A stretch of 64,000 bases of DNA from an uncultured Algibacter sp. (lineage in GTDB: Bacteria > Bacteroidota > Bacteroidia > Flavobacteriales > Flavobacteriaceae), in the NCBI GenBank assembly GCA_937958265.1, contig CALGNX010000005.1:1-64000 (forward strand), given 5' to 3'. Each line of letters begins with the position of its first letter. Positions within the stretch are counted from its first letter, which is position 1. Positions 1-64,000 of the stretch are shown here, piece after piece. Both the position numbers and the translations under genes were made by a program. The notes below the pieces were generated by a model. That model searched no databases. It was not told where the DNA came from and saw nothing but the letters and a program-made list of their open reading frames with translations.

Positions 1-176
1 ACATAAAGCTGCCTGCCAAGTACTTCGGTTAAAGGTATATCAAATTGGTTTTGGAAATTTTTTAATTGAATGGAAGCCGCAGGTTGCGTCATGTTTAACT
101 CTTCGGCAGCCTTTGTTATGCTCTTGTTTTGCACAATAACACTAAATACTTTTAATTGGTGTAATGTAAAATTCAT
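1..176 (-). CDS. LysR-family transcriptional regulator, N-terminal part (cut by window edge)
   Basis: Reading from the ATG whose complement is at 174-176, the first 58 codons give a protein starting MNFTLHQLKVF with the LysR winged-helix pattern (SITKAAEELNMTQPAAS, then a hydrophobic Q-x-x-L-style recognition helix). That is the DNA-binding domain only; the effector-binding domain lies outside the window. LysR regulators usually control a divergently transcribed neighbour, but the next gene on the plus strand begins 700 bases away, so no target can be assigned. The family call rests on the helix-turn-helix pattern alone and is fairly safe; the ligand is unknown. Confidence 0.85.
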   Translation of the reverse strand, partial: MNFTLHQLKVFSVIVQNKSITKAAEELNMTQPAASIQLKNFQNQFDIPLTEVLGRQLY

Positions 177-310
177 AAATAACACTTATGCTTTTAATAT
201 CAAATTTAAATAAAAGTATATGAATAATAGCTATAAACTTTCTCCTAAACTAAATAACCTTTACAACACTTATAAACTTACCAATAAACAACATTATTTT
301 AATTTTTGTG

Positions 311-345
311 AGCTAGGTATATTAACAATATACCTAGCTTTTTTT
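311..345 (+). terminator. Rho-independent terminator without an upstream gene
   Basis: A perfect 11-bp stem (AGCTAGGTATA at 311-321 with its complement at 329-339), a 7-nt loop and a run of seven T ending at 345. The T tract is on the plus strand only, so it acts on a plus-strand transcript that would begin between the LysR start codon and base 310. Confidence 0.75.
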
Positions 346-623
346 GTTCGTAAAATATAATCGAGCGCACCAAACAAAGCGTATTATTATAAAACCTGTA
401 ATTTTAACACCCAGTGAAAATATAAAAAAGCAGACAATACTTGTTAAATTTAGGTAATTATACTAAGCCAATTTTTAAGTATATTTGATATTAGAACTAA
501 CTTAGTAAATTATTCGACCCTAAAGTTTGCAAATTAAACAGATTGGAAAATAATGTTTAAAGAATTAGAATAACGCATTGAAATTAAGACCGCAAGAACG
601 TTTAAATTATTGTACAGATAAAG

Positions 624-716
624 TTATAATCAAATTAATTACACTTTAAACTTAATATAACGCTATTAATTTTTAGTGTTTCGAATTATTACACGGCGCT
701 TTTAATTTGATTATAA
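624..716. repeat. Perfect 15-bp inverted repeat with a 63-nt spacer
   Basis: TTATAATCAAATTAA at 624-638 is exactly complementary to TTAATTTGATTATAA at 702-716. It could be a pair of regulator sites upstream of the histidine kinase or a long-range stem. In DNA this AT-rich a chance origin is possible. Confidence 0.5.
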
Positions 717-880
717 TTACGTTTAAACCGACATATAAATTTATGTTCTTAACAATAAAAAACACACGAATTTCAGACAAGTAATTCACCTAGACATGGT
801 TTAATTTTAATTCTATTAACAAATAATAATTTAAATTAGCAATACCATATTAAAAGCTAAATTAGTATTACAAGCACCTA

Positions 881-2368
881 ATGAAATTAAGAAAACTAGC
901 CCTACGCACCCGTATATTTGTCGCCATGATACTGCTAGTGCTATTTGCATCCATGCTTATTTCGGCTGTAGCAATTTACCAATATAAAGAACAGAATGAA
1001 GATTACCATAAAGGCCGTTTAGAACGTAAAGAGGGTAGCATACAAACCCATTTAAAGCGCTTTTTAAACGGCAAACAAAACACATGGGAAATTAAAACAG
1101 AAAATATTCCATTGATTTTTAAGGAAGAAGTTTACAACATTGCCGATATCCATAAACTTCAAATTAATTTGTATGATTTAGATGGTGGTTTACTAATTTC
1201 CTCTAAAGCAGGTTTACAAAATACGAATGCAAAAAAATGCTTGGCTGCCAATATTATGAATGCCATAAGCAATAAGATAGAGTTTAATAGCGCATCTGAA
1301 ACTGCCGAGCACAGATATGTCGATATTACTATTGAAAATGGAGAAACCTTTCAATCCTCCTACACTTACATTGCAGATAAAAGATCCAAACCCATAGCTA
1401 TTTTAAATATTCCATATTTAGAAAAGGACAATTTTTTAACGAAAGAGCTTTTAGAGTTTTTAGAGCGCATTGGTTTTGCTTTTATATTAATATTGTTAAC
1501 TGCCATTGTATTTGCCTTCTTACTATCCAAATACATTACAAAGTCGCTAAAAACAATTAGTGATAAAATGTATACAACAAGATTAGAAAAGCGCAACGAA
1601 AAAATTCAAATAGATGGTACTAGCCAAGAAATTTCGTCTTTAGTAAACTCTTACAATAGTATGATTGACGAGTTAGAGGATAGTGTTGTACAATTAGCCA
1701 AAAGTGAACGCGAACAAGCATGGAGGGAAATGGCAAAACAAGTTGCTCATGAAATTAAAAATCCATTAACCCCAATGCGTTTAACCGTTCAAAATTTCCA
1801 ACGTAAATTTAACCCAAATGATGATAATATTTACGCCAAAGTAGATGAATATAGCAAAACTATAATACAACAAATAGACACTATGAGTGCCATCGCTTCT
1901 GCCTTTTCTAATTTCGCAAAAATGCCCGCTCAACAGAACGAAACCTTAAACATAGTACAAATTGTGAAATTAGCTTTAGATATTTTTAATGAAGATTATA
2001 TTGTATTTACCTCTAATGCAGAATCTATTATTGCAAAACTAGACAGAACTCAACTTATTCGCGTTGTTACAAATTTAGTAAAGAATGGAATACAAGCAAT
2101 TCCAGACTATAAAACACCGCAAATAATTGTAAATGTAAGTGAGCATCAAGATAATGTTATTATCTCTATTGCAGATAATGGATCTGGTATAGTAAAAGAA
2201 AACAAAGAAAAAATTTACGAACCAAAATTCACAACAAAAACAAGTGGTATGGGCTTAGGTTTAGGTATGGTGAAAAATATAATAGAAACTTACAAAGGGT
2301 CTATTTCTTTTGTTTCAGAGCAGAATAGAGGTACTACATTTAAAGTAACATTACCAAAGGGCTTATAA
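881..2368 (+). CDS. Membrane sensor histidine kinase, NtrY-like
   Basis: A 495-residue two-component sensor. It has a transmembrane helix at about 12-32, an extracytoplasmic sensing region of about 165 residues, a second helix at about 197-217, a HAMP linker, a dimerisation domain with the phospho-acceptor H290 (AHEIKNPLTPMR, the form typical of NtrY-like kinases), and an ATPase domain with an N box (NLVKNGIQAI), DNGSGI and GMGLGLGM glycine loops. All catalytic motifs are intact. No response regulator lies next to it, so it is either an orphan or paired with a distant regulator. It is followed after 46 bases by an enoyl-CoA hydratase gene on the same strand, so the two may be co-transcribed. 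The signal sensed cannot be read from sequence. Confidence 0.92.
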   Translation: MKLRKLALRTRIFVAMILLVLFASMLISAVAIYQYKEQNEDYHKGRLERKEGSIQTHLKRFLNGKQNTWEIKTENIPLIFKEEVYNIADIHKLQINLYDLDGGLLISSKAGLQNTNAKKCLAANIMNAISNKIEFNSASETAEHRYVDITIENGETFQSSYTYIADKRSKPIAILNIPYLEKDNFLTKELLEFLERIGFAFILILLTAIVFAFLLSKYITKSLKTISDKMYTTRLEKRNEKIQIDGTSQEISSLVNSYNSMIDELEDSVVQLAKSEREQAWREMAKQVAHEIKNPLTPMRLTVQNFQRKFNPNDDNIYAKVDEYSKTIIQQIDTMSAIASAFSNFAKMPAQQNETLNIVQIVKLALDIFNEDYIVFTSNAESIIAKLDRTQLIRVVTNLVKNGIQAIPDYKTPQIIVNVSEHQDNVIISIADNGSGIVKENKEKIYEPKFTTKTSGMGLGLGMVKNIIETYKGSISFVSEQNRGTTFKVTLPKGL

Positions 2369-2414
2369 AACCAATTTAATAATTTAGAGTTTAACATATT
2401 AAAATAAAGTAAAA

Positions 2415-3197
2415 ATGTCCTACAATACTATTATTTCTAAAATAGAGAATAACATAACAACCATAACAATTAACCGTCCCAAAAAATTAAATGCCTTAAA
2501 CCAAGAAACATTAGCAGAACTACATGAAGCTTTAAACACGGCAGATAAAGATAAAAATACGAAAGTAATTATTATTACAGGTAGTGGAGAAAAAGCATTT
2601 GTTGCAGGTGCTGATATTAGCGAATTTGCTGATTATAATAGCGAAGAAGGCACTGCATTAGCCAACAAAGGCCAAACCTTAGTTTTCGATTTTATTGAAA
2701 ACTTAACAACACCTGTTATTGCTGCTGTAAATGGTTTTGCCCTAGGCGGAGGCTTGGAGTTGGCGATGGCAGCGCATTTTAGAGTAGCAAGCGATAATTC
2801 GAAATTTGGGTTGCCAGAGGTGTCCTTAGGGGTTATACCAGGTTATGGAGGCACACAGCGTTTACCGCAATTAATAGGCAAAGGACGCGCTATGGAAATG
2901 ATTATGACAGCAGGTATGATAGATACTAATCAAGCCTTAAATTATGGTTTGGTAAACCATGTAACCACTTTGGATGAATTATTACCTTTATGCGAGAAAA
3001 TAGCAGCTAAAATTTCAAGAAATTCCACCGTAGCCATAACAGCAGCAATAAAAGCTATAAATGCAAATTATAAAGATGGTGTAAATGGCTTTAATATTGA
3101 GATGCAAGCCTTTGGTAATTGCTTTAATACAAAGGACTTTAAAGAGGGTACTACGGCCTTTTTACAAAAACGAAAAGCTACTTTCCCAGGGGAATAA
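2415..3197 (+). CDS. Enoyl-CoA hydratase (crotonase family)
   Basis: A 260-residue soluble enzyme of normal family length. It has the crotonase oxyanion-hole segments (AFVAGADISE and the G-F-A-L-G-G-G stretch) and both acidic residues used by true hydratases: E115 (GGGLELAMA) and E135 (GLPEVSLG). The C-terminal pattern GYGGTQRLPQLIG is also typical. It most likely hydrates 2-enoyl-CoA to 3-hydroxyacyl-CoA in fatty-acid or short-chain acyl-CoA breakdown. The two glutamates favour hydratase over isomerase activity, but the chain length and substrate are not determined. It sits 46 bases after the kinase gene, and a bidirectional terminator follows. Confidence 0.9.
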   Translation: MSYNTIISKIENNITTITINRPKKLNALNQETLAELHEALNTADKDKNTKVIIITGSGEKAFVAGADISEFADYNSEEGTALANKGQTLVFDFIENLTTPVIAAVNGFALGGGLELAMAAHFRVASDNSKFGLPEVSLGVIPGYGGTQRLPQLIGKGRAMEMIMTAGMIDTNQALNYGLVNHVTTLDELLPLCEKIAAKISRNSTVAITAAIKAINANYKDGVNGFNIEMQAFGNCFNTKDFKEGTTAFLQKRKATFPGE

Positions 3198-3291
3198 TAT
3201 TTATTTTTTTAATAGTTTTTTATTTTGAGAGGAGTTAATTTATTTCATAACTCCATTCAATAAGTAAACACACATCCAATATAAGACATAC

Positions 3292-3328
3292 AAAACCCAA
3301 CACTTGATAAATTTAAGTGTTGGGTTTT
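3292..3328. terminator. Bidirectional terminator
   Basis: A 14-bp perfect stem (AAAACCCAACACTT at 3292-3305 with its complement at 3315-3328) and a 9-nt loop. It has A and T tails built into the stem on either strand. It lies between the convergent enoyl-CoA hydratase gene and the secreted-protein gene. Confidence 0.8.
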
Positions 3329-3450
3329 ACATTTAACTCAAGCTCTAAAATAGCTAGATTTATTATATCAATTTACAAACAATAACACACATAAAAACAA
3401 GAAGCTACAACCCGCCTTTTTGTGTGTTTTTTTTTCAAAAATAAGAAAGA

Positions 3451-4068
3451 CTAATTAATATACTTTACAAAAGTTCTACCCTCAGTTATCATTTTAATTT
3501 TATAAGTACCAAGCCCTACTCCCGATAATTTATATACGCCTTTTATAATTTCAGGATCCGTTAGTGTCTCAGTAAGCATGAGTTCTCTATTATCCGATTT
3601 AAAACTAGTAAAATATATTTCTATTTTTAGTGGCGCCTTGTTTAGTGCTAATTTTGATATATAAACAAGCTCATTATCAAACCTAGCAATGGGCTTATAA
3701 AAGGTAACTTCCTTTGTTTTGTTAAAAGTAACAAGGTTTGATTTTACAGTAAAAGGAATTGTACTTATTGTCAACCCTTTGTCTAGCTCAAAACTATAAA
3801 CACCATTTGGCAATATGGTCAAATCAAATTCTTTTTTATAAGTCTCATTATCAAGTAAAGATTCTTTAAAGAGTATAACACCATTACTGTTTTTAATAGA
3901 AAGTAAGTTTCCCTTTTTCACTTTGCCTAAAGTAATTTCTGTTTTTTCTGCATCATTTTTAATCGCAAATAATGATACATTATTTGCGAAAATTGATAGA
4001 TTAGTAAGTAGTGCTAACATTAAAATTCCAACTTTTGTAGTTCTTGTTGTTTTTATCATGTTTTTCAT
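3451..4068 (-). CDS. Secreted protein of unknown function, paralogue of the product at 5086-5679
   Basis: 205 residues with an N-terminal signal peptide (basic start, hydrophobic stretch, cleavage near residue 29 after IFA). The mature part alternates short beta strands: GNLLSIKNSNGVILFKE, LPNGVYSFELDKG, IIKGVYKLSGVGLGTYKI. This resembles the small beta-sandwich folds of Bacteroidota secreted proteins (similar in layout to DUF3244 or sorting-domain-like modules), but I cannot assign a family. It shares the blocks KKGNLLSIK, GVILFKE, IIPF/TIPF, FNK, YxSKLA and the C-terminal IN with the product at 5086-5679, so the two are clearly paralogues. There is no cysteine, lipobox or enzyme motif. A second ATG three codons later (4057-4059) is an alternative start. 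Confidence 0.75.
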   Translation of the reverse strand: MKNMIKTTRTTKVGILMLALLTNLSIFANNVSLFAIKNDAEKTEITLGKVKKGNLLSIKNSNGVILFKESLLDNETYKKEFDLTILPNGVYSFELDKGLTISTIPFTVKSNLVTFNKTKEVTFYKPIARFDNELVYISKLALNKAPLKIEIYFTSFKSDNRELMLTETLTDPEIIKGVYKLSGVGLGTYKIKMITEGRTFVKYIN

Positions 4069-4591
4069 AATTCAGGGTTTTAAATATTCTACATTGTAAA
4101 GATACCACCCACTTACATTTATTAAAACACTAATATTGAGCTATTTATACACACAATTACCTGTTAATATAGCGTAATTATAAGATAAAATAGCTCATAT
4201 TCACAACACAAAAAATCATTTTTAATTACAACGTAACGAGTTATGCGAACTCAGCTAGAATAGCTTAGTTTTAATTATAGTTCCTTATAGGTTGAAACAC
4301 CATTTTTATAAACTACAAAAAAACAATAAACAAAATTACTCTTGACGGTACACGTTTAACTCAAATAACAATACAAAAAAACATCATATAGAAACTAGCC
4401 GTTTATAATAATGTACCAATTAAAATATTTACTATTTAAAAATATGGGGATACGATTTTTATTTTTTCATACCAAAGTGAAAACTGCAACTATACCGCTT
4501 ACCCACACATTAAAAAAAAGTAAAAAAATTCCTTTAAATTTTATGATACTCGGTTATAAAAATTATTAAAATAACAAAATATACAAAAAGC

Positions 4592-4663
4592 AAAGTGAGC
4601 CATATTGGCCCACTTTATAAACAAAACATTAAATTAATTATTAATAAATTTTATATAATCCTA
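4592..4663 (-). pseudogene. Remnant 3' end of a third paralogue of the flanking secreted-protein genes
   Basis: Read on the minus strand, the last codons before the stop at 4634-4636 give DYIKFINN, matching EYTTFINN at the end of the gene at 5086-5679; an in-frame TAG precedes it. The shared DNA continues downstream: CATTAAATTAATTATTAAT is identical at both sites, and each is followed by a hairpin of the same sequence type (AAAGTG-GCC / GGC-CACTTT, 4592-4616 here, one A-C mismatch). The rest of the coding region is no longer recognisable. The interpretation is a duplicated unit (gene plus terminator) that decayed except at its end. Confidence 0.65.
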
Positions 4664-5027
4664 ATACAATCAACGCTATAGAAATTTAATATTCTAAACA
4701 TATGTTTATATTTTAAAAAACACGACAATATACAGATTACGCTTATTTAAGGTTTAAAAAAGATATTAAATGTACCTCGAACAAGTTTTAAAAAACCAAG
4801 AAGGTTTAATAATAAATTATGAAAAAGCTAATGAACTATATTCATTTGCAAATATAAAAATCATTAAATGATGTTATTGCACGAACTATCTTTTTAAGAG
4901 GAGAGTGAAACCTAAATTAGATAATTTACAAAATAAAGAATGGAATAAATTTCAGAAAGTTAATAATAATAAACCGTTTACTAGAATAAAAAATAAATTT
5001 AAAAAGTCTTCGCAAATACTCTAAAAC

Positions 5028-5056
5028 ATAAAGTGGGCCACCACAGCCCACTTTAT
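5028..5056 (-). terminator. Terminator of the secreted-protein gene at 5086
   Basis: An 11-bp perfect stem (ATAAAGTGGGC at 5028-5038, complement 5046-5056) with a 7-nt loop, 29 bases after the stop codon on the minus strand. A mutated twin of the same hairpin is at 4592-4616. Confidence 0.6.
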
Positions 5057-5085
5057 AAACTAAACTAAACTAATAAGACATTAAA

Positions 5086-5679
5086 TTAATTATTAATGAA
5101 TGTTGTATATTCCTTGTTATTACTGCTTATTACTATCTTAAAATCACCTTCTTCTAGTCTGAATGCTTTTTCAATTACCTGAACATTTTCAACTTTTTCC
5201 GAGTAACGCAATTTCATGTCTTCTGCATCGACAGCATATATTTCAATAGAAGTTTTTTCAAGATTTGAGGCTAGTTTTGAAATAATTACCAAATCATCCT
5301 CCTGCTTTATGTACGGCTTAAAGTAACTAGCTTCATCGTTTTTATTAAAATTCACTTTATGTAATATTACATTAAAAGGAATAATACTAACTTCTAAATC
5401 TTTCTCTAGTTCAAAAATATAATCACCATCTGGCAAATTATTTAAATCAAAACCTTTTTCATAATGGCCATTGGTTTTTATTACCTCTTTGTACAAAATA
5501 ACCCCTTTATTATCTTTGATAGATAATAAGTTTCCTTCCTTAACATTCTCTAATACAATTGGAGTCTTTGCTCCATCTTTAATAAAAGAATTACTAGAAT
5601 TTCCTGCAAAACTCGCAATAGAACCAATTAATGATAAAATTAAAATTGATTTTTTTAAACTTTTAAATGTATATTTCAT
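5086..5679 (-). CDS. Secreted protein of unknown function, paralogue of the product at 3451-4068
   Basis: 197 residues with a signal peptide (MKYTFKSLKKS..., cleavage near ASFAGN) and the same order of beta-strand blocks as the paralogue: EGNLLSIKDNKGVILYKE, LPDGDYIFELEKDL, IIPFNV, FNKNDEASYFKP, VIISKLASN and a C-terminal FINN. It is probably periplasmic or surface-exposed; the function is unknown. It is divergent from an AraC regulator, with a good promoter in the 204-base gap, so that regulator may control it. The two intact paralogues and the decayed middle copy indicate local gene duplication. Confidence 0.75.
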   Translation of the reverse strand: MKYTFKSLKKSILILSLIGSIASFAGNSSNSFIKDGAKTPIVLENVKEGNLLSIKDNKGVILYKEVIKTNGHYEKGFDLNNLPDGDYIFELEKDLEVSIIPFNVILHKVNFNKNDEASYFKPYIKQEDDLVIISKLASNLEKTSIEIYAVDAEDMKLRYSEKVENVQVIEKAFRLEEGDFKIVISSNNKEYTTFINN

Positions 5680-5707
5680 AATCTTGCTTTTATTACTTTC
5701 TACTCTG

Positions 5708-5741
5708 CAAAGGTATACGAGAGGTGCACATTTAAAAACAA
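5708..5741 (-). promoter_or_regulatory. Promoter of the secreted-protein gene at 5086
   Basis: On the minus strand, TACCTTTG at 5708-5715 matches the Bacteroidota -7 box TANNTTTG exactly. A TTG (-33 element) lies at 5739-5741 with a 23-nt spacer, at the long end of the range. The -7 box is 28 bases before the start codon. Confidence 0.55.
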
Positions 5742-5856
5742 CAATGTTTGCTATTTTGTATGCTATATTATCTATTAACTAATCGTTAAGATAATGTAAA
5801 GTTAAATTAGCACATGTTTTAGGTAATTTAATATATAAACCTATGAGTATAAATAT

Positions 5857-5864
5857 TAATTTTG
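5857..5864 (+). promoter_or_regulatory. Candidate -7 box for the AraC regulator
   Basis: TAATTTTG is an exact TANNTTTG match 19 bases before the ATG at 5884. No exact TTG lies at the expected upstream distance, so the -33 element is weak or absent. Confidence 0.4.
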
Positions 5865-5883
5865 TCTTAAACGGCCCCAAATT

Positions 5884-6759
5884 ATGAATGCAAAAAAACC
5901 TACTTTAGAAAAAATAACACCAAGCTTTGGTAGCTCAATACTAGTAAAGCAACACAGAGAACATGTTGATAAAGACAATGCATTTTGGCATTTCCACCCA
6001 GAATTAGAATTGGTATACATTAATAAAGGGCAAGGTAAAACCCATATTGGAAATCACTTATCATATTTTAATAACAGCCAGCTTATTTTAATTGGTGCAA
6101 ACTTGCCACACAATGGTTTTGCAGACAGGCTAACGGCTAGTGGTAGCGAAACTGTTATACAATTTAAAACTGATTTTTTAGGTACCGATTTCTTAGATAT
6201 TCCTGAAATGGCACCAATTATTGCACTTTTTGAAAGGGCTAAAAAAGGAATTAGATTTAAAGTTGATACTAAAAAAAAGATTGGACTTAAAATTGAAAAA
6301 CTACAAGAACACAATGGTTTAAAGCGGGTTTTAAAATTTTTAGAAATTTTAAATCATTTAGCAAAAACAGATGATTACACATTACTAAATGCTAATGGCT
6401 TTGCTTTTGAAGCCGAGGCGCAAGACAGCCTTAAGCTTGGCGTAATTTTTAAGTACGTACGTAGAAATTTTCAAAACCATATTCCCCTAGAAGAAATTGC
6501 CGACAAAGTAAGCATGACTGTACCATCGTTTTGTAGATATTTTAAAAAATCTACGGGTAAAACTTTTACACAGATCGTAAACGAGTATCGTGTGGTGCAT
6601 GCGACTAAACTACTTTCTGAAGAAATTGAAATGAGTATAACCGATGTTTGTTTTGAATGCGGCTTTAATAATTTCTCACACTTTAATAAAGTGTTTAATG
6701 ATATTACAGGTAAGAGTGCTTCCACTTACCGGAAAGAGATTAAAATGATAATTCAATAA
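5884..6759 (+). CDS. AraC-family transcriptional regulator with N-terminal cupin
   Basis: 291 residues. The N-terminal half has a cupin sensor pattern (FWHFHPELELVYINKGQGKTHIG, then a P-H-N segment), usually a sugar- or small-molecule-binding jelly roll. The C-terminal 100 residues hold the two AraC helix-turn-helix motifs (IPLEEIADKVSMTVPSFCRYFKK and ITDVCFECGFNNFSHFNKVF followed by G-x-S-x-S-x-Y-R). It is a DNA-binding cytoplasmic regulator. It is divergent from the secreted-protein gene at 5086, making that gene, and perhaps its own, the natural targets. The ligand is unknown. Confidence 0.9.
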   Translation: MNAKKPTLEKITPSFGSSILVKQHREHVDKDNAFWHFHPELELVYINKGQGKTHIGNHLSYFNNSQLILIGANLPHNGFADRLTASGSETVIQFKTDFLGTDFLDIPEMAPIIALFERAKKGIRFKVDTKKKIGLKIEKLQEHNGLKRVLKFLEILNHLAKTDDYTLLNANGFAFEAEAQDSLKLGVIFKYVRRNFQNHIPLEEIADKVSMTVPSFCRYFKKSTGKTFTQIVNEYRVVHATKLLSEEIEMSITDVCFECGFNNFSHFNKVFNDITGKSASTYRKEIKMIIQ

Positions 6760-6774
6760 TAAAAACAAACAACC

Positions 6775-6794
6775 TAAGCTAATTTGAAAGCTTA
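6775..6794. terminator. Weak hairpin between convergent genes
   Basis: TAAGCT (6775-6780) pairs with AGCTTA (6789-6794) across an 8-nt loop in the 44-base gap between the AraC and HD-hydrolase stop codons. Short, but in the right place. Confidence 0.3.
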
Positions 6795-6803
6795 ATTTAT
6801 CGT

Positions 6804-7466
6804 CTATTTAGCACCATGCCATTCGGCATAAAACTGGTCCAAATAATCTTGCATGTAAGCATGTCGTTTATTTGCAAGATTTTTGCCTGTTTTGGTATTC
6901 ATAGTATTTTTTAATAGCAGTAACTTTTCGTAAAAGTGGTTTATTGTTGGTGCAGTAGAATTTTTGTATTCTTCCTTAGACATATTAAGATTTGGTTTTA
7001 TTTCAGGATCATATAGCCCCCTATTCTTAAACCCTCCATAATTAAAACAGCGTGCTATACCAACGGCTCCTATGGCATCTAACCTATCGGCATCTTGTAT
7101 AATATCTAATTCAGCAGAAGTAAATTTATTACCTGTGGTATTGGATAAACTGGTTTTAAACGAAATGTTTTCAATTATGAGTATAACTTGCCTAATAACC
7201 GAAGGTTCAACGTTTAATTTAATTAAAAACTCCCGTGCTATTTTAGGACCAATATTTTCATCGCCATTATAAAACTTACTATCTGCGATATCATGAAGTA
7301 ACGCACCTAGTTTAACAATAAACAAATTACAAGGTTCCGATTTTGCTATTAGTAGACTATTTCTGTAAACACGCTCAACATGAAACCAATCGTGACCTCC
7401 CTCCGCCTGGGCTAATGTTTTCTTTACAAAAACTTCAGTTTTATTTATAACATCCTGAGAATTCAT
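6804..7466 (-). CDS. HD-domain metal-dependent phosphohydrolase
   Basis: 220 residues of the HD superfamily, YedJ-like. Metal ligands are visible as H25/H29 (GGHDWFHVERV), H58-D59 (LLHDIAD) and D125 (IIQDADRLDAIGAVGIARCF). The family hydrolyses phosphomonoesters or nucleotides and is cytoplasmic; the true substrate is not predictable. It is a single-gene unit on the minus strand, convergent with the AraC gene. The length is normal and all HD ligands are present, so it should be active. Confidence 0.85.
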   Translation of the reverse strand: MNSQDVINKTEVFVKKTLAQAEGGHDWFHVERVYRNSLLIAKSEPCNLFIVKLGALLHDIADSKFYNGDENIGPKIAREFLIKLNVEPSVIRQVILIIENISFKTSLSNTTGNKFTSAELDIIQDADRLDAIGAVGIARCFNYGGFKNRGLYDPEIKPNLNMSKEEYKNSTAPTINHFYEKLLLLKNTMNTKTGKNLANKRHAYMQDYLDQFYAEWHGAK

Positions 7467-7616
7467 ATATTTTAAATTACTTACAAAGCTCCACCAAATT
7501 TAGCTTTAGTAGCTCAAATAAATTATAGAAATATTATATTTCTATAAGTACAAACACATGTCTTAAAACAAAAGCCTTCCGCCTTAAATTACGTTTAGAA
7601 CCTTCTAAAATAGTTT

Positions 7617-8615
7617 TTAAAGAATAGCAGGTTCAACCCATTTAAACTGAAACGTGTTTTTTGGTATTTTCATACGCTCACTTAATCGGTACATTCTTGC
7701 CGGTAGCTTCATTAAATAATCTCTTGCCTTTTCGGCTTCATCATTTAATCCTTTAATATTCCCAATATCCCAACGATCAATTAATTTTTTTAGAATATCA
7801 ACATAATCATTAGCCGTATAAACACCAATGCGTTGCGCAGTATTAGAGAATTCTTCAAAAGCACTGCTTGCGGCACCTCCAGATTCTCTTAAAAAATGAG
7901 CTGGCATAGTAATTTTTTGCTTCATCATATAGTGAAAAGCCATCATCATTTGGTTGGGATCTACACCAAAAATACGTTCCACAAATTCTGAATACGCATG
8001 GTGGTGACGCATCTCGTCGCCAGATATAATTTTACACATTTTAGCCAAACGCTTATTACCTTTTTCCTTAGCAAGTTTTGCTACACGGTTATGCGAAACA
8101 TATGTAGCTAACTCCTGGAAACTAGTGTATACAAAGTTTTTATACGGGTCCCTATCAGTCCCAATGTCAAACCCGTCTGTTATAAGGTGCTGAGTTGTTT
8201 TTTCTATTTCTTTCATGTTAACACGACCAGAAAGATACAAGTACTTATTAAGTACATCGCCATGTCTGTTTTCCTCACCAGTCCATTGTCTTACCCATTT
8301 ACCCCAACCGTTTCCGCCGTTGGTTACCTGTTCCACCCCTTCAACATCCATTAACCAAGACTCGTAAGTAGGTAAAGCCTCTTCAGTAATCATATCACCT
8401 ACAAGAACGACCCAAAAATCATAAGGTAAATCCTTAGCTAACTCTCTAATTTCTCTAACTTCTTCAAAAAACGCATCGTTTGTAGTTTCAGAGTTTGGCA
8501 AAAAATCTGAGGGTTGCCAAATACTATCAATAGGTATTAAATATTTCTTTATTAATGCATCAACATCCTTTTCCAAAAACCGCATTACCTCTAACCTCTT
8601 ATTTTTTAACGACAT
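7617..8615 (-). CDS. Acyl-ACP desaturase (ferritin-like di-iron enzyme)
   Basis: 332 residues. The two di-iron motifs of soluble stearoyl-ACP-type desaturases are present: EENRH at 114-118 and DEMRHHHAY around 200-208. The N-terminal helical segments are also typical. It introduces a double bond (usually delta-9) into acyl-ACP using oxygen and ferredoxin, adjusting membrane fluidity, which fits a cold or marine lifestyle. It lies 11 bases downstream of a PlsC acyltransferase gene on the same strand, so acyl desaturation and phosphatidic acid synthesis are probably co-expressed. The start MSLKNKRLEV is the first available ATG. Confidence 0.92.
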   Translation of the reverse strand: MSLKNKRLEVMRFLEKDVDALIKKYLIPIDSIWQPSDFLPNSETTNDAFFEEVREIRELAKDLPYDFWVVLVGDMITEEALPTYESWLMDVEGVEQVTNGGNGWGKWVRQWTGEENRHGDVLNKYLYLSGRVNMKEIEKTTQHLITDGFDIGTDRDPYKNFVYTSFQELATYVSHNRVAKLAKEKGNKRLAKMCKIISGDEMRHHHAYSEFVERIFGVDPNQMMMAFHYMMKQKITMPAHFLRESGGAASSAFEEFSNTAQRIGVYTANDYVDILKKLIDRWDIGNIKGLNDEAEKARDYLMKLPARMYRLSERMKIPKNTFQFKWVEPAIL

Positions 8616-8626
8616 GTATTCAGTTT

Positions 8627-9364
8627 TTATATATTAATATGATTTTTAATGGTAATTTCAATCTGCTCAATAAGCGCTTGCTTATCCACAAATATACTCA
8701 ATTCTAATGGTTTATGCACTGTAAACTCTAGATGATTACCTAACCCCATTGGGAATTTGCCATACCTAAACATTTTCCAAGAGTTATTAATTGTTACGGG
8801 TACGATTAAGGCAGATGGTATTTTTTTAAACAAGATATCCAAACCTTTAGTTTGAAACGGTTTTGGGGTGCCATCCTTACTTCGTGTACCTTCAGGAAAA
8901 ATAATAGCAGCATAATTATTTTCTTCAATATAACTACCAAACTTCATTAACGTTGGTAGCGATTGTCTAGGGTTTTTCCGATCTATTAAAGCCGCTCCAC
9001 CATGCCTCAAATTATACGATACACTGGGTATACCCTTACCTAGCTCTATTTTACTTATAAATTTAGGGCTGTGTTTGCGCAGATACCAAGTAAGTGGGTA
9101 TATATCGTGTAGACTTTGGTGATTTGCTACAATAATTAAAGGCCGGTTAGCATCTAAATTATGTGGGTTATTAAAAGTGAATCGTGTACCCAAAATATTG
9201 CCGCAACGCATTAAACAAAATTGCAGTGCATAAACAGATTGTTGATGGATTTTATGCCCAAAAAAATTAAAACAAATCCATTGTACCGGATGAAAAATAA
9301 GCAATGCTATTACAAAAAACACATAATAAACAAATGATAAGGGATACGAGAGCAGTTTTTCCAT
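8627..9364 (-). CDS. plsC: 1-acyl-sn-glycerol-3-phosphate acyltransferase (PlsC)
   Basis: 245 residues with an N-terminal membrane segment (about 8-28), the acyltransferase H(X4)D motif NHQSLHD at 81-87 and the glycerophosphate-binding motif FPEGTR at 156-161. It transfers an acyl chain to lysophosphatidic acid at the inner membrane. It is first gene of a two-gene unit with the desaturase. The window encodes a second PlsC at 55248-55985, so the two may differ in acyl preference. The sequence TATTTTTG on the minus strand ends only five bases before the ATG; if it is a promoter, the mRNA would be nearly leaderless. Confidence 0.9.
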   Translation of the reverse strand: MEKLLSYPLSFVYYVFFVIALLIFHPVQWICFNFFGHKIHQQSVYALQFCLMRCGNILGTRFTFNNPHNLDANRPLIIVANHQSLHDIYPLTWYLRKHSPKFISKIELGKGIPSVSYNLRHGGAALIDRKNPRQSLPTLMKFGSYIEENNYAAIIFPEGTRSKDGTPKPFQTKGLDILFKKIPSALIVPVTINNSWKMFRYGKFPMGLGNHLEFTVHKPLELSIFVDKQALIEQIEITIKNHINI

Positions 9365-9720
9365 TCCCCAAAAATAATAAACTATGTTTTAGTAGCTACC
9401 ACCATATGTGTTATTTTTATAATTTGATGTTGCTAAACAACGCCCAAAAGTGGCATCTTATGCTTACCTAAGAATTTTAATACTAAAAGGTTTTGTTATT
9501 TGTATTAAGATACAAAATCTAGAAATATTAACAATAGGTTATATCGAAAAGTACCTTTTTACTACTAGCATTTTAAAGTAAACTAGGCAATGTGTATTTA
9601 CACTACGTACTGTGAAGTCTAAAATTGTGATTAAAAATCAAAAAATCATGCTTCGAGCATGATTTTTTGATTTTTAAATTTGCACTCTACTTTAGTAAAA
9701 GCAATAGATAAGTAATATTT
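9365..9720. other. Intergenic region holding one large terminator
   Basis: 356 bases between the plsC start and the bacilliredoxin stop. Apart from the long hairpin at 9631-9677 I see no gene or repeat. Confidence 0.6.
9631..9677. terminator. Long bidirectional terminator
   Basis: A 22-bp uninterrupted stem (9631-9652 with 9656-9677) closed by a 3-nt TCG loop, with A-rich and T-rich outer arms so that it works on either strand. On the minus strand it follows the bacilliredoxin gene by about 43 bases. Confidence 0.8.
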
Positions 9721-10131
9721 TTAACAATGAGCATTGTAGGCATCCATAAGGTTTTCTGCTATTAACTCTGCAGGACGACCTTCAATATGATGACGCTCTA
9801 ACATATGCACTAACTCACCATCTTTAAATAAAGCCATACAAGGCGAACTCGGTGGAAACGGTACCATATGGCCACGAGCCGCATCAACAGCTTCTTTGTC
9901 AACCCCTGCAAAAACAGTTGTTATGTGATCTGGTTTTTTAGCATTATCTAAACTCATTCTAGCACCTGGACGCGCATTTGCTGCAGCACAACCGCATACC
10001 GAATTTACAACAACTAAGGTTGTACCTTCTTTTGCAATAGCAGTATTAACAGCTTCTGCAGTGTGTAACTCTTCAAAACCAATCCTGGTTAAATCCTCTC
10101 GCATTGGTTTTACTAAATCTGCTGGATACAT
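9721..10131 (-). CDS. Bacilliredoxin, BrxA/BrxB (YphP/YqiW) family
   Basis: 136 residues, matching the family throughout: MYPADLVKPM at the start, the active site C46-G47-C48 (VNSVCGCAAANARPGARMSL) and a thioredoxin-like fold ending LERHHIEGRPAE. The family removes bacillithiol from S-bacillithiolated proteins in Firmicutes. Bacillithiol synthesis is also known in some Bacteroidota, but its genes are not in this window, so the thiol partner is an inference. Single-gene unit with its own promoter and terminator. Confidence 0.9.
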   Translation of the reverse strand: MYPADLVKPMREDLTRIGFEELHTAEAVNTAIAKEGTTLVVVNSVCGCAAANARPGARMSLDNAKKPDHITTVFAGVDKEAVDAARGHMVPFPPSSPCMALFKDGELVHMLERHHIEGRPAELIAENLMDAYNAHC

Positions 10132-10164
10132 ATTTTTTATTTTTTTTCTTTAATATTAATAATG

Positions 10165-10172
10165 CAAAGTTA
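10165..10172 (-). promoter_or_regulatory. Candidate -7 box of the bacilliredoxin gene
   Basis: TAACTTTG on the minus strand, an exact TANNTTTG match 33 bases before the start codon. The nearest upstream TTG (10186-10188) has only a 13-nt spacer, so the -33 element is unclear. Confidence 0.4.
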
Positions 10173-10427
10173 GTTAAAAATCCTGCAATATTTATTTTGG
10201 TGTTTCCTTAAAACATTTATGCTACTATAAGGCCAAGCTATCCATAAAGCATTTTTTATGTATTCCCCATTTTTTTCAATTAAAAAACTAGTATGTCCTA
10301 AAAACTTTGCGAACCAACAAAAAAGGATGCCGATTACGCACATAAAACATCACAAAGAACATAAAAGCGCAAAAAATTCAATGAACTGTATTATCTTTCG
10401 GTCTTTATATTTAAATGAATATTTTTT

Positions 10428-11198
10428 ATGAGTTATTCAAAATGGATAGGTGGCGCTTTGGGTTGGTCATTTGGCGGACCAATAGGCGCTATAATAGGTA
10501 TAGCTATAGGCAGTGTTATCGATTCTGTAACAGGTAAAGAAGGCTTTCTTTTGGGTGAACAACAAACAAGTAAAAGGCACACCACTTACGATACAAAACA
10601 GAACGAACGACCACAAACACAGTCTGGCGATTTTGAAGTAAGTTTACTTATTTTGGCGTCTGTAATTATTAAAGCGGATGGGAACCAAGACCAACGCGAA
10701 TTGGATTTTGTACGCGAGCAGTTTACTAACATGTATGGTAAAAATCGTGCAAACCATGCTTTTAAATTATTTAAAAACATAAATAAGCAAGATATTTCTT
10801 TGCGTCCAGTATGTTGGCAAATACGCCAAATGATGGATCACCCAGCGCGTTTGCAACTCTTACACTTTCTATTTGGCATTGCTAAGGCCGATGGTCTTGT
10901 AACTGAAGTTGAAGTTAAGCAAATTTATACTATAGCAGGTTATTTAGGTATTAGCGCTCGTGATTACGAAAGTATTAAAGCCATGTTTTACAACTCTAGT
11001 GATAATGCCTATAAAGTTTTAGAAATAACAAAAGGCGCTAGTGTGGAAGATATTAAAAAAGCGTACCGTAAGATGGTTAAAAAATACCATCCTGATAAGG
11101 TTTTACACTTGGGTGAGGAACACCAAAAAGGCGCTGAAGAAAAGTTTAAGCAGGTACAAGCTGCTTACGAACACATACAAAATGAACGTGGATTTTAA
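10428..11198 (+). CDS. TerB-DnaJ (DjlA-like) co-chaperone
   Basis: 256 residues. A glycine-rich hydrophobic N-terminus (about 7-33, [17 protein letters not shown]) may anchor it to the membrane. A TerB-like helical domain spans about 68-185 (repeated [12 protein letters not shown] and [12 protein letters not shown] motifs). A C-terminal J domain has the essential HPD at 221-223 and the usual flanking helices. This is the architecture of DjlA, a membrane-associated J protein that recruits DnaK. No DnaK gene is nearby. The J domain is complete, so it should stimulate an Hsp70; the TerB part probably binds metal or a partner. Confidence 0.88.
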
Positions 11199-11343
11199 GA
11201 AGTACTACTTATAACTTAACTAATTCTAATTACTAAAAAAAAAAAAATTAAAACACACATGCAATAACTAGTAAATTACCAGGTATTACGAGAAGTATAG
11301 TTTTACATTTTTATGTAACCCATGCAATACTGTGTCTTTTAAA

Positions 11344-11517
11344 TTACCTAAAATCAACTAAAACACCAGATAATACAACGGCTACAACAAGTACAACTAA
11401 AAACATACCTACTACTAAGGCTACTTTTTTAGTGATGCCATCTTTCTGGAAAATATAATTTCTATTAGTATCCTCACTTTCTTTTACAAATTCAAAATTT
11501 TCTTTATCGTTTTTCAT
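11344..11517 (-). CDS. Small single-pass membrane protein (57 residues)
   Basis: An ATG at 11515-11517 opens 57 codons beginning MKNDKENFEFVKESEDTNRN. The protein has a charged, probably cytoplasmic N-terminus of about 30 residues followed by one strong transmembrane helix (VALVVGMFLVVLVVAVVLSGVL, about 32-53) and a three-residue tail. The sharp soluble/hydrophobic division and ordinary codon use argue that it is real. The function is unknown. It lies between the TerB-DnaJ and SulP genes but on the opposite strand. Confidence 0.6.
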   Translation of the reverse strand: MKNDKENFEFVKESEDTNRNYIFQKDGITKKVALVVGMFLVVLVVAVVLSGVLVDFR

Positions 11518-11522
11518 ATTTT

Positions 11523-11768
11523 TTATTTTATTGTTAAAATTAAATTATCACTTACAAGACCCCACTGGAAAAACTTGCACTTTTTTTTGAACCAAAGTAA
11601 AACACAAATAGCAGTACCTAAAAAGAATACAAAACACCTGCTATAATTAATAACTACGACTAGCAATAATAAAACTGTTGGCTCAATGGATTTGCTAACA
11701 AGTTGATAGACATATCTGGTGATATTCAAATTTACATGAAGTATAAACACACACTTACTGCTTACCAT
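11523..11768 (-). CDS. Doubtful 81-codon frame with hydrophobic centre
   Basis: It begins MVSSKCVFILHVN and ends 5 bases before the 57-residue membrane-protein gene. It has two possible hydrophobic stretches (about 30-40 and 46-58) and an odd cysteine- and tryptophan-containing tail. It does not look like a family I know. Frames of this length are expected a few times by chance in the non-coding part of a window like this. It may simply be leader sequence of the downstream small gene. Confidence 0.2.
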   Translation of the reverse strand: MVSSKCVFILHVNLNITRYVYQLVSKSIEPTVLLLLVVVINYSRCFVFFLGTAICVLLWFKKKCKFFQWGLVSDNLILTIK

Positions 11769-12147
11769 TTTAATATTAACTCAAATGATAATAGTTGGCA
11801 AAGTATAGTGATATTTTAATAAAAAAAGCATTCAAATAAACAAAGCCGATACTCAATTTACATTACTCATTAATAATATATATGTCATGAATTTTTCTAT
11901 TACATAAATATTATCGGTACTACTTCTACCCTTCTTGTAAATTACAATACTAATTTAAAAAAAAACCAGATTTAAATGAATACATTAAAATCTCTATTAA
12001 ATTAATAAAGAACACGTTAACACTATATAAAACACAAAAATTAGGTCAATTTTAATCTTCTATTTAAAAATGATTAACTTCGAAACTTACTAAGTCTTTA
12101 GTACAAATAACAAATAAATTAAGTAGTAACCAATTACAACTATACAC
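11769..12147. other. Intergenic region upstream of the SulP gene
   Basis: 379 very AT-rich bases with no gene, repeat or hairpin that I can support. The SulP promoter must lie here, but no exact TANNTTTG stands out near the start. Confidence 0.5.
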
Positions 12148-14010
12148 ATGAAAACATTCTTTTCTAACATAAAAGGTGACGCTTTTGGCGGAATAACAGC
12201 AGGTATCGTAGCACTACCACTAGCATTAGCTTTTGGTGTATCCTCTGGTTTAGGACCAACCGCAGGTCTTTACGGTGCTATTTTTATAAGTTTTTTTGCT
12301 GCACTATTTGGAGGAACAAGCACGCAAATTTCTGGGCCTACTGCACCAATGACAGCCGTAAGTATGATTGTAATTGCTGGAATAATTGCCTCTAATGATG
12401 GTGATATAGCCAAGGCATTACCCATAATTCTTACCGTATTTTTATTAGCTGGTTTAATACAAGTCGGACTTGGAGTTTTAGGTTTAGGTAAATATATTAG
12501 ATACATACCATACCCTGTAGTTTCTGGTTTTATGACGGCTATTGGAGTTATTATTCTATTAACGCAAATACTACCATCGTTAGGATACTATCCAAAGGAA
12601 GATTTAGAGTTTGTAAATACCTTTAATGCAGAAGCAAAACAGATAATCTTAGAAAAAATTTTAAAAGACGAAGCTGGATCTGGCCCATTAGTTCTAGAAA
12701 ATTTTAAAGAAACAATTAACCGCTCAAGTGAAATTACCCAAAATTCTATTTTAAAAGAATCTAAAACCTTAGCTGCAAAAAACACCTCTGGCGCTTTAGG
12801 AGCCATAAAGGCAATCCCAAAGGCTTTGCAACATATTAATTGGTTAGAACTCATATTAGCTATGGGCACTATTATTATAATTTATGGTTTCAAACGTATA
12901 ACTAAATCTGTACCAAGCACATTAGTAGCCCTAATAGTAATGTCCGGTATAGCTGTAAGCTTTAATTTAAAATATAGGCCTATTGAAGAAATCCCTAATG
13001 GTTTACCTATTCCAAATTTACAAATTTTTACAAATTTTAGCTTAAGCTCTATTACACCTTATGTGTTTACAGCATTAACACTCGCGCTATTAGGAGCTAT
13101 AGATTCTTTATTAACTAGTGTTGTAGCCGATAATATGACAAAAACAAAGCACAAACCTAATAAGGAATTAATAGGGCAAGGTATTGGCAACAGTATAGCG
13201 GCTATTTTTGGAGGTATTCCTGGGGCAGGGGCCACCATAAGAACAGTTGTTAATATTACCTCAGGAGGAAAAACTAAACTATCTGGAATGATAGCTGGCA
13301 TTATGTTATTGGTTATTCTTTTAGGTTTAGGTCCGGTAGCATCTCAAATTCCCGCAGCTGTTTTAGCGGGAATTTTAATTACAGTTGGTATTGGTGTTAT
13401 GGATTATAAAGGCCTTAAAGCAATACCAGCATTACCAAAAGATATTAAAGTTGGACCTTTAAAAATGAGTTCGGAAGTTTTAATTATGCTTATCGTCTTA
13501 TTACTCTCTACATTTTGGAATCTAGTTTATGCCGTTGGTATTGGCTTAGTTATAGCTTCTTTAATGTTTATGAAAAAGATTGGAGACTTAACCGCCAAGG
13601 GTTCCGATGTAAAATCTTTAAAAGAGGATATCTGGGCAGATGAAGATGAATTTCCTGAAAATTTAAAAGAAGAAGTATTTATAAAACACATTGAAGGCCC
13701 CTTGTTTTTTGGCTCAACTAGCGATTTTCAAGCTTTAACACTTCAAATACCAAAAACAGCAAAAACAATTATTTTAAGATTAGGAAGAATGCCATACCTA
13801 GACCAGTCTGGACTCTACACCATAGAAGACATGCTTTTAGAGTTGAAGAAAAATGATGTAACCATACTCTTTGTTGGCCTATTGGAGCAGCCACGCTATA
13901 TGATGGAACGTATTGGCATAATCCCTAATTTCATATCAAACAAATATATTTTTAACACCTTTCACGATTCTCTAAACTGGGTAAAATCCAATGTAAAAGA
14001 TACTAATTAA
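12148..14010 (+). CDS. SulP-family inorganic anion transporter, probable bicarbonate importer
   Basis: 620 residues. The N-terminal membrane domain of about 460 residues opens with the SulP signature region (GDAFGGITAGIVALPLALAFGVSSGLGPTAG) and has the conserved A-x-F-G-G-x-x-x-Q-I-S-G-P-T-A-P-M stretch. A cytoplasmic STAS domain covers about 540-615 (IEGPLFFGSTSDFQAL, DQSGLYTIEDM). An extra polar insert sits at about 150-230. SulP proteins carry sulfate, bicarbonate or other anions. The beta-carbonic anhydrase gene 19 bases downstream points to bicarbonate (BicA-like) transport; that substrate is inferred from the neighbourhood. Confidence 0.9.
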   Translation: MKTFFSNIKGDAFGGITAGIVALPLALAFGVSSGLGPTAGLYGAIFISFFAALFGGTSTQISGPTAPMTAVSMIVIAGIIASNDGDIAKALPIILTVFLLAGLIQVGLGVLGLGKYIRYIPYPVVSGFMTAIGVIILLTQILPSLGYYPKEDLEFVNTFNAEAKQIILEKILKDEAGSGPLVLENFKETINRSSEITQNSILKESKTLAAKNTSGALGAIKAIPKALQHINWLELILAMGTIIIIYGFKRITKSVPSTLVALIVMSGIAVSFNLKYRPIEEIPNGLPIPNLQIFTNFSLSSITPYVFTALTLALLGAIDSLLTSVVADNMTKTKHKPNKELIGQGIGNSIAAIFGGIPGAGATIRTVVNITSGGKTKLSGMIAGIMLLVILLGLGPVASQIPAAVLAGILITVGIGVMDYKGLKAIPALPKDIKVGPLKMSSEVLIMLIVLLLSTFWNLVYAVGIGLVIASLMFMKKIGDLTAKGSDVKSLKEDIWADEDEFPENLKEEVFIKHIEGPLFFGSTSDFQALTLQIPKTAKTIILRLGRMPYLDQSGLYTIEDMLLELKKNDVTILFVGLLEQPRYMMERIGIIPNFISNKYIFNTFHDSLNWVKSNVKDTN

Positions 14011-14029
14011 GCATTAAAAGTTAATATAT

Positions 14030-14680
14030 ATGAAAAACACGTATTACCACCAATTACTAGAAAACAATAAAAACTGGGTCAAAAAAAAAATTGAAAGTAA
14101 CCCTACTTATTTTGAAGAGCTATCCAAAGGCCAAAAACCACCTGTTTTATGGATAGGATGTGCAGATAGTCGTGTACCTGCAAATCAAATTACAGGAACA
14201 TTACCAGGAGAAATATTTGTACATAGAAACATTGCGAATATGGTGGTACACACAGATATGAATATGTTAAGTGTTTTAGATTACGCGGTAAACCATTTAA
14301 AGGTAAAACATGTTATAGTCTGTGGCCATTACGGCTGTGGTGGTGTACAAGCTGCTATGCAAAACAAATCGCTAGGATTAATAAATAAATGGGTTAGAAA
14401 TATAAAAGAAGTTTATAAAGAGAACCAAACCGAATTAAACAAGATAACTAGTGAAGAAAAACGCTTTGATAGACTGGTAGAATTAAATGTAATGGCCCAA
14501 GTGTATGATCTAGCAAAAACATCTATAATTCAACAATCATGGGTCGATAATAGCGGATTAGAAATACACGGCTGGGTTTACGGCTTAGAAAATGGCATTA
14601 TCAAAGACTTAAAGGTTTCCATGGATAGCACAGCGCATTTAGACGCTATTTTCACTTTAAATTTAGAGAAAAGTACATAG
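14030..14680 (+). CDS. Beta-class carbonic anhydrase
   Basis: 216 residues. The zinc ligands and active-site pair of beta-carbonic anhydrases are all visible: C44, D46 and R48 in CADSRVP, then H100 and C103 in GHYGCGG. The PGEIFVHRNIANMV segment is also typical. It interconverts CO2 and bicarbonate in the cytoplasm. Only 19 bases separate it from the SulP gene, so the pair is almost certainly one transcript, supplying and equilibrating bicarbonate for carboxylation reactions. No signal peptide. Confidence 0.95.
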   Translation: MKNTYYHQLLENNKNWVKKKIESNPTYFEELSKGQKPPVLWIGCADSRVPANQITGTLPGEIFVHRNIANMVVHTDMNMLSVLDYAVNHLKVKHVIVCGHYGCGGVQAAMQNKSLGLINKWVRNIKEVYKENQTELNKITSEEKRFDRLVELNVMAQVYDLAKTSIIQQSWVDNSGLEIHGWVYGLENGIIKDLKVSMDSTAHLDAIFTLNLEKST

Positions 14681-14933
14681 CTTAAGTAATAGTATTTTGT
14701 TATTGTAAAATAAAAAGACAAAAAGATATTTAAACCTGTTGTTTAACGTAAAATTAAACAACATAATTAAAAGTAGCATTAATACTATGGTAAACACATA
14801 ATTTTTTACTATATTTATCACATAATAAGGGAGTTACGTTTTTAAAAAGAATAAAAAAGTAAAAATACAGCCTAAAAACTGTAAGATATTATTCTAATAA
14901 GAATTATAATGCCCTAGCAAAAACATTTATTAT

Positions 14934-16529
14934 ATGAAAACACTACCATATATTGCTTTATTAATAAGTTTTTTTTCTCAAGCACAAATAGATACTAATA
15001 CACCTGCAGACGCGTTACCAAACTATTTAAATGAAAACACCAATTGGGTATTAGATTTTAGTGATGAATTTAATGATACTAATCTCGACCTGAGTAAATG
15101 GACAACACAAGAAAGCACTAAAAGCAGAGCACCAAGACCTAATTTAAGTATAACAGATTGGTGGTGGAAAAATGAAAATGTATCTTTAAATTCCGGAAAC
15201 CTTGTATTAAAAGTACAAAAGCACGACGCCAACACCATGCATTGTGGCTCTATAAACTCCAGAGGCAAATATGAATCTGCTTACGGGTACATAGAAGCTA
15301 GAATAAAAATAGCCGATGCCACTAAAGGTACCCACACGGCACTATGGATGCAAGGCAACAATATGGGTAACATTGACGGCACTGGTATGGATGGTGCGGA
15401 AATAGACGTTTTTGAGTCGGCATGGGTAAACGACTTCACTAAATCCGTTGTACATATAGATGGTTACGCAGCAAAACACCAATCCAATACAAAACGATTT
15501 AACACTCCAGGAATTCACAACGGCTACCACACTTGGGGATTACATTGGACCCCAGATTTTATGAAAATTTATTACGATGGTAAATTAATGACTACCTACG
15601 CATCACCACTATGGATTCCTCAAGTTAAAGAATACCTTTGGCTATCTAATGGTGCTAGTTTTGGCTTTGCTCCAGGGTCAAATAATTTCACAAATCAACC
15701 TACAGGGTTTTTAACCAATGCCTACGTAGATTATATACGCGTATGGAAAGAAGACAACCCCTCTAATTCAACAGGTTGCAATACCGTTTATAATAGTGAT
15801 TTTGAGAACACCTCTAAACAGGATTTTGTTTGGCGTAAAAACAATGAAAATATCAAGCTAGAAGAAACCACAAACCCTGTAGTTACAGGATCTAAATACG
15901 CATTCCTTGATGGGCGTGATGTTAATCGTTTTATACACCAAGATGTAGTTGTTGAGCCCGGTCTAACTTATAATTTTTCATTCTTAGGGCGCATACAAAA
16001 CGAAAACGGAGGCTCTGGCATCTACGCGAACAACCATGCCACAAAAGGCAGAGCAACATTAAAGGGCGAAATATTAAATGGCAATAACACCCTATTAAGC
16101 ATTGCTACCTCATCTAGAAGTAATACAAGTGTAGAAGGCTCTGTATTAATACCAGAGGGTGTTCGGGTTGTAAGGGTGAAAATGAGTAAAAATTGGAATA
16201 TTGCATTTATAGATAAAATAGAATTAACCGCTTCAAATAGTTTAAAGTGTACAACTTTATCTAATGGTTTTAATCAACCAAATAATTTTACGGATAACGC
16301 GATTACTATTTACCCTAATCCAGTACATAATACAACAAAAATATCGGGTATTAAATCCAATTATAATATTACACTTACAGATATTTCAGGAAGAACTTTA
16401 AGAAAATACGCACCACTAAACCAGACGCTAAACATCGATTTAAATGCATACCCTACCGGACTTTATTTACTCCATTTTAGTAATAGAATTGATAATATTT
16501 CATTTTCAAAAAAACTCATTAAACACTAA
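14934..16529 (+). CDS. Secreted GH16 glycoside hydrolase with type IX secretion signal
   Basis: 531 residues. A signal peptide (cleavage near residue 18, SQAQ) is followed by a GH16 catalytic domain (about 35-272) with E156-I-D158-V-F-E161, the bulged ExDxxE active site of laminarinase/agarase/carrageenase-type enzymes; E156 is the nucleophile and E161 the acid/base. A carbohydrate-binding-like beta domain follows (about 279-430, starting CNTVYNSDFEN), then a type A T9SS sorting domain (about 450-531, ITIYPNPVHNTTKISG ... GRTLRKY ... YPTGLYLLHF). It is an endo-acting algal polysaccharide hydrolase sent to the surface or medium. I cannot choose the substrate. There is no SusC/SusD pair nearby, so it stands outside a polysaccharide utilisation locus. 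Confidence 0.92.
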   Translation: MKTLPYIALLISFFSQAQIDTNTPADALPNYLNENTNWVLDFSDEFNDTNLDLSKWTTQESTKSRAPRPNLSITDWWWKNENVSLNSGNLVLKVQKHDANTMHCGSINSRGKYESAYGYIEARIKIADATKGTHTALWMQGNNMGNIDGTGMDGAEIDVFESAWVNDFTKSVVHIDGYAAKHQSNTKRFNTPGIHNGYHTWGLHWTPDFMKIYYDGKLMTTYASPLWIPQVKEYLWLSNGASFGFAPGSNNFTNQPTGFLTNAYVDYIRVWKEDNPSNSTGCNTVYNSDFENTSKQDFVWRKNNENIKLEETTNPVVTGSKYAFLDGRDVNRFIHQDVVVEPGLTYNFSFLGRIQNENGGSGIYANNHATKGRATLKGEILNGNNTLLSIATSSRSNTSVEGSVLIPEGVRVVRVKMSKNWNIAFIDKIELTASNSLKCTTLSNGFNQPNNFTDNAITIYPNPVHNTTKISGIKSNYNITLTDISGRTLRKYAPLNQTLNIDLNAYPTGLYLLHFSNRIDNISFSKKLIKH

Positions 16530-17011
16530 AAGTTTTAACATTACACCTATTAAAACTGTCTGATTGTAAATTAATCTGAAACGTTATGTTTTGTTAAATT
16601 ACTACGAATTATTTTTTTAACTATTGGAAATTCAATTTAGGACAACTAGTATTTACCAAATAGTTTTGGAGTTTATAAATAATAATTCTAAACCTATAAC
16701 ACTTTTATATTAAACTGTAAAAATATTCATTTTTGTACTTAATAGATTTTCCATAAGCACTAGTTATATTGTAAAAAAACCTGAGAGCACAGAGAAATAA
16801 AAACTAATTTAAACCCTAGATAATTAATCCATAACTTTTGTTTAGTATCCTAGAATTTAGTTTAACAATAGCCTCGTTACTTGTATATCAGATCTATTTT
16901 GCTTAATATTTTAGCTATATCTTGGCAAATAATAATTTTAAAACATAGCTATGGTAAAACCAAAATACAACGAACGCATGTATTAATTTTATAAAAGTAC
17001 GGTACAATAAC
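16530..17011. other. Intergenic region after the GH16 gene
   Basis: 482 AT-rich bases with no gene that I can support. It ends at the dispersed repeat copy at 17012. Confidence 0.5.
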
Positions 17012-17110
17012 GCGTTAGGGATTGAGGTATTTGTTGAAGCTCTTTTTGTGTTGTTGCGCTTACGCAACACAAAAAAGCGACTGCCGAAAGCCCGACCCTT
17101 GTGGTAACGC
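17012..17110 (+). repeat. Dispersed structured repeat, copy 1 (cassette A)
   Basis: 99 bp. It starts GCGTTAGGGATTG and ends AGCCCGACCC...GGTAACGC, so the ends GCGTTA/TAACGC can pair. In the middle, GTTGCG-CTTA-CGCAAC forms the tip of a stem that continues (3-nt bulge) through a TTTTTGTG / CACAAAAA base. The same cassette occurs on the minus strand at 26835-26966. It lies between the convergent GH16 and hemJ genes, 16 bases from the hemJ stop. Confidence 0.85.
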
Positions 17111-17126
17111 ACTATTATTTAAAAAA

Positions 17127-17675
17127 CTAGACTTTAGAATTCTTATCCCTTATACTTTTGTAGACTTTAAAACCAAGCATTATAAGTATACCTAAAACTA
17201 TAATCCCAACCACGCCCCAAACCCAATTAATGGCACTTTTTAAAATAACTAAAAATACAACGGCGAACAGAATAAATGTGGCACCCTCGTTCCAAACACG
17301 CATATAATTTGATGTTTTACGAACAACACCACTTTGTAATTGTTTAAAATATTGATGCGTTTTTATGTGGTATAAAAAAAGTAAAAACACAAAGATAAGC
17401 TTCACATGCATCCAAGATTGTTGTAACCAAGCAGGCTGTAGTACAAGCAACCAAATAGCAAATAGAGTAGCTAAAATAGCAGAAGGCCATGTAATGATAT
17501 ACCACAAGCGTTTTGCCATAATTTTAAGCTGCTTACCAAGTATTTCTTTATCTGGCGATGGTTTATAATAAGCTTCTATTTGGTATACAAAAAGCCTTGG
17601 AATATAAAATAAGCCCGCAAACCAAGTTATTACAAAAATAAGATGAAAGGATTTTATATACGAATAATATGCCAT
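17127..17675 (-). CDS. hemJ: Protoporphyrinogen IX oxidase HemJ
   Basis: 182 residues with four predicted membrane helices. It has the HemJ features: an N-terminal conserved histidine in SFHLIFVITWFAGLFYIPRLFVY and the RLW..ITWPS motif after the first loop. HemJ oxidises protoporphyrinogen IX to protoporphyrin IX in the inner membrane and is the usual enzyme in bacteria lacking HemG and HemY. It is last in a minus-strand operon after hemH and a MATE gene (23-base gap). With hemA-hemF and hemB nearby, its function in heme synthesis is well supported by context. The length agrees with the family. Confidence 0.88.
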   Translation of the reverse strand: MAYYSYIKSFHLIFVITWFAGLFYIPRLFVYQIEAYYKPSPDKEILGKQLKIMAKRLWYIITWPSAILATLFAIWLLVLQPAWLQQSWMHVKLIFVFLLFLYHIKTHQYFKQLQSGVVRKTSNYMRVWNEGATFILFAVVFLVILKSAINWVWGVVGIIVLGILIMLGFKVYKSIRDKNSKV

Positions 17676-17698
17676 GGTATAACTTTAGGTGTTTATGG

Positions 17699-19048
17699 TT
17701 ATGTTATTGGATTTAAATACTTTTTGATTTCTCTATTTAAAAAGTAAGCGGTTACAATGGTTGCTAAAACATCTGAAATAGGAAAAGCTAGCCATACCCC
17801 TATCTCTCCATAGTAATTTGGTAAAATAAAAATAAGTGGTATGAAAAAAAAACCTTGTCGTGTTAATGTAAGTAGTAGCGCTTGTTTTGCTTTACCTACA
17901 GCTTGAAAATAAGCAGATCCTATAAGCTGTAAAGCGATAATTGGTGTTGCTGCAAAAACCCAACGCATAGCAGATGGTGTTTTTTCTAACACGTCTATAT
18001 TTGTTGTAAATAATTTAGTTATAGCTTCTGGAAACGCCATAAGTAATACAAAAATTAAACCGGCTAAACCGGCAGCGTATTTTATTGCTGTATAAATAAC
18101 ATCTTTAACCCTAGTATATTTACGTGCACCAAAATTAAAACCTGCAATAGGCAAAAAACCTTGTGTTATGCCATAAATTGGAAATAATGCAAACATGAGC
18201 ATACGACCTACAATAGCATAAGCCGTAACAGAGGTTTCTCCTCCTAAATTAAATAATATATTATTCATTAACAGATAAGTGATGCTTACAACTGCTTGCC
18301 TTGCTAGCGTTACGAAACCCAATGCGCCAATTTCTAAAACAATTGGTTTTCGTAAACTAAAATGCGACTTTAAGAGCTTCAAACTAGAGTTTTGGGATAG
18401 AAAAAACCATACTATAAAACCGAAACATAAACCATAGGATATTGTAGTTGCCCAGGCGGCTCCAGCCATGCCAAAACCCATAATTTTTATAAAAATATAA
18501 TCCAAAAAAAGATTTGAGATCGAGGGTATCATCATGGCATACATAGCAAATTTTGGCTTACCTTCAGCTCTAATCACTGTATTTCCCATCATGCTTAATG
18601 CTAGTAATGGCACACCATAAAGTATTATAGTGTAGTATATTTTTGCAGGCTTTAAAATAGCTCCTTTTCCACCAAATACTGGCACAATACCATCTACAAA
18701 CCAAAGACCAAAAAACACCATTATTATTGTAAACAACAGGGTTAATGTGATTTGATTTCCAAATGCTTCTAATGCTTTTTCAGGATAGTTTGAGCCTAAT
18801 GCACGTGAAATTATAGAAGACCCTCCAATACCAATAGCCATACCTAAGGCAGCTATAAAAAACGAGACTGGTAACACCACATTTATTGCAGCTATGGCGG
18901 TTGGACCAATCCATTGACCTACAAAAATAGTGTCCACTAATATGTTTAGAGACATAACTAAAATGCCTATAGAAGCCGGCACAGCTTGTTTTATAAGTAA
19001 TTTACCAATAGGGGCTGTGCCTAGCTCTTGCGATACCGCTGTTGCCAT
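17699..19048 (-). CDS. MATE-family efflux transporter within the hemH-hemJ operon
   Basis: 449 residues, about twelve transmembrane helices in two related halves, with the MATE-type N-terminus (GKLLIKQAVPASIGILVMSLNILVDTIFVGQWIG) and the internal repeat in the second half. MATE proteins export drugs or metabolites using a sodium or proton gradient. Its ATG overlaps the hemH stop codon by one base (TAATG) and hemJ follows 23 bases later, so it is translationally coupled to heme enzymes. That suggests, but does not prove, that it exports porphyrin, heme or a related toxic intermediate. A general drug-efflux role is the alternative. Confidence 0.9.
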   Translation of the reverse strand: MATAVSQELGTAPIGKLLIKQAVPASIGILVMSLNILVDTIFVGQWIGPTAIAAINVVLPVSFFIAALGMAIGIGGSSIISRALGSNYPEKALEAFGNQITLTLLFTIIMVFFGLWFVDGIVPVFGGKGAILKPAKIYYTIILYGVPLLALSMMGNTVIRAEGKPKFAMYAMMIPSISNLFLDYIFIKIMGFGMAGAAWATTISYGLCFGFIVWFFLSQNSSLKLLKSHFSLRKPIVLEIGALGFVTLARQAVVSITYLLMNNILFNLGGETSVTAYAIVGRMLMFALFPIYGITQGFLPIAGFNFGARKYTRVKDVIYTAIKYAAGLAGLIFVLLMAFPEAITKLFTTNIDVLEKTPSAMRWVFAATPIIALQLIGSAYFQAVGKAKQALLLTLTRQGFFFIPLIFILPNYYGEIGVWLAFPISDVLATIVTAYFLNREIKKYLNPIT

Positions 19049-20103
19049 TATGCAGTCGCAGTTTCGGTTTTAGATGTTTCCCATGCTTTTATCCACTTGG
19101 AGAGCAAATCTACAAATTCCTTATCATCATTTAAACAAGGGATAGTTGTAAATACTTCTCCGCCCACTTCGTGGAAAATTTCTTCGCCCTCCATAGCTAT
19201 TTCCTCAAGGGTCTCCAAACAATCACTAACAAATGCAGGAGTAACTATAGCCATATTTTTAATGCCTTCTTTTTTACCTAAGCGCTCTATAGTCCTGTCT
19301 GTATAGGGCTGTAACCAAGGATCGAAACCTAAACGCGATTGAAAGGATGTTGAAAATGTACCAGGTTTTAATTTTAGTTTTTCGCCAACCAACCTTGTTA
19401 CTTCTTTACATTGGTGTTTGTAGCAAAATTCGTGAGCCTCACTTGGTGTGTTACAACATTTACAATCTATTTTATCGCTAGGCTTACAGTGCGATTTTGT
19501 GACATCACTTTTTCTAATATGACGCTCTGGTACTCCGTGATATGAAAATAGCAAGTGTTCGTAATCTATCCCTTTTAGGTGATTTTTAATTGAATTTGCT
19601 AGCACCTCTATATAATCTGGCTTATTATAAAATGCTTTAATAGATTCTATTTTAAGTTTAGGAAAATGCGCAGCACGCACTTCCTCTGCTAAAACCGTTA
19701 TAGTTTCGGTTGTTGCCATAGCAAATTGTGGATATAATGGAAATAAAAGCACCTCATTAACCCCTTTGCTTACTAATTCTTCTAAGCCTTCTTTAATAGT
19801 CATGCTACCATAACGCATGGCTAATGCTACAGGGATATCTACATTTTGCTGAATGCCTTTTTGTAAGCGTTCTGATAATACAATTAATGGAGACCCCTCG
19901 TCCCACCATATTTTTTTATAGGCTTTTGCCGATTGTTTTGGGCGTGTATTAAGTACGATACCTTTAACCAGTAAATTTCTTGCCCACAAAGGCACATCTA
20001 TAACACGCTCGTCCATTAAAAATTCACCCAAATATTTTTTAACGTCTTTTGGCTCGGGACTGTCTGGAGAACCAAGATTAACAAGTAAAATTCCTTTTTT
20101 CAT
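19048..20103 (-). CDS. hemH: Ferrochelatase HemH with internal cysteine cluster
   Basis: 351 residues. It has the ferrochelatase core: LLVNLGSPDSPEPKDVKKYL at the start, catalytic H189 in SYHGVPERHI, FQSRLGFDPWLQPYT, and DCLETLEEI with the acidic residues near the active site. It inserts ferrous iron into protoporphyrin IX. Between about 204 and 232 there is an insert with six cysteines (C206, C214, C216, C217, C227, C232) that is not in the E. coli enzyme. This matches the known class of bacterial ferrochelatases that bind a [2Fe-2S] cluster through an internal segment. It is first in the hemH-MATE-hemJ operon. Confidence 0.95.
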   Translation of the reverse strand: MKKGILLVNLGSPDSPEPKDVKKYLGEFLMDERVIDVPLWARNLLVKGIVLNTRPKQSAKAYKKIWWDEGSPLIVLSERLQKGIQQNVDIPVALAMRYGSMTIKEGLEELVSKGVNEVLLFPLYPQFAMATTETITVLAEEVRAAHFPKLKIESIKAFYNKPDYIEVLANSIKNHLKGIDYEHLLFSYHGVPERHIRKSDVTKSHCKPSDKIDCKCCNTPSEAHEFCYKHQCKEVTRLVGEKLKLKPGTFSTSFQSRLGFDPWLQPYTDRTIERLGKKEGIKNMAIVTPAFVSDCLETLEEIAMEGEEIFHEVGGEVFTTIPCLNDDKEFVDLLSKWIKAWETSKTETATA

Positions 20104-20121
20104 AATCTTCTTTTAACATTA

Positions 20122-20129
20122 CAAAAATA
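20122..20129 (-). promoter_or_regulatory. Candidate -7 box of the hemH operon
   Basis: TATTTTTG on the minus strand, an exact TANNTTTG match 18 bases before the hemH ATG. No TTG lies at the usual distance upstream. Confidence 0.35.
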
Positions 20130-20352
20130 CGATTGATTTTTAAGAAAAAATAAAAAAAACCATTTTCAAACCTTGGAATACTTACAAAAACCTTGAATTT
20201 AGCATAATTTAGCTTTTAAAACTAGCTATCTGTTATCTAAAGAAAAGAGGCAACATTCACACTTATTTTACAAAAAAAGAAATTAAAACACTATGCCTGA
20301 AGCACAGGCAAAAAAATTAATTAAAACTAGATAACAGAACGTTAATTTCTCA

Positions 20353-20505
20353 TTATTTTTTTGCTATAGGGTGGTGCAACTTAATACGCTCCTCGTTATA
20401 ATCGCAGTCTTGAAAAATACCACAAGACACACCCGTTCTAACCAAAGATTTACCCTCCATATATTTTTTTGATAACGCTTCTATTTCTGGGCTAAGATAT
20501 TTCAT
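20353..20505 (-). CDS. 50-residue cysteine-containing small protein
   Basis: ATG at 20503-20505, then 50 codons beginning MKYLSPEIEALSKKYMEGKS and ending HHPIAKK. There is no signal peptide or membrane helix. It has a C-x5-C pair (SCGIFQDC) and a C-terminal L-H-H-P, so metal or heme binding is conceivable. It lies upstream of hemH and downstream of the lipoprotein gene, same strand as both. The frame fills most of the gap between them and reads like real protein, but no known family is recognised. Confidence 0.55.
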   Translation of the reverse strand: MKYLSPEIEALSKKYMEGKSLVRTGVSCGIFQDCDYNEERIKLHHPIAKK

Positions 20506-20586
20506 AATTATGCATTTTATTTTGTGTGAAGCAAGAAAGCATAGCCATTTTAAATAGCACTATTAATCTTTTCTTACACTAATTAT

Positions 20587-21327
20587 CTAATTCACTTGAG
20601 ATTTATTGTATACCCAACCTGGCAATTCTGCATCACTAAAATTCTGTTTTTTAGTTGTGTTTACATTAGCTAAACAGGTTAAGTTAATCATGTTCTTTAC
20701 ATGTAAAATATTATAAACTTTATCGTGCTCTGCTTTTCCAAATTGGCCAACTATACGGTCAATATCAACACTTTTATAAACATCGTTTTCTAATTTAAAG
20801 GCAAACATCGTCTTCACATCGCTTTCGTAAAACTCTGTATTTTTATCAAAATCGGACTCATTGTCCAAATAACTCTTACCCGCTACTAGCAAATACTCAC
20901 TACCAGATTTTTCGTGTCGCACACTAACAGTACCTCTAAATAATAAATGGAAATCTTTATGATTTAGCGCATCAATACCTTTTAAGTTTGTTTTGTTTTT
21001 TTCATAAAAATTCTCAAAATACACCGACGAATACTTTTTTATTTTACTTGTATTAACATATTTTAAATACGCCTCTTTCGTTTTAAAAAACGACGGTAAG
21101 TTTTTTGCAGCATAGCCCGCATACCAAACAGGAATAAAATCATTGTGCAACAATTCATGACTTCCTTTTTTTGTTATAATCGGATAATCGTAAACTCTTG
21201 GATTATAGAATTCATAATTACCTATTTTAAACAATTCACATTGATCTAATTTATCCACTTTAACTCCCGTTTTACAGGATGTTAATACATAAAAAACCAA
21301 TAAACATAAAAGTAGTGTTCTATTCAT
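20587..21327 (-). CDS. Lipoprotein of unknown function
   Basis: 246 residues with a lipoprotein signal: hydrophobic LLLCLLVFYVL then the lipobox LTSC with the lipidated cysteine at position 18. The mature part is polar and probably alpha/beta, with two further cysteines (C29 and one near the C-terminus, LTCLANV). No family is recognised. It lies in the heme region on the same strand as hemH, but more than 400 bases separate it from the araC-type gene and 80 from the small protein gene, so a link to heme is not shown. Confidence 0.7.
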   Translation of the reverse strand: MNRTLLLCLLVFYVLTSCKTGVKVDKLDQCELFKIGNYEFYNPRVYDYPIITKKGSHELLHNDFIPVWYAGYAAKNLPSFFKTKEAYLKYVNTSKIKKYSSVYFENFYEKNKTNLKGIDALNHKDFHLLFRGTVSVRHEKSGSEYLLVAGKSYLDNESDFDKNTEFYESDVKTMFAFKLENDVYKSVDIDRIVGQFGKAEHDKVYNILHVKNMINLTCLANVNTTKKQNFSDAELPGWVYNKSQVN

Positions 21328-21803
21328 AACCTAAAATATTACAGCCAATTAGAAACCCAATTTTTATCAAGTACTCTGAGCTGGCATTATTAAACAAAAA
21401 ATTAATCTAAAAAAAATTGCTAGAATTAGCTAACAATTACGAGGGAGGGTAAATGGATTAACTAGTGTAGATTTTAAGTGAACAACTAAAATTATAATTA
21501 TTAAATAAATATAATTCTACACCTGCAATTTACAACTGAAAGAGAAACAAGGAAATAAAAACGAACAACAAGAAGAAAAAAACGTTAAAATGCAATTCAT
21601 ACCACTTAAAATATAAAAGAAGGCTAATAATTCGTTTTTATCGCACCTCTATTTCAAAATAAAATAAAACCGTAGCTAAGGCTATGCTTTGATTTTATTT
21701 CTCATGTAGGCACGATATAATTCAAGTCCTTTAGCCTAACTTTAAATCATATTTGGTATTATTTAAAATATTTACAAAATTAAATATTAGGTGTAACAAT
21801 AAT
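21328..21803. other. Intergenic region with a long imperfect palindrome
   Basis: 476 bases between the lipoprotein start and the AraC stop. No gene is supported. It holds the 77-bp imperfect palindrome listed at 21640-21716. Confidence 0.5.
21640..21716. repeat. 77-bp imperfect palindrome
   Basis: Successive blocks mirror each other around a central TAGC-TAAG-GCTA: ATCG...CGAT at the ends, ACCT...AGG next, then ATAAAAT...ATTTTAT, then the core. It lies 88 bases beyond the AraC stop codon on the minus strand and could be the terminator of that gene or a structured repeat. It differs in sequence from the four-copy repeat family. Confidence 0.45.
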
Positions 21804-22724
21804 TTAACCTAAAGACATTACATATTTTTTAGGTGTTGTTCCATATTTTTTTTTAAACGCTGCAATAAAATGACTTGAAGTACTATAACCTACCTTTAAG
21901 CCAACCTCATTTACATTATCGTTGCCTGCCTCTAAAAGCTTACGCGCCACCTCCATTTTATAATCAAACAAGAAACTAAAAACGGTATCTCCATAAATTT
22001 GCTTAAAGCCCTCCTTTAACTTTTTAAGACTTAACCCTATTTCATCAGCCAATTCTTGGAGCGTTGGAGGCTCTGCCATTTCAGCAACTATAATATCTTT
22101 AGCCTTTCTAATTTTAATAACATTAGTCTCATCCACCAGAAATGGACACTGCTCGATATTAGCATCTTCACTTCTATTAAAGTACAAACTTAAAAGCTCG
22201 TATGCTTTACCCTTAAAATACAACGACTTAATAGAAAGGTTTAAATTAAAATTTATTAATTGGTTTAAAACAATAGCCATAGATGGCGAAATAACGCCAT
22301 CCTTATAATATTTTTTCCCCTTATTATCGTCACTTAAAAAAGTAATATAATCGGCCTCTTGAGAAAACAACCCATGGAAATTTTTTATTGAAATTAAAAT
22401 AGAAACCATCCAAGAATTTGGATTTATTTCCAAATTTATAGGCAAATCACGCTTAGGATTATACAACAATAGTGAGTTTTCTGCAAAAATATTAAGACGG
22501 TAAGCACCTCCATTAAAAACAAACTCACTTGAACCCTTGACACAAAAATGAAACTGAATAAATTCGCTATTTATTTCTCTAGTAAGCGATTGTACTCCGG
22601 CTGTGTCATTCTTATGTGTTAACACCAAAACACCATCATCAACCTTTGTTTCTTCAAAAGAACTTTCAGCGATACTTTTTAGTTTATTTTGAGTTTTAGC
22701 CATAATACTTCTATTTAGATTCAT
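21804..22724 (-). CDS. AraC-family regulator, PchR-like, divergent from hemA
   Basis: 306 residues. The C-terminal part has both AraC helix-turn-helix motifs (PTLQELADEIGLSLKKLKEGFKQIYG and VNEVGLKVGYSTSSHFIAAFKKKYGTTPKKY), most like the PchR/YbtA group that responds to siderophores or iron status. The N-terminal half is a degenerate cupin-type sensor. It is transcribed away from hemA, with both promoters in a 168-base gap, so control of the heme operon is likely. That role is inference. The first ATG (22722-22724) sits 36 bases after a good -7 box; an internal ATG seven codons later is possible. Confidence 0.87.
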   Translation of the reverse strand: MNLNRSIMAKTQNKLKSIAESSFEETKVDDGVLVLTHKNDTAGVQSLTREINSEFIQFHFCVKGSSEFVFNGGAYRLNIFAENSLLLYNPKRDLPINLEINPNSWMVSILISIKNFHGLFSQEADYITFLSDDNKGKKYYKDGVISPSMAIVLNQLINFNLNLSIKSLYFKGKAYELLSLYFNRSEDANIEQCPFLVDETNVIKIRKAKDIIVAEMAEPPTLQELADEIGLSLKKLKEGFKQIYGDTVFSFLFDYKMEVARKLLEAGNDNVNEVGLKVGYSTSSHFIAAFKKKYGTTPKKYVMSLG

Positions 22725-22760
22725 TCTATATAAACAACTAGTAATTGTCGGTAATCACTA

Positions 22761-22791
22761 CAAAAGTATACTAATTACAAAGTTATATCAA
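22761..22791 (-). promoter_or_regulatory. Promoter of the AraC regulator
   Basis: On the minus strand, TTG at 22789-22791, a 20-nt spacer and TACTTTTG at 22761-22768: a full match to the Bacteroidota TTG...TANNTTTG promoter, 36 bases before the start codon. Confidence 0.65.
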
Positions 22792-22862
22792 AAAAGCTAA
22801 ACAAAAAACTACAAACGACACTAAAAGTTCTTTAAGCGTTACTTTTTAACACAGCTTACCGC

Positions 22863-22870
22863 TACATTTG
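22863..22870 (+). promoter_or_regulatory. Candidate -7 box of the hemA operon
   Basis: TACATTTG is an exact TANNTTTG match, 22 bases before the hemA ATG, giving a very short leader. There is no exact TTG at the usual distance, which fits a promoter that needs an activator such as the divergent AraC protein. Confidence 0.5.
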
Positions 22871-22892
22871 CATTACAATTTTCAAGTATAGC

Positions 22893-24158
22893 ATGCAAAA
22901 GTATAATATTAGTAAGGGCGGTTCTTTTTATGCCATTGGTTTAAATTACAAAAAAGCCGATGCTGATATGCGCGGTCGTTATAGTTTAAATGACGCATCT
23001 AAACTAGCTCTACTAACTCAGGCTAAAGAAGATAATATTGAAAGTCTAGTAATAACATCCACATGTAATAGAACCGAAATTTATGGTTTCGCCCAACATC
23101 CCTTTCAACTCATAGAATTGCTTTGCAAAAACACTAGTGGAACAGTTGAAGAATTTCAAAAAGTAGCTTACATTTTTGAAAATGCAGATGCAATTTCTCA
23201 TATATTTAGAGTAGGATCGGGTCTAGACAGCCAAATTTTAGGAGATTTTGAAATTATTAGTCAACTTAAAATAAGTACAAAACTATCTAGAAAACATGGG
23301 TTGCTTAATCATTTTACCGAACGTTTGGTAAATGCCGTTATACAGGCCAGTAAACGCATTAAAACAGAAACAGATATTTCTTCGGGCGCAACATCTGTCT
23401 CCTTTGCCTCTGTTCAATATATTTTTAAGAATATTGAAGATGTTTCAAACAAAAACATACTACTATTTGGAACGGGGAAAATTGGCAGAAATACCTGTGA
23501 AAACTTAGTAAAACACACAGAGAACAAGCACATTACACTAATTAACAGGACTAAAAATAAAGCCGAAAAAATTGCAGGTAAATTCGATTTACTAGTAAAA
23601 GACTACTCTAACTTACAAGAAGAAATTAGTGATACTGATATTTTGATAGTTGCCACAGGCGCTCTACGCCCTACTATTGACAAGCATATTATACAAACTA
23701 AAAAACCGCTTTTAATATTAGATTTATCTATACCTAAAAATGTGAACGACAATGTTCAAGAGCTTAGCAATATATCCTTAATTCATTTAGATGATTTATC
23801 TCAAATTACAGATGAAGCCTTGGAAGCAAGAAAAGAACATATTCCTGCAGCAGAAGCCATTATAGAAGAAATAAAAATTGAATTTAATAAATGGCTAGAA
23901 ACACGTAAATTTGCACCAACAATAAAAGCTCTAAAACACAAATTATCAGACTTTGCTGCCGCTGAGTTAAGTACCCAGCGTAAAAAATATGATAATTTTA
24001 ATGAAGAGCAAGCCGAAATAATTAGTAAAAACCTAATTCAAAAAATAACAAATCATTTCGCACATCATTTAAAAGATAATACACTTTCTACAGATGATAG
24101 TTTGGAGTTTATTAAAAAAATATTCCAATTAGAAGAACAACACAAAATAAATGTCTAG
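22893..24158 (+). CDS. hemA: Glutamyl-tRNA reductase
   Basis: 421 residues. The catalytic cysteine is C58 in TSTCNRTEIY. FRVGSGLDSQILGDFEI is the active-site loop (with D where many have E), and the Rossmann NADPH-binding start is NILLFGTGKIG. A C-terminal dimerisation helix region completes the normal length. It reduces glutamyl-tRNA to glutamate-1-semialdehyde, the first committed step of tetrapyrrole synthesis by the C5 route. The next enzyme, HemL, is not in this window. The stop codon overlaps the hemC start by 8 bases, so the genes are translationally coupled. Confidence 0.96.
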   Translation: MQKYNISKGGSFYAIGLNYKKADADMRGRYSLNDASKLALLTQAKEDNIESLVITSTCNRTEIYGFAQHPFQLIELLCKNTSGTVEEFQKVAYIFENADAISHIFRVGSGLDSQILGDFEIISQLKISTKLSRKHGLLNHFTERLVNAVIQASKRIKTETDISSGATSVSFASVQYIFKNIEDVSNKNILLFGTGKIGRNTCENLVKHTENKHITLINRTKNKAEKIAGKFDLLVKDYSNLQEEISDTDILIVATGALRPTIDKHIIQTKKPLLILDLSIPKNVNDNVQELSNISLIHLDDLSQITDEALEARKEHIPAAEAIIEEIKIEFNKWLETRKFAPTIKALKHKLSDFAAAELSTQRKKYDNFNEEQAEIISKNLIQKITNHFAHHLKDNTLSTDDSLEFIKKIFQLEEQHKINV

Positions 24159-25728
24159 AACAATAAGAATTGGCACACGCGATAGTGAATTAGCACTTTG
24201 GCAAGCCAAAATAGTAAAAAAACTACTAGAAGAGGCCGGCCACAAAACCATATTAGTACCTGTAAAATCCACAGGCGACCTTGTTTTAGATAAACCACTT
24301 TACGAATTAGGGATTACAGGTATTTTTACTAGAACTTTGGATATCGCTATGTTAAATGGTGATATCGATATTGCTGTACACTCACTTAAAGATGTTCCAA
24401 CAATTTTACCAAAAGGTATTATACAAGCAGCAGTTTTAAAACGAGGTAATGTAAACGACACCTTAGTTTTTAACGATAATGAAGAATTTTTAGGAGCAAA
24501 AAAAGCAGTTATAGCAACCGGAAGTTTACGCAGGCGTGCTCAATGGCTAAATAGATTCCCAACCCATACCATTACAGATTTAAGAGGCAACGTAAACTCC
24601 CGTTTACAAAAACTACAAGACAGCGAAGATTGGAATGGTGCCATTTTTGCAGCAGCCGGTATTGGAAGAATAGGAATAAGACCAGAAGAGGCAATAAATC
24701 TCGACTGGATGATTCCTGCACCAGCACAAGGCGCAATCATGATTGCAGCTCTAGATGAAGACGACTTTATAAAAGAAGCCTGCGCTGAATTAAACCACAA
24801 GGAAACTGAAATATGTACCACAATCGAACGTACATTTTTAAACAAATTGGAAGGTGGTTGCACCGCTCCCATAGGCGCTTTAGCATATATTAAAGATGAA
24901 GAAATAAATTTTAAAGGTGTTTTATTAAGTCCAGATGGCACCAAAAGAATTGATGTAACCCGTGTTAAAAAACTAGGTGAACATAACGACATGGCTACAT
25001 ACTGCGCTAACTTTATTATAGAGCGTGGTGGCAAACGTTTAATGGACAAGATTAAAGAATCAGACAGAAAAACAAACGTTTACTCTACAAAAAGTTTCAC
25101 GAAAGACCAACGTTTATTATTTCATGAAAAAGTAGTTCCTGAAAGCTCCGATTTTGTAAAAATAAGCTTAAATCGTATTCCACCACGAATATTAAAAAAC
25201 GAAATTGAAAACGTAGTTATAACTAGCAAAAATGCTGTAGAATCCTTAACAACAAATTACTCAGCAATAGAATTACAGTTTAAAAATATTTATTGCGTTG
25301 GTAGAAGAACTAAACGTCTTATTGAAAATAAAATAGGTAAAGTAAAACATGCAGAAAAAAATGCAGAAAAACTAGCAAAATACTTAGTAGACCACATTGA
25401 AGGCACTAAAGTAACTTATTTTTGTAGTGATATTAGACTAGATGCTTTACCAAAAATTTTAGCCGAAAACAACATAACAGTAAACGAAATAGAGGCTTAC
25501 CAGACAAAATATGACGGTATTACGTTAAACACTTCTATTGAATCTGCAATGTTCTACAGCCCATCAACTGTTGAAAGTTTTGTAAACGCAAATAAAACTA
25601 AAGTTATCGCATTTTGTATTGGCGAAACTACCGCAAAAGAAGCTAAAAAATATTTTAGCGATGTGAGAATAGCAAAAGTTCCAACTGTAGAAAGTGTGAT
25701 TGAGTTGGTAAATAAACATTATATATAA
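24151..25728 (+). CDS. hemC: HemC-HemD fusion: hydroxymethylbilane synthase plus uroporphyrinogen III synthase
   Basis: 525 residues, the sum of two enzymes. Residues 1 to about 305 are porphobilinogen deaminase: RIGTRDSELALWQA, catalytic D81 in HSLKDVP, TGSLRRRAQ, and C237 in GGCTAPIG, which carries the dipyrromethane cofactor. Residues from about 335 on are a uroporphyrinogen III synthase (two alpha/beta halves; VVITSKNAVESL, FYSPSTVESF, AFCIGETTAKEAKK). The product can convert four porphobilinogens to uroporphyrinogen III without releasing the unstable hydroxymethylbilane. There is no stop or frameshift between the domains. It overlaps hemA by 8 bases and lies 69 bases before hemE. Confidence 0.95.
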   Translation: MSRTIRIGTRDSELALWQAKIVKKLLEEAGHKTILVPVKSTGDLVLDKPLYELGITGIFTRTLDIAMLNGDIDIAVHSLKDVPTILPKGIIQAAVLKRGNVNDTLVFNDNEEFLGAKKAVIATGSLRRRAQWLNRFPTHTITDLRGNVNSRLQKLQDSEDWNGAIFAAAGIGRIGIRPEEAINLDWMIPAPAQGAIMIAALDEDDFIKEACAELNHKETEICTTIERTFLNKLEGGCTAPIGALAYIKDEEINFKGVLLSPDGTKRIDVTRVKKLGEHNDMATYCANFIIERGGKRLMDKIKESDRKTNVYSTKSFTKDQRLLFHEKVVPESSDFVKISLNRIPPRILKNEIENVVITSKNAVESLTTNYSAIELQFKNIYCVGRRTKRLIENKIGKVKHAEKNAEKLAKYLVDHIEGTKVTYFCSDIRLDALPKILAENNITVNEIEAYQTKYDGITLNTSIESAMFYSPSTVESFVNANKTKVIAFCIGETTAKEAKKYFSDVRIAKVPTVESVIELVNKHYI

Positions 25729-25797
25729 AGTTTACAGACTACTAGCCGTTAGGTAACACAACTAACAACTGGTAATCTAAAACTAATAATCGAAACA

Positions 25798-26823
25798 ATG
25801 ATTAAAAACGATTTATTTTTAAGAGCATTAAAAGGAGAAACTGTAAACCGTCCACCCGTATGGATGATGCGCCAAGCAGGCAGATATCTTCCAGAATTTA
25901 TGGAGATTAAGTCAAAATACGACTTTTTTACACGCTGCCAAACTCCCGAGTTAGCAAGTGAAATTACAGTGCAACCAATAAGGCGCTACGGTATGGATGC
26001 CGCTATTCTATTCTGCGATATTTTAGTTATACCACAAGCCATGAATATTGAGGTACAAATGAAACCCAATTTCGGACCTTACCTACCAAACCCTATTCGT
26101 TCTCAAAAAGATGTAGATAATGTAATTGTACCCGATGTAAAAGACGCACTAAATTACGTATACGAAGCTATAAAAGTAACTAAGGAAAAACTTAATGATG
26201 ACATTCCACTAATAGGTTTTGCTGGCTCCCCATGGACTATACTTTGTTATTGCGTACAAGGCCAAGGCAGCAAAAACTTTGATAAGGCCAAAGAGTTTTG
26301 TTTTACAAACCCAATGGCGGCACATCAATTACTACAAAAAATAACAGACACCACCATTGCTTACCTAAAGGAAAAAGTAAAAGCAGGATGTAATGCGGTA
26401 CAAGTCTTCGATTCTTGGGGAGGCATGCTATCCCCTGTCGACTATCAAGAATTTTCATGGCAATACATACAGCAAATTATTGATGCCTTAAAAGACGAAA
26501 CCCCTGTAATTGCATTTGGTAAAGGCTGCTGGTTTGCACTAGGCGACATGGCCAAATCTGGAGCATCTGCTTTAGGTGTCGATTGGACCTGCTCTGCAAA
26601 AAATGCACGTTATTTAACAGGTGGTAATATAACCTTACAAGGTAATTTTGATCCTACACGGCTATTTTCCCCACCGGCAGAAATTAAGAAAATGGTACAC
26701 CAAATGATTAACGATTTTGGTAAAGACAAATACATCGTAAACCTTGGCCATGGCATTTTACCAAACATAGGTCTAGATAACGCCAAAGCATTTATCGATG
26801 CTGTTAAGGAATACGGTAATTAA
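25798..26823 (+). CDS. hemE: Uroporphyrinogen decarboxylase
   Basis: 341 residues, normal for HemE. The N-terminal signature [17 protein letters not shown], the substrate-binding [29 protein letters not shown] and the C-terminal NLGHGILPN are all intact. It removes four carboxyl groups from uroporphyrinogen III to give coproporphyrinogen III in the cytoplasm. It is third gene of the hemA-hemCD-hemE operon. A dispersed repeat copy begins 12 bases after the stop and so lies in its 3' untranslated region. Confidence 0.96.
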
Positions 26824-26834
26824 AAACAATTTGA

Positions 26835-26966
26835 GCGTTACCCACTTTTTATATCATATTTCAATCTCGATTAAAAAGTAGGTCCCGCTTTCGGCAGTCG
26901 CTTTTTTGTGTTGCATAGGCGCAACAACACAAAAAGAGCTTCAACAAACGCCTCAATCCCTAACGC
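26835..26966 (-). repeat. Dispersed structured repeat, copy 2 (cassette A, enlarged)
   Basis: 132 bp, minus-strand orientation. It has the same GCGTTAGGGATTGAGG beginning and central stem as copy 1 (tip GTTGCG-CCTA-TGCAAC, where a G-C pair has become G-U). The 3' part differs: GCGGGACC replaces the usual GCCCGACCC, and about 40 bases holding a CCTACTTTTT...AAAAAGTGGG hairpin precede the closing TAACGC. It lies 12 bases after hemE. Confidence 0.8.
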
Positions 26967-27198
26967 AAACAACACAATATAAAATAATCAACACTAATTT
27001 AGGTTTATAATACCACTATAAATCGTTTCATTTTCGTTTACTTTTTGTTAGGAAAATTAACCTTAAAGGTATACTAACTAGTTTTAACTTCAATTAGTCA
27101 GAAAATAATTCCATTTATTTACACAACGTTATAAACCTAAATTGGTTAAAGACCTAAAATTAATAATTATTGAAAAACACACAATAAACCCTAATAAT

Positions 27199-28554
27199 AT
27201 GCCCAATAAATTTAAAGCGTTAGTAAAAGAATACAGCTTATTAAAAAAAGGTTGGAGTCCGCAGCAAAATTTATTTTATGGGTTTTCCACCTACATATTA
27301 CTTGGCTTTGTATTACTAGCTTTACCCATATCCCAAAAAGAAAGTGTAACCTTTTTAGATCATCTTTTTATATCAACCTCAGCGGTATCCACCACAGGCC
27401 TAGTAACCATTTCAATATTCGACACCTACAATATCTTCGGGCAGTTTATTATTATGGCATTAATACAGCTTGGCGGTATCGGATATTTATCTTTCACCAC
27501 TTTTATGTTATTATCCACCACAAAAAAAATGACCTTTTGGCATAAAAAAATACTATCTACAGAATTTACACTACCTAAAACTATAAAAATTACAGACTTC
27601 TTAAAGTCTGTAATCCTGTTTACTTTTATTATGGAATTTATAGGTGCTATTCTATTCTATATTGCTTTTAAAGAAGATAGCATCCCTTTTTTAGAAACGC
27701 TTTGGTCTGCCATATTTCATAGCGTAAGCACATTTTGCACCGCTGGATTTAGCCTATTCAATAGCGGCTTTACCCATTATATTGATGATGGTTTTGTAAA
27801 CTTTATAATATCTATGCTCGCAATTTGTGGCTCTTTAGGTTTTATAGTTATTACTGATTTTGGTTTATGGGTAAAACATAAAGCCCACAAACTAAGCTTT
27901 ACCACAAAAATAATACTCTATGGTTTTTTAATTTTACTAACCTTTGGCACCACATTCTTTTACTTTTTCGAGCCTTCAATATCTCAATTAGCTGCAAAGC
28001 CTCGTTTTCTAAGTTCCTTTTTTCAAACCATGACAGCCATGACAACAGTCGGTTTTAACACGGTAGATTTCGGGATGTTCTCCCAAGCCATGATGCTTAT
28101 ATGTATTTTCCTAATGTACATTGGCGCATCACCATCTGGTACAGCAGGCGGCATAAAAATAACAACATTAACAGCCGTTTTTGCTATTATGAAAAGTCAA
28201 TTAAAAGGTAATAAACATATCACATTTTTAGGCCGAGAAATTCCTTTTGAAAGGCTTTACACAGCAATGTCTGCATTTATTTTTTATACTATTATAATAC
28301 TACTTGGCACCTTTTTAATTACCATTACAAACAATTTAAAATTTGAAAATATCCTTTTTGAGGTTGCTTCGGCTCTCGGAACGGTAGGTGTTAGTACAGG
28401 TATTACTGCAGACATTAATACTTTTGGAAAAATAGTAATTATATGTATTATGTTTATAGGAAGACTTGGCGTACTTACTTTTGGATTAGCCATTTGGTCA
28501 AGAAATAATAAAGAAGAAAAGAACACCTTGCTAAAAGGCGATCTTGCTGTGTAA
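27199..28554 (+). CDS. TrkH/KtrB-type potassium transport subunit
   Basis: About 451 residues from the ATG at 27199 (an upstream in-frame TTG at 27142 is less likely). Four membrane-pore-membrane repeats are visible through their filter glycines: STTGL, CTAGFS, TTVGFN and GTVGVS, with GASPSGTAGGIKITT after the third. It moves K+ (or Na+/K+) across the inner membrane. The regulatory TrkA/KtrA partner, normally needed for gating, is not adjacent. It lies inside the heme region, followed 2 bases later by an EI24 membrane protein. Confidence 0.9.
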   Translation: MPNKFKALVKEYSLLKKGWSPQQNLFYGFSTYILLGFVLLALPISQKESVTFLDHLFISTSAVSTTGLVTISIFDTYNIFGQFIIMALIQLGGIGYLSFTTFMLLSTTKKMTFWHKKILSTEFTLPKTIKITDFLKSVILFTFIMEFIGAILFYIAFKEDSIPFLETLWSAIFHSVSTFCTAGFSLFNSGFTHYIDDGFVNFIISMLAICGSLGFIVITDFGLWVKHKAHKLSFTTKIILYGFLILLTFGTTFFYFFEPSISQLAAKPRFLSSFFQTMTAMTTVGFNTVDFGMFSQAMMLICIFLMYIGASPSGTAGGIKITTLTAVFAIMKSQLKGNKHITFLGREIPFERLYTAMSAFIFYTIIILLGTFLITITNNLKFENILFEVASALGTVGVSTGITADINTFGKIVIICIMFIGRLGVLTFGLAIWSRNNKEEKNTLLKGDLAV

Positions 28555-28556
28555 AT

Positions 28557-29315
28557 ATGATAAAAAATATTACTCTAGGAATTACCGCATACTTCAACGC
28601 ATTTAATTTAATTTCCAAATTAAAACTTTGGAAATACTTTGCTATTCCTATGCTTATAAGTTTTTTTACTGCTATTTTAATATTTGGTGCGGCCTATACA
28701 TTATCAGATAATATTGGTGGTTACATTTCAAAAATTTGGATTTGGGACTGGGGTCACAAAGCATTTACAAGCCTAAGTAATTTTATTGGCGGCCTAATCG
28801 TCCTGGTTGTTGGCCTCATTCTATTTAAACATATAATTATGGCGCTCTCTGCACCATTTTTAAGTCCTGTTTCAGAGAAAATTGAAATCCATTTTATGGG
28901 CAATAAGCAACACAACTACAGAGCAACAACATTTATAGAGCAACTCTCTCGAGGCATTCGAATTAATAGTAGAAATTTATTTAAAGAGCTCATTTTAACA
29001 ATACCCCTATTACTATTAAAATTTATTCCTATAATTAATATATTTTCAACTATAATCCTTTTTACAATTCAAGCTTACTATGCAGGTTTTGGCAATATGG
29101 ATTACACACTAGAACGCCATTTTAAATATAAAGAAAGTATAAAATTTGTTCGCCAAAACCGAGGTTTAGCCATTGGCAATGGCATAGTATTTATCCTATT
29201 TTTATTAATTCCAATAATTGGTGTTATTTTAGTACTTCCACTATCGGTAACTGCAGCTACAACACGAACTTTAGAAGTACTTCACCATAAAAACAAAATG
29301 GTAAATGCAACTTGA
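28557..29315 (+). CDS. EI24-domain (CysZ-like) membrane protein
   Basis: 252 residues with about five hydrophobic segments and the EI24 features: an N-terminal amphipathic GITAYFNAFNLISKLKLWKYF, LSAPFLSPVSEKIE after the second membrane region and a YYAGFGNMDYTLERH segment. CysZ proteins conduct sulfate; other family members are undefined. Its ATG is 2 bases after the TrkH stop, so it is co-transcribed with a potassium channel subunit rather than sulfate genes, and an anion-channel role is only inferred. Confidence 0.82.
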   Translation: MIKNITLGITAYFNAFNLISKLKLWKYFAIPMLISFFTAILIFGAAYTLSDNIGGYISKIWIWDWGHKAFTSLSNFIGGLIVLVVGLILFKHIIMALSAPFLSPVSEKIEIHFMGNKQHNYRATTFIEQLSRGIRINSRNLFKELILTIPLLLLKFIPIINIFSTIILFTIQAYYAGFGNMDYTLERHFKYKESIKFVRQNRGLAIGNGIVFILFLLIPIIGVILVLPLSVTAATTRTLEVLHHKNKMVNAT

Positions 29316-29596
29316 TTTTAGTTTATATACCATAAGCTCAATCCAACAGAAGAATAGTTGGAACTTTTGTAATTTTGTAGGAACAAATTCAAACCACTTA
29401 AAAGTAGCAAACAACGCGAATTCCAAATGTACTAAAACAACTATCAACCCATTTATAGTATCTAAGAAAAAACTTTAAACATGGCGTTATACGATTTATA
29501 CAAGTATATTAAGTAAAATTTAGCCTTATAAATAAACTAAAAGCTGTTAATACCAACTAGTGCCCAAACAGCATTAAAACGCTAATACACAAAACA

Positions 29597-30502
29597 ATGA
29601 AAGACAAATTCTATAAATACCTGCAAAACTTACAAAATCGAATAACTTCGCGCCTTGAAACCTTAGACGGTAAGGCTAAATTTCAAGAAGATATTTGGAA
29701 ACGACCAGAGGGCGGCGGCGGCCGTACTCGTGTTATTCAAGACGGTAATATTTTTGAAAAAGGAGGCGTTAACATCTCTGGTGTAGAAGGTAAGCTTCCA
29801 AAATCCATGCAAACTTATTTTAAAGTAGGCGATGTCGATTTTTTTGCTTGTGGCTTAAGTTTAGTTCTTCACCCAAAAAACCCTATGGTGCCAACTGTAC
29901 ATGCAAATTGGCGTTATTTTGAGATGTACGATAAGGATAAAAATATTATTAACAGCTGGTTTGGTGGCGGACAAGATTTAACCCCTTACTATTTATTTGA
30001 AGCCGATGCCAAGCACTTTCATCAAACTTGCAAAACAGCCTGCGACAAACACAATGCTGAATTCTACCCAAAATACAAAGCCCGTTGCGATGCGTACTTT
30101 TATAACTCGCATAGAAATGAAGGTCGTGGTATAGGCGGGTTATTTTTTGATTATTGTAAGGCTAATGACCAGATGACTATGGAAAACTGGTATGATTTTG
30201 TAACCGAAGTTGGCGATAGTTTCCTCGAGGCATACACCCCTATTGTAGAAAAAAGAAACAGATTACCGTATACTGATGCACAGCGTAAATGGCAAGAAAT
30301 TCGTCGTGGTCGCTACGTGGAGTTTAATCTAGTTCATGATAAAGGCACATTATTCGGATTAAAAACCAATGGCCGCATTGAAAGTATTTTAATGAGTTTA
30401 CCACCACATGTACAATGGGTTTACGACCACCATCCTGAAGCTGGAAGTGACGAGGAAAAATTAATTAAAGTATTACAGAATCCTATCGATTGGTGCGTTT
30501 AA
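29597..30502 (+). CDS. hemF: Oxygen-dependent coproporphyrinogen III oxidase
   Basis: 301 residues. It has the HemF hallmarks: EDIWKRPEGGGGRTRVI near the N-terminus, HANWRYFE, WFGGGQDLTPYY, GIGGLFFDY and RGRYVEFNLVHDKGT. It oxidatively decarboxylates coproporphyrinogen III to protoporphyrinogen IX using O2 and no metal or radical SAM cofactor. The anaerobic counterpart HemN/HemZ is not in the window. With the oxygen-using acyl-ACP desaturase, this fits an aerobic lifestyle. It has its own 281-base upstream gap. Confidence 0.96.
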   Translation: MKDKFYKYLQNLQNRITSRLETLDGKAKFQEDIWKRPEGGGGRTRVIQDGNIFEKGGVNISGVEGKLPKSMQTYFKVGDVDFFACGLSLVLHPKNPMVPTVHANWRYFEMYDKDKNIINSWFGGGQDLTPYYLFEADAKHFHQTCKTACDKHNAEFYPKYKARCDAYFYNSHRNEGRGIGGLFFDYCKANDQMTMENWYDFVTEVGDSFLEAYTPIVEKRNRLPYTDAQRKWQEIRRGRYVEFNLVHDKGTLFGLKTNGRIESILMSLPPHVQWVYDHHPEAGSDEEKLIKVLQNPIDWCV

Positions 30503-30598
30503 ACCATAAAGGAAACAACAGAAACGTTAAAAACACCTTAGTTTTAGTATAAATATAACTAACAACACAATTAGATTAAACGCTTAACACTAAATAAA

Positions 30599-30985
30599 AT
30601 GGAATGCTACTGCGGAAGTCTAAAAACTTACAATAACTGCTGTAAAAAGGCGCATAACAACATAAAAGAAGCTAAAACAGCCGAAGCACTAATGCGCTCC
30701 AGATATTCTGCTTTTGTAATGGCTAATGGCGATTATTTAATGCATAGTCACCATGCATCAACCAGACCAACAACAGAAAAAACAGGAATTGTAAAATGGG
30801 CGAAATCTGTGGAATGGATAAAACTAGAAATTTTAAAAACAACTAAAGGAGGCCTTAACGATACTGAAGGTACAGTAACATTTCAAGCCTATTTTTACGA
30901 ACAGGGAAAAGTAGATATTATTTATGAGAAATCTGCTTTTATAAAAGAAAATAACCATTGGTTTTACCTAGGCCTAAGTAAATAA
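30599..30985 (+). CDS. YchJ-like SEC-C protein (UPF0225)
   Basis: 128 residues. It opens with a zinc-binding SEC-C motif (CYCGSLKTYNNCC, four cysteines), then EALMRSRYSAFVMANGDYL, and a NTF2-like sheet ending NNHWFYLGLSK, as in YchJ. The biochemical function of the family is unknown; the C-terminal fold resembles NTF2. It lies between hemF (96 bases before) and hemB (256 after) on the same strand, but no link to heme chemistry is established. Confidence 0.85.
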   Translation: MECYCGSLKTYNNCCKKAHNNIKEAKTAEALMRSRYSAFVMANGDYLMHSHHASTRPTTEKTGIVKWAKSVEWIKLEILKTTKGGLNDTEGTVTFQAYFYEQGKVDIIYEKSAFIKENNHWFYLGLSK

Positions 30986-31160
30986 AATAACTATTCCGTT
31001 TATTATAAATTAACAAGCGCTATTTTTAAGTAAATTAATAATGCAAATGCCAAAATACGACTCTCAAAATATGGTAAAAGTGCCCAATAAATACCCCATT
31101 TAAACAACTTAAATTTTAAATACCTAAAGCTTGTTACTTTACAAAATGGGTTTTAATGTT

Positions 31161-31168
31161 TAACTTTG
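31161..31168 (+). promoter_or_regulatory. Candidate -7 box of hemB
   Basis: TAACTTTG, an exact TANNTTTG match 73 bases before the hemB ATG. The nearest TTG (31131-31133) has a 27-nt spacer, longer than usual. Confidence 0.35.
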
Positions 31169-31241
31169 TTTTTGATTTTTTTTTAACACAAAGACTTACT
31201 AGATTTTACAAAAAACTAGTTGGCCTACAAAACACAAAATC

Positions 31242-32231
31242 ATGTTTCCATTACGAAGAAATAGAAGGTTAAGAACAACATCTGCTTTACGTGCTTTAGT
31301 TCGTGAAACCATAATTACACCAAACGATTTTTTAGTACCGCTTTTTGTGGTAGAAGGAAAAGGTGTTAAAGATGAAATTGCATCAATGCCTAATTACTTT
31401 CGCTACAGTTTAGATTTACTAGAACACGAAGTAAAATCGCTTTGGGCATTGGGCTTAAAATCTGTTTTGCTTTTTGTAAAGGTACCAGACAATTTAAAAG
31501 ACAACATAGGTACCGAGGCTTTAAACCAAGACGGACTAATGCAACGCGCTATTAAAACAGTGAAAAATGTATGCCCAGACATGTTGGTAATGACAGATGT
31601 AGCTTTAGATCCATATTCCGTTTACGGGCATGACGGTATTATTGAAAACGGAGAAATAATTAATGATGATACCGCAGCGTTTTTAGCAGAGATGAGTGTT
31701 TCACACGCTAAAGCTGGCGCCGATTTTGTTGCACCTAGCGATATGATGGATGGGCGTATATTAACCATTCGTGAGGCTTTGGAAAATGAAGGTTTAATAA
31801 ATACAGGTATCATGAGTTATTCTGCCAAATATGCCTCAGCATTTTATGGCCCTTTTCGTGATGCTTTAGATTCTGCTCCTGTAGATTTAATTGATATTCC
31901 GAAGGATAAAAAAACTTACCAAATGGATTTTGGCAACCGTTTTGAAGCCATAAGAGAAACAGAAATGGATATTAACGAAGGTGCAGATATTGTTATGGTA
32001 AAACCTGGTTTGTGTTATTTGGATATTGTTCGAGACATTAAAAACGCAGTAGAAGTTCCCGTTGCTGTCTACCAAGTTTCAGGAGAATATGCTATGCTAA
32101 AAGCTGCTGCCGAAAAAGGTTGGCTAGACCATGATGCTGTTATGATGGAGCAAGTAACATCTATAAAACGTGCTGGTGCAGACATAATAGGAAGTTATTT
32201 TGCTAAAGATGTGGTAAAATTAATTTCATAA
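31242..32231 (+). CDS. hemB: Delta-aminolevulinic acid dehydratase (porphobilinogen synthase)
   Basis: 329 residues. The two active-site lysines are K196 (SYSAKYASAFYGPFRDA) and K254 (VMVKPGL). The metal-binding loop reads DVALDPYSVYGHDG, with aspartates (D119, D123, D131) and no cysteines, where zinc enzymes have a Cys-rich CEYTSHGHCG-type loop. The active site is therefore expected to be of the zinc-independent, magnesium-stimulated type. It condenses two aminolevulinates to porphobilinogen, feeding HemCD. It lies about 5 kb downstream of hemCD in its own transcription unit. Confidence 0.96.
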   Translation: MFPLRRNRRLRTTSALRALVRETIITPNDFLVPLFVVEGKGVKDEIASMPNYFRYSLDLLEHEVKSLWALGLKSVLLFVKVPDNLKDNIGTEALNQDGLMQRAIKTVKNVCPDMLVMTDVALDPYSVYGHDGIIENGEIINDDTAAFLAEMSVSHAKAGADFVAPSDMMDGRILTIREALENEGLINTGIMSYSAKYASAFYGPFRDALDSAPVDLIDIPKDKKTYQMDFGNRFEAIRETEMDINEGADIVMVKPGLCYLDIVRDIKNAVEVPVAVYQVSGEYAMLKAAAEKGWLDHDAVMMEQVTSIKRAGADIIGSYFAKDVVKLIS

Positions 32232-32571
32232 ATACTATTTTCCGCAGTCTTAAAAAAACTAAGTTTTAATAGCGATAAATGTAAACCCCAAATTTTAATT
32301 CTCTAAAGTATTAGTTAATTTTTAACATACTAGAAAAAATCACTTTTAGTATTATAATTTATCAAACTTTTAAAACAATTTTTATCTTTTAAAACAGTAA
32401 ACGTTTAACTTATTCATGCACATGAAGGGTATTTATAACTTATAATAAAAAGACACCAAACACTAATAGAATAACTTATTTTAAAATTAAAAGCGTATTA
32501 TTTATCTTATAAAAAGAAATAATTTAGTTAAATTGATTTTGTAAATTAGCATAATAACTAAATAACTTTTA
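32232..32571. other. Intergenic region after hemB
   Basis: 340 AT-rich bases with nothing I can support beyond a 10-bp palindrome TAAACGTTTA near 32400. Confidence 0.5.
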
Positions 32572-33654
32572 ATGGGTACATTATTATTCTGGGCAACCAT
32601 CTCTATTTTCTTTTCTTTTTTGTGTTCTATTCTTGAAGCCGTTTTATTAAGTATTACGCCAACATTTATAAATGTTAAAAAACAGGAAGGCAAAGACTAT
32701 GCATTAACTTTAGAAATGTTAAAAAAAGATGTAGACAAACCACTTATTGCCATATTAACACTAAATACAATTGCCCACACTTTGGGTGCGATGATGGTAG
32801 GTATTGAAGCGGAAAAACTACCTTACGATTTATCTATCGGAGGCATAAATTCTGTTGGAATAGTTTCTGCAATTATGACTTTTTTAATTTTAGTAGCTTC
32901 AGAGATTATACCAAAAACTATTGGAGCAACCTATTGGAAGCTGTTAGCTAATTTTACTTCAAAAGCATTAACTGTATTAATATTCCCATTAAAATGGACA
33001 GGAATTTTGTGGCTTCTACAACTAACCACTAAATTAATTGGAGGTAAAGGACACGGTAGCGTTTTGAGTAGAGAAAGCTTTATGGTAATGACTGATATGG
33101 CCCACCAAGAAGGGCTATTTCAAGAAAGTGAAAGTAAAATTATTAAAAATCTTTTAACCTTTAAAGAAGTTCTTGCCAAAAATGTAATGACGCCAAGAAC
33201 GGTTATGAAAACCGAAAACGAAATAACTACAGTCGAAGATTTTTTTAACAGAAACTTAAACATACGCTTTTCTAGAATTCCTGTTTACACTAATAACTCC
33301 GATAACATTACCGGGTTAGTACTTAAGGATGAAGTTTTTAAAGAAATGGCACTAAAAAATGGTTCTAAAAAATTATCGGAACTAAAAAGAGATATTATTG
33401 TTATTGATAGAAACTTAGCTATTCCCACGCTTTTCGAAAAATTAGTTGCCACCAGAAACCATATGGCATTGGTTGTAGATGAATATGGCTCTGTTAGTGG
33501 GTTAGTAACTATGGAAGATGTTATTGAAACGCTACTTGGTCTAGAAATTATGGACGAAAGTGATACCATATCGGATTTACAAGTACAAGCTAGGAAAAAT
33601 TGGGAATCTCGTGCTAAAAAACTAGGTATACTTGACGACACAACAACCGAATAA
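32572..33654 (+). CDS. CNNM-CBS membrane protein (CorC/HlyC-type)
   Basis: 360 residues. An N-terminal CNNM (DUF21) membrane domain with about four helices carries the conserved ASEIIPKTIGATYW. A pair of CBS domains follows (about 200-330; VMTPRTVMKTE, GLVLKDEVFKE, ALVVDEYGSVSGLVTMEDVIETLLG). The C-terminal transporter-associated CorC_HlyC domain is missing or very short. Homologues take part in Mg2+ or Co2+ export and ion homeostasis, gated by nucleotide binding to the CBS pair. The stop overlaps the ogt start by one base (TAATG). Confidence 0.88.
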   Translation: MGTLLFWATISIFFSFLCSILEAVLLSITPTFINVKKQEGKDYALTLEMLKKDVDKPLIAILTLNTIAHTLGAMMVGIEAEKLPYDLSIGGINSVGIVSAIMTFLILVASEIIPKTIGATYWKLLANFTSKALTVLIFPLKWTGILWLLQLTTKLIGGKGHGSVLSRESFMVMTDMAHQEGLFQESESKIIKNLLTFKEVLAKNVMTPRTVMKTENEITTVEDFFNRNLNIRFSRIPVYTNNSDNITGLVLKDEVFKEMALKNGSKKLSELKRDIIVIDRNLAIPTLFEKLVATRNHMALVVDEYGSVSGLVTMEDVIETLLGLEIMDESDTISDLQVQARKNWESRAKKLGILDDTTTE

Positions 33655-34121
33655 TGGCAACTTGCATTATTAACTCACCTTTAGGGTTTACTAAAATTAT
33701 TGGTGATGAAAATGGGATTACAAACATCACAATAAGCAATTCAAACGAAAAAATATCAGACATAATTCCAGCAACCTTAGCGGAATGTGTAATACAGTTA
33801 CATGCGTATTTTGAAGGTACTCGTAAAAATTTCGATTTAAAATTAAATCCTAGCGGCACTACCTTTCAAAAAAAAGTTTGGGCCAAACTAGCCGCTACGC
33901 CTTACGGAAAAACAGCATCGTATTTAGAACTTACAAAACACTTGGGAGACCCTAAAGCCATAAGAGCAGTAGCTAATGGTAAAAACCCATTATGGATAGT
34001 TATACCCTGCCACAGAATTATTGGTAGTAATGGTGTATTAACTGGATACGCAGGCGGACTACACCGTAAAAAATGGTTATTACACCATGAAAACCCATAT
34101 AGGCAACTCACGATTTTTTAG
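33654..34121 (+). CDS. ogt: Methylated-DNA--protein-cysteine methyltransferase
   Basis: 155 residues. The acceptor cysteine is C119 in IPCHRIIG, preceded by the RAVANGKNP helix and the GTTFQKKVWAKLAATPYGKTASY DNA-binding segment. It repairs O6-alkylguanine in one suicidal transfer. The length is normal for single-domain Ogt/MGMT enzymes, with no Ada regulatory domain. Translationally coupled to the CNNM gene upstream and 1 base from the DUF4442 gene downstream. Confidence 0.94.
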   Translation: MATCIINSPLGFTKIIGDENGITNITISNSNEKISDIIPATLAECVIQLHAYFEGTRKNFDLKLNPSGTTFQKKVWAKLAATPYGKTASYLELTKHLGDPKAIRAVANGKNPLWIVIPCHRIIGSNGVLTGYAGGLHRKKWLLHHENPYRQLTIF

Positions 34122-34122
34122 T

Positions 34123-34647
34123 ATGTATAAAACTATAGCCAATATTGCAAAAAAGCTTTTTACCAATGCCCAAATTTATAAATATGGGTTTAATTGGTCG
34201 CCCATGTACAAACGTACTACAGGAAAAATTATAAAAGTTTCTACAAACCTACACTACGTAAAAATTAAAATCCCATTAAGTTGGAAAAACAGAAACTATG
34301 TGGGCAGTCTTTTTGGGGGTAGTATGCTCTCTGCTACCGATCCTATTTATATGATTCAGCTTATAAATATTCTTGGCAATAATTATGTGGTTTGGGATAA
34401 ATCTGCTACTATTAATTATAGAAGACCAGGAAGAGAAACGCTATTCTGTGAATTTATTTTTTCTTCTGAAGATATTTTAAAAATTAAAAAAGACGTTACC
34501 AACAAAAGTGAAATTGACATTATAAAAACAACAAACATTGTAACCAAAGCTGGAGTTGTTATTGCCGAACTTAGCAAAACTATTTATATTGCTGATAAGA
34601 ATTTCTACAACGTGAAAAGAAAGCGAAAAGCTAAAACTAATAAGTAG
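34123..34647 (+). CDS. DUF4442 hotdog-fold protein
   Basis: 174 residues from the ATG at 34123, one base after the ogt stop; an ATG at 34087 lies inside ogt and is less likely. The order of segments, including NRNYVGSLFGGSMLSATDPIYMIQLI, matches DUF4442, a thioesterase-like hotdog family found next to lipid and repair genes in Bacteroidota. It may act on acyl-CoA, but no member of the group has a firmly known substrate. The C-terminus is strongly basic (KRKRKAKTNK). Confidence 0.8.
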   Translation: MYKTIANIAKKLFTNAQIYKYGFNWSPMYKRTTGKIIKVSTNLHYVKIKIPLSWKNRNYVGSLFGGSMLSATDPIYMIQLINILGNNYVVWDKSATINYRRPGRETLFCEFIFSSEDILKIKKDVTNKSEIDIIKTTNIVTKAGVVIAELSKTIYIADKNFYNVKRKRKAKTNK

Positions 34648-34731
34648 TTAAATTAGAAACCACTTATGTAAATTGCTTTTTTTATTCGCAATGAATTATC
34701 TTATCTTTAGTTCTTACAATAAACTAAACGC

Positions 34732-35883
34732 ATGAAATTCTTAAAAAAAATTTTAAAATGGTTAGCAATTCTAATTGGAGGGCTAATACTTGTATTGTAC
34801 GTTACAGACACCGATTACCTTATAAAAGCCGTAAGAACAATATATTTACAAGGTCATACAACAGCTTATTTAGAGGACTATAAGAAGTTTGACAACCAAG
34901 TAATTAAAAACGGTACACCTCAGCCCTGGCCAAACCATAAAAACTATAATGCCGCTAAAGCAACTAAAACGTTAGACTCCATAAACAGAACAAATGGCAC
35001 AATTGCTTACCTTATTATAAAAAATGATAGTATTTGGTTTGAAAACTATTACGATGGTTTTAATGAAAACTCGCAGTCCAATTCTTTTTCCATGGCAAAA
35101 AGTTACGTTAGCGGGTTAATGGGTAAAGCCATTATGGAAGGGCATATTAAAAGTTTAAACCAACCCGTTAGCGATTTTATTCCAAGTTTTAATAAAGGTT
35201 TAGCAGCCAAAATGACTGTTGGAGACTTATCTAGCATGGCATCGGGCACAAACTGGGAAGAAGCTTACTACTCGCCACTCTCCATAACCACACGTGCTTA
35301 TTTTGACGATAATTTAGAAAAAGTGGTGCTCGGATTAAAAGTTATTGAAGAACCTGGGCAGCGTTTTAAATATGCGAGCGGCGACACCCAATTGTTAGCT
35401 ATGGTTATTGAAAAAGCTACGGGTAAAAAACTGTACAATTATTTAACCGAAAGCTTCTGGAAGCCTTTAGGATCAGACAACCCAACATTATGGCAAGTAG
35501 ATAGTAAAAGTCATGATTTAGTGAAAGCCTATTGCTGCATTGCTAGTAATGCTAAAGATTTTGCACGCTTTGGCAAACTTTATAAAGACCATGGTAAATG
35601 GAACGGCAAACAAATTTTAGACTCTACTTTTGTTGCTAAATCCATTAAGCCCGTTCATAATGGAGGCGATGCTTACGGTTATGGTTGGTGGCTACAAACT
35701 ATTGGAAATAAAAACTTTTTTATGATGCGTGGGCACTTAGGGCAATATGTTATAGTTGAGCCTGATGATAATGTTATTATTGTAAGATTAGGACACTCCA
35801 AAGGTAATAACAAACAAGTTGGGTCTTTTACAGCAGATATATCCACTTACATTGCAGAAGCTTATAAAATGCTAAATAAATGA
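34732..35883 (+). CDS. Beta-lactamase-family serine hydrolase
   Basis: 383 residues with an N-terminal membrane anchor or uncleaved signal (about 8-25). The class C / DD-peptidase-like SxxK is S120-M-A-K123, followed by YAS in FKYASGDTQLLAM and a late GHLGQY in place of KTG. Such enzymes act as esterases, peptidases or beta-lactamases; the natural substrate is unknown. It is probably periplasmic. The last 4 bases (ATGA) overlap the start of the exonuclease gene. Confidence 0.87.
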   Translation: MKFLKKILKWLAILIGGLILVLYVTDTDYLIKAVRTIYLQGHTTAYLEDYKKFDNQVIKNGTPQPWPNHKNYNAAKATKTLDSINRTNGTIAYLIIKNDSIWFENYYDGFNENSQSNSFSMAKSYVSGLMGKAIMEGHIKSLNQPVSDFIPSFNKGLAAKMTVGDLSSMASGTNWEEAYYSPLSITTRAYFDDNLEKVVLGLKVIEEPGQRFKYASGDTQLLAMVIEKATGKKLYNYLTESFWKPLGSDNPTLWQVDSKSHDLVKAYCCIASNAKDFARFGKLYKDHGKWNGKQILDSTFVAKSIKPVHNGGDAYGYGWWLQTIGNKNFFMMRGHLGQYVIVEPDDNVIIVRLGHSKGNNKQVGSFTADISTYIAEAYKMLNK

Positions 35884-36593
35884 TCTCGAAACTAAATCTT
35901 GAAAACATTCTGTTTCTAGATATTGAAACCGTTCCTGAAACACAGTATTTTAACGATTTAGATGCTACTACAAAAGCCCTTTGGGAAGAGAAATCGAAAT
36001 ATCAAAGAAAAGAAGATTTTACAGCAGAAACATTTTACAATCGTGCAGGAATTTGGGCAGAATTTGGGAAAATAGTTTGTATTTCCGTTGGCTATTTTAC
36101 AGTTCAAGATAATTTAAAAAAATTTAGAGTCACTTCTTTTTATGGCGATGAAATTAAGATATTAAAAGATTTTAAAAACCTATTAGCAATACATTTTAAC
36201 CAACCAAAACATTTACTTTGTGCGCATAATGGCAAAGAATTCGATTTCCCATATATTGCAAGACGCATGATTATAAAAAATATAGAATTACCAGATAAAC
36301 TTAACTTATTTGGAAAAAAACCATGGGAAATACCACATTTGGACACCCTTGAATTATGGAAATTTGGTGATTATAAAACGTACACCTCATTAAAACTTAT
36401 GACGCATGTATTGGGAATACCATCACCAAAAGACGATATTAATGGTAGTGAAGTGTTTCAGGTTTATTATGAAGATCAAGAAATAGATCGTATTGTTACC
36501 TATTGCGAAAAAGATACTATTGCAGTAGCTCAAATATTTCTGCGACTAAGAGGCGATGCTATTTTAACTAATAAAGACATTATACATATTTAA
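35880..36593 (+). CDS. PolB-like 3'-5' exonuclease
   Basis: 237 residues. It has the DEDD exonuclease motifs: ILFLDIETVPE (Exo I, D and E), CAHNGKEFDFPYIARR (Exo II) and a YCEKDTIAVAQIFLRL (Exo III) with the tyrosine/aspartate spacing of the DEDDy group. It corresponds to the stand-alone exonuclease domain related to DNA polymerase B (DNA_pol_B_exo2). A role in repair or RNA/DNA trimming is likely. Translationally coupled to the serine hydrolase by a 4-base overlap. Confidence 0.87.
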   Translation: MISKLNLENILFLDIETVPETQYFNDLDATTKALWEEKSKYQRKEDFTAETFYNRAGIWAEFGKIVCISVGYFTVQDNLKKFRVTSFYGDEIKILKDFKNLLAIHFNQPKHLLCAHNGKEFDFPYIARRMIIKNIELPDKLNLFGKKPWEIPHLDTLELWKFGDYKTYTSLKLMTHVLGIPSPKDDINGSEVFQVYYEDQEIDRIVTYCEKDTIAVAQIFLRLRGDAILTNKDIIHI

Positions 36594-36719
36594 ATATATA
36601 ATAAAAACATATAGTGTGGATTCTAACAATATATTTAGAGCCTTTTAAAACCTATAATATATTAACACTAGTAAACGAGTACATTATAAAACGCACTTTA
36701 AAACAATTCAATTTAAATA

Positions 36720-38399
36720 ATGAAAGAAACCCCGATTTTAAAAGTTAAAGAACTATCTATTTCCTTTAGTAACAAGCAGGTTATTCATAATATTTCTTAC
36801 ACTTTAAACACTAATGAAATTTTAGGAATTGTTGGTGAATCGGGCTCTGGTAAATCGGTTTCTTCATTAGCTATACTTGGCCTTCTTCCTAAAAATATTT
36901 CTAAAATAAATTATGGAAGCATAACATTTAAAAACACAGACTTAACACAGCTTACACCAAAGTTATTTCAGAATATAAGGGGTAATAAAATTGCTATTAT
37001 TTTTCAAGAACCTATGAGTTCCCTTAATCCATCAATGACATGCGGAAAACAAGTTGAAGAAATTTTATTACAACATACCAACTTAACAAAAAAACAGGCA
37101 AAGGAAGAAACTATTTCCCTATTTGAAAAAGTAAAACTTCCTAATGCATTACGTGTTTACAACGTTTATCCACATGAGATTTCTGGCGGGCAAAAACAAC
37201 GCGTTATGATTGCTATGGCTATTGCCTGCAAACCAGATATTTTAATAGCAGACGAACCAACAACGGCACTAGATGTTACCGTACAAAATGAAATTATTAG
37301 TTTGTTAAAAGCATTACAAATAGAAACGAAAATGAGTATTCTATTTATAACTCATGATTTGGCATTAATTTCTGAAATTGCCAATCGTGTTTTAGTCATG
37401 TACAAAGGGCAAATTGTGGAGCAAGACACAGTTACTAATATTTTTAAAAACCCAAAACATAATTATACTAAAGCATTAATAAATTCTAGACCATCTTTAA
37501 ATAATAGACTTAAAACCTTACCAACTATTCAAGATTTTTTAGATGATAATATAAGCAACGTAATAATTACCGAGGCGCAACGCAAAAATAATCACAAATT
37601 ATTATATAGTAAACCACCACTTTTAGAAGTTATTAATATTGAAAAGGCTTACTTAACCCAATCGGGATGGTTTACAAAACCTAAATATTTTAAGGCAGTA
37701 AACAACGTAAGTTTTAAGCTTTTTGAAGGCGAAACATTGGGTTTAGTAGGAGAATCTGGATGTGGTAAATCCACCTTAGGTAACGCTATTCTGCTACTAG
37801 ACAAGGCAACATCTGGAACTATTTTATATAAGGGTGTTGATATCACAAAGCTTTCTAGATCTGCAATAAAAACATTACGAAAAGAGATACAAATTATTTT
37901 TCAAGATCCGTATTCATCATTAAACCCAAGAATACCTGTTGGCGAAGCTATTATGGAACCCATGCGAGTGCATAAACTATATAGCTCCAATAAAGAAAGA
38001 AAAGAAAAAGCAATTGCTATTTTAAATCGTGTAGGCCTATCTGAAGCGTATTTTAATCGCTACCCGCATGAGTTTTCTGGTGGCCAGCGCCAGCGTATAG
38101 GTATTGCTAGAACTATTGCTTTACAACCTAAATTAATTATTTGTGACGAATCGGTTTCTGCCCTAGACATATCCGTACAAGCACAAGTACTAAACCTACT
38201 TAACGAACTGAAACACGATTTTGGATTTACCTATATATTTATTTCTCACGACTTAGCTGTAGTTAAATACATGTCCGATCAATTATTAGTTATGAACCAA
38301 GGAAAGATTGAAGAGTTAGATGATGCAGATCGCATTTATAACCACCCGAAAAAAGCATACACTAAAAAACTAATTAATGCTATTCCGAAAGGCATGTGA
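36720..38399 (+). CDS. Double-ATPase ABC protein of the peptide/nickel class
   Basis: 559 residues formed by two complete ATPase domains, like DppD fused to DppF (YejF-type). Domain 1 (1 to about 265) has Walker A GESGSGKS at 39-46, the signature SGGQKQR and DEPTTALD. Domain 2 (about 305-559) has GESGCGKST and SGGQRQR. It powers uptake of oligopeptides or related solutes. No permease or binding-protein gene is in the window, so the partners are encoded elsewhere. No frameshift or missing motif. Confidence 0.92.
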   Translation: MKETPILKVKELSISFSNKQVIHNISYTLNTNEILGIVGESGSGKSVSSLAILGLLPKNISKINYGSITFKNTDLTQLTPKLFQNIRGNKIAIIFQEPMSSLNPSMTCGKQVEEILLQHTNLTKKQAKEETISLFEKVKLPNALRVYNVYPHEISGGQKQRVMIAMAIACKPDILIADEPTTALDVTVQNEIISLLKALQIETKMSILFITHDLALISEIANRVLVMYKGQIVEQDTVTNIFKNPKHNYTKALINSRPSLNNRLKTLPTIQDFLDDNISNVIITEAQRKNNHKLLYSKPPLLEVINIEKAYLTQSGWFTKPKYFKAVNNVSFKLFEGETLGLVGESGCGKSTLGNAILLLDKATSGTILYKGVDITKLSRSAIKTLRKEIQIIFQDPYSSLNPRIPVGEAIMEPMRVHKLYSSNKERKEKAIAILNRVGLSEAYFNRYPHEFSGGQRQRIGIARTIALQPKLIICDESVSALDISVQAQVLNLLNELKHDFGFTYIFISHDLAVVKYMSDQLLVMNQGKIEELDDADRIYNHPKKAYTKKLINAIPKGM

Positions 38400-38750
38400 T
38401 GCGGTATGATTAAACAAAATACCATTGAAACATATAAATAACCGGAAGCTATTTAAAAAGCACGTAAAATTAGTTTTTGCTAATGTTATATAGAAAGAAA
38501 CACCACAAAACCAAACAATGACAAGGTGTTCCTTTGAATAGGTATAACAAAAAAGTATCGGTTTACACTAAGCATATTAAGTTTATGGCAGATTTGGGAA
38601 TATACTAGTCTTATAAACTTAGGGCTCTCAAATTTAACATAAAAAATACATTAAATCGTTTATAAACATATATTTTAGATGAAAAGCATAATTATTTAAC
38701 AAATAAGTATTACTAATAGTTAATAAGGTGCCCGTTATACTATACATTAT
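38400..38750. other. Convergent intergenic region, nothing recognised
   Basis: 351 AT-rich bases between the ABC and scoB stops; no clear terminator, repeat or gene. Confidence 0.5.
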
Positions 38751-39404
38751 TCAAATATCCATTTCTGGAATATCGCCATTAATAATCAAATCACCTTCCG
38801 TAGCCGCTTTAATAGTGTCCACAGATACGCCTGGAGCACGTTCTAAAAGTTCAAACCCCTTTTCTGTTACTTCAATAACCGCAAGATTTGTTACTATTCT
38901 CTTTACACAAGCGACACCGGTTAATGGTAAGCTACATGTTTTTAAAAGTTTTGATGCACCCTTTTTGTTAGTATGCATCATAGCCACAATAATATTTTCT
39001 GCACTAGCGACTAAATCCATGGCACCGCCCATTCCCTTTACCATACGACCAGGAATTTTCCAATTCGCTATATCTCCATTCTGCGCTACTTCCATGGCGC
39101 CAAGAATTGTTAAATCGACATGTTTACCACGAATCATAGCGAAACTTAATGCAGAGTCGAAAAAGCTAGCTCCAGGTAATGTAGTAATGGTTTGTTTACC
39201 TGCGTTTATTACATCAGCATCCTCGTTACCAGCAAAAGGAAATGGCCCCATCCCTAAAACGCCATTTTCGCTTTGGAACTCGACCTCAATATCATCTCTA
39301 ACATAATTGGCCACTAATGTAGGTATGCCTATACCAAGATTTACATAAAACCCATCTTGCACTTCTTTAGCTATACGTTTTGCTATACCTTTTTTATCTA
39401 ACAT
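38751..39404 (-). CDS. scoB: 3-oxoacid CoA-transferase subunit B
   Basis: 217 residues. It has GIGIPTLVANYV and the catalytic glutamate in FQSENGVLGMGPFP, the SENG motif of family I CoA-transferases. It moves CoA from succinyl-CoA to acetoacetate or similar 3-oxoacids, used in ketone-body or branched-chain breakdown. It lies 42 bases after scoA on the same strand; the two subunits form one enzyme. An antisense frame of 192 codons on the plus strand (38728-39306) is a shadow of this gene. Confidence 0.94.
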   Translation of the reverse strand: MLDKKGIAKRIAKEVQDGFYVNLGIGIPTLVANYVRDDIEVEFQSENGVLGMGPFPFAGNEDADVINAGKQTITTLPGASFFDSALSFAMIRGKHVDLTILGAMEVAQNGDIANWKIPGRMVKGMGGAMDLVASAENIIVAMMHTNKKGASKLLKTCSLPLTGVACVKRIVTNLAVIEVTEKGFELLERAPGVSVDTIKAATEGDLIINGDIPEMDI

Positions 39405-39446
39405 TTTTATAATCGTTTTTAAATTATAACCAGCCTACTTAAAATT

Positions 39447-40148
39447 TTAATCGCGCTGTCTTACAGTACGCTGTTCAATACGCTTTTCGTACAGTTCGCC
39501 TTTAAATATGCGTTGTACAAATATACCAGGCACATGAATTTGATTGGGATCTAAAGCACCTAAAGGTACTAGTTCCTCTACCTCTGCTACTGTAATTTTT
39601 GCTGCACCACACATATTAGGGTTAAAGTTTCGTGCTGTACCTTTAAAAATTAAATTACCAGCCTCGTCCCCTTTCCAAGCTTTTACAAAAGCAAAATCTG
39701 CTTTAAATGCATGCTCCAAAACATACATTTTACCATCAAATTCTCGGGTTTCCTTACCTTTTGCTACTTCTGTACCGTAACCTGCTGGTGTGTATATTGC
39801 AGGAAATCCTGCTTGAGCAGCTCTACAGCGCTCTGCCAAAGTGCCTTGAGGAATTAACTCAACATCCAACTCACCAGAAAGCATTTGCCGCTCAAAAGCT
39901 TCGTTTTCGCCAACGTAAGACGCTATCATTTTTTTTATTTGCTTCTTTTGAAGTAGTAAACCCAAACCAAAATCATCAACCCCTGCGTTGTTTGAAATGC
40001 ACGTTAAACCATTTAGCTCAAGTTTTACCAATTCTGCAATTGCATTTTCAGGAATGCCACTAAGGCCAAAACCACCTAGCATAAACGTCATGTTATGCCC
40101 AACTCCCTTTAAAGCGTCTTTTACATTTGGTACTTTCTTGTTAATCAT
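39447..40148 (-). CDS. scoA: 3-oxoacid CoA-transferase subunit A
   Basis: 233 residues. It has [15 protein letters not shown] and the [14 protein letters not shown] motif of subunit A, with the loop [20 protein letters not shown]. It pairs with the subunit B gene 42 bases downstream to make a complete transferase. The start [13 protein letters not shown] is normal. It is first of the two-gene operon; the 221-base upstream gap to the next minus-strand stop contains its promoter, which I could not fix. Confidence 0.94.
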
Positions 40149-40369
40149 AAACTTTAGCTTTTTCTCTTTTAATGTAAGAAAAATTAAAGTATTTGTTTAG
40201 TATATTTTAAAAAAAATATTTAAATTATTCAAAATTTAACACTAAAACACATAAGCCAATTTTAACAAAATAGTTGTGCTACCAAAATCGTTTATTGTTG
40301 AGTTTCTAAAAAAATTATGATTATTATTCTAAAGTCTAATTTATTTTTTATGGTACATTAGTCGTTATA

Positions 40370-42967
40370 TTAAAATCTCCATGTTGCAGAAGCAAGAAAA
40401 AATCTAGGTTGTACCTGGTAATTTGTTTGAGAAAAGAATGAAGATGTGTTACTACTAAAACTAGCATTTTTTAAATTAAAAATATTATTAAGTCTTATAT
40501 CAAAAGACCACTTATCATTATTTGATTTATACAGCATTGAAAAATCTGAAAGCGAACTAACTCCACCTAATTCCTGGCCAAAGTCTAAAATTTGGGTTTT
40601 ACTTAAAAATCTAAATCGTGGGGTTAGCTTATAAACGAATTTTAAAAAATACTTATGGAAATTAAAACTGTTCTCTTCAACTACCCATTTATTTGAACTG
40701 GAGATAACAGAAGCAGATACACTAATATTTAATTTCCTAGAGCATACAATTCCTGCATCCAATTTCCACTGATTTGTTAGTAACTTGCTTTGCCCAAATT
40801 GATCGTTAACAGACAAAAAAGATTTACTTAATTGCGTTGAGTACGTTAAACCTAAATTTGTTTTGAACTTTGCAAAGTATTTATCTAAAAGAAAATTGGT
40901 GAATATAGATTCCATATTTCCAGATTGCACAAACTTTGTAGATACAATTTCATCCTGAAAGGAAAGGTTAGGAATAAAGGCATTAGATAAACGCTCCAAA
41001 CCTAACTCCATACTAGATGTTAAATTAGTGTTTTCATTTTCCGAAATTTTTAGAGATGTTAAAAACAGGTCGCTTTTTTGCTGCATAGAAAAATCGGTCT
41101 GATATGAAACCGCAGAGCGATAATCTAAAAAAACACTTTGATTAAACAACTGATTGGGTTTTACAAAATTGTTTTCCGAACTTAATACGGTTTTAACCTT
41201 AATTTCTAAACTATTAAACAAATAATCCTCATAAGAGGCACCAAAAAGTGGCTCAAACAGCATCTTGTTAGAGCTCGAATTTTCAAATACCAAATTTACG
41301 CCACGTAACCTTGCAGAACCATTTAATGTAAATTTACTTAGTTCCTTTCTAATTTTAAATTCTGAATACATGTTCCTCAGTTCATACCGACTTAAGAACA
41401 GAGGCTTTAGTTCTAAAATAGATTTATTCCAACCTGAGTAAAATTTAATAGATGTGTTTTGAGAAAGTTTACCGTAAATATTAACATCTGCACCGATATT
41501 AAAACTACGCCAAAGAAATTGCTGTTTAAGGTTATCCAAAGCCCCACTGCTATACGTTATATCTAAAGATTCATCTAGATCATTATTGCCGAGCTTAAAT
41601 TGAAACTCGCCAGCCCATTTATCATTTAGCTTGTAAGTATAAGTTGCTACAGTAAGCAATTTATGCTGTTCTATAGCATCCAATTGTGTCGCACTTATCA
41701 ATGTTGTTTTATTAGTCGATTTAGTATTTGATGAGGCAGTTTTGTATTGAAATCTAATATTAAGTTCTTGATTTTTTCTAATAGCATAGTCCATTTTTAA
41801 ATCCTGAAAAAACTCTTCTGGTCGCTGGATTTGCTTTTGAAATTCGTTTATTGATAATGTACGCCCATTAGGAAAGAGATACGAAAGGGTATCGGAAATA
41901 AAAAAGTTTAGATTATTATCGTAAAAATTAGTGAGAGAACGTATTTTTAGTTTTTCATTAGGCTTAAAAAGAACTGCATTTGAAATAAAAACACCATGGT
42001 GAAAAGTGAAGTCTTCTTGATTAAAAAAATCTGGTGGTGCCACGTTATTATTCAAAATATTTGTGGGATTTACAAATCCCTTTCCACCATTCTTACTATC
42101 AAGATAAGTTTCCAGGTCATAGGTTTCCAAATCAGTACCAATATTGTTTGTTTCGGCAATTGAAAAAAGTTTTATTTTTTTTAGATAGGATAGCAGTTCT
42201 GCTTTTAACTCGTATTTAGATTCAATACCAGCTCCCAATTTCGCTTTGCCAAAAATCGGTGCTTTAGCATTCTCATTCAGCTTTAAGTTGATAGCAATAT
42301 CTTCTGATTGTTTTATACCGCGTAACAACCTTTTGTCGCTAAATTTTTTTAAAACCTCCACGCCTTCAAGCCAATCTGCCGATAAATTTTTACTCAATAC
42401 TTTGTAATTATCCCCAGTAAGATCATCGCCATCCAATAAAATTTTTTTAATTTCATTTCCTTGGTATTTAATGGTTCCAGTTAAAGCATCAACTGAAACA
42501 CCTGGCAACTTATGGAGAAGGTCCTCAACACTCTGTTCCGTACCGTCCCTAAAGTATTTCGGCCTGTAGGATATTGTATCGCCCTTAACTTCAATAGGCC
42601 TTCTATTTCTAACAAATACCTCCCGCAAACTATTTTCAGGTGCCAATTCCATAGTTATATTCAACTCCTGTAAGTAAACAGGTATTTTCCTAGCAACTGT
42701 TTCAAGACCTAACTTTCTAAATTTAACATTTATACTATCCTGTTCCGTATCATATTTTATAACGTACTTTCCCTCAGTATCAGACTGCCCAAAGGCGATT
42801 ACATTGCCTTGAAATTCCTCCAAAACAACAACAACATTTTCCAATTTCTCATTTGAAATGTTTAGAATTTTTCCAGACAATATATTTTCTTGCGAATATA
42901 TTAGTAATGGAAACAGCAATAAAACCACAATTATTGCTTTACATTTAATTGCAATTAAGTAAGACAT
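40370..42967 (-). CDS. Outer-membrane barrel with carboxypeptidase-regulatory N-domain, partner of GLPGLI protein
   Basis: 865 residues. A signal peptide (cleavage near YSQ, residue 26) is followed by a CarboxypepD_reg-like beta domain (about 27-110; SGKILNISNEKLENVVVVLEE), a TonB-plug-like region (about 125-225; VEDLLHKLPGVSVDALTG, KKILLDGDDLTGDNYK) and a long beta-rich region ending in aromatic ASATWRF. It resembles the TonB-dependent-receptor-like proteins that in Bacteroidota sit beside GLPGLI proteins. No TonB box is clear. It lies 21 bases after the GLPGLI gene and is probably made with it. The cargo is unknown. Confidence 0.85.
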   Translation of the reverse strand: MSYLIAIKCKAIIVVLLLFPLLIYSQENILSGKILNISNEKLENVVVVLEEFQGNVIAFGQSDTEGKYVIKYDTEQDSINVKFRKLGLETVARKIPVYLQELNITMELAPENSLREVFVRNRRPIEVKGDTISYRPKYFRDGTEQSVEDLLHKLPGVSVDALTGTIKYQGNEIKKILLDGDDLTGDNYKVLSKNLSADWLEGVEVLKKFSDKRLLRGIKQSEDIAINLKLNENAKAPIFGKAKLGAGIESKYELKAELLSYLKKIKLFSIAETNNIGTDLETYDLETYLDSKNGGKGFVNPTNILNNNVAPPDFFNQEDFTFHHGVFISNAVLFKPNEKLKIRSLTNFYDNNLNFFISDTLSYLFPNGRTLSINEFQKQIQRPEEFFQDLKMDYAIRKNQELNIRFQYKTASSNTKSTNKTTLISATQLDAIEQHKLLTVATYTYKLNDKWAGEFQFKLGNNDLDESLDITYSSGALDNLKQQFLWRSFNIGADVNIYGKLSQNTSIKFYSGWNKSILELKPLFLSRYELRNMYSEFKIRKELSKFTLNGSARLRGVNLVFENSSSNKMLFEPLFGASYEDYLFNSLEIKVKTVLSSENNFVKPNQLFNQSVFLDYRSAVSYQTDFSMQQKSDLFLTSLKISENENTNLTSSMELGLERLSNAFIPNLSFQDEIVSTKFVQSGNMESIFTNFLLDKYFAKFKTNLGLTYSTQLSKSFLSVNDQFGQSKLLTNQWKLDAGIVCSRKLNISVSASVISSSNKWVVEENSFNFHKYFLKFVYKLTPRFRFLSKTQILDFGQELGGVSSLSDFSMLYKSNNDKWSFDIRLNNIFNLKNASFSSNTSSFFSQTNYQVQPRFFLASATWRF

Positions 42968-42988
42968 GTAAACTAGATTTATATTGCT

Positions 42989-43750
42989 CTACTCAGTAAT
43001 ACTCAATTCTGTAACCACTCTTTTTTGTACAGTTTCCAATTCTATTTCCAAGTTAGGATGTTTCGCTTGAAGCTTTGCAAACTTTGCTTTGGTTGCCTGA
43101 AGGGATTTCTTCCATGATTCTTCAAGGCATAGAACAAAATTAGAATAAACTACCTGATTTTCTTCACCATTCTTTGATTTAACATTATTTTTCTTAACAT
43201 TTAAAGAAAGATTAGTTAATTGAATTAAAACTTCTTTGCTTTTATCAGTAACCTCTAATATTAATCCTGGTAGTCCTTTGAATTTCCAGGGTCCAAAATT
43301 CACAGGAATATCAGTAGTGTACCACGCCACATACTTTCTACCTCTAAAATTTGTTGTTGCTTTATGGCACTTATAATTTGCTATTATTTTTACTTCCTTA
43401 TAAAGCTTCCAATGGTGTGTTACCTTATCTTGGTACAAGATGGGTTTACCAGCCTCACAAAAATCTCTAACCTCAAGCATCGAACTTTTAATACCTGAAG
43501 TAATTGTATGGCCTATAGTATCTGTATAAACACGTTCAAATGCGTATTCGCCTCCAGATTCTTTTTTCTTAATATTCCAATTTTTAGAATTATTTTGCTT
43601 GCTTACAAATGTACTTATAGTTTCGCCAAAATATAGCTTACCTGTAAAGTAGAAATTATCTTCGGCTAATTTAATATCATACACAGCAATACCGTTTTGC
43701 GCATAAATAATTGCTGGTAAAATAAAAATAATAATAAATAGTTTTCTCAT
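42989..43750 (-). CDS. GLPGLI-family protein
   Basis: 253 residues with a signal peptide (MRKLFIIIFILPAIIYAQ). The defining motif is present at 159-164 inside GPWKFKGLPGLILEVTD. Two conserved-looking cysteines are C98 (DFCEAG) and C128 (YKCHKA). The family is restricted to Bacteroidota and has no known function. It sits between a two-cysteine secreted peptide gene and an outer-membrane barrel gene, all one strand. That arrangement suggests a periplasmic factor acting on the peptide or the barrel; this is inference. Confidence 0.92.
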   Translation of the reverse strand: MRKLFIIIFILPAIIYAQNGIAVYDIKLAEDNFYFTGKLYFGETISTFVSKQNNSKNWNIKKKESGGEYAFERVYTDTIGHTITSGIKSSMLEVRDFCEAGKPILYQDKVTHHWKLYKEVKIIANYKCHKATTNFRGRKYVAWYTTDIPVNFGPWKFKGLPGLILEVTDKSKEVLIQLTNLSLNVKKNNVKSKNGEENQVVYSNFVLCLEESWKKSLQATKAKFAKLQAKHPNLEIELETVQKRVVTELSITE

Positions 43751-43769
43751 GTTTTAATTTTAACCTATT

Positions 43770-43800
43770 AATCGGGAGGAAAATTATAATCCTCCCGATT
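43770..43800 (-). terminator. Hairpin between the peptide gene and the GLPGLI gene
   Basis: An 11-bp GC-rich stem (AATCGGGAGGA at 43770-43780, complement 43790-43800) with a 9-nt loop, 12 bases beyond the peptide stop. On the minus strand it is followed by AATAGG, not a T run, so it should pass some transcription. This is the layout of a partial terminator or mRNA stabiliser that gives more peptide than transporter. Confidence 0.6.
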
Positions 43801-43812
43801 TATTTTAGCGTA

Positions 43813-44025
43813 TTACATTTCAGCCAAAATTTCTAGAACTTCTTTGCATGATCCTTTAACTTTGAACCTATGTCCATCTGAAGTTTTTCCCCTAACTGTC
43901 ATTCTACATCCATCATCTAAAACCAAAAGCTCTTTTTCTGCCATTTTTGTTATAGATGCATTGGCGGCAGAAGGAACTGCCAGTGAACTTAAAATTAATA
44001 CCGTACTTAATACTAAATTTTTCAT
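43813..44025 (-). CDS. 70-residue secreted peptide with two cysteines
   Basis: A signal peptide (MKNLVLSTVLILSSLAVPSA, cleavage after ANA at 23) leaves a mature peptide of about 47 residues that contains exactly two cysteines, C40 and C60, 19 residues apart, likely to form one disulfide in the periplasm. It is otherwise rich in K, D, G and E, with an amphipathic C-terminus CKEVLEILAEM. No family is recognised. It is first gene before a hairpin, a GLPGLI gene and an outer-membrane barrel gene. Possible roles are a matured peptide, an export cargo or a regulatory subunit of the system. Confidence 0.75.
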   Translation of the reverse strand: MKNLVLSTVLILSSLAVPSAANASITKMAEKELLVLDDGCRMTVRGKTSDGHRFKVKGSCKEVLEILAEM

Positions 44026-44428
44026 TATTAACTATTTAATTATCTAAAGTTATTTACTAAATCAAGCATTTATAATTATGCTCATTCAGTTTGCAGAATA
44101 TCTGCTATAAAGTCTATTTACACCTTTAAATTTAATAGTCTGAGCTTAAACTTAAAAGCATAAAATAATTAGCGCTAATTTTGTTTCAACTTTTGTTTAA
44201 AGCAGAATTTTGAGTAGACTAAAACAAAATTTTGCGTTTAAAGCGCGGCAAACGTAAAAAAAAAAAGGTTAAGTGAAAGAAAATATGAAACTTTGTCCTA
44301 AATTATTTGAAGAGAAACAACATAATATTTTTAACAGGCTCCCTATTAACAAGTTAGACTACTCGCCGTGTCTCACTTAAAAAATAACGTTATAATTAAA
44401 TGCTTTTATTTGTGCAATTATGTGCTAC
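44026..44428. other. Intergenic region upstream of the peptide operon
   Basis: 403 bases with no gene that I can support. The minus-strand promoter of the peptide operon should lie near 44040-44080; TAACTTTA there is one base off the -7 consensus. A dispersed repeat copy starts at 44429. Confidence 0.5.
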
Positions 44429-44520
44429 GCGTTAGGGATAGTAGTGGATAGCCCACAGCCCGACTTTTTAGGAGGTGCGCGGACTTGTAACGTATAGCCC
44501 GACCCTTTTTCGGGTAACGC
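44429..44520 (+). repeat. Dispersed structured repeat, copy 3 (cassette B)
   Basis: 92 bp beginning GCGTTAGGGAT and ending TAACGC, with the cassette B interior (GCCCACAGCCCGACTTTT, GGAGGTGCGCGGACTTG, TAACGTATAGCCCGACCC) shared with copy 4 at 50378-50464. It lies between the PBP1A stop (97 bases away) and the peptide operon. Confidence 0.85.
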
Positions 44521-44617
44521 CCAAATTATAGTTAATTTAAAAAACAATAACAACCTAAAACTATAAATGATATAATTTTAAGTTATCACTGTTTTGCCAG
44601 GGTGTATTTATAGTAGG

Positions 44618-46960
44618 CTAACCAAAATCTAAATCTTCTGGAGTTTCTTCTTTCGGGTTATCCTCTACATCGTTATTCTTAGTGCTTTTTGTACAGTCTA
44701 AATTTATTGATAATTTTGTTGGTTTTGTAAATTCTTGTGTTGAAATGTCTAGGTCTGGATTGGCATAACAACTTTTCATGTACAAGCCCCAAATAGGTAG
44801 CGCCATGGATGCGCCTTGACCATAGGTAATGGTTTTAAAGTGCACAGCTCTATCTTCGGCCCCAACCCAAACACCAGTTACTAAATTGGGCACCATACCC
44901 ATAAACCACCCATCACTTTGGTTTTGAGTAGTTCCTGTTTTTCCTGCAATTGGGTTTGTTAACCCATACGGGTAACCTGTTATTATTTCTTTGTATTCTG
45001 CTCTGTAACCAGCCCAATTATGTCTTAACCGCGTACCAGAGCCACCTTGCGTTACACCTTCCATAAGGTTTACTGCTACATAAGCAGTCTCTTCGCTTAC
45101 AACATCACGTGTTTCTGGTTTAAATTGGTATAATAATGTACCATTTTTATCTTCTATAGTAGTTACCATTACCGGTTTAGTGTACACGCCTTGGTTGGCA
45201 AATGCAGCATAGGCGCCTACCATTTCGTAAACGCTAATATCTGGCGTTCCTAAGGCTATGGATGGTACAGGTAATACTTTGGATTCTACGCCTAATTTTT
45301 TTACTAAATCGACCACTGTTTGCGGCCCAACTTTATCCATTAACTGGGCTGTAATCGTGTTTACAGAATTTGCTAAAGCACTTTTTAGAGTTCGTGTACC
45401 CCCGTAATCATCGCCCGAATTTTTTGGGCACCACTCTTCTGTATTACCATATTTATTGGCCTCTATACAAAATGGAACATCTGGAAACTCATCACATGGA
45501 GAGTAATGTAATTGATCGATAGCAGCAGCATAAACAAAAGGTTTAAATGTAGAGCCTACTTGGCGCTTACCCTGCTTAACCATATCGTATTGAAAATGCC
45601 TATAATTAACACCACCAACCCAAGCTTTTACATGCCCCGTTTGCGGGTTCATGGACATCATTCCTGTTCTTAAAAACGACTTATAATAACGCATGGAATC
45701 CATAGGTTTCATAAGTGTATCAACCTCGGAGGCTTTACCATTTTTCCAAGCAAAAACAGTCATTTTAGTGGGTTTATTAAAAGATTTTATAATGTCCTTA
45801 TCTGCTTTTTTTAAATCGTATTTCATGTGCCTCCAACGCTCGGACTGTTTTATACTTCTGTTTAACAAAGCTTTTATTTCCTGGGCTTCCAATTCTAGAA
45901 AAGGTGTTGTTGGGTTTCTTTTAGGTGTATTTTGGTTAAAAAACTCGGCTTGCAAGCGTGGCATGTGTTGTTGTACTGCGTTTTCAGCATAGGTTTGCAT
46001 GCGCGAATCAATGGTGGTATATATAGTTAAACCGTCGTTGTACAAATTCCATTTTGTACCGTCTGGCTTGGGGTTGTTTTTAATCCAATCCTTCATAAAA
46101 CCATCTAAATACCCTCTAAAATAAGTAGCAATACCTTCGCGATGAGATTCTGGCGAGTAGTTTAAATCCAAATCTGTTTTTTGCAGAGAATCTTTAGTTT
46201 TTTCATTTAAATACCCATATTTCTCCATCTGCGACAAAACCACATTACGCCTATTTTTTACACCCTCGGGGTTTCTTCTCGGGTTGTATAAGGCAGAATT
46301 TTTAAACATGCCTACAAGCATGGCAGATTCTTTAACGCTTAAGGCTTTAGGCTCTTTCCCAAAATAAATTCTTGCAGCACTTCTAATACCATCGGCATTG
46401 TTTAAAAAATCGTAAATATTAAAATACTGGGCAATAATTTCTTCTTTAGTGTACTGGCGCTCTAAACGGGTGGCTATAATCCATTCTCTTATTTTTTGAG
46501 ATAGCTTTTCTACAATATTTGCTTTTTCTCTACTATGAAATAGCTGCTTTGCTAATTGCTGCGAAATGGTACTTGCGCCACCTTTTTTACCAAGATAAAC
46601 CGCTGCCCTTAAAGTACCTCTAGCATCAATACCAGAATGCTCCCGAAAGCGTGCATCTTCGGTTGCTATTAAAGCTTCAATAAGGTGTTTTGGCAACTCG
46701 TTAAAACTTATGGGTGTTCTATTATCGTTAAAATAAAATTTACCTAAAGTTTTACCATCAGAAGACATAATTTCGGTGGCTAAATTAGTTCTAGGGTTTT
46801 CCAGTTGTGTGTGGTCTGGCATTTCTCCAAACACGCCCCACGAGGCTAATAAAAACAATAAAACTACCGCTAATATACCCGATAAAAAGACAATCCAAAA
46901 CCAACGTACGTATTTTGAAAAATCTTGAATTCCTTTGGTTTCTTTTCTCGTTTTTGCCAT
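44618..46960 (-). CDS. mrcA: Penicillin-binding protein 1A (bifunctional)
   Basis: 780 residues. A cytoplasmic N-terminus and one membrane helix (about 19-40) are followed by the GT51 glycosyltransferase with catalytic E101 in ATEDARFREHSG and the GASTISQQLAKQL motif. The transpeptidase has the SxxK serine in GSTFKPF (about 467), SVNT, and KTGTTQ (about 670). It polymerises and cross-links peptidoglycan from the inner membrane. It is last of a minus-strand ricT-gldH-PBP1A unit. The acidic C-terminal tail is not conserved. Confidence 0.95.
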   Translation of the reverse strand: MAKTRKETKGIQDFSKYVRWFWIVFLSGILAVVLLFLLASWGVFGEMPDHTQLENPRTNLATEIMSSDGKTLGKFYFNDNRTPISFNELPKHLIEALIATEDARFREHSGIDARGTLRAAVYLGKKGGASTISQQLAKQLFHSREKANIVEKLSQKIREWIIATRLERQYTKEEIIAQYFNIYDFLNNADGIRSAARIYFGKEPKALSVKESAMLVGMFKNSALYNPRRNPEGVKNRRNVVLSQMEKYGYLNEKTKDSLQKTDLDLNYSPESHREGIATYFRGYLDGFMKDWIKNNPKPDGTKWNLYNDGLTIYTTIDSRMQTYAENAVQQHMPRLQAEFFNQNTPKRNPTTPFLELEAQEIKALLNRSIKQSERWRHMKYDLKKADKDIIKSFNKPTKMTVFAWKNGKASEVDTLMKPMDSMRYYKSFLRTGMMSMNPQTGHVKAWVGGVNYRHFQYDMVKQGKRQVGSTFKPFVYAAAIDQLHYSPCDEFPDVPFCIEANKYGNTEEWCPKNSGDDYGGTRTLKSALANSVNTITAQLMDKVGPQTVVDLVKKLGVESKVLPVPSIALGTPDISVYEMVGAYAAFANQGVYTKPVMVTTIEDKNGTLLYQFKPETRDVVSEETAYVAVNLMEGVTQGGSGTRLRHNWAGYRAEYKEIITGYPYGLTNPIAGKTGTTQNQSDGWFMGMVPNLVTGVWVGAEDRAVHFKTITYGQGASMALPIWGLYMKSCYANPDLDISTQEFTKPTKLSINLDCTKSTKNNDVEDNPKEETPEDLDFG

Positions 46961-47011
46961 TTTTTAAATCCCTTAAGCACTAAATACATTGCGTATTTAA
47001 AGTTATGTAAT

Positions 47012-47500
47012 TTATTTTATAATTGGGTTTTCAATTCTAAATCCTACATCGGTAATACCCTCTAATTGCACAACACCATAAACTTTGCCACTTTCCCGCA
47101 TGGCGTGTTGAATATTTACGGTGTATGTGCCGCCCTCATTAAAAATAACGTTTTCCTTATACCACAATTTATTTTCCTTTACACTACTGTTGCCAGATCC
47201 TAAAAATTTTCCGTTTGGTTCTGCCATACGATACTCTAAAGTATCTGTAACTGTTTTACCATGCGGAAAGACCATTTCTACAATTAAAAATAAATTACTG
47301 TATTTGTATGCGCTTGTATTTCTTAAATTAACAAACAAATTATATGCATTGGTAGAATCTGGCGGGTTTACATTAAAACTAACTACGCTGTCCTTGTGCC
47401 ATGTGTTTGGTAGCGGCTTATATACATCGAATACCCGATTAGAATCGCAAGAAACCAAGGCAACCGTAACCATAAAAAAAAGCAATTTACTTCTCAACAT
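47012..47500 (-). CDS. gldH: Gliding-motility lipoprotein GldH
   Basis: 162 residues from the ATG at 47498-47500; longer in-frame starts lie inside ricT. The lipobox is LVSC (MLRSKLLFFMVTVALVSC), followed by the GldH body (FDVYKPLPNTWHKDSVVSFNVN, FPHGKTVTDTLEYRMAEPNGKFLGSG, VQLEGITDVGFRIE). GldH is an essential gliding lipoprotein in Flavobacterium. It overlaps the ricT end by 14 bases and lies 51 bases before PBP1A. With a T9SS C-terminal domain in the window, the organism probably glides or at least has the secretion system. Confidence 0.93.
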   Translation of the reverse strand: MLRSKLLFFMVTVALVSCDSNRVFDVYKPLPNTWHKDSVVSFNVNPPDSTNAYNLFVNLRNTSAYKYSNLFLIVEMVFPHGKTVTDTLEYRMAEPNGKFLGSGNSSVKENKLWYKENVIFNEGGTYTVNIQHAMRESGKVYGVVQLEGITDVGFRIENPIIK

Positions 47501-48779
47501 TTTTAGTGTTTTGTGGTTTTCTTTTATTGTTTTTTCTCCGCTTATTTTTGGCAGTAGTTTTATTAGGTGTAGCACGCTTGTTAGACGTTTCATCTTTACC
47601 ATTTGTTACCGTTCTATTAGGCTTTTGGGTCCTATTTCCCTGCCCACTTCTGCGCTTATTAGATTTACGTTTAACGTTACGCTTCGGATTATCAAAACGT
47701 GTTAAACTATCTTGGCCAACAACATTCTCAAAAACCTCTTTAGTATCTTCTTCAGCAATTTCCAAGGCATACATCTCAAGGCTTGCTACTTTTTTCTTTT
47801 GTTTATTTACTGCAATAATCTCATTGGCTTGAGTGGTTGTTATTTTATGCCAGTTCATCCATTCGCCCTCGTAGGCAAACCACATATGCCCTTTAAAAAT
47901 ATCGGTTTTTTGACATACGGCTGTACCTTTTTCCGTGTATAATTTTACATCTGTTTTAGGAAAACTCTTTAAAGCATCTAAATACGTATCAAGCTCGTAA
48001 TTTAAACAACACTTAAGTTTACCGCATTGGCCTGCCAGTTTTTGTGGGTTTAAGGATAATTGTTGGTAACGTGCCGCAGAAGTACTTACAGACCTAAAAT
48101 CTGTTAACCAAGTAGAACAGCATAACTCGCGACCACAAGAACCAATACCACCCAATCGGGCTGCCTCCTGCCTAAAGCCTACCTGGCGCATTTCTATACG
48201 CGTTCTAAACTCGCGGGCAAAAACCTTTATTAACTCACGAAAATCCACACGCTCTTCAGCAGTATAGTAAAAAGTTGCTTTACTGGCATCGCCTTGAAAT
48301 TCGATATCCGAAATTTTCATTTGAAGTTTCAAATCAATAGCAAACTGGCGCGCCTTAACCTTCATAGGCTCCTCTTTATCGCGCGCAGCAGACCAAATAT
48401 CAATATCCTTTTGGTTTGCCTTGCGGTAAATTTTTAAAGCATCTTTGGCGTTTTCTTTAATATTTTTGCGTTTCATTTGTACACGCACCAACTCGCCCGT
48501 TAAAGTTACCATACCAATATCATGACCTGTTGCGGCCTGTGTGGCCACAAGATCACCAATACTTAGTGTTAAATTTTCAGTATTATTATAATATTCCTTT
48601 CTACCATTTTTATAACGTACTTCAACCCAACTAAAAGGTTTTTCCCCGTTTGGTAACGACATATTTGATAACCAATCGAAAACGGTTAATTTATTACAAC
48701 TATCTGTACCACAAGTACCGTTGTTTTTGCAACCCTTTGGAGAGCCGCCATCTTTAGTGGAGCAACTTGCGCAAGCCAT
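47487..48779 (-). CDS. ricT: PSP1-domain protein RicT
   Basis: 430 residues. The N-terminus is rich in cysteine (ACASCSTKDGGSPKGC, then GTCGTDSC). The PSP1 domain follows, with the further cysteine clusters CGRELCCSTW and QCGKLKCCLNYE typical of RicT. The C-terminus (about 350-430) is a long basic tail of K, N, R and T repeats. RicT (YaaT) is part of the RicA-RicF-RicT iron-sulfur complex that affects RNase Y and phosphorelay in Bacillus; its role in Bacteroidota is not known. It overlaps gldH by 14 bases. Confidence 0.93.
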   Translation of the reverse strand: MACASCSTKDGGSPKGCKNNGTCGTDSCNKLTVFDWLSNMSLPNGEKPFSWVEVRYKNGRKEYYNNTENLTLSIGDLVATQAATGHDIGMVTLTGELVRVQMKRKNIKENAKDALKIYRKANQKDIDIWSAARDKEEPMKVKARQFAIDLKLQMKISDIEFQGDASKATFYYTAEERVDFRELIKVFAREFRTRIEMRQVGFRQEAARLGGIGSCGRELCCSTWLTDFRSVSTSAARYQQLSLNPQKLAGQCGKLKCCLNYELDTYLDALKSFPKTDVKLYTEKGTAVCQKTDIFKGHMWFAYEGEWMNWHKITTTQANEIIAVNKQKKKVASLEMYALEIAEEDTKEVFENVVGQDSLTRFDNPKRNVKRKSNKRRSGQGNRTQKPNRTVTNGKDETSNKRATPNKTTAKNKRRKNNKRKPQNTKNVEK

Positions 48780-49232
48780 ATATTTTATATAAATTGATTC
48801 CTAACAGCACAAATACACTGCAGGAAGATGATTAATAACTCTTTTTAAATCGTATAGTATCTAAAAATCGAATACCGAAATTTAATTAAAATAATTTTAA
48901 TTAAAAACTATATTAATGGTGGTAAATATAAGGTTATTATAAGAGATTGTAAAGTTTAGAATTCCTAAATTAAAATCAACCTTCAATTTAAGTTTTATAA
49001 CACTGGCACAATAAATTTTATAAAGAAACAAGATATTAACACAGCATAAATTAGCCCTACCATTTTGTGTGGCTTAGAAGACTCAACACCTTTACCATAA
49101 ATTTTATTATGAAGTAAAAAATACTACTTTAAAGTATAAAACAAAATGCCTAAAAAAAACCAAATAAAATAATATGCAATTAAATTTTGTATAATTTAAA
49201 CCCCGTTATACCTAAAAAGCTTGAGCTCGAGT
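48780..49232. other. Intergenic region, nothing recognised
   Basis: 453 AT-rich bases between the ricT start and the trhO stop. The only odd spot is a near-palindromic CTTGAGCTCGAG close to the trhO end (about 49220-49231), which may help termination. Confidence 0.5.
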
Positions 49233-50303
49233 TTATGATTTGTTTGGAAATTTATCAAAAATATTTCTCAAATCTTTCTTGTGCGGCAAATGGTCTGCAC
49301 GCCCTTTCTTAAAAATATCATTACTATTAGCCTGCCCTTTTCTAAGTTCCTTTTGGGCTTCAAAAGGCAATGCATGTATAGTTTTACAAGCTTCAGAGCA
49401 GCAATTATTCATTTCTGCCTTACAAGTCTCACACTGTATAAATAACAGGTGGCACGCATCGTTTGCACAATTGGTATGCGTATCAAAAGGACTTCCACAT
49501 TGGTGGCACTGCGCAATTACATCGTCACTAATACGTTCGGCGCGCCTATCATCAAAAACAAAATTCTGACCCATAAATTTATTTTCTAAACCCTGGTCCT
49601 TAACTTGCCTTGTATACTCTATAATCCCGCCTTCTAACTGAAATACATTCTTAAAACCCTTGTGTTTAAAATAAGCACTAGCCTTTTCACATCTTATACC
49701 ACCGGTACAATACATAACCAAATTCTTATCGTCCTTATGGTTTTTTAAATCATCTTCAATAATATCTAGCGACTCCCTAAAAGTATCAACATCTGGCGTT
49801 ACTGCGTTTTTAAAATGCCCAATTTCACTCTCATAATGGTTTCGCATATCCACCAAAACAGTATCATCATCATCTATAAGCATATTAAACTTTTCTGCAT
49901 CAACATGCACACCAATATTGGTAACATCAAAAGCATCATCATTCAAACCATCGGCCACAATTTTATGCCGCACTTTAATTTTCAGCTTTAAAAACGACAT
50001 ATTATCCTGGGCTACAGCAATATTCAAACGAATATCCTTAAGAAAATCGATAGTATCCAAATATGCTTTAAAATCATTAAAGCGCTCTGCAGGTAAAGAC
50101 AATTGTGCATTAATACCTTCTTTAGCCACATAAATACGCCCTAAAACATCCAACGCATGCCAGGCTATAAATAGTTTATCTCTAAATTTTTGAGGGTCTG
50201 AAATTTTCGCATATTGGTAAAACGATAGTGTTAAGCGATCTTTACCAGCTTTCTCAATTAACGCAGTGCGCTCCATGGCGCTTAATTTATTGTACAGTTG
50301 CAT
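49233..50303 (-). CDS. trhO: tRNA uridine(34) hydroxylase TrhO
   Basis: 356 residues. An acylphosphatase-like N-domain is followed by a rhodanese domain with the active-site loop CTGGIRCEKA (C199 catalytic, C205) and a C-terminal zinc-binding cysteine set (CHQCGSPFDTHTNCANDAC, CETCKAEMNNCC). It hydroxylates uridine-34 in tRNA as a step toward mo5U/cmo5U. Normal length. A dispersed repeat lies 74 bases upstream of its ATG, in the gap shared with recA. Confidence 0.94.
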   Translation of the reverse strand: MQLYNKLSAMERTALIEKAGKDRLTLSFYQYAKISDPQKFRDKLFIAWHALDVLGRIYVAKEGINAQLSLPAERFNDFKAYLDTIDFLKDIRLNIAVAQDNMSFLKLKIKVRHKIVADGLNDDAFDVTNIGVHVDAEKFNMLIDDDDTVLVDMRNHYESEIGHFKNAVTPDVDTFRESLDIIEDDLKNHKDDKNLVMYCTGGIRCEKASAYFKHKGFKNVFQLEGGIIEYTRQVKDQGLENKFMGQNFVFDDRRAERISDDVIAQCHQCGSPFDTHTNCANDACHLLFIQCETCKAEMNNCCSEACKTIHALPFEAQKELRKGQANSNDIFKKGRADHLPHKKDLRNIFDKFPNKS

Positions 50304-50377
50304 GCTATACTAATTTTAAGGTTATAAAGTTATTTTAAGCACAAATATACAACATCTAAACACTATTAAAAATTTGG

Positions 50378-50464
50378 GCGCTACCACAAGGGTCGGGCTT
50401 TACGTTACAAGTCCGCGCACCTCCAAAAGTCGGGCTGTGGGCTTTTCTCTACAATCCCTAGCGC
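50378..50464 (-). repeat. Dispersed structured repeat, copy 4 (cassette B, compensated ends)
   Basis: 87 bp on the minus strand. It starts GCGCTAGGGATTG and ends GGTAGCGC, whereas the other copies have GCGTTA and TAACGC. One base has changed at each end so that the pairing is restored (T-A to C-G). The interior matches copy 3, with short insertions and deletions. It lies in the 369-base divergent gap between trhO and recA. Confidence 0.88.
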
Positions 50465-50672
50465 AAAAACATGTACCAACCCATTAACTAGAATTAAACA
50501 TAAAGCCAACTTAGTTAAGGGGTTAACACTGTAAAACATAAATAATTAAAAACAAGCTTCATTTATTTCAACATATAATAAGTTTATCCTTTTTATTGTT
50601 GAAAATTATTATTGTAGCCCGAGAAAAGATATAGTATTTTAGCATATATTTTCACAGAAAAAATAAAAAAAA

Positions 50673-51689
50673 ATGAGCACCGACAAAGAGAAAGAATCAA
50701 AACTAAAAGCATTACAACTCACCTTAGATAAACTAGACAAAGCTTACGGAAAAGGAACCGTAATGAAAATGAGCGATTCTGCCATAGTAGATGTAGAATC
50801 CATACCATCAGGCTCCTTAGGGCTAGATATTGCTTTGGGCGTTGGTGGTTATCCGCGCGGTCGTGTTATTGAAATTTATGGACCAGAGTCCTCTGGTAAA
50901 ACAACCTTAACATTACACGCCATTGCAGAAGCACAAAAAACAGGAGGTATAGCAGCATTTATTGATGCCGAACATGCCTTCGATCGTTTTTATGCTGAAA
51001 AGCTAGGTGTTGATATTGATAATTTAATTATCTCGCAACCCGATAATGGCGAGCAAGCCTTAGAAATTGCCGATAACTTAATCCGCTCTGGCGCTATTGA
51101 TATTGTTGTTGTAGATTCCGTTGCTGCCTTAACTCCAAAAAGTGAAATTGAAGGCGAAATGGGCGACTCAAAAATGGGACTTCATGCGCGACTTATGTCT
51201 CAGGCACTAAGAAAACTTACCGCCTCCATAAGTAAAACAAACTGTACCGTTATTTTTATTAACCAATTACGTGAAAAAATTGGCGTTATGTTTGGCAACC
51301 CAGAAACAACAACAGGTGGTAATGCACTAAAATTTTACGCCTCTGTACGTTTAGATATAAGACGATCCACACAAATAAAAGGTACAGACGGTAATGTAAT
51401 GGGTAATAAAACCCGTGTTAAAGTGGTAAAAAATAAAGTAGCACCACCTTTTAGATTAGCCGAATTCGATATTATGTATGGCGAAGGCGTTTCTAAAGTA
51501 GGTGAAATTTTAGATTTAGCAGTAGAGCACGAAATTGTAAAGAAAAGCGGATCATGGTTTAGTTACGACGAAACTAAACTAGGGCAAGGCCGAGATGCTG
51601 TAAAAGTAATTATTAAAGATAATCCAGAACTTATGGACGAGCTTGATGGCAAAGTAAGAGCCATAGTAGCCGAACAGCAACAACAGTAA
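50673..51689 (+). CDS. recA: Recombinase A
   Basis: 338 residues, intact. It has Walker A GPESSGKT at 70-77, [18 protein letters not shown] (Walker B), the L2 loop [22 protein letters not shown] and [18 protein letters not shown]. It catalyses strand exchange and SOS induction. A rho-independent terminator follows. No intein and no RecX neighbour. The upstream gap carries a dispersed repeat and shows no obvious SOS box that I can identify in Bacteroidota. Confidence 0.98.
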
Positions 51690-51713
51690 TCCTGCCAAAA
51701 ACACAAACTATTT

Positions 51714-51743
51714 AAAATCCCGTTAATTCGGGATTTTTTTTTT
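51714..51743 (+). terminator. recA terminator
   Basis: A 9-bp stem (AAAATCCCG at 51714-51722 with 51729-51737), a 6-nt loop and a T run to 51743. It lies 25 bases after the recA stop. The rest of the 337-base gap to 52027 holds nothing I recognise. Confidence 0.85.
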
Positions 51744-52026
51744 GCTTAACCTCATCCTTTACTTTCCTCAGCCAGCAATATTAAGTTTTCACAAACTCCA
51801 AACACCCAAAAACTAAGCTACTTTTTTAATATATCTTCAAAAATAACAAGCCATAAATTACTTAAAACAAAACCCTACGCAACCTTTATATAATTATTGC
51901 ATCTTACTTAAAAACACGATCCCAAAATAAAGAACAACAAAAGCCAACACACGTATTAAACTAATAAACAACAACTTAATAAAATATTAAGCACACTAAA
52001 TTATTACATCCCTCAATTAATTTATT

Positions 52027-52443
52027 ATGAAAAAGATACTATTTCTTTGTTTAACTCTTGTAATTTTCTCATCTTGTAGTATAAATAAAGACAACACAAC
52101 TTTTAGTGTTGAAATTTTAGCAGTTGAAAGCGTAGATATTCCTGATACTTTTGAATTGGGCGAAACCTACCCTATTACTGTTTCCTATTTACGACCAACG
52201 ACATGCCATTCATTTAAAGAATTCTATTATTTAAAAGAAAATAATGAACGTACTGTAGCACCAATAAATTATGTCTTTGAAGACGACACGTGCGAAAACA
52301 CGCAAAATAACACCTTAACAGAATCTACTTTTAACTTTAAAGTTACTAGTAATGGATCTTATATTTTTAAATTTTGGCAAGGTAAAGGCACAGACGGCGA
52401 ATCGCAATTTTTAGTTATTGAAGTACCAGTTATTCAACTATAA
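52027..52443 (+). CDS. Small lipoprotein upstream of the sigma factor
   Basis: 138 residues with signal peptide and lipobox (LVIFSSC, lipidated C18), then a beta-rich mature domain (FELGETYPITVSYLRPTTCHSFKEFYYLKEN, GSYIFKFWQGKGTDGESQF) that resembles an Ig-like fold. The two cysteines at about 60 and 89 could form a disulfide. No family assigned. It lies 27 bases before the ECF sigma gene and may belong to that operon, perhaps as a signal or target of the envelope stress system. Confidence 0.7.
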   Translation: MKKILFLCLTLVIFSSCSINKDNTTFSVEILAVESVDIPDTFELGETYPITVSYLRPTTCHSFKEFYYLKENNERTVAPINYVFEDDTCENTQNNTLTESTFNFKVTSNGSYIFKFWQGKGTDGESQFLVIEVPVIQL

Positions 52444-52470
52444 TTAATACTTGTTAAACCTCTATTTAAA

Positions 52471-53013
52471 TTGAGTTTAGAAAAACTTATTAAAAACTGC
52501 AAAGCTAATAACACTAAGGCACAGGGTGAGTTATACCAACTCTACTCAAATAAATTATTTGCTATTTGTTTAAAATATTCACGTAATTATGCCGAAGCAC
52601 AAGATAATTTACAAGACGCATTTTTAATTATTTTTAAAAAAATAAATCAATACGAAAATAAAGGTTCTTTTGAGGGTTGGATAAAACGCATAACCATAAA
52701 CAACATATTACAACGCTACCGAAAAGATAAAGTTTTTGACATTATAAATGAAAACACTGCAAAAGACATTGAGATTGAAGTAGATGAAGACACTGTTTCT
52801 ATTGATTTTCTTTTAAAAATCATACAAGAATTACCAAATAGATACCGATTAGTTTTTAATCTTTACGTTTTAGATGGCTACTCTCATAAACAAATAGCGA
52901 AGCTTTTAGATATAAACATAGGTACATCAAAATCGAACTTAGCAAGAGCTAGACAAATTTTAAAACGAACTATAGACCAGCATAATACAACACAACGTTC
53001 TCAATCTTTATAA
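52471..53013 (+). CDS. ECF-family RNA polymerase sigma factor (TTG start)
   Basis: 180 residues. The only available start in the right place is the TTG at 52471, 27 bases after the lipoprotein stop. Sigma region 2 (about 22-90; LYSNKLFAICLKYSRNYAEAQDNLQDAFLIIFKKINQYENKGSFEGWIKRITINNILQ) includes the typical A-E-A-Q-D-N-L-Q-D-A-F. Region 4 (about 120-170; LPNRYRLVFNLYVLDGYSHKQIAKLLDINIGTSKSNLARAR) is complete. It is followed with no gap by the anti-sigma/barrel gene, which is the likely inhibitor. Confidence 0.92.
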   Translation: MSLEKLIKNCKANNTKAQGELYQLYSNKLFAICLKYSRNYAEAQDNLQDAFLIIFKKINQYENKGSFEGWIKRITINNILQRYRKDKVFDIINENTAKDIEIEVDEDTVSIDFLLKIIQELPNRYRLVFNLYVLDGYSHKQIAKLLDINIGTSKSNLARARQILKRTIDQHNTTQRSQSL

Positions 53014-54525
53014 ATGAGCGATAAAAAACACATAGACCGATTATTCCAAGAAGGCCTCAAAGACTTTGAGGCTAAACCTAGCGATGACGTTTGGAAAAAC
53101 ATTAAAGCCAACTTAGATAACGATAACAAAAAACGTCGCTTTATTCCAATTTGGTGGCGCTATGCAGGTGTAGCAGCCTTGCTACTACTTTTCTTAACGC
53201 TTAGCGGTTCCATTTTCAATAATAGCTCCAAACAATCACAACCACAAGTTGTTGACACTAAACACACTGTACCGGAAACCAAAAACCAACTAAACACCAC
53301 TAAAGCAGCAACTCATAAAAATATTGGCGAACCGAATAATAATAATAATAATAGTGTACAAGATAATTTAAACCACGTAAAAAGTAAAACACTATTAAAT
53401 AAACAACCACTCACTATAGCCAAGACAATAACGAACACTAGTGCAATTAAAAGCACGAATCAAAATAATATGCCTGCTGTTAGTATAAACAAAAATTCAA
53501 CCTTTAAAACCAGCGGGGCTAAACCTCACACTAATAATACAATTGCAAACCTAAAATCTAAGGTAATACACTACGGTATAAAACTAAAAAACATTATAGA
53601 TAAAAAAAGTACTAACCCATATAACGGTAAAAATAACGCATTAATAGCCTATTCAAATACTGAGGAAAAACTAAACACACCAGAAACTAATACAAGCGCA
53701 CTAGAATCTTCACAAAAAGAAATTACTGCCACTAGCAAAACAGACAAAAAAAATAAAAACGCTATAGAAGATGCTATATTAGCATCTAAAGAAGCACTTG
53801 TTGAGCAAGAAAACAAAAACAACAGATGGCAAGTTAAACCAAATATTGCACCTGTTTATTTTAACTCTGCAGGTAACGGTTCTTCCATAGATCCGCAATT
53901 TAATAACAATAACATTTCGGGTGATATTAATATGAGTATTGGTATCTCCACAAGTTATGCCATTACTAAAAAAGTTACCATTCGCTCTGGACTTAACAAT
54001 GTTAATTTAGGATACAATATTAACGATGTAACCCTTTTTGAAACTATTGGTAGAAGCTCGAACAGTAGCGCTTTAAAAAATGTAAATACTAACTCAGATA
54101 GAATATCTATAGTAAGCTCCACTAATTTAGGCACAAATGCAGTACCGGGTATAGTAACGACAAATGCATCCATTAATCAAAATTTAAGATTTATTGAGCT
54201 ACCAGTAGAAATTCAATATGCACTTTCAAACAAAAAACTTGGCGTAAATCTTATTGGTGGCTTTAGCTCTTTCTTTTTAAATTCGAGCAAAGTGTTTTAC
54301 GAAGAAACCAATGGGAGCAGAACTATTTTAGGAAAAGCTAACAACTTAAACAATTTAAGTTATAGTGCTAATTTCGGACTCGGTTTAGATTATAAGATAT
54401 CTAAAAGATTAAATTTAAATTTAGAGCCTATATTTAAATATCAATTTAACACCTTTAATAACACCTTTGGTAATTTCACACCTTTTTTTATTGGCGTATA
54501 CACAGGAGTATCTGTAAAGTTTTAA
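53014..54525 (+). CDS. Anti-sigma protein fused to an outer-membrane barrel (dual-membrane architecture)
   Basis: 503 residues. Residues 1-40 (DRLFQEGLKDFEAKPSDDVWKNI...) form a short cytoplasmic anti-sigma-like segment ending in basic KKRR. One membrane helix spans about 49-65 (YAGVAALLLLFLTLSG). A low-complexity linker of about 200 residues, rich in N, T, S and K, follows. From about 270 the C-terminal region is beta rich (NRWQVKPNIAPVYFNS...), shaped like the 8-stranded OmpA/PorT-type barrel and ending in F. The predicted topology runs from cytoplasm to outer membrane in one chain. It starts immediately after the sigma gene stop. This is the layout described for dual-membrane-spanning anti-sigma (Dma) proteins in Bacteroides. 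Confidence 0.8.
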   Translation: MSDKKHIDRLFQEGLKDFEAKPSDDVWKNIKANLDNDNKKRRFIPIWWRYAGVAALLLLFLTLSGSIFNNSSKQSQPQVVDTKHTVPETKNQLNTTKAATHKNIGEPNNNNNNSVQDNLNHVKSKTLLNKQPLTIAKTITNTSAIKSTNQNNMPAVSINKNSTFKTSGAKPHTNNTIANLKSKVIHYGIKLKNIIDKKSTNPYNGKNNALIAYSNTEEKLNTPETNTSALESSQKEITATSKTDKKNKNAIEDAILASKEALVEQENKNNRWQVKPNIAPVYFNSAGNGSSIDPQFNNNNISGDINMSIGISTSYAITKKVTIRSGLNNVNLGYNINDVTLFETIGRSSNSSALKNVNTNSDRISIVSSTNLGTNAVPGIVTTNASINQNLRFIELPVEIQYALSNKKLGVNLIGGFSSFFLNSSKVFYEETNGSRTILGKANNLNNLSYSANFGLGLDYKISKRLNLNLEPIFKYQFNTFNNTFGNFTPFFIGVYTGVSVKF

Positions 54526-54564
54526 TTAAAACTTGCTTATTTTCCTTTTATTAGAATATAGATT

Positions 54565-55110
54565 TTATATACCAAATATTTTAGCATCTATAAAAAACTC
54601 TGAAGCAATCTCAATTGTATATTCAGACTCAATTGTCTTATCAACAGAAACAGTGCCATTTACCGTATAACTATCCTTATTTATATATTCTCTCAACTCA
54701 GCTTCACTAACAACCATTGATACACTTTTCAATCCGTTTTCAGGAATATCGCTAACACTAGCAAGTAATATACGGTCTTTACCCTCAACATCAATAAACA
54801 ACTCAACCTTATTTAAAAAATCAAAACTACCATTATCTGGCGAATTTAAAATTAAAGTCATTTTGGTAAGCTTCGCACTTTCTATAAGGTCTTTTCTTGA
54901 ATTGTTATTTTCAAACTGTTCATTTAAATTAACTTCAATATTTGGAGTTGGCAAGGTAAGTGGCGCATCCAAAATAAGTGTTGTAGCAGGAACAACAACT
55001 TCACTTGAATCTTTTACCGTAAACTGAGTAAACTTATCCAATTCATCTTCACAAGACGAAACAGCAATTAATAAAAACATTAAAAAAGATAATTGAGAAA
55101 TTTTTTTCAT
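54565..55110 (-). CDS. Lipoprotein of unknown function
   Basis: 181 residues with lipobox SSC at about 19 (LLIAVSSC) followed at once by acidic residues EDELD, as in lipoproteins exported to the surface in Bacteroidota. The mature part is beta-rich (an Ig-like sandwich, LDAPLTLPTPNIEVNLNEQF, FSM..VSEAELREYI). No family recognised. Convergent with the sigma/anti-sigma operon, so probably independent of it. Confidence 0.7.
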   Translation of the reverse strand: MKKISQLSFLMFLLIAVSSCEDELDKFTQFTVKDSSEVVVPATTLILDAPLTLPTPNIEVNLNEQFENNNSRKDLIESAKLTKMTLILNSPDNGSFDFLNKVELFIDVEGKDRILLASVSDIPENGLKSVSMVVSEAELREYINKDSYTVNGTVSVDKTIESEYTIEIASEFFIDAKIFGI

Positions 55111-55247
55111 AATATAAAGTTTTGTTCTAACAATTTACAATATTAAAATTTAACTATCAATAATCTCAACTTACAAAACAACAAAACACTCGTTATTAAT
55201 ACATTAACCGATAAAATAACCCTAAAACAACATTAACACAAAACTAC

Positions 55248-55985
55248 TTAAACACTATACTTATGTAACTCCGATAGAATAATACCTCTCGCTTTTTCAT
55301 TAACCACCTTTGTATCTTCACTACGCAGCCCTTCTGTAGTCAAAAATTGATGCATTTTAACACGCATTTTTCCCGGGCTACCACTAAAAAAAGTAAATGA
55401 AAAACGTTTTTTATTATCTACAAAAGTTAAGGGTACTATGGGGATTTGATGATTTACAGCTAACCTAAAAGCACCATCTTTAAAACTATCCAAAACAATA
55501 TGTTCTTCTGGCACACCTCCCTCGGGAAAAATACAAATACTAACACCTGTTTTTAATCTGCGTTGCGCTCTTAAAAAAACCGCTTGCCTACTTTTTGGAG
55601 AACTTCTATCTACCAAAATACAAGTTCGCTTATAAAAAAAACCAAATAATGGTACTTTTGCTAGTTCTGCTTTTCCAACAAAAACAAATGGATTCTTAAC
55701 AGAAACAAGCATTAACATAATATCAACCATAGAAGTATGGTTAGCTATAAACATATAACTTTTATGTTTTTGAGGAATTTCATCACGATCAATTTTATAA
55801 ATAAATCCCATACCTGCTAAGATAAATTTAGACCAAAGTCTAGCCATTTTAAAAAAATAAGGATACCAAGCTTCTTTTAGTATAGAAACCAAAAGCAAAG
55901 GCAACATAACCAAAATAGGAATTGCCATAAGGATATAAAACCAAATACGATAAAATAGCCAAAAAATATATTTAAAGATCTTCAT
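55248..55985 (-). CDS. plsC: 1-acyl-sn-glycerol-3-phosphate acyltransferase, second PlsC
   Basis: 245 residues from the ATG at 55983-55985, preferred to an upstream ATG at 56093 that would add 36 unconserved residues. It has a membrane segment (about 9-32), H(X4)D in NHTSMVD and FPEGGVPEE in place of FPEGTR. It esterifies lysophosphatidic acid. It differs from the PlsC at 8627-9364 in the glycerophosphate motif (GGVPEE versus GTRSKD), suggesting a different acyl donor or acceptor. It is divergent from trpS, whose ATG lies 116 bases away. Confidence 0.87.
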   Translation of the reverse strand: MKIFKYIFWLFYRIWFYILMAIPILVMLPLLLVSILKEAWYPYFFKMARLWSKFILAGMGFIYKIDRDEIPQKHKSYMFIANHTSMVDIMLMLVSVKNPFVFVGKAELAKVPLFGFFYKRTCILVDRSSPKSRQAVFLRAQRRLKTGVSICIFPEGGVPEEHIVLDSFKDGAFRLAVNHQIPIVPLTFVDNKKRFSFTFFSGSPGKMRVKMHQFLTTEGLRSEDTKVVNEKARGIILSELHKYSV

Positions 55986-56100
55986 AACACCCAAAAGTAC
56001 ATAATTGTATTGAGCTATTTTATTAAAACCTTTACCTTTGCTATAGTAAGTTAAATGGTATTTAATTTTAATAAAAAACCGGCTAGGCAACAATATTATT

Positions 56101-57069
56101 ATGGCAAGAATATTAACAGGGATACAAAGTACAGGAACACCGCACTTAGGTAATATTTTAGGAGCTATTATTCCTGCTATTAAAATGGCAGAAAACCCCG
56201 AAAACGACTCCTACTTGTTTATTGCAAATCTGCATACATTAACACAAATTAAAGACGCAGAAACCTTGCGCGAAAACACCTACTCGACCGCTGCTACTTG
56301 GCTAGCTTTTGGTTTAGATATTGAAAAAACAGTTTTTTACAGACAAAGCGATATTCCACAAGTAACAGAGCTATCTTGGTATTTAAGTTGTTTTTTTCCG
56401 TATCAACGCTTAACATTAGCACACAGTTTTAAAGACAAGGCAGATAGGTTAGAAGATGTTAATTCTGGCTTGTTTAGCTACCCTATGCTTATGGCTGCTG
56501 ATATATTATTGTATGATGCCGAAATAATTCCTGTTGGCAAAGATCAGGAACAACATATTGAAATGACACGAGACGTAGCCTCGCGCTTTCATGCTAAAGT
56601 TGGCGAAACTTTTGTCTTACCAAAAGCAGAGGTGCAAAAAAAGACCAAACTTATACCGGGGACCAATGGTGGTAAAATGAGCAAAAGTCAAAACAATACT
56701 ATAAATATTTTTTTGACAGACAAAAAACTTCGCAAGCAAATAATGGGTATTAAAACCGATAGCACGCCGCTTGAAGACGCTAAAGATTGGAGCACCTGCA
56801 ATTGTTTTGCTATTTACAGCCTATTAGCCAATACAGCACAGATTACAGAGATGAAAGCAAACTACGAAAATGGAGGTTATGGCTATGGACACGCTAAGCA
56901 GGCCTTGTTTGAGTTGGTTGTTCAAACCTTTAAGAAACAAAGAGAACGCTATAATTATTACATGAACAACCCTCAAGAAATAGATAAAATACTTATCTTT
57001 GGTGCAGAAAAAGCAACACGTGTTGCAAATAATGTACTACAACGCGTTAGAAATAAAATTGGATACTAG
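56101..57069 (+). CDS. trpS: Tryptophanyl-tRNA synthetase
   Basis: 322 residues of class I synthetase. The HIGH-equivalent is PHLGN at 14-18 and the KMSKS loop is at 192-196. The GKDQEQHIEMTRD segment is also diagnostic. It charges tRNA-Trp. The end overlaps the start of the secreted SPOR protein gene, so the two are probably co-transcribed. Confidence 0.96.
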   Translation: MARILTGIQSTGTPHLGNILGAIIPAIKMAENPENDSYLFIANLHTLTQIKDAETLRENTYSTAATWLAFGLDIEKTVFYRQSDIPQVTELSWYLSCFFPYQRLTLAHSFKDKADRLEDVNSGLFSYPMLMAADILLYDAEIIPVGKDQEQHIEMTRDVASRFHAKVGETFVLPKAEVQKKTKLIPGTNGGKMSKSQNNTINIFLTDKKLRKQIMGIKTDSTPLEDAKDWSTCNCFAIYSLLANTAQITEMKANYENGGYGYGHAKQALFELVVQTFKKQRERYNYYMNNPQEIDKILIFGAEKATRVANNVLQRVRNKIGY

Positions 57070-58549
57070 CCTAAAAAAACATATCTGCCTAACCATTATA
57101 TTTGTGTGCATCTGTAGTCTTTACGCACAACGACAGTTTATACCGGATACAAAAATATACCTTAAAGGAAACTCTACACTTATAGGAAACAACATATTAA
57201 GTGTAGATGCTAAAAAACCATATAATGAAACTACTGTAAACGACTTTACCAATTTACAGTTTATCGATGTGGATAGCGACCCAAATACGTTTAGCTCTAG
57301 CGCAGCAAATTTAAAAATTATTGAAACTGACGCAGAAATAGAATATGCTGCGCTATATTGGAGTGCAATCTATAAGTATAAAAAAGGCAAGAAAATTATT
57401 GAGCCATTTAAAAGAAAAGGTAAAACCTACAGAAGAGAAGTTTATGTAGCAGAAGACGCCACCAGAGATTTAGATGTAAACAACATTCTATTTAAAACTC
57501 CAGAAAGCGACTACCAAAACATAAATGGACAAATTATTTTTGATAATTTTAATGATGAAATAGCATTTCCTAAAACAAAACCCTACGTATGCTACGCTAA
57601 TGTTACGAGTTTACTTAAAAACAACACCAACCTAAATGGTACATATACGGTTGCTAACATAAAAGCTACAGAAGGCTACGTTGCCGGCGGAGCATCTGGC
57701 GGCTGGCTACTTTATGTTGTTTACAAAACAGATACAGCAACACCTAAATATTTTACAACTTACAATGGCTTTTTAGATGTATTTAAAAAACCTGTAGATA
57801 TTGTTTTTAACGATTTTAAATCGCAAGAAGATGGTATTATAGAAACCTCTTTGCTAATTGGCGCCTTAGAAGGAGATCAAAAATTTAAATCGGATAAATG
57901 TTCATTTTATAATACTCAAAATAAAACCTACGTACCTATTTTTAACACAGTACGTCCTAAATATAATTTCTTTAATAGTAGTATTTCTATAAATGAAACC
58001 GTGTACACCGATAGAAACCCTAATAGTAAGAATACATTTGGGTTTGATCTTTTTAAAATAAAATTACCAAATGAGCAAAATACTATTATTTCAAATAATT
58101 CTTCTCAAGCTACCATACAATTTAGTAGTAAGGCAGATAAATTTTATTTGTTTTTCGTAGCCTTCGAAACAGAAATTACACCCATATATTTAGAAAGTAT
58201 ACCAGCTAAACCAATGGCTTTAAAAGCAAATGATCAAACTTTAGTTCCTGAAGAAACTAAAAAAGCTGTTGAAAAAATAAAAAACCTAAAAACCATAACC
58301 GTACCCTCCATAGCAGCTGGATTTTATTTAGTCACCAATGTTTTTTCAAAAAAAGCTAACGCCTTAAAGTGGGAGAATCACTTAAAATCATTGGGATATA
58401 CCCCTAAATCCTTTGTGAATCCTAAAAATGGCTGGACATATATTTATTTATATACAAACCCAAAACCAGATACTATTTATAATAAACAACAGGAATTTTT
58501 AAAACTTAAGGATTTTGAGAATATTTGGGTATTAAAAATAAATTTGTAA
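57032..58549 (+). CDS. Secreted protein with SPOR-like C-terminus
   Basis: About 505 residues from ATG 57032 (inside trpS); a TTG at 57059 would give a more ordinary signal peptide start, so the exact start is uncertain. The signal peptide ends in SLYAQ. The N-terminal 350 residues (LYWSAIYKYKKGKK, GASGGWLLYVVYKTD, YFTTYNGFLDVFKKPVDIVF, GALEGDQKF) resemble the first domain of very large flavobacterial surface adhesins, but this protein is short. The C-terminus (about 430-505; FYLVTNVFSKKANALKWENHLKSLG) is SPOR-like and may bind peptidoglycan stripped of stem peptides. Function unknown; probably cell-wall linked in the periplasm. Confidence 0.72.
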   Translation: MYYNALEIKLDTSLKKHICLTIIFVCICSLYAQRQFIPDTKIYLKGNSTLIGNNILSVDAKKPYNETTVNDFTNLQFIDVDSDPNTFSSSAANLKIIETDAEIEYAALYWSAIYKYKKGKKIIEPFKRKGKTYRREVYVAEDATRDLDVNNILFKTPESDYQNINGQIIFDNFNDEIAFPKTKPYVCYANVTSLLKNNTNLNGTYTVANIKATEGYVAGGASGGWLLYVVYKTDTATPKYFTTYNGFLDVFKKPVDIVFNDFKSQEDGIIETSLLIGALEGDQKFKSDKCSFYNTQNKTYVPIFNTVRPKYNFFNSSISINETVYTDRNPNSKNTFGFDLFKIKLPNEQNTIISNNSSQATIQFSSKADKFYLFFVAFETEITPIYLESIPAKPMALKANDQTLVPEETKKAVEKIKNLKTITVPSIAAGFYLVTNVFSKKANALKWENHLKSLGYTPKSFVNPKNGWTYIYLYTNPKPDTIYNKQQEFLKLKDFENIWVLKINL

Positions 58550-58622
58550 CCTAGCGTTATTTATATTTTAAGGCTCAAAAAAAATAGAGTATAATTAATT
58601 TTAATTCACAAAAAAAGGCATA

Positions 58623-59735
58623 CTAAACAAGCTCAAATAGCTTGCCAGGCAAAGGCCTTATGAGACCCTTCAATTCCATTGTCAACAAAATACTAGCCAC
58701 TTTAAAAATGGGCATTTTGCACTTTATAGCAATACCATCTAGAGGTTGCTTTTTATGCAACTTTAGGTAATCGTAAAGTATTTGTTCGTTAGCATCTAAC
58801 TCAACAAATAATTGCTTTTGGATAAGCGGTGGTTTTTGGTTTTCTAAATCCCAATTTAATATGTAAGGTACATCAAGAGGTGTAGAGAGCATATGCGCTT
58901 TTTGATGTTTTATTAAATTATTACACCCAATACTTTGAGCATCATTAGTTCTTCCAGGTACAGCAAATACATCTCTATTATAAGAATTGGCAATATCCGC
59001 AGTAACCAAACTACCTCCTTTTACAGCAGATTCAATAACAATAGTAGCTTGACTTAACCCAGCAATAACACGATTACGCTTTAAAAAATTATTTCTATTA
59101 AACGTATCTGTACTCCAAAAGTCGGAGAAAAAACCGCCGTTTTTCTCCATATCCAACATATATTTTTTGTGAGCCTTTGGGTAAATTTGATTTAATCCGT
59201 GAGCCAAACAAGCCACTGTTTGCAAGTTGTATTTCATAGCTGCTTTATGCGCAGTAATATCGGTCCCATAAGCAAAACCAGAGATAATTATAGGATTATA
59301 AGGAGCTAACTGTTCTACTAAATTTTCGCAAAACGCAATACCATTAGTTGTAATTTTTCTAGCTCCAACAATGCTTATTATAGGGCGTTTTTCCAAATTA
59401 ATGGCTCCCGTTTGAAATAGTAATATGGGCGCATCAATGCATTGTTTTAACTTAGTAGGATAATTATCTTCCTGAAAATATGAAACCTTTATACCGTTTT
59501 CAACAATAAATCGTATTTCTTTTTCTGCTTCCTTTAAATGATGAGGTTTAAATAAATCGCTTATTGTAACGGTTCCAATACCATCAATTTTAAGTAATTC
59601 TTCTTTTTTTGATTTTAAAACCGCCTCGGCAGACCCACAATGAGAAATAAGTCGTTTTGCTGTAATATCTCCAATATTCGGAACGTGCTGGAGCGCTAAA
59701 GTATATAGTAAATCATTCTCTATCATTCTTACCAT
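58623..59735 (-). CDS. dprA: DNA processing protein DprA
   Basis: 370 residues. An N-terminal helix-hairpin-helix region (VPNIGDITAKRLISHCGS), the Rossmann core with SIVGARKIT and SGFAYGTDITAHKAA, VIIESAVKGGSLVTA, and a C-terminal winged helix. It loads RecA on incoming single-stranded DNA during natural transformation. Competence membrane genes are not in the window. Divergent from the HU-SPOR gene with a 94-base gap. Confidence 0.94.
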   Translation of the reverse strand: MVRMIENDLLYTLALQHVPNIGDITAKRLISHCGSAEAVLKSKKEELLKIDGIGTVTISDLFKPHHLKEAEKEIRFIVENGIKVSYFQEDNYPTKLKQCIDAPILLFQTGAINLEKRPIISIVGARKITTNGIAFCENLVEQLAPYNPIIISGFAYGTDITAHKAAMKYNLQTVACLAHGLNQIYPKAHKKYMLDMEKNGGFFSDFWSTDTFNRNNFLKRNRVIAGLSQATIVIESAVKGGSLVTADIANSYNRDVFAVPGRTNDAQSIGCNNLIKHQKAHMLSTPLDVPYILNWDLENQKPPLIQKQLFVELDANEQILYDYLKLHKKQPLDGIAIKCKMPIFKVASILLTMELKGLIRPLPGKLFELV

Positions 59736-59829
59736 CTAATTTTGAAACTGCAATAAAAGAATTTTTACATTGTTAATAAGTAGTTCCATCTAAATTTTAT
59801 TTCAGAGTACATTTTTCTAACTTTGTTAT

Positions 59830-60765
59830 ATGCATTTAGAAACCTACATAAGTGATTTACTCTACAGATATGAGTGTGTTACCATTCCTGAATTTGGCTC
59901 TTTTATAACTCAACGTGTATCTGCAACTATTAATGATGCAACAAATACATTTTTTGCACCCAAAAAAGTAATATCATTCAACGGGCAAATCAAGAAAAAC
60001 GATGGTTTATTAGCGCATTATATTGCCGACATAGAAAAAATTTCTTTTGAGGTTGCAAACCAAAGAATTGCTAACCATGTTAAGGTAATAAAATCATCTT
60101 TAGAACAAGGTAAAACGCTCAACTTTAAAAATATTGGAGATATCGTTTTTAATAACGAAGGTAAAATTTTGTTTCAACCATCTTACAAATTAAATTATCT
60201 AACAGATTCCTTTGGCTTATCGCAATGTGAAGCAACTCTAATAAACAGAGAAACTTACAAAACACAAGTGGAAACCATAGAGCAGGTTATTCCCATTACA
60301 CTTAGTACAGAAAAACGCCAATCAAAATCGTATTTCAAATATGCTGCTGTAGCTTTAATCGCATTAACTTTAGGTGGTTTTGGAGCCTCTAAACATTATG
60401 TAAATCAAGTTGAAGCGCATAACCAATTAGCACAGCAAAAAGCCACACAACAATTAGAAACAAAAATACAACAAGCTACTTTCAGTTTAAACTCGCTTCC
60501 CGCAATTACTTTAAATGTAACTAAACAAACAGGTAGCTACCACATTGTTGCTGGTGCCTTTAGAGTGGAAGAAAACTGTGATAAAAAAGTGAGACAACTT
60601 AAAATGGCTGGTTTTAGTGCTAGAAAAATTGGGACTAACAACTATGGTTTACACCAAGTTGTTTATGCTAGTTTTGAAAACCGTGAGGATGCCTTAATAG
60701 CACTACAAAGTGTTAAAAAAACACATAATCGCAATGCTTGGTTACTGGTAAAAGAAGTAGACTAA
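59830..60765 (+). CDS. HU-TM-SPOR protein (HU-CCDC81-like)
   Basis: 311 residues. Residues about 1-125 match the divergent HU-like DNA-binding domain of the HU-CCDC81 type (YISDLLYRYECVTIPEFGSFIT, DGLLAHYIA, LNFKNIGDIVFNNEGKILFQP). A transmembrane helix lies at about 171-188. A C-terminal SPOR domain covers about 234-309 (SYHIVAGAFRVEENCDKKVRQLKMAGFSARKI). The protein could hold DNA inside the cell and peptidoglycan outside. Bioinformatic studies have linked this architecture to chromosome segregation in Bacteroidota; experimental proof is lacking. It lies between dprA and a thioesterase gene. Confidence 0.88.
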   Translation: MHLETYISDLLYRYECVTIPEFGSFITQRVSATINDATNTFFAPKKVISFNGQIKKNDGLLAHYIADIEKISFEVANQRIANHVKVIKSSLEQGKTLNFKNIGDIVFNNEGKILFQPSYKLNYLTDSFGLSQCEATLINRETYKTQVETIEQVIPITLSTEKRQSKSYFKYAAVALIALTLGGFGASKHYVNQVEAHNQLAQQKATQQLETKIQQATFSLNSLPAITLNVTKQTGSYHIVAGAFRVEENCDKKVRQLKMAGFSARKIGTNNYGLHQVVYASFENREDALIALQSVKKTHNRNAWLLVKEVD

Positions 60766-60831
60766 TTAACCTCCTATTTTTACCCCAATCTAGTTTAATG
60801 ATAAGTAACTTAGATATATTAAAATATAGCA

Positions 60832-61341
60832 ATGCAAGCAAAAACGCCAGAACAATCTAAAACCACTATGACAGATTTGGTTTTACCTAGTGAGACCAAT
60901 CATTTAAATAATTTATTTGGAGGCGAGTTATTAGCTCGTATGGATCGTGCTGCTAGTATTTCTGCTGGCAGGCATGCCAGAAGTATTGTAGTTACTGCCT
61001 CTGTAAACCACGTAGCATTTAATAGTGTTGTACCATTAGGAAGCGTACTTACCGTTGAAGCTAAAGTATCTCGCGCCTTTAGTACATCTATGGAAATCTA
61101 TATGGACGTCTGGATGGAAAATCGAGAGTCTGGTGCCCGAACAAAAGTTAATGAGGCTATTTACACTTTTGTAGCAGTTAACGATGCTGGACGACCTATA
61201 AAAGTACCTGAAATATTTCCTGAAACAGCTTTGGAAACAGAACGTTTTAATGCCGCACTGCGCCGCAAACAATTAAGTCTTTTACTTGCTGGTAAAATAA
61301 AACCAAACGACGCTACAGAATTAAAAGCCTTATTTGATTAA
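60832..61341 (+). CDS. Acyl-CoA thioesterase, hotdog fold (YciA/BACH-type)
   Basis: 169 residues. It has the hotdog helix and catalytic-loop pattern NHLNNLFGGELLARMDRAASISAGRHA followed by VVTASVNHVAFNSVVPLGSVL. It hydrolyses acyl-CoA to free fatty acid and CoA; the chain length is not predictable. Cytoplasmic. It follows the HU-TM-SPOR gene by 66 bases, same strand. Confidence 0.92.
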   Translation: MQAKTPEQSKTTMTDLVLPSETNHLNNLFGGELLARMDRAASISAGRHARSIVVTASVNHVAFNSVVPLGSVLTVEAKVSRAFSTSMEIYMDVWMENRESGARTKVNEAIYTFVAVNDAGRPIKVPEIFPETALETERFNAALRRKQLSLLLAGKIKPNDATELKALFD

Positions 61342-61817
61342 TTAAAATTAATACTTACTAACTTACATTGGATCTAACTTTATAAAAAGTATTAAGTAAG
61401 TTTAGTTTACAAACTAACAACTGAGTGAAGGAATAAAGCTTTCTTAAAACGAACCAGGCTAATAAAAATATTTAATAGCTTATTGTATTTTTTATATCTA
61501 CAAATCAACTACATTTCTTTTACAACAAGCTCGATCGCCTCAAATTGTTATATTTCAATAAAACTATTCGCTATTTTATACTCTAGAAACGTATAAAACT
61601 AATGTTATATATTTTAATAATGGAATGTATTTCTTGAAATTTGAAAGTGTAAATACCGTAAAAATATTAAAAGAATAAATAATAGTGTTTACTAAAAAAT
61701 TGTATGAAAAATAAGCTAAATAGTTTTAAAATCAAGGCTTTTAAATTGGTATAAAAATATGTTTTACCATTTTTTTACTTAAAAATCGCCTACTTTTCAT
61801 ACAATAATTAAATATTA
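61342..61817. other. Convergent intergenic region
   Basis: 476 bases between the thioesterase and M16 stops. No gene. Only a short near-palindrome (AATACTTAC and TAAGTAAGT, about 61350-61400) that might act in termination. Confidence 0.45.
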
Positions 61818-64000
61818 CTAATTAAGTAAAATAGGCTTACCAAAACCAAGTTTTTCCAATTTGGTTAATTGCGAAGCTGCATCGCCAACTATTAAGTAAA
61901 TCATTTTATTTGGATTGACGTATTTTTTAGCTAAGACTTTAATGTCCTTAACCGTCATAGCTTTTACAATAGCCTCCTGTTCTTTCACAAAATCTTCCCT
62001 AAAACCATAGCTACTTATTACATTAAGCATATTTAATTTAGCTCGTGAAGTCTCAAAAGCCCTAGCATTACTTTTAATTAAAAACCCCTTAGTGACTTCT
62101 AAATCGTTTTCATTGTAATTCTTAGCATAGTTTTCTAAAATTTGTTTTATTAAGGAAGTCGCCTCAAAAGTAATATTGGACCGTACACTGCTGTTTACAC
62201 TAAAAGTGCCCTTCACATTAGATCCTGAAAAATTAGAATAAATACCATAAGTATACCCTTTTCCTTCCCTTAGTTGCTGTGTAAACTGCGATGCAAAACC
62301 GCCACCACCTAAACGGTAATTCATTATTGTAGCCGGGTAGTAATCCAAGTCTGTAAACGCTAATGCAGGATACCCAAAACGTAAAACAGATTGCTTAGCA
62401 CCTGGAACATCATAAAAATAAACTTGAGACTGCATTGGCACCTTTAACTTTGGTAATTTAGGAAATAATACTTCTTTCGGCTTCCAGTTTTTATCGATAC
62501 CAGATAACGATGCCACAACTTGATCTTTAGAAATATTCCCAACAACATGAAATTTTGAGACCTTTGGTGATATATTATTTCTGTAAAACAACTTTAAATC
62601 TTCTATAGCAATACTCTTAACAGAAGATTCTGTACCCATAACAGGTTTTGATAATATGTGATTCTTGCCATAAATAAGCTTAGAAAAAGTGATATCTGCA
62701 ATAGCACCTGGACTTGCCTTTTGTTTTTCAATTTTGCTTAATATACTTTGTTTTACTAAGTTAAATTGCTTTTCGTCCCAACGCGGTTCTAATAAAATCT
62801 CTTTTACCAGAGCCATAGTTTCTGTATAATGTTTGGCTAAAGTTTTTCCTGAAATTATAAGAGCCTCATTTGTAGCAAACACATTAATTGATGCGCCTAG
62901 ACTTTCAATCGCTTCTTCTAAATCTTCCGGTGTTCTATTTTTAGTACCTTTAGTTAATAGATTAGCTAATAAATTAGAAACACCAACCTTATTTTCATCT
63001 TCTAACAACAAACCACCTTTAATTTTCATTTGAAATTCTACCAATGGAACTTCATTATTTTCTATTCCATAAAGCGCTATACCTGCGGGTAGTTTCTCCT
63101 TCCATACCTTTGGTATGGTTACCGCTAAATTTTCGCCATAAGGTGGTTCCAAACTTCTATCAAAACTAGACGGCGTTTTTTTATAAGTTGCCACAACACC
63201 AGCGTCAAATTGTTCCTCAACGCCCTCAATAATCTGCTCTTCCACAATATTTGCTACAATTGAATTCTCTAAAGCTAAATTAATTTCATTCTTAGGCACA
63301 AAACTTGTGGCCACATAGTGCTTACCTTTAATATAAGTATTATACACCCGCATAACATCCTGGGGAGTAACAGCTAAAATATTTTGAACGTCTTGATTAC
63401 CAAAACCAGGATTACCTGCAAACATGTTATACTGCGTTAATTGTACTCCTTTTCCTAAAACACTAGAAAAACTTTTATAGAAATCTGTTTCTTGCCCCGC
63501 TTTAATACGTTTTAAATCTTGTTGCGATATACCATGAGTTTCAAACTCTGAAAGCGCTTTAAAAATAGCATCTTCTATTATATCTAAATCTACTTCTGAA
63601 AACGCTGTAACTTGTAACATAAACTGCCCAGCAATTTCAAAACCATTTTGATACATATCAACCCTGTCTGTAACCTGCTTATCCTCCACAAGTAGTTTGT
63701 AAAGAGGCGCCTTTTTACCTTGGGATAAATACCTTGCTAAAACATCCAAACTATAAGCATCTGGATGATATTGGTGTACTGATGGCCACGCTATACTTAA
63801 TTGTGGTAAACGTGCAAAATTATCTTCATAATACAACTTTTTTGTTTTATTTAGAACAACCGGCTGTTTCTCCATACTTGGAATAACCTCACCACGTTTT
63901 ATATCGCTAAAATACTTTTTAACCCACTTTTTAGCCTGTGTAATATCAAAATCTCCGGCAATGGTAAGCGTAACATTATTTGGAACATACCATTTATTAA
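61818..64000 (-). CDS. M16-family zinc peptidase, C-terminal 725 residues (cut by window edge)
   Basis: The frame runs off the window at 64000 in phase, beginning KWYVPNNVTLTIAGDFD, so the gene starts outside. An internal ATG at 63875 is not the start. The visible part holds the end of one M16 domain and a complete second pair (GVSNLLANLLTKGTKNRTPEDLEEAIESLGASINV, FRLGGGGFASQFTQQLREGKGYTYGIYS). The HxxEH zinc site would lie in the missing part; no HxxEH is in the visible part, as expected for the non-catalytic half. It degrades peptides in the periplasm or outer membrane. Confidence 0.9.
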   Translation of the reverse strand, partial: NKWYVPNNVTLTIAGDFDITQAKKWVKKYFSDIKRGEVIPSMEKQPVVLNKTKKLYYEDNFARLPQLSIAWPSVHQYHPDAYSLDVLARYLSQGKKAPLYKLLVEDKQVTDRVDMYQNGFEIAGQFMLQVTAFSEVDLDIIEDAIFKALSEFETHGISQQDLKRIKAGQETDFYKSFSSVLGKGVQLTQYNMFAGNPGFGNQDVQNILAVTPQDVMRVYNTYIKGKHYVATSFVPKNEINLALENSIVANIVEEQIIEGVEEQFDAGVVATYKKTPSSFDRSLEPPYGENLAVTIPKVWKEKLPAGIALYGIENNEVPLVEFQMKIKGGLLLEDENKVGVSNLLANLLTKGTKNRTPEDLEEAIESLGASINVFATNEALIISGKTLAKHYTETMALVKEILLEPRWDEKQFNLVKQSILSKIEKQKASPGAIADITFSKLIYGKNHILSKPVMGTESSVKSIAIEDLKLFYRNNISPKVSKFHVVGNISKDQVVASLSGIDKNWKPKEVLFPKLPKLKVPMQSQVYFYDVPGAKQSVLRFGYPALAFTDLDYYPATIMNYRLGGGGFASQFTQQLREGKGYTYGIYSNFSGSNVKGTFSVNSSVRSNITFEATSLIKQILENYAKNYNENDLEVTKGFLIKSNARAFETSRAKLNMLNVISSYGFREDFVKEQEAIVKAMTVKDIKVLAKKYVNPNKMIYLIVGDAASQLTKLEKLGFGKPILLN

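Follow-up and report, generated by a model that had tools for sequence, protein, structure and literature searches.

The window, by which we mean the whole 64,000-nucleotide stretch of DNA from an uncultured Algibacter sp. analysed here, carries downstream of recA an operon of three genes in the order lipoprotein, ECF sigma factor and Dma-type anti-sigma factor, all of them on the plus strand. The features are the following (parts of the Dma protein are given by residue as well):

50673-51689, plus strand: recA, named from its sequence
51878-51904, plus strand: predicted ECF-type promoter of the operon, CGCAACC-N14-GCATCT, present in exactly this form
52027-52443, plus strand: first gene of the operon, coding for a small lipoprotein of 138 aa (lipobox-type N-terminus recognised by eye; beta sandwich predicted by AlphaFold2)
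52471-53013, plus strand: ECF sigma gene, 180 aa, TTG start (Pfam Sigma70_r2 and Sigma70_r4_2)
53014-54525, plus strand: Dma-type anti-sigma gene, 503 aa (open reading frame, AlphaFold2 model, fold match and profile homology)
53014-53148, plus strand: Dma residues 1-45, predicted cytoplasmic anti-sigma segment (conservation and profile homology)
53149-53217, plus strand: Dma residues 46-68, predicted inner-membrane helix (model and hydropathy)
53218-53763, plus strand: Dma residues 69-250, disordered periplasmic tether (low pLDDT, variable sequence)
53764-53811, plus strand: Dma residues 251-266, short helix directly before the barrel (AlphaFold2)
53815-54522, plus strand: Dma residues 268-503, predicted 8-stranded outer-membrane barrel (AlphaFold2 and fold match; PF13505 in relatives)

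An initial annotation of this DNA had described a sigma gene with a TTG start abutting a 503-residue protein, and the open reading frames lie in just this way, that of Dma beginning one base past the sigma stop codon. The sigma protein matches Sigma70_r2 (2e-14) and Sigma70_r4_2 (6e-16) in Pfam. Among the best 80 of 278 named matches, which include Algibacter, Flaviramulus, Tamlana and Winogradskyella, the sigma and Dma genes are found in all 80 and the lipoprotein gene in 79, with order and strand conserved; recA precedes them in the same orientation in 80/80, the spacing from sigma stop to Dma start stays between -4 and +3 nt in every one (80/80), and the sigma gene begins with TTG in 74 and GTG in 6. 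In a further 30 loci, recA is present in 30/30 and the lipoprotein gene in 28/30. The lipoprotein gene has been lost in at least three relatives (L048, L014 and L017) in which the sigma-Dma pair remains.

Downstream of Dma, a PlsC-like acyltransferase gene is usually found in the 30 relatives read, in most of them directly after Dma, unlike in the window, where a 181-aa lipoprotein-like ORF (54565-55110, minus strand) separates the two genes. On the other side of the operon, the gap between recA and trhO holds a weak match to the Rfam RNA Flavo-1 (50387-50469, minus strand; 32 bits, gathering score 42), for which the relative L036 has a full match at 7398-7490 (61.5 bits).

Predicted architecture of the Dma protein

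The window's 503-aa protein has no credible match in Pfam or NCBIfam; of 16 aligned relatives, 13 match OMP_b-brl (PF13505) when E values up to 1 are admitted, the best being 5e-9. Its AlphaFold2 model, made from 78 sequences (mean pLDDT 63.6, pTM 0.49), begins with two helices of moderate confidence (residues 5-14 and 24-35, pLDDT 58-77) and a single helix at 46-68 (highest hydropathy windows at 43-52), followed by a long stretch with pLDDT below 50 (residues 70-249), a helix at 251-266 and, between residues 272 and 501, a region of eight long strands in which most 10-residue blocks have pLDDT 83-96 and loops 72-76. The predicted 8-stranded barrel is OmpA/OmpW-like, its fold matching the structures of NspA, OmpW and OmpA (VIA Z about 15-16; 3.3 A over 153 residues for 1p4t). 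The inner-membrane helix and C-terminal outer-membrane barrel proposed in the initial annotation, which had named AlphaFold as the way to check them, are thus both in the model, and a two-membrane topology is predicted. The proposed cytoplasmic segment and disordered periplasmic stretch are there as well, at other lengths than first given (about 45 residues rather than 40, and about 180 rather than about 200). What had been pictured as a one-chain relay corresponds to a single 503-aa ORF with, by prediction, an N-terminal anti-sigma-type part, helix, tether and barrel.

In an alignment of 78 relatives (77 of the 80 loci together with the window), mean pairwise identity is 75% in the cytoplasmic part (residues 1-48), 64% in the helix and 63% in the barrel, and falls to 22% in the linker (residues 70-269), which is 160 to 245 residues long. 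The C-terminal residue is Phe in 78/78, and the cysteine count of Dma in this alignment is zero. As modelled, one chain probably reaches from the surface of the cell across the outer and inner membranes and keeps the sigma factor in check.

Family placement, split forms and the leading lipoprotein

Of 149 genomes sampled from the family, 126 have a Dma homologue (E up to 0.001), the window's genome holding a single copy even at E up to 1; across the class, 188 of 395 genomes match the N-terminal profile. NigD_C (PF17415) was found in 27 of these 395 genomes and is absent from the window's genome at E up to 0.001. A related sigma gene lies no more than 250 bp away at 9 of the 20 best NigD_C places (and at 0 of the next 18), and what follows is a Dma-type protein of 409-441 aa at six of these nine loci and a 172-182-aa protein at three; OMP barrel domains were found in all 5 scanned of the six Dma-type proteins. 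When the flavobacterial proteins were compared with these six by profile, the N-terminal part gave Prob 98.0 (55 columns, score 66.6) and the barrel Prob 96.6 (133 columns, score 69.8), far above the top scores of 18.6 and 21.6, respectively, in 40 column-shuffled controls each. This homology at both ends places the protein in the Dma/Reo family, so that the Dma kinship suggested at the outset holds on sequence comparison; beside Dma1 and Dma2 of Bacteroides thetaiotaomicron it is set by description only.

The sigma factor leads to the same group of loci. In a midpoint-rooted tree that included 8 other ECF sigmas from the window's genome, the adjacent sigma clusters with nigD-linked sigmas, apart from these eight (support 98/97); 10 places in all in this genome score above the region-4 family cut-off.

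In FecI-FecR-FecA signalling, an outer-membrane signal is relayed through an inner-membrane protein to an ECF sigma factor by means of a TonB-dependent receptor and a separate anti-sigma factor, whereas here a small barrel is fused to the anti-sigma factor. Closer counterparts are the Dma1-Das1 and Dma2-Das2 pairs of B. thetaiotaomicron, which, as described in excerpts of PMC13088901, share the anti-sigma N-terminus, helix, long disordered tether, C-terminal barrel and adjacent ECF sigma; the same excerpts give Dma2 this four-part build with a neighbouring ECF21 sigma and speak of a family of Bacteroidota. The present operon differs from theirs in lying downstream of recA and in being led by a lipoprotein that is not detectably NigD-related. 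Vesicle formation is a reported output of theirs; for the present system, a promoter and a predicted regulon are described. The expectation that a flavobacterial member would extend the Dma system is therefore only partly borne out: the member is there, but the Dma2 paper, in its excerpts (PMC13088901), already takes the family to be one of Bacteroidota. As a Dma protein it belongs to a known family that is common in Flavobacteriaceae (126/149). New here, and beyond the initial annotation, are the leading lipoprotein with the recA position, the fixed promoter together with the regulon predicted from it, and the split version.

The EcfO-Reo pairs of Phocaeicola vulgatus and Bacteroides fragilis likewise have a two-membrane anti-sigma factor beside an ECF sigma, according to excerpts of PMC9308784 and PMC13114119. 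These excerpts describe a system that spans both membranes and is induced by toxins (PMC9308784) and in the mouse gut (PMC13114119). Between them, they tie the pair to oxygen stress as well as to exposure to toxins, and they list surface lipoproteins (NigD) in its regulon, to which the lipoprotein regulon predicted here may be compared. In P. vulgatus, the locus tags of nigD, ecfO and reo are consecutive (excerpts of PMC13114119); the present genome differs in having no NigD_C match. Elsewhere in that genome (G000 contig 2 near 141047; L157:2019-3566), the genes behind another ECF sigma code for a 168-aa protein and then for a 147-aa exported protein that by eye resembles Spy, much as in cirY-cirZ-spy of P. 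vulgatus as given in the excerpts of PMC13114119.

The fused build is not the only one. Forty regions were fetched from the listed short and long anti-sigma matches of the class search, and 30 genes for short anti-sigma factors (at most 330 aa) from other lineages and paralogues were examined. In 27 of the 30, the gene is followed on the same strand and within 250 nt by a gene for a 265-440-aa protein with a signal-peptide-like start; the three exceptions are a contig end, a locus without such a gene and one with a 720-aa receptor-like gene. Of 20 downstream proteins scanned, 16 match OMP_b-brl_2 (PF13568) with E no higher than 4e-5, two of the 16 falling under the curated cut-off, and 4 do not match it. 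These loci resemble the present one in their related sigma, related N-terminal segment, adjacent barrel gene and, at several loci, related promoter, and differ from it in that barrel and anti-sigma are two proteins there and fused here. That the two parts are either fused or encoded by neighbouring genes argues, at the level of sequence, that barrel and anti-sigma function jointly. It also shows that covalent linkage is not needed everywhere, as expected if the fused chain were translated whole and then cut in the periplasm to leave an ordinary outer-membrane protein and an ordinary anti-sigma factor. The unconserved tether sequence would fit such a cut too, but the fused form, with its tether of 160 residues or more, has been retained in 78/78 aligned relatives, and we regard routine cleavage as improbable, preferring a chain that stays joined until the switch is thrown. 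Two further Dma-type proteins of the class (L142, L148) carry the N-terminal anti-sigma segment as a tandem duplicate.

The leading lipoprotein is predicted to be a compact beta sandwich (AlphaFold2, mean pLDDT 87). Its place beside a Dma-linked sigma (79/80 loci) is that of nigD at some Bacteroidales-type loci. At six Dma-type loci in other families, nigD is a direct neighbour of the sigma gene, oriented either with it or divergently; the likeness is one of position, not of homology. A relationship to NigD had been suggested by eye and by a first profile comparison (Prob 63). The alignment behind that comparison still had the signal peptide in it, which proved to be the sole part that aligns with full-length NigD. 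With mature domains (62 of the 79 lipoproteins and that of the window), Prob is 0.1, inside the range of column-shuffled controls; NigD alignments of the short and the long kind detect each other at Prob 97. No Pfam match to NigD_N or NigD_C (PF12667, PF17415) was found in 18 lipoprotein relatives at E up to 5. The B. fragilis lipoprotein 3nqi ranks second by fold (Z 5.9), level with complement and macroglobulin domains, and is not listed when the NigD profile is run against solved structures at E up to 0.01. NigD structures are not among the 50 fold matches listed for the leading lipoprotein, which excludes nothing.

Could this lipoprotein be a sensor part, binding the barrel at the surface and setting the threshold of the switch? 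Its near-constant presence in the operon (79 of the best 80 of 278 named relatives), its compact fold and the nigD genes at the six corresponding loci are all compatible with such a role, but the relatives that keep the sigma-Dma pair without it, and the fact that it could equally be another target of the regulon, make a sensor unlikely.

The promoter motif and the predicted regulon

The first box with its spacer, CGCAACC-N14, occurs between recA and the sigma gene in 80/80 relatives (best 80 of 278), followed by a second box within one base of GCATCT (GCATCT in 68, ACATCT in 6, GTATCT in 4 and TCATCT in 2). With a matrix made from these operon sites, TGCAACC-type sites with a spacer one base longer were found to precede the sigma genes in 11 of 14 other loci of the class, each being the top of 100 shuffles (of two-base blocks, a crude control). 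The 11 include both fused and split forms, some are close kin, and two (L147, L150) have a weak second box. The matrix search gave no convincing motif at the six nigD-linked Dma-type loci and no site before the 3 sigma genes divergent from nigD. Among nine sigma-linked nigD genes, only two (L196, L198) ranked top against 100 shuffles, and at each of these the anti-sigma that follows is short and of a different type; a common promoter at nigD genes was rejected. Nor do we equate the motif with the SM6 promoters of Flavobacterium psychrophilum, a selection that contains YceA and an ECF/anti-sigma pair, as excerpts of PMC9723704 state their -10 box as CGT. Among the results listed by searches of open-access literature, no title or abstract opening dealt with the promoter or with the 28-aa peptide described below.

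Since the window's genome has further ECF sigmas, one of these could be the reader of CGCAACC-N14-GCATCT, with the operon and the lipoprotein genes as its targets and a different regulon for the Dma-linked sigma. We give this little credence, given the motif before the operon in 80/80 of the best 80 of 278 relatives, the related motif before sigma genes at 11/14 other loci of the class, and the fact that ECF sigmas usually regulate themselves; reading by the Dma-linked sigma is preferred.

A scan of 16 genomes that tolerated at most one mismatch yielded 137 sites for the pattern, compared with 5 for its reversal. The 137 comprise 21 repeat copies in one genome (G125), 16 operon sites, 15 opposite-strand sites about 1.1-1.3 kb off on the recA side, and 85 further sites. 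All 85 were fetched and recounted, including 16 one-mismatch sites that look unlike the motif, along with 3 of the 15 recA-divergent sites and 3 of the 21 repeat copies. Lipoprotein genes follow 41 of the 85 (39 recognised by regular expression and 2, L278 and L297, by eye), a single-helix peptide of 25-28 residues follows 14, other ORFs follow 5, and about 25 precede neither lipoprotein, peptide nor other ORF. The lipoprotein start lies 14-31 nt behind the second box in 34 of 38 cases (first count). By regular expression, 39 of 46 ORFs near the sites are lipoproteins, as against 112 of 1249 background ORFs (p 4e-34), with size floors of at least 60 aa for the former and at least 100 aa for the latter. 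The acidic residues past the lipobox resemble the surface-export signal of Bacteroidota lipoproteins and may correspond to it.

The peptide of the window's genome, 28 residues long and unannotated, reads MNFILIISILLIINAILLIFSVNKKTEP (G000 contig 8, 9431-9514; L259:332-415). Its relatives, found among L264-L322, have 25-28 residues and lie directly behind the motif in 14/16 genomes, with one site per genome (13 found by script, the 14th being a variant in G125) and two copies of the peptide in G044. In a search beyond the nearest genera, 26 of the 149 genomes of the family had the peptide at E up to 1e-7, and each of the 26 also has a Dma match; at E up to 0.01 the number is 72/149, the weaker matches being largely other frames and left uncounted. 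The credible sites of the window's genome are those before the operon, before the peptide and before a 167-aa lipoprotein gene on contig 1, a fourth falling inside a coding frame. The motif thus predicts a regulon of small lipoproteins and a tiny membrane peptide.

A proposed model of the switch and its outputs

Taken together, we consider it likely that this operon encodes a flavobacterial switch of the Dma/Reo type, the sigma factor of which reads the CGCAACC-N14-GCATCT regulon; sigma binding, the signal, cleavage and promoter reading by the Dma-linked sigma are the steps that we infer. Dma residues 1 to about 45 would hold the sigma factor at the inner membrane, with the barrel inserted in the outer membrane and the disordered tether of about 180 residues joining it to the inner-membrane end. 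Disturbance of the outer membrane, or failure of the barrel to insert, would free the sigma factor, most likely by cleavage of the tether or helix, a proteolysis suggested by what other anti-sigma factors do. The freed sigma would then read the motif before its own operon, many small lipoprotein genes and the gene of the 28-residue membrane peptide, and fresh Dma made off the same mRNA would reset the switch. The signal and the release step are the weakest links of this mechanism. One may speculate that the tether senses how far apart the two membranes are, in keeping with a link to blebbing.

The initial annotation proposed the formation of outer-membrane vesicles as what the switch controls. 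According to excerpts of PMC13088901, deletion of Dma1 or Dma2 raises the vesicle yield of B. thetaiotaomicron, in the case of Dma1 via the lipoprotein NigD1, and a predicted regulon rich in small lipoproteins could be read in the same way. Against this, a search of the present genome at E up to 0.001 gave no NigD_C, no relationship of the leading lipoprotein to NigD was detected, and vesicle formation is one among several outputs reported for such pairs (excerpts of PMC9308784 and PMC13114119). Vesicles as the main output therefore seem rather doubtful to us. On a wider scale, we tentatively suggest, at somewhat less than even chances, a surface-to-cytoplasm switch found throughout the class in one-chain (Dma) and two-chain builds under one promoter grammar, the regulon of which in Flavobacteriaceae consists of small surface lipoproteins and an unannotated 28-residue membrane peptide that might act back on the inner-membrane step.

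If the main reading is true, the promoter sequence offers a way to read a poorly understood signalling family from a genome: one could list its targets, build reporters and screen for the inducing signal. The covalent link between barrel and anti-sigma would be one version of a two-protein relay, and a stress pathway of gut Bacteroides would be tied to common marine flavobacteria. Follow-up is worthwhile for the sake of the promoter with its predicted regulon, and also of the split form.

In 79 of 80 relatives (L031-L110), a second copy of the motif lies upstream of recA on the other strand and faces trhO; it is absent from this place in the window. It precedes a short region of variable length that in many loci ends in a terminator-like hairpin and a run of T, and in which a 30-aa ORF ending in KADGG is found in 9 of 78 loci. 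This region may encode a small RNA.
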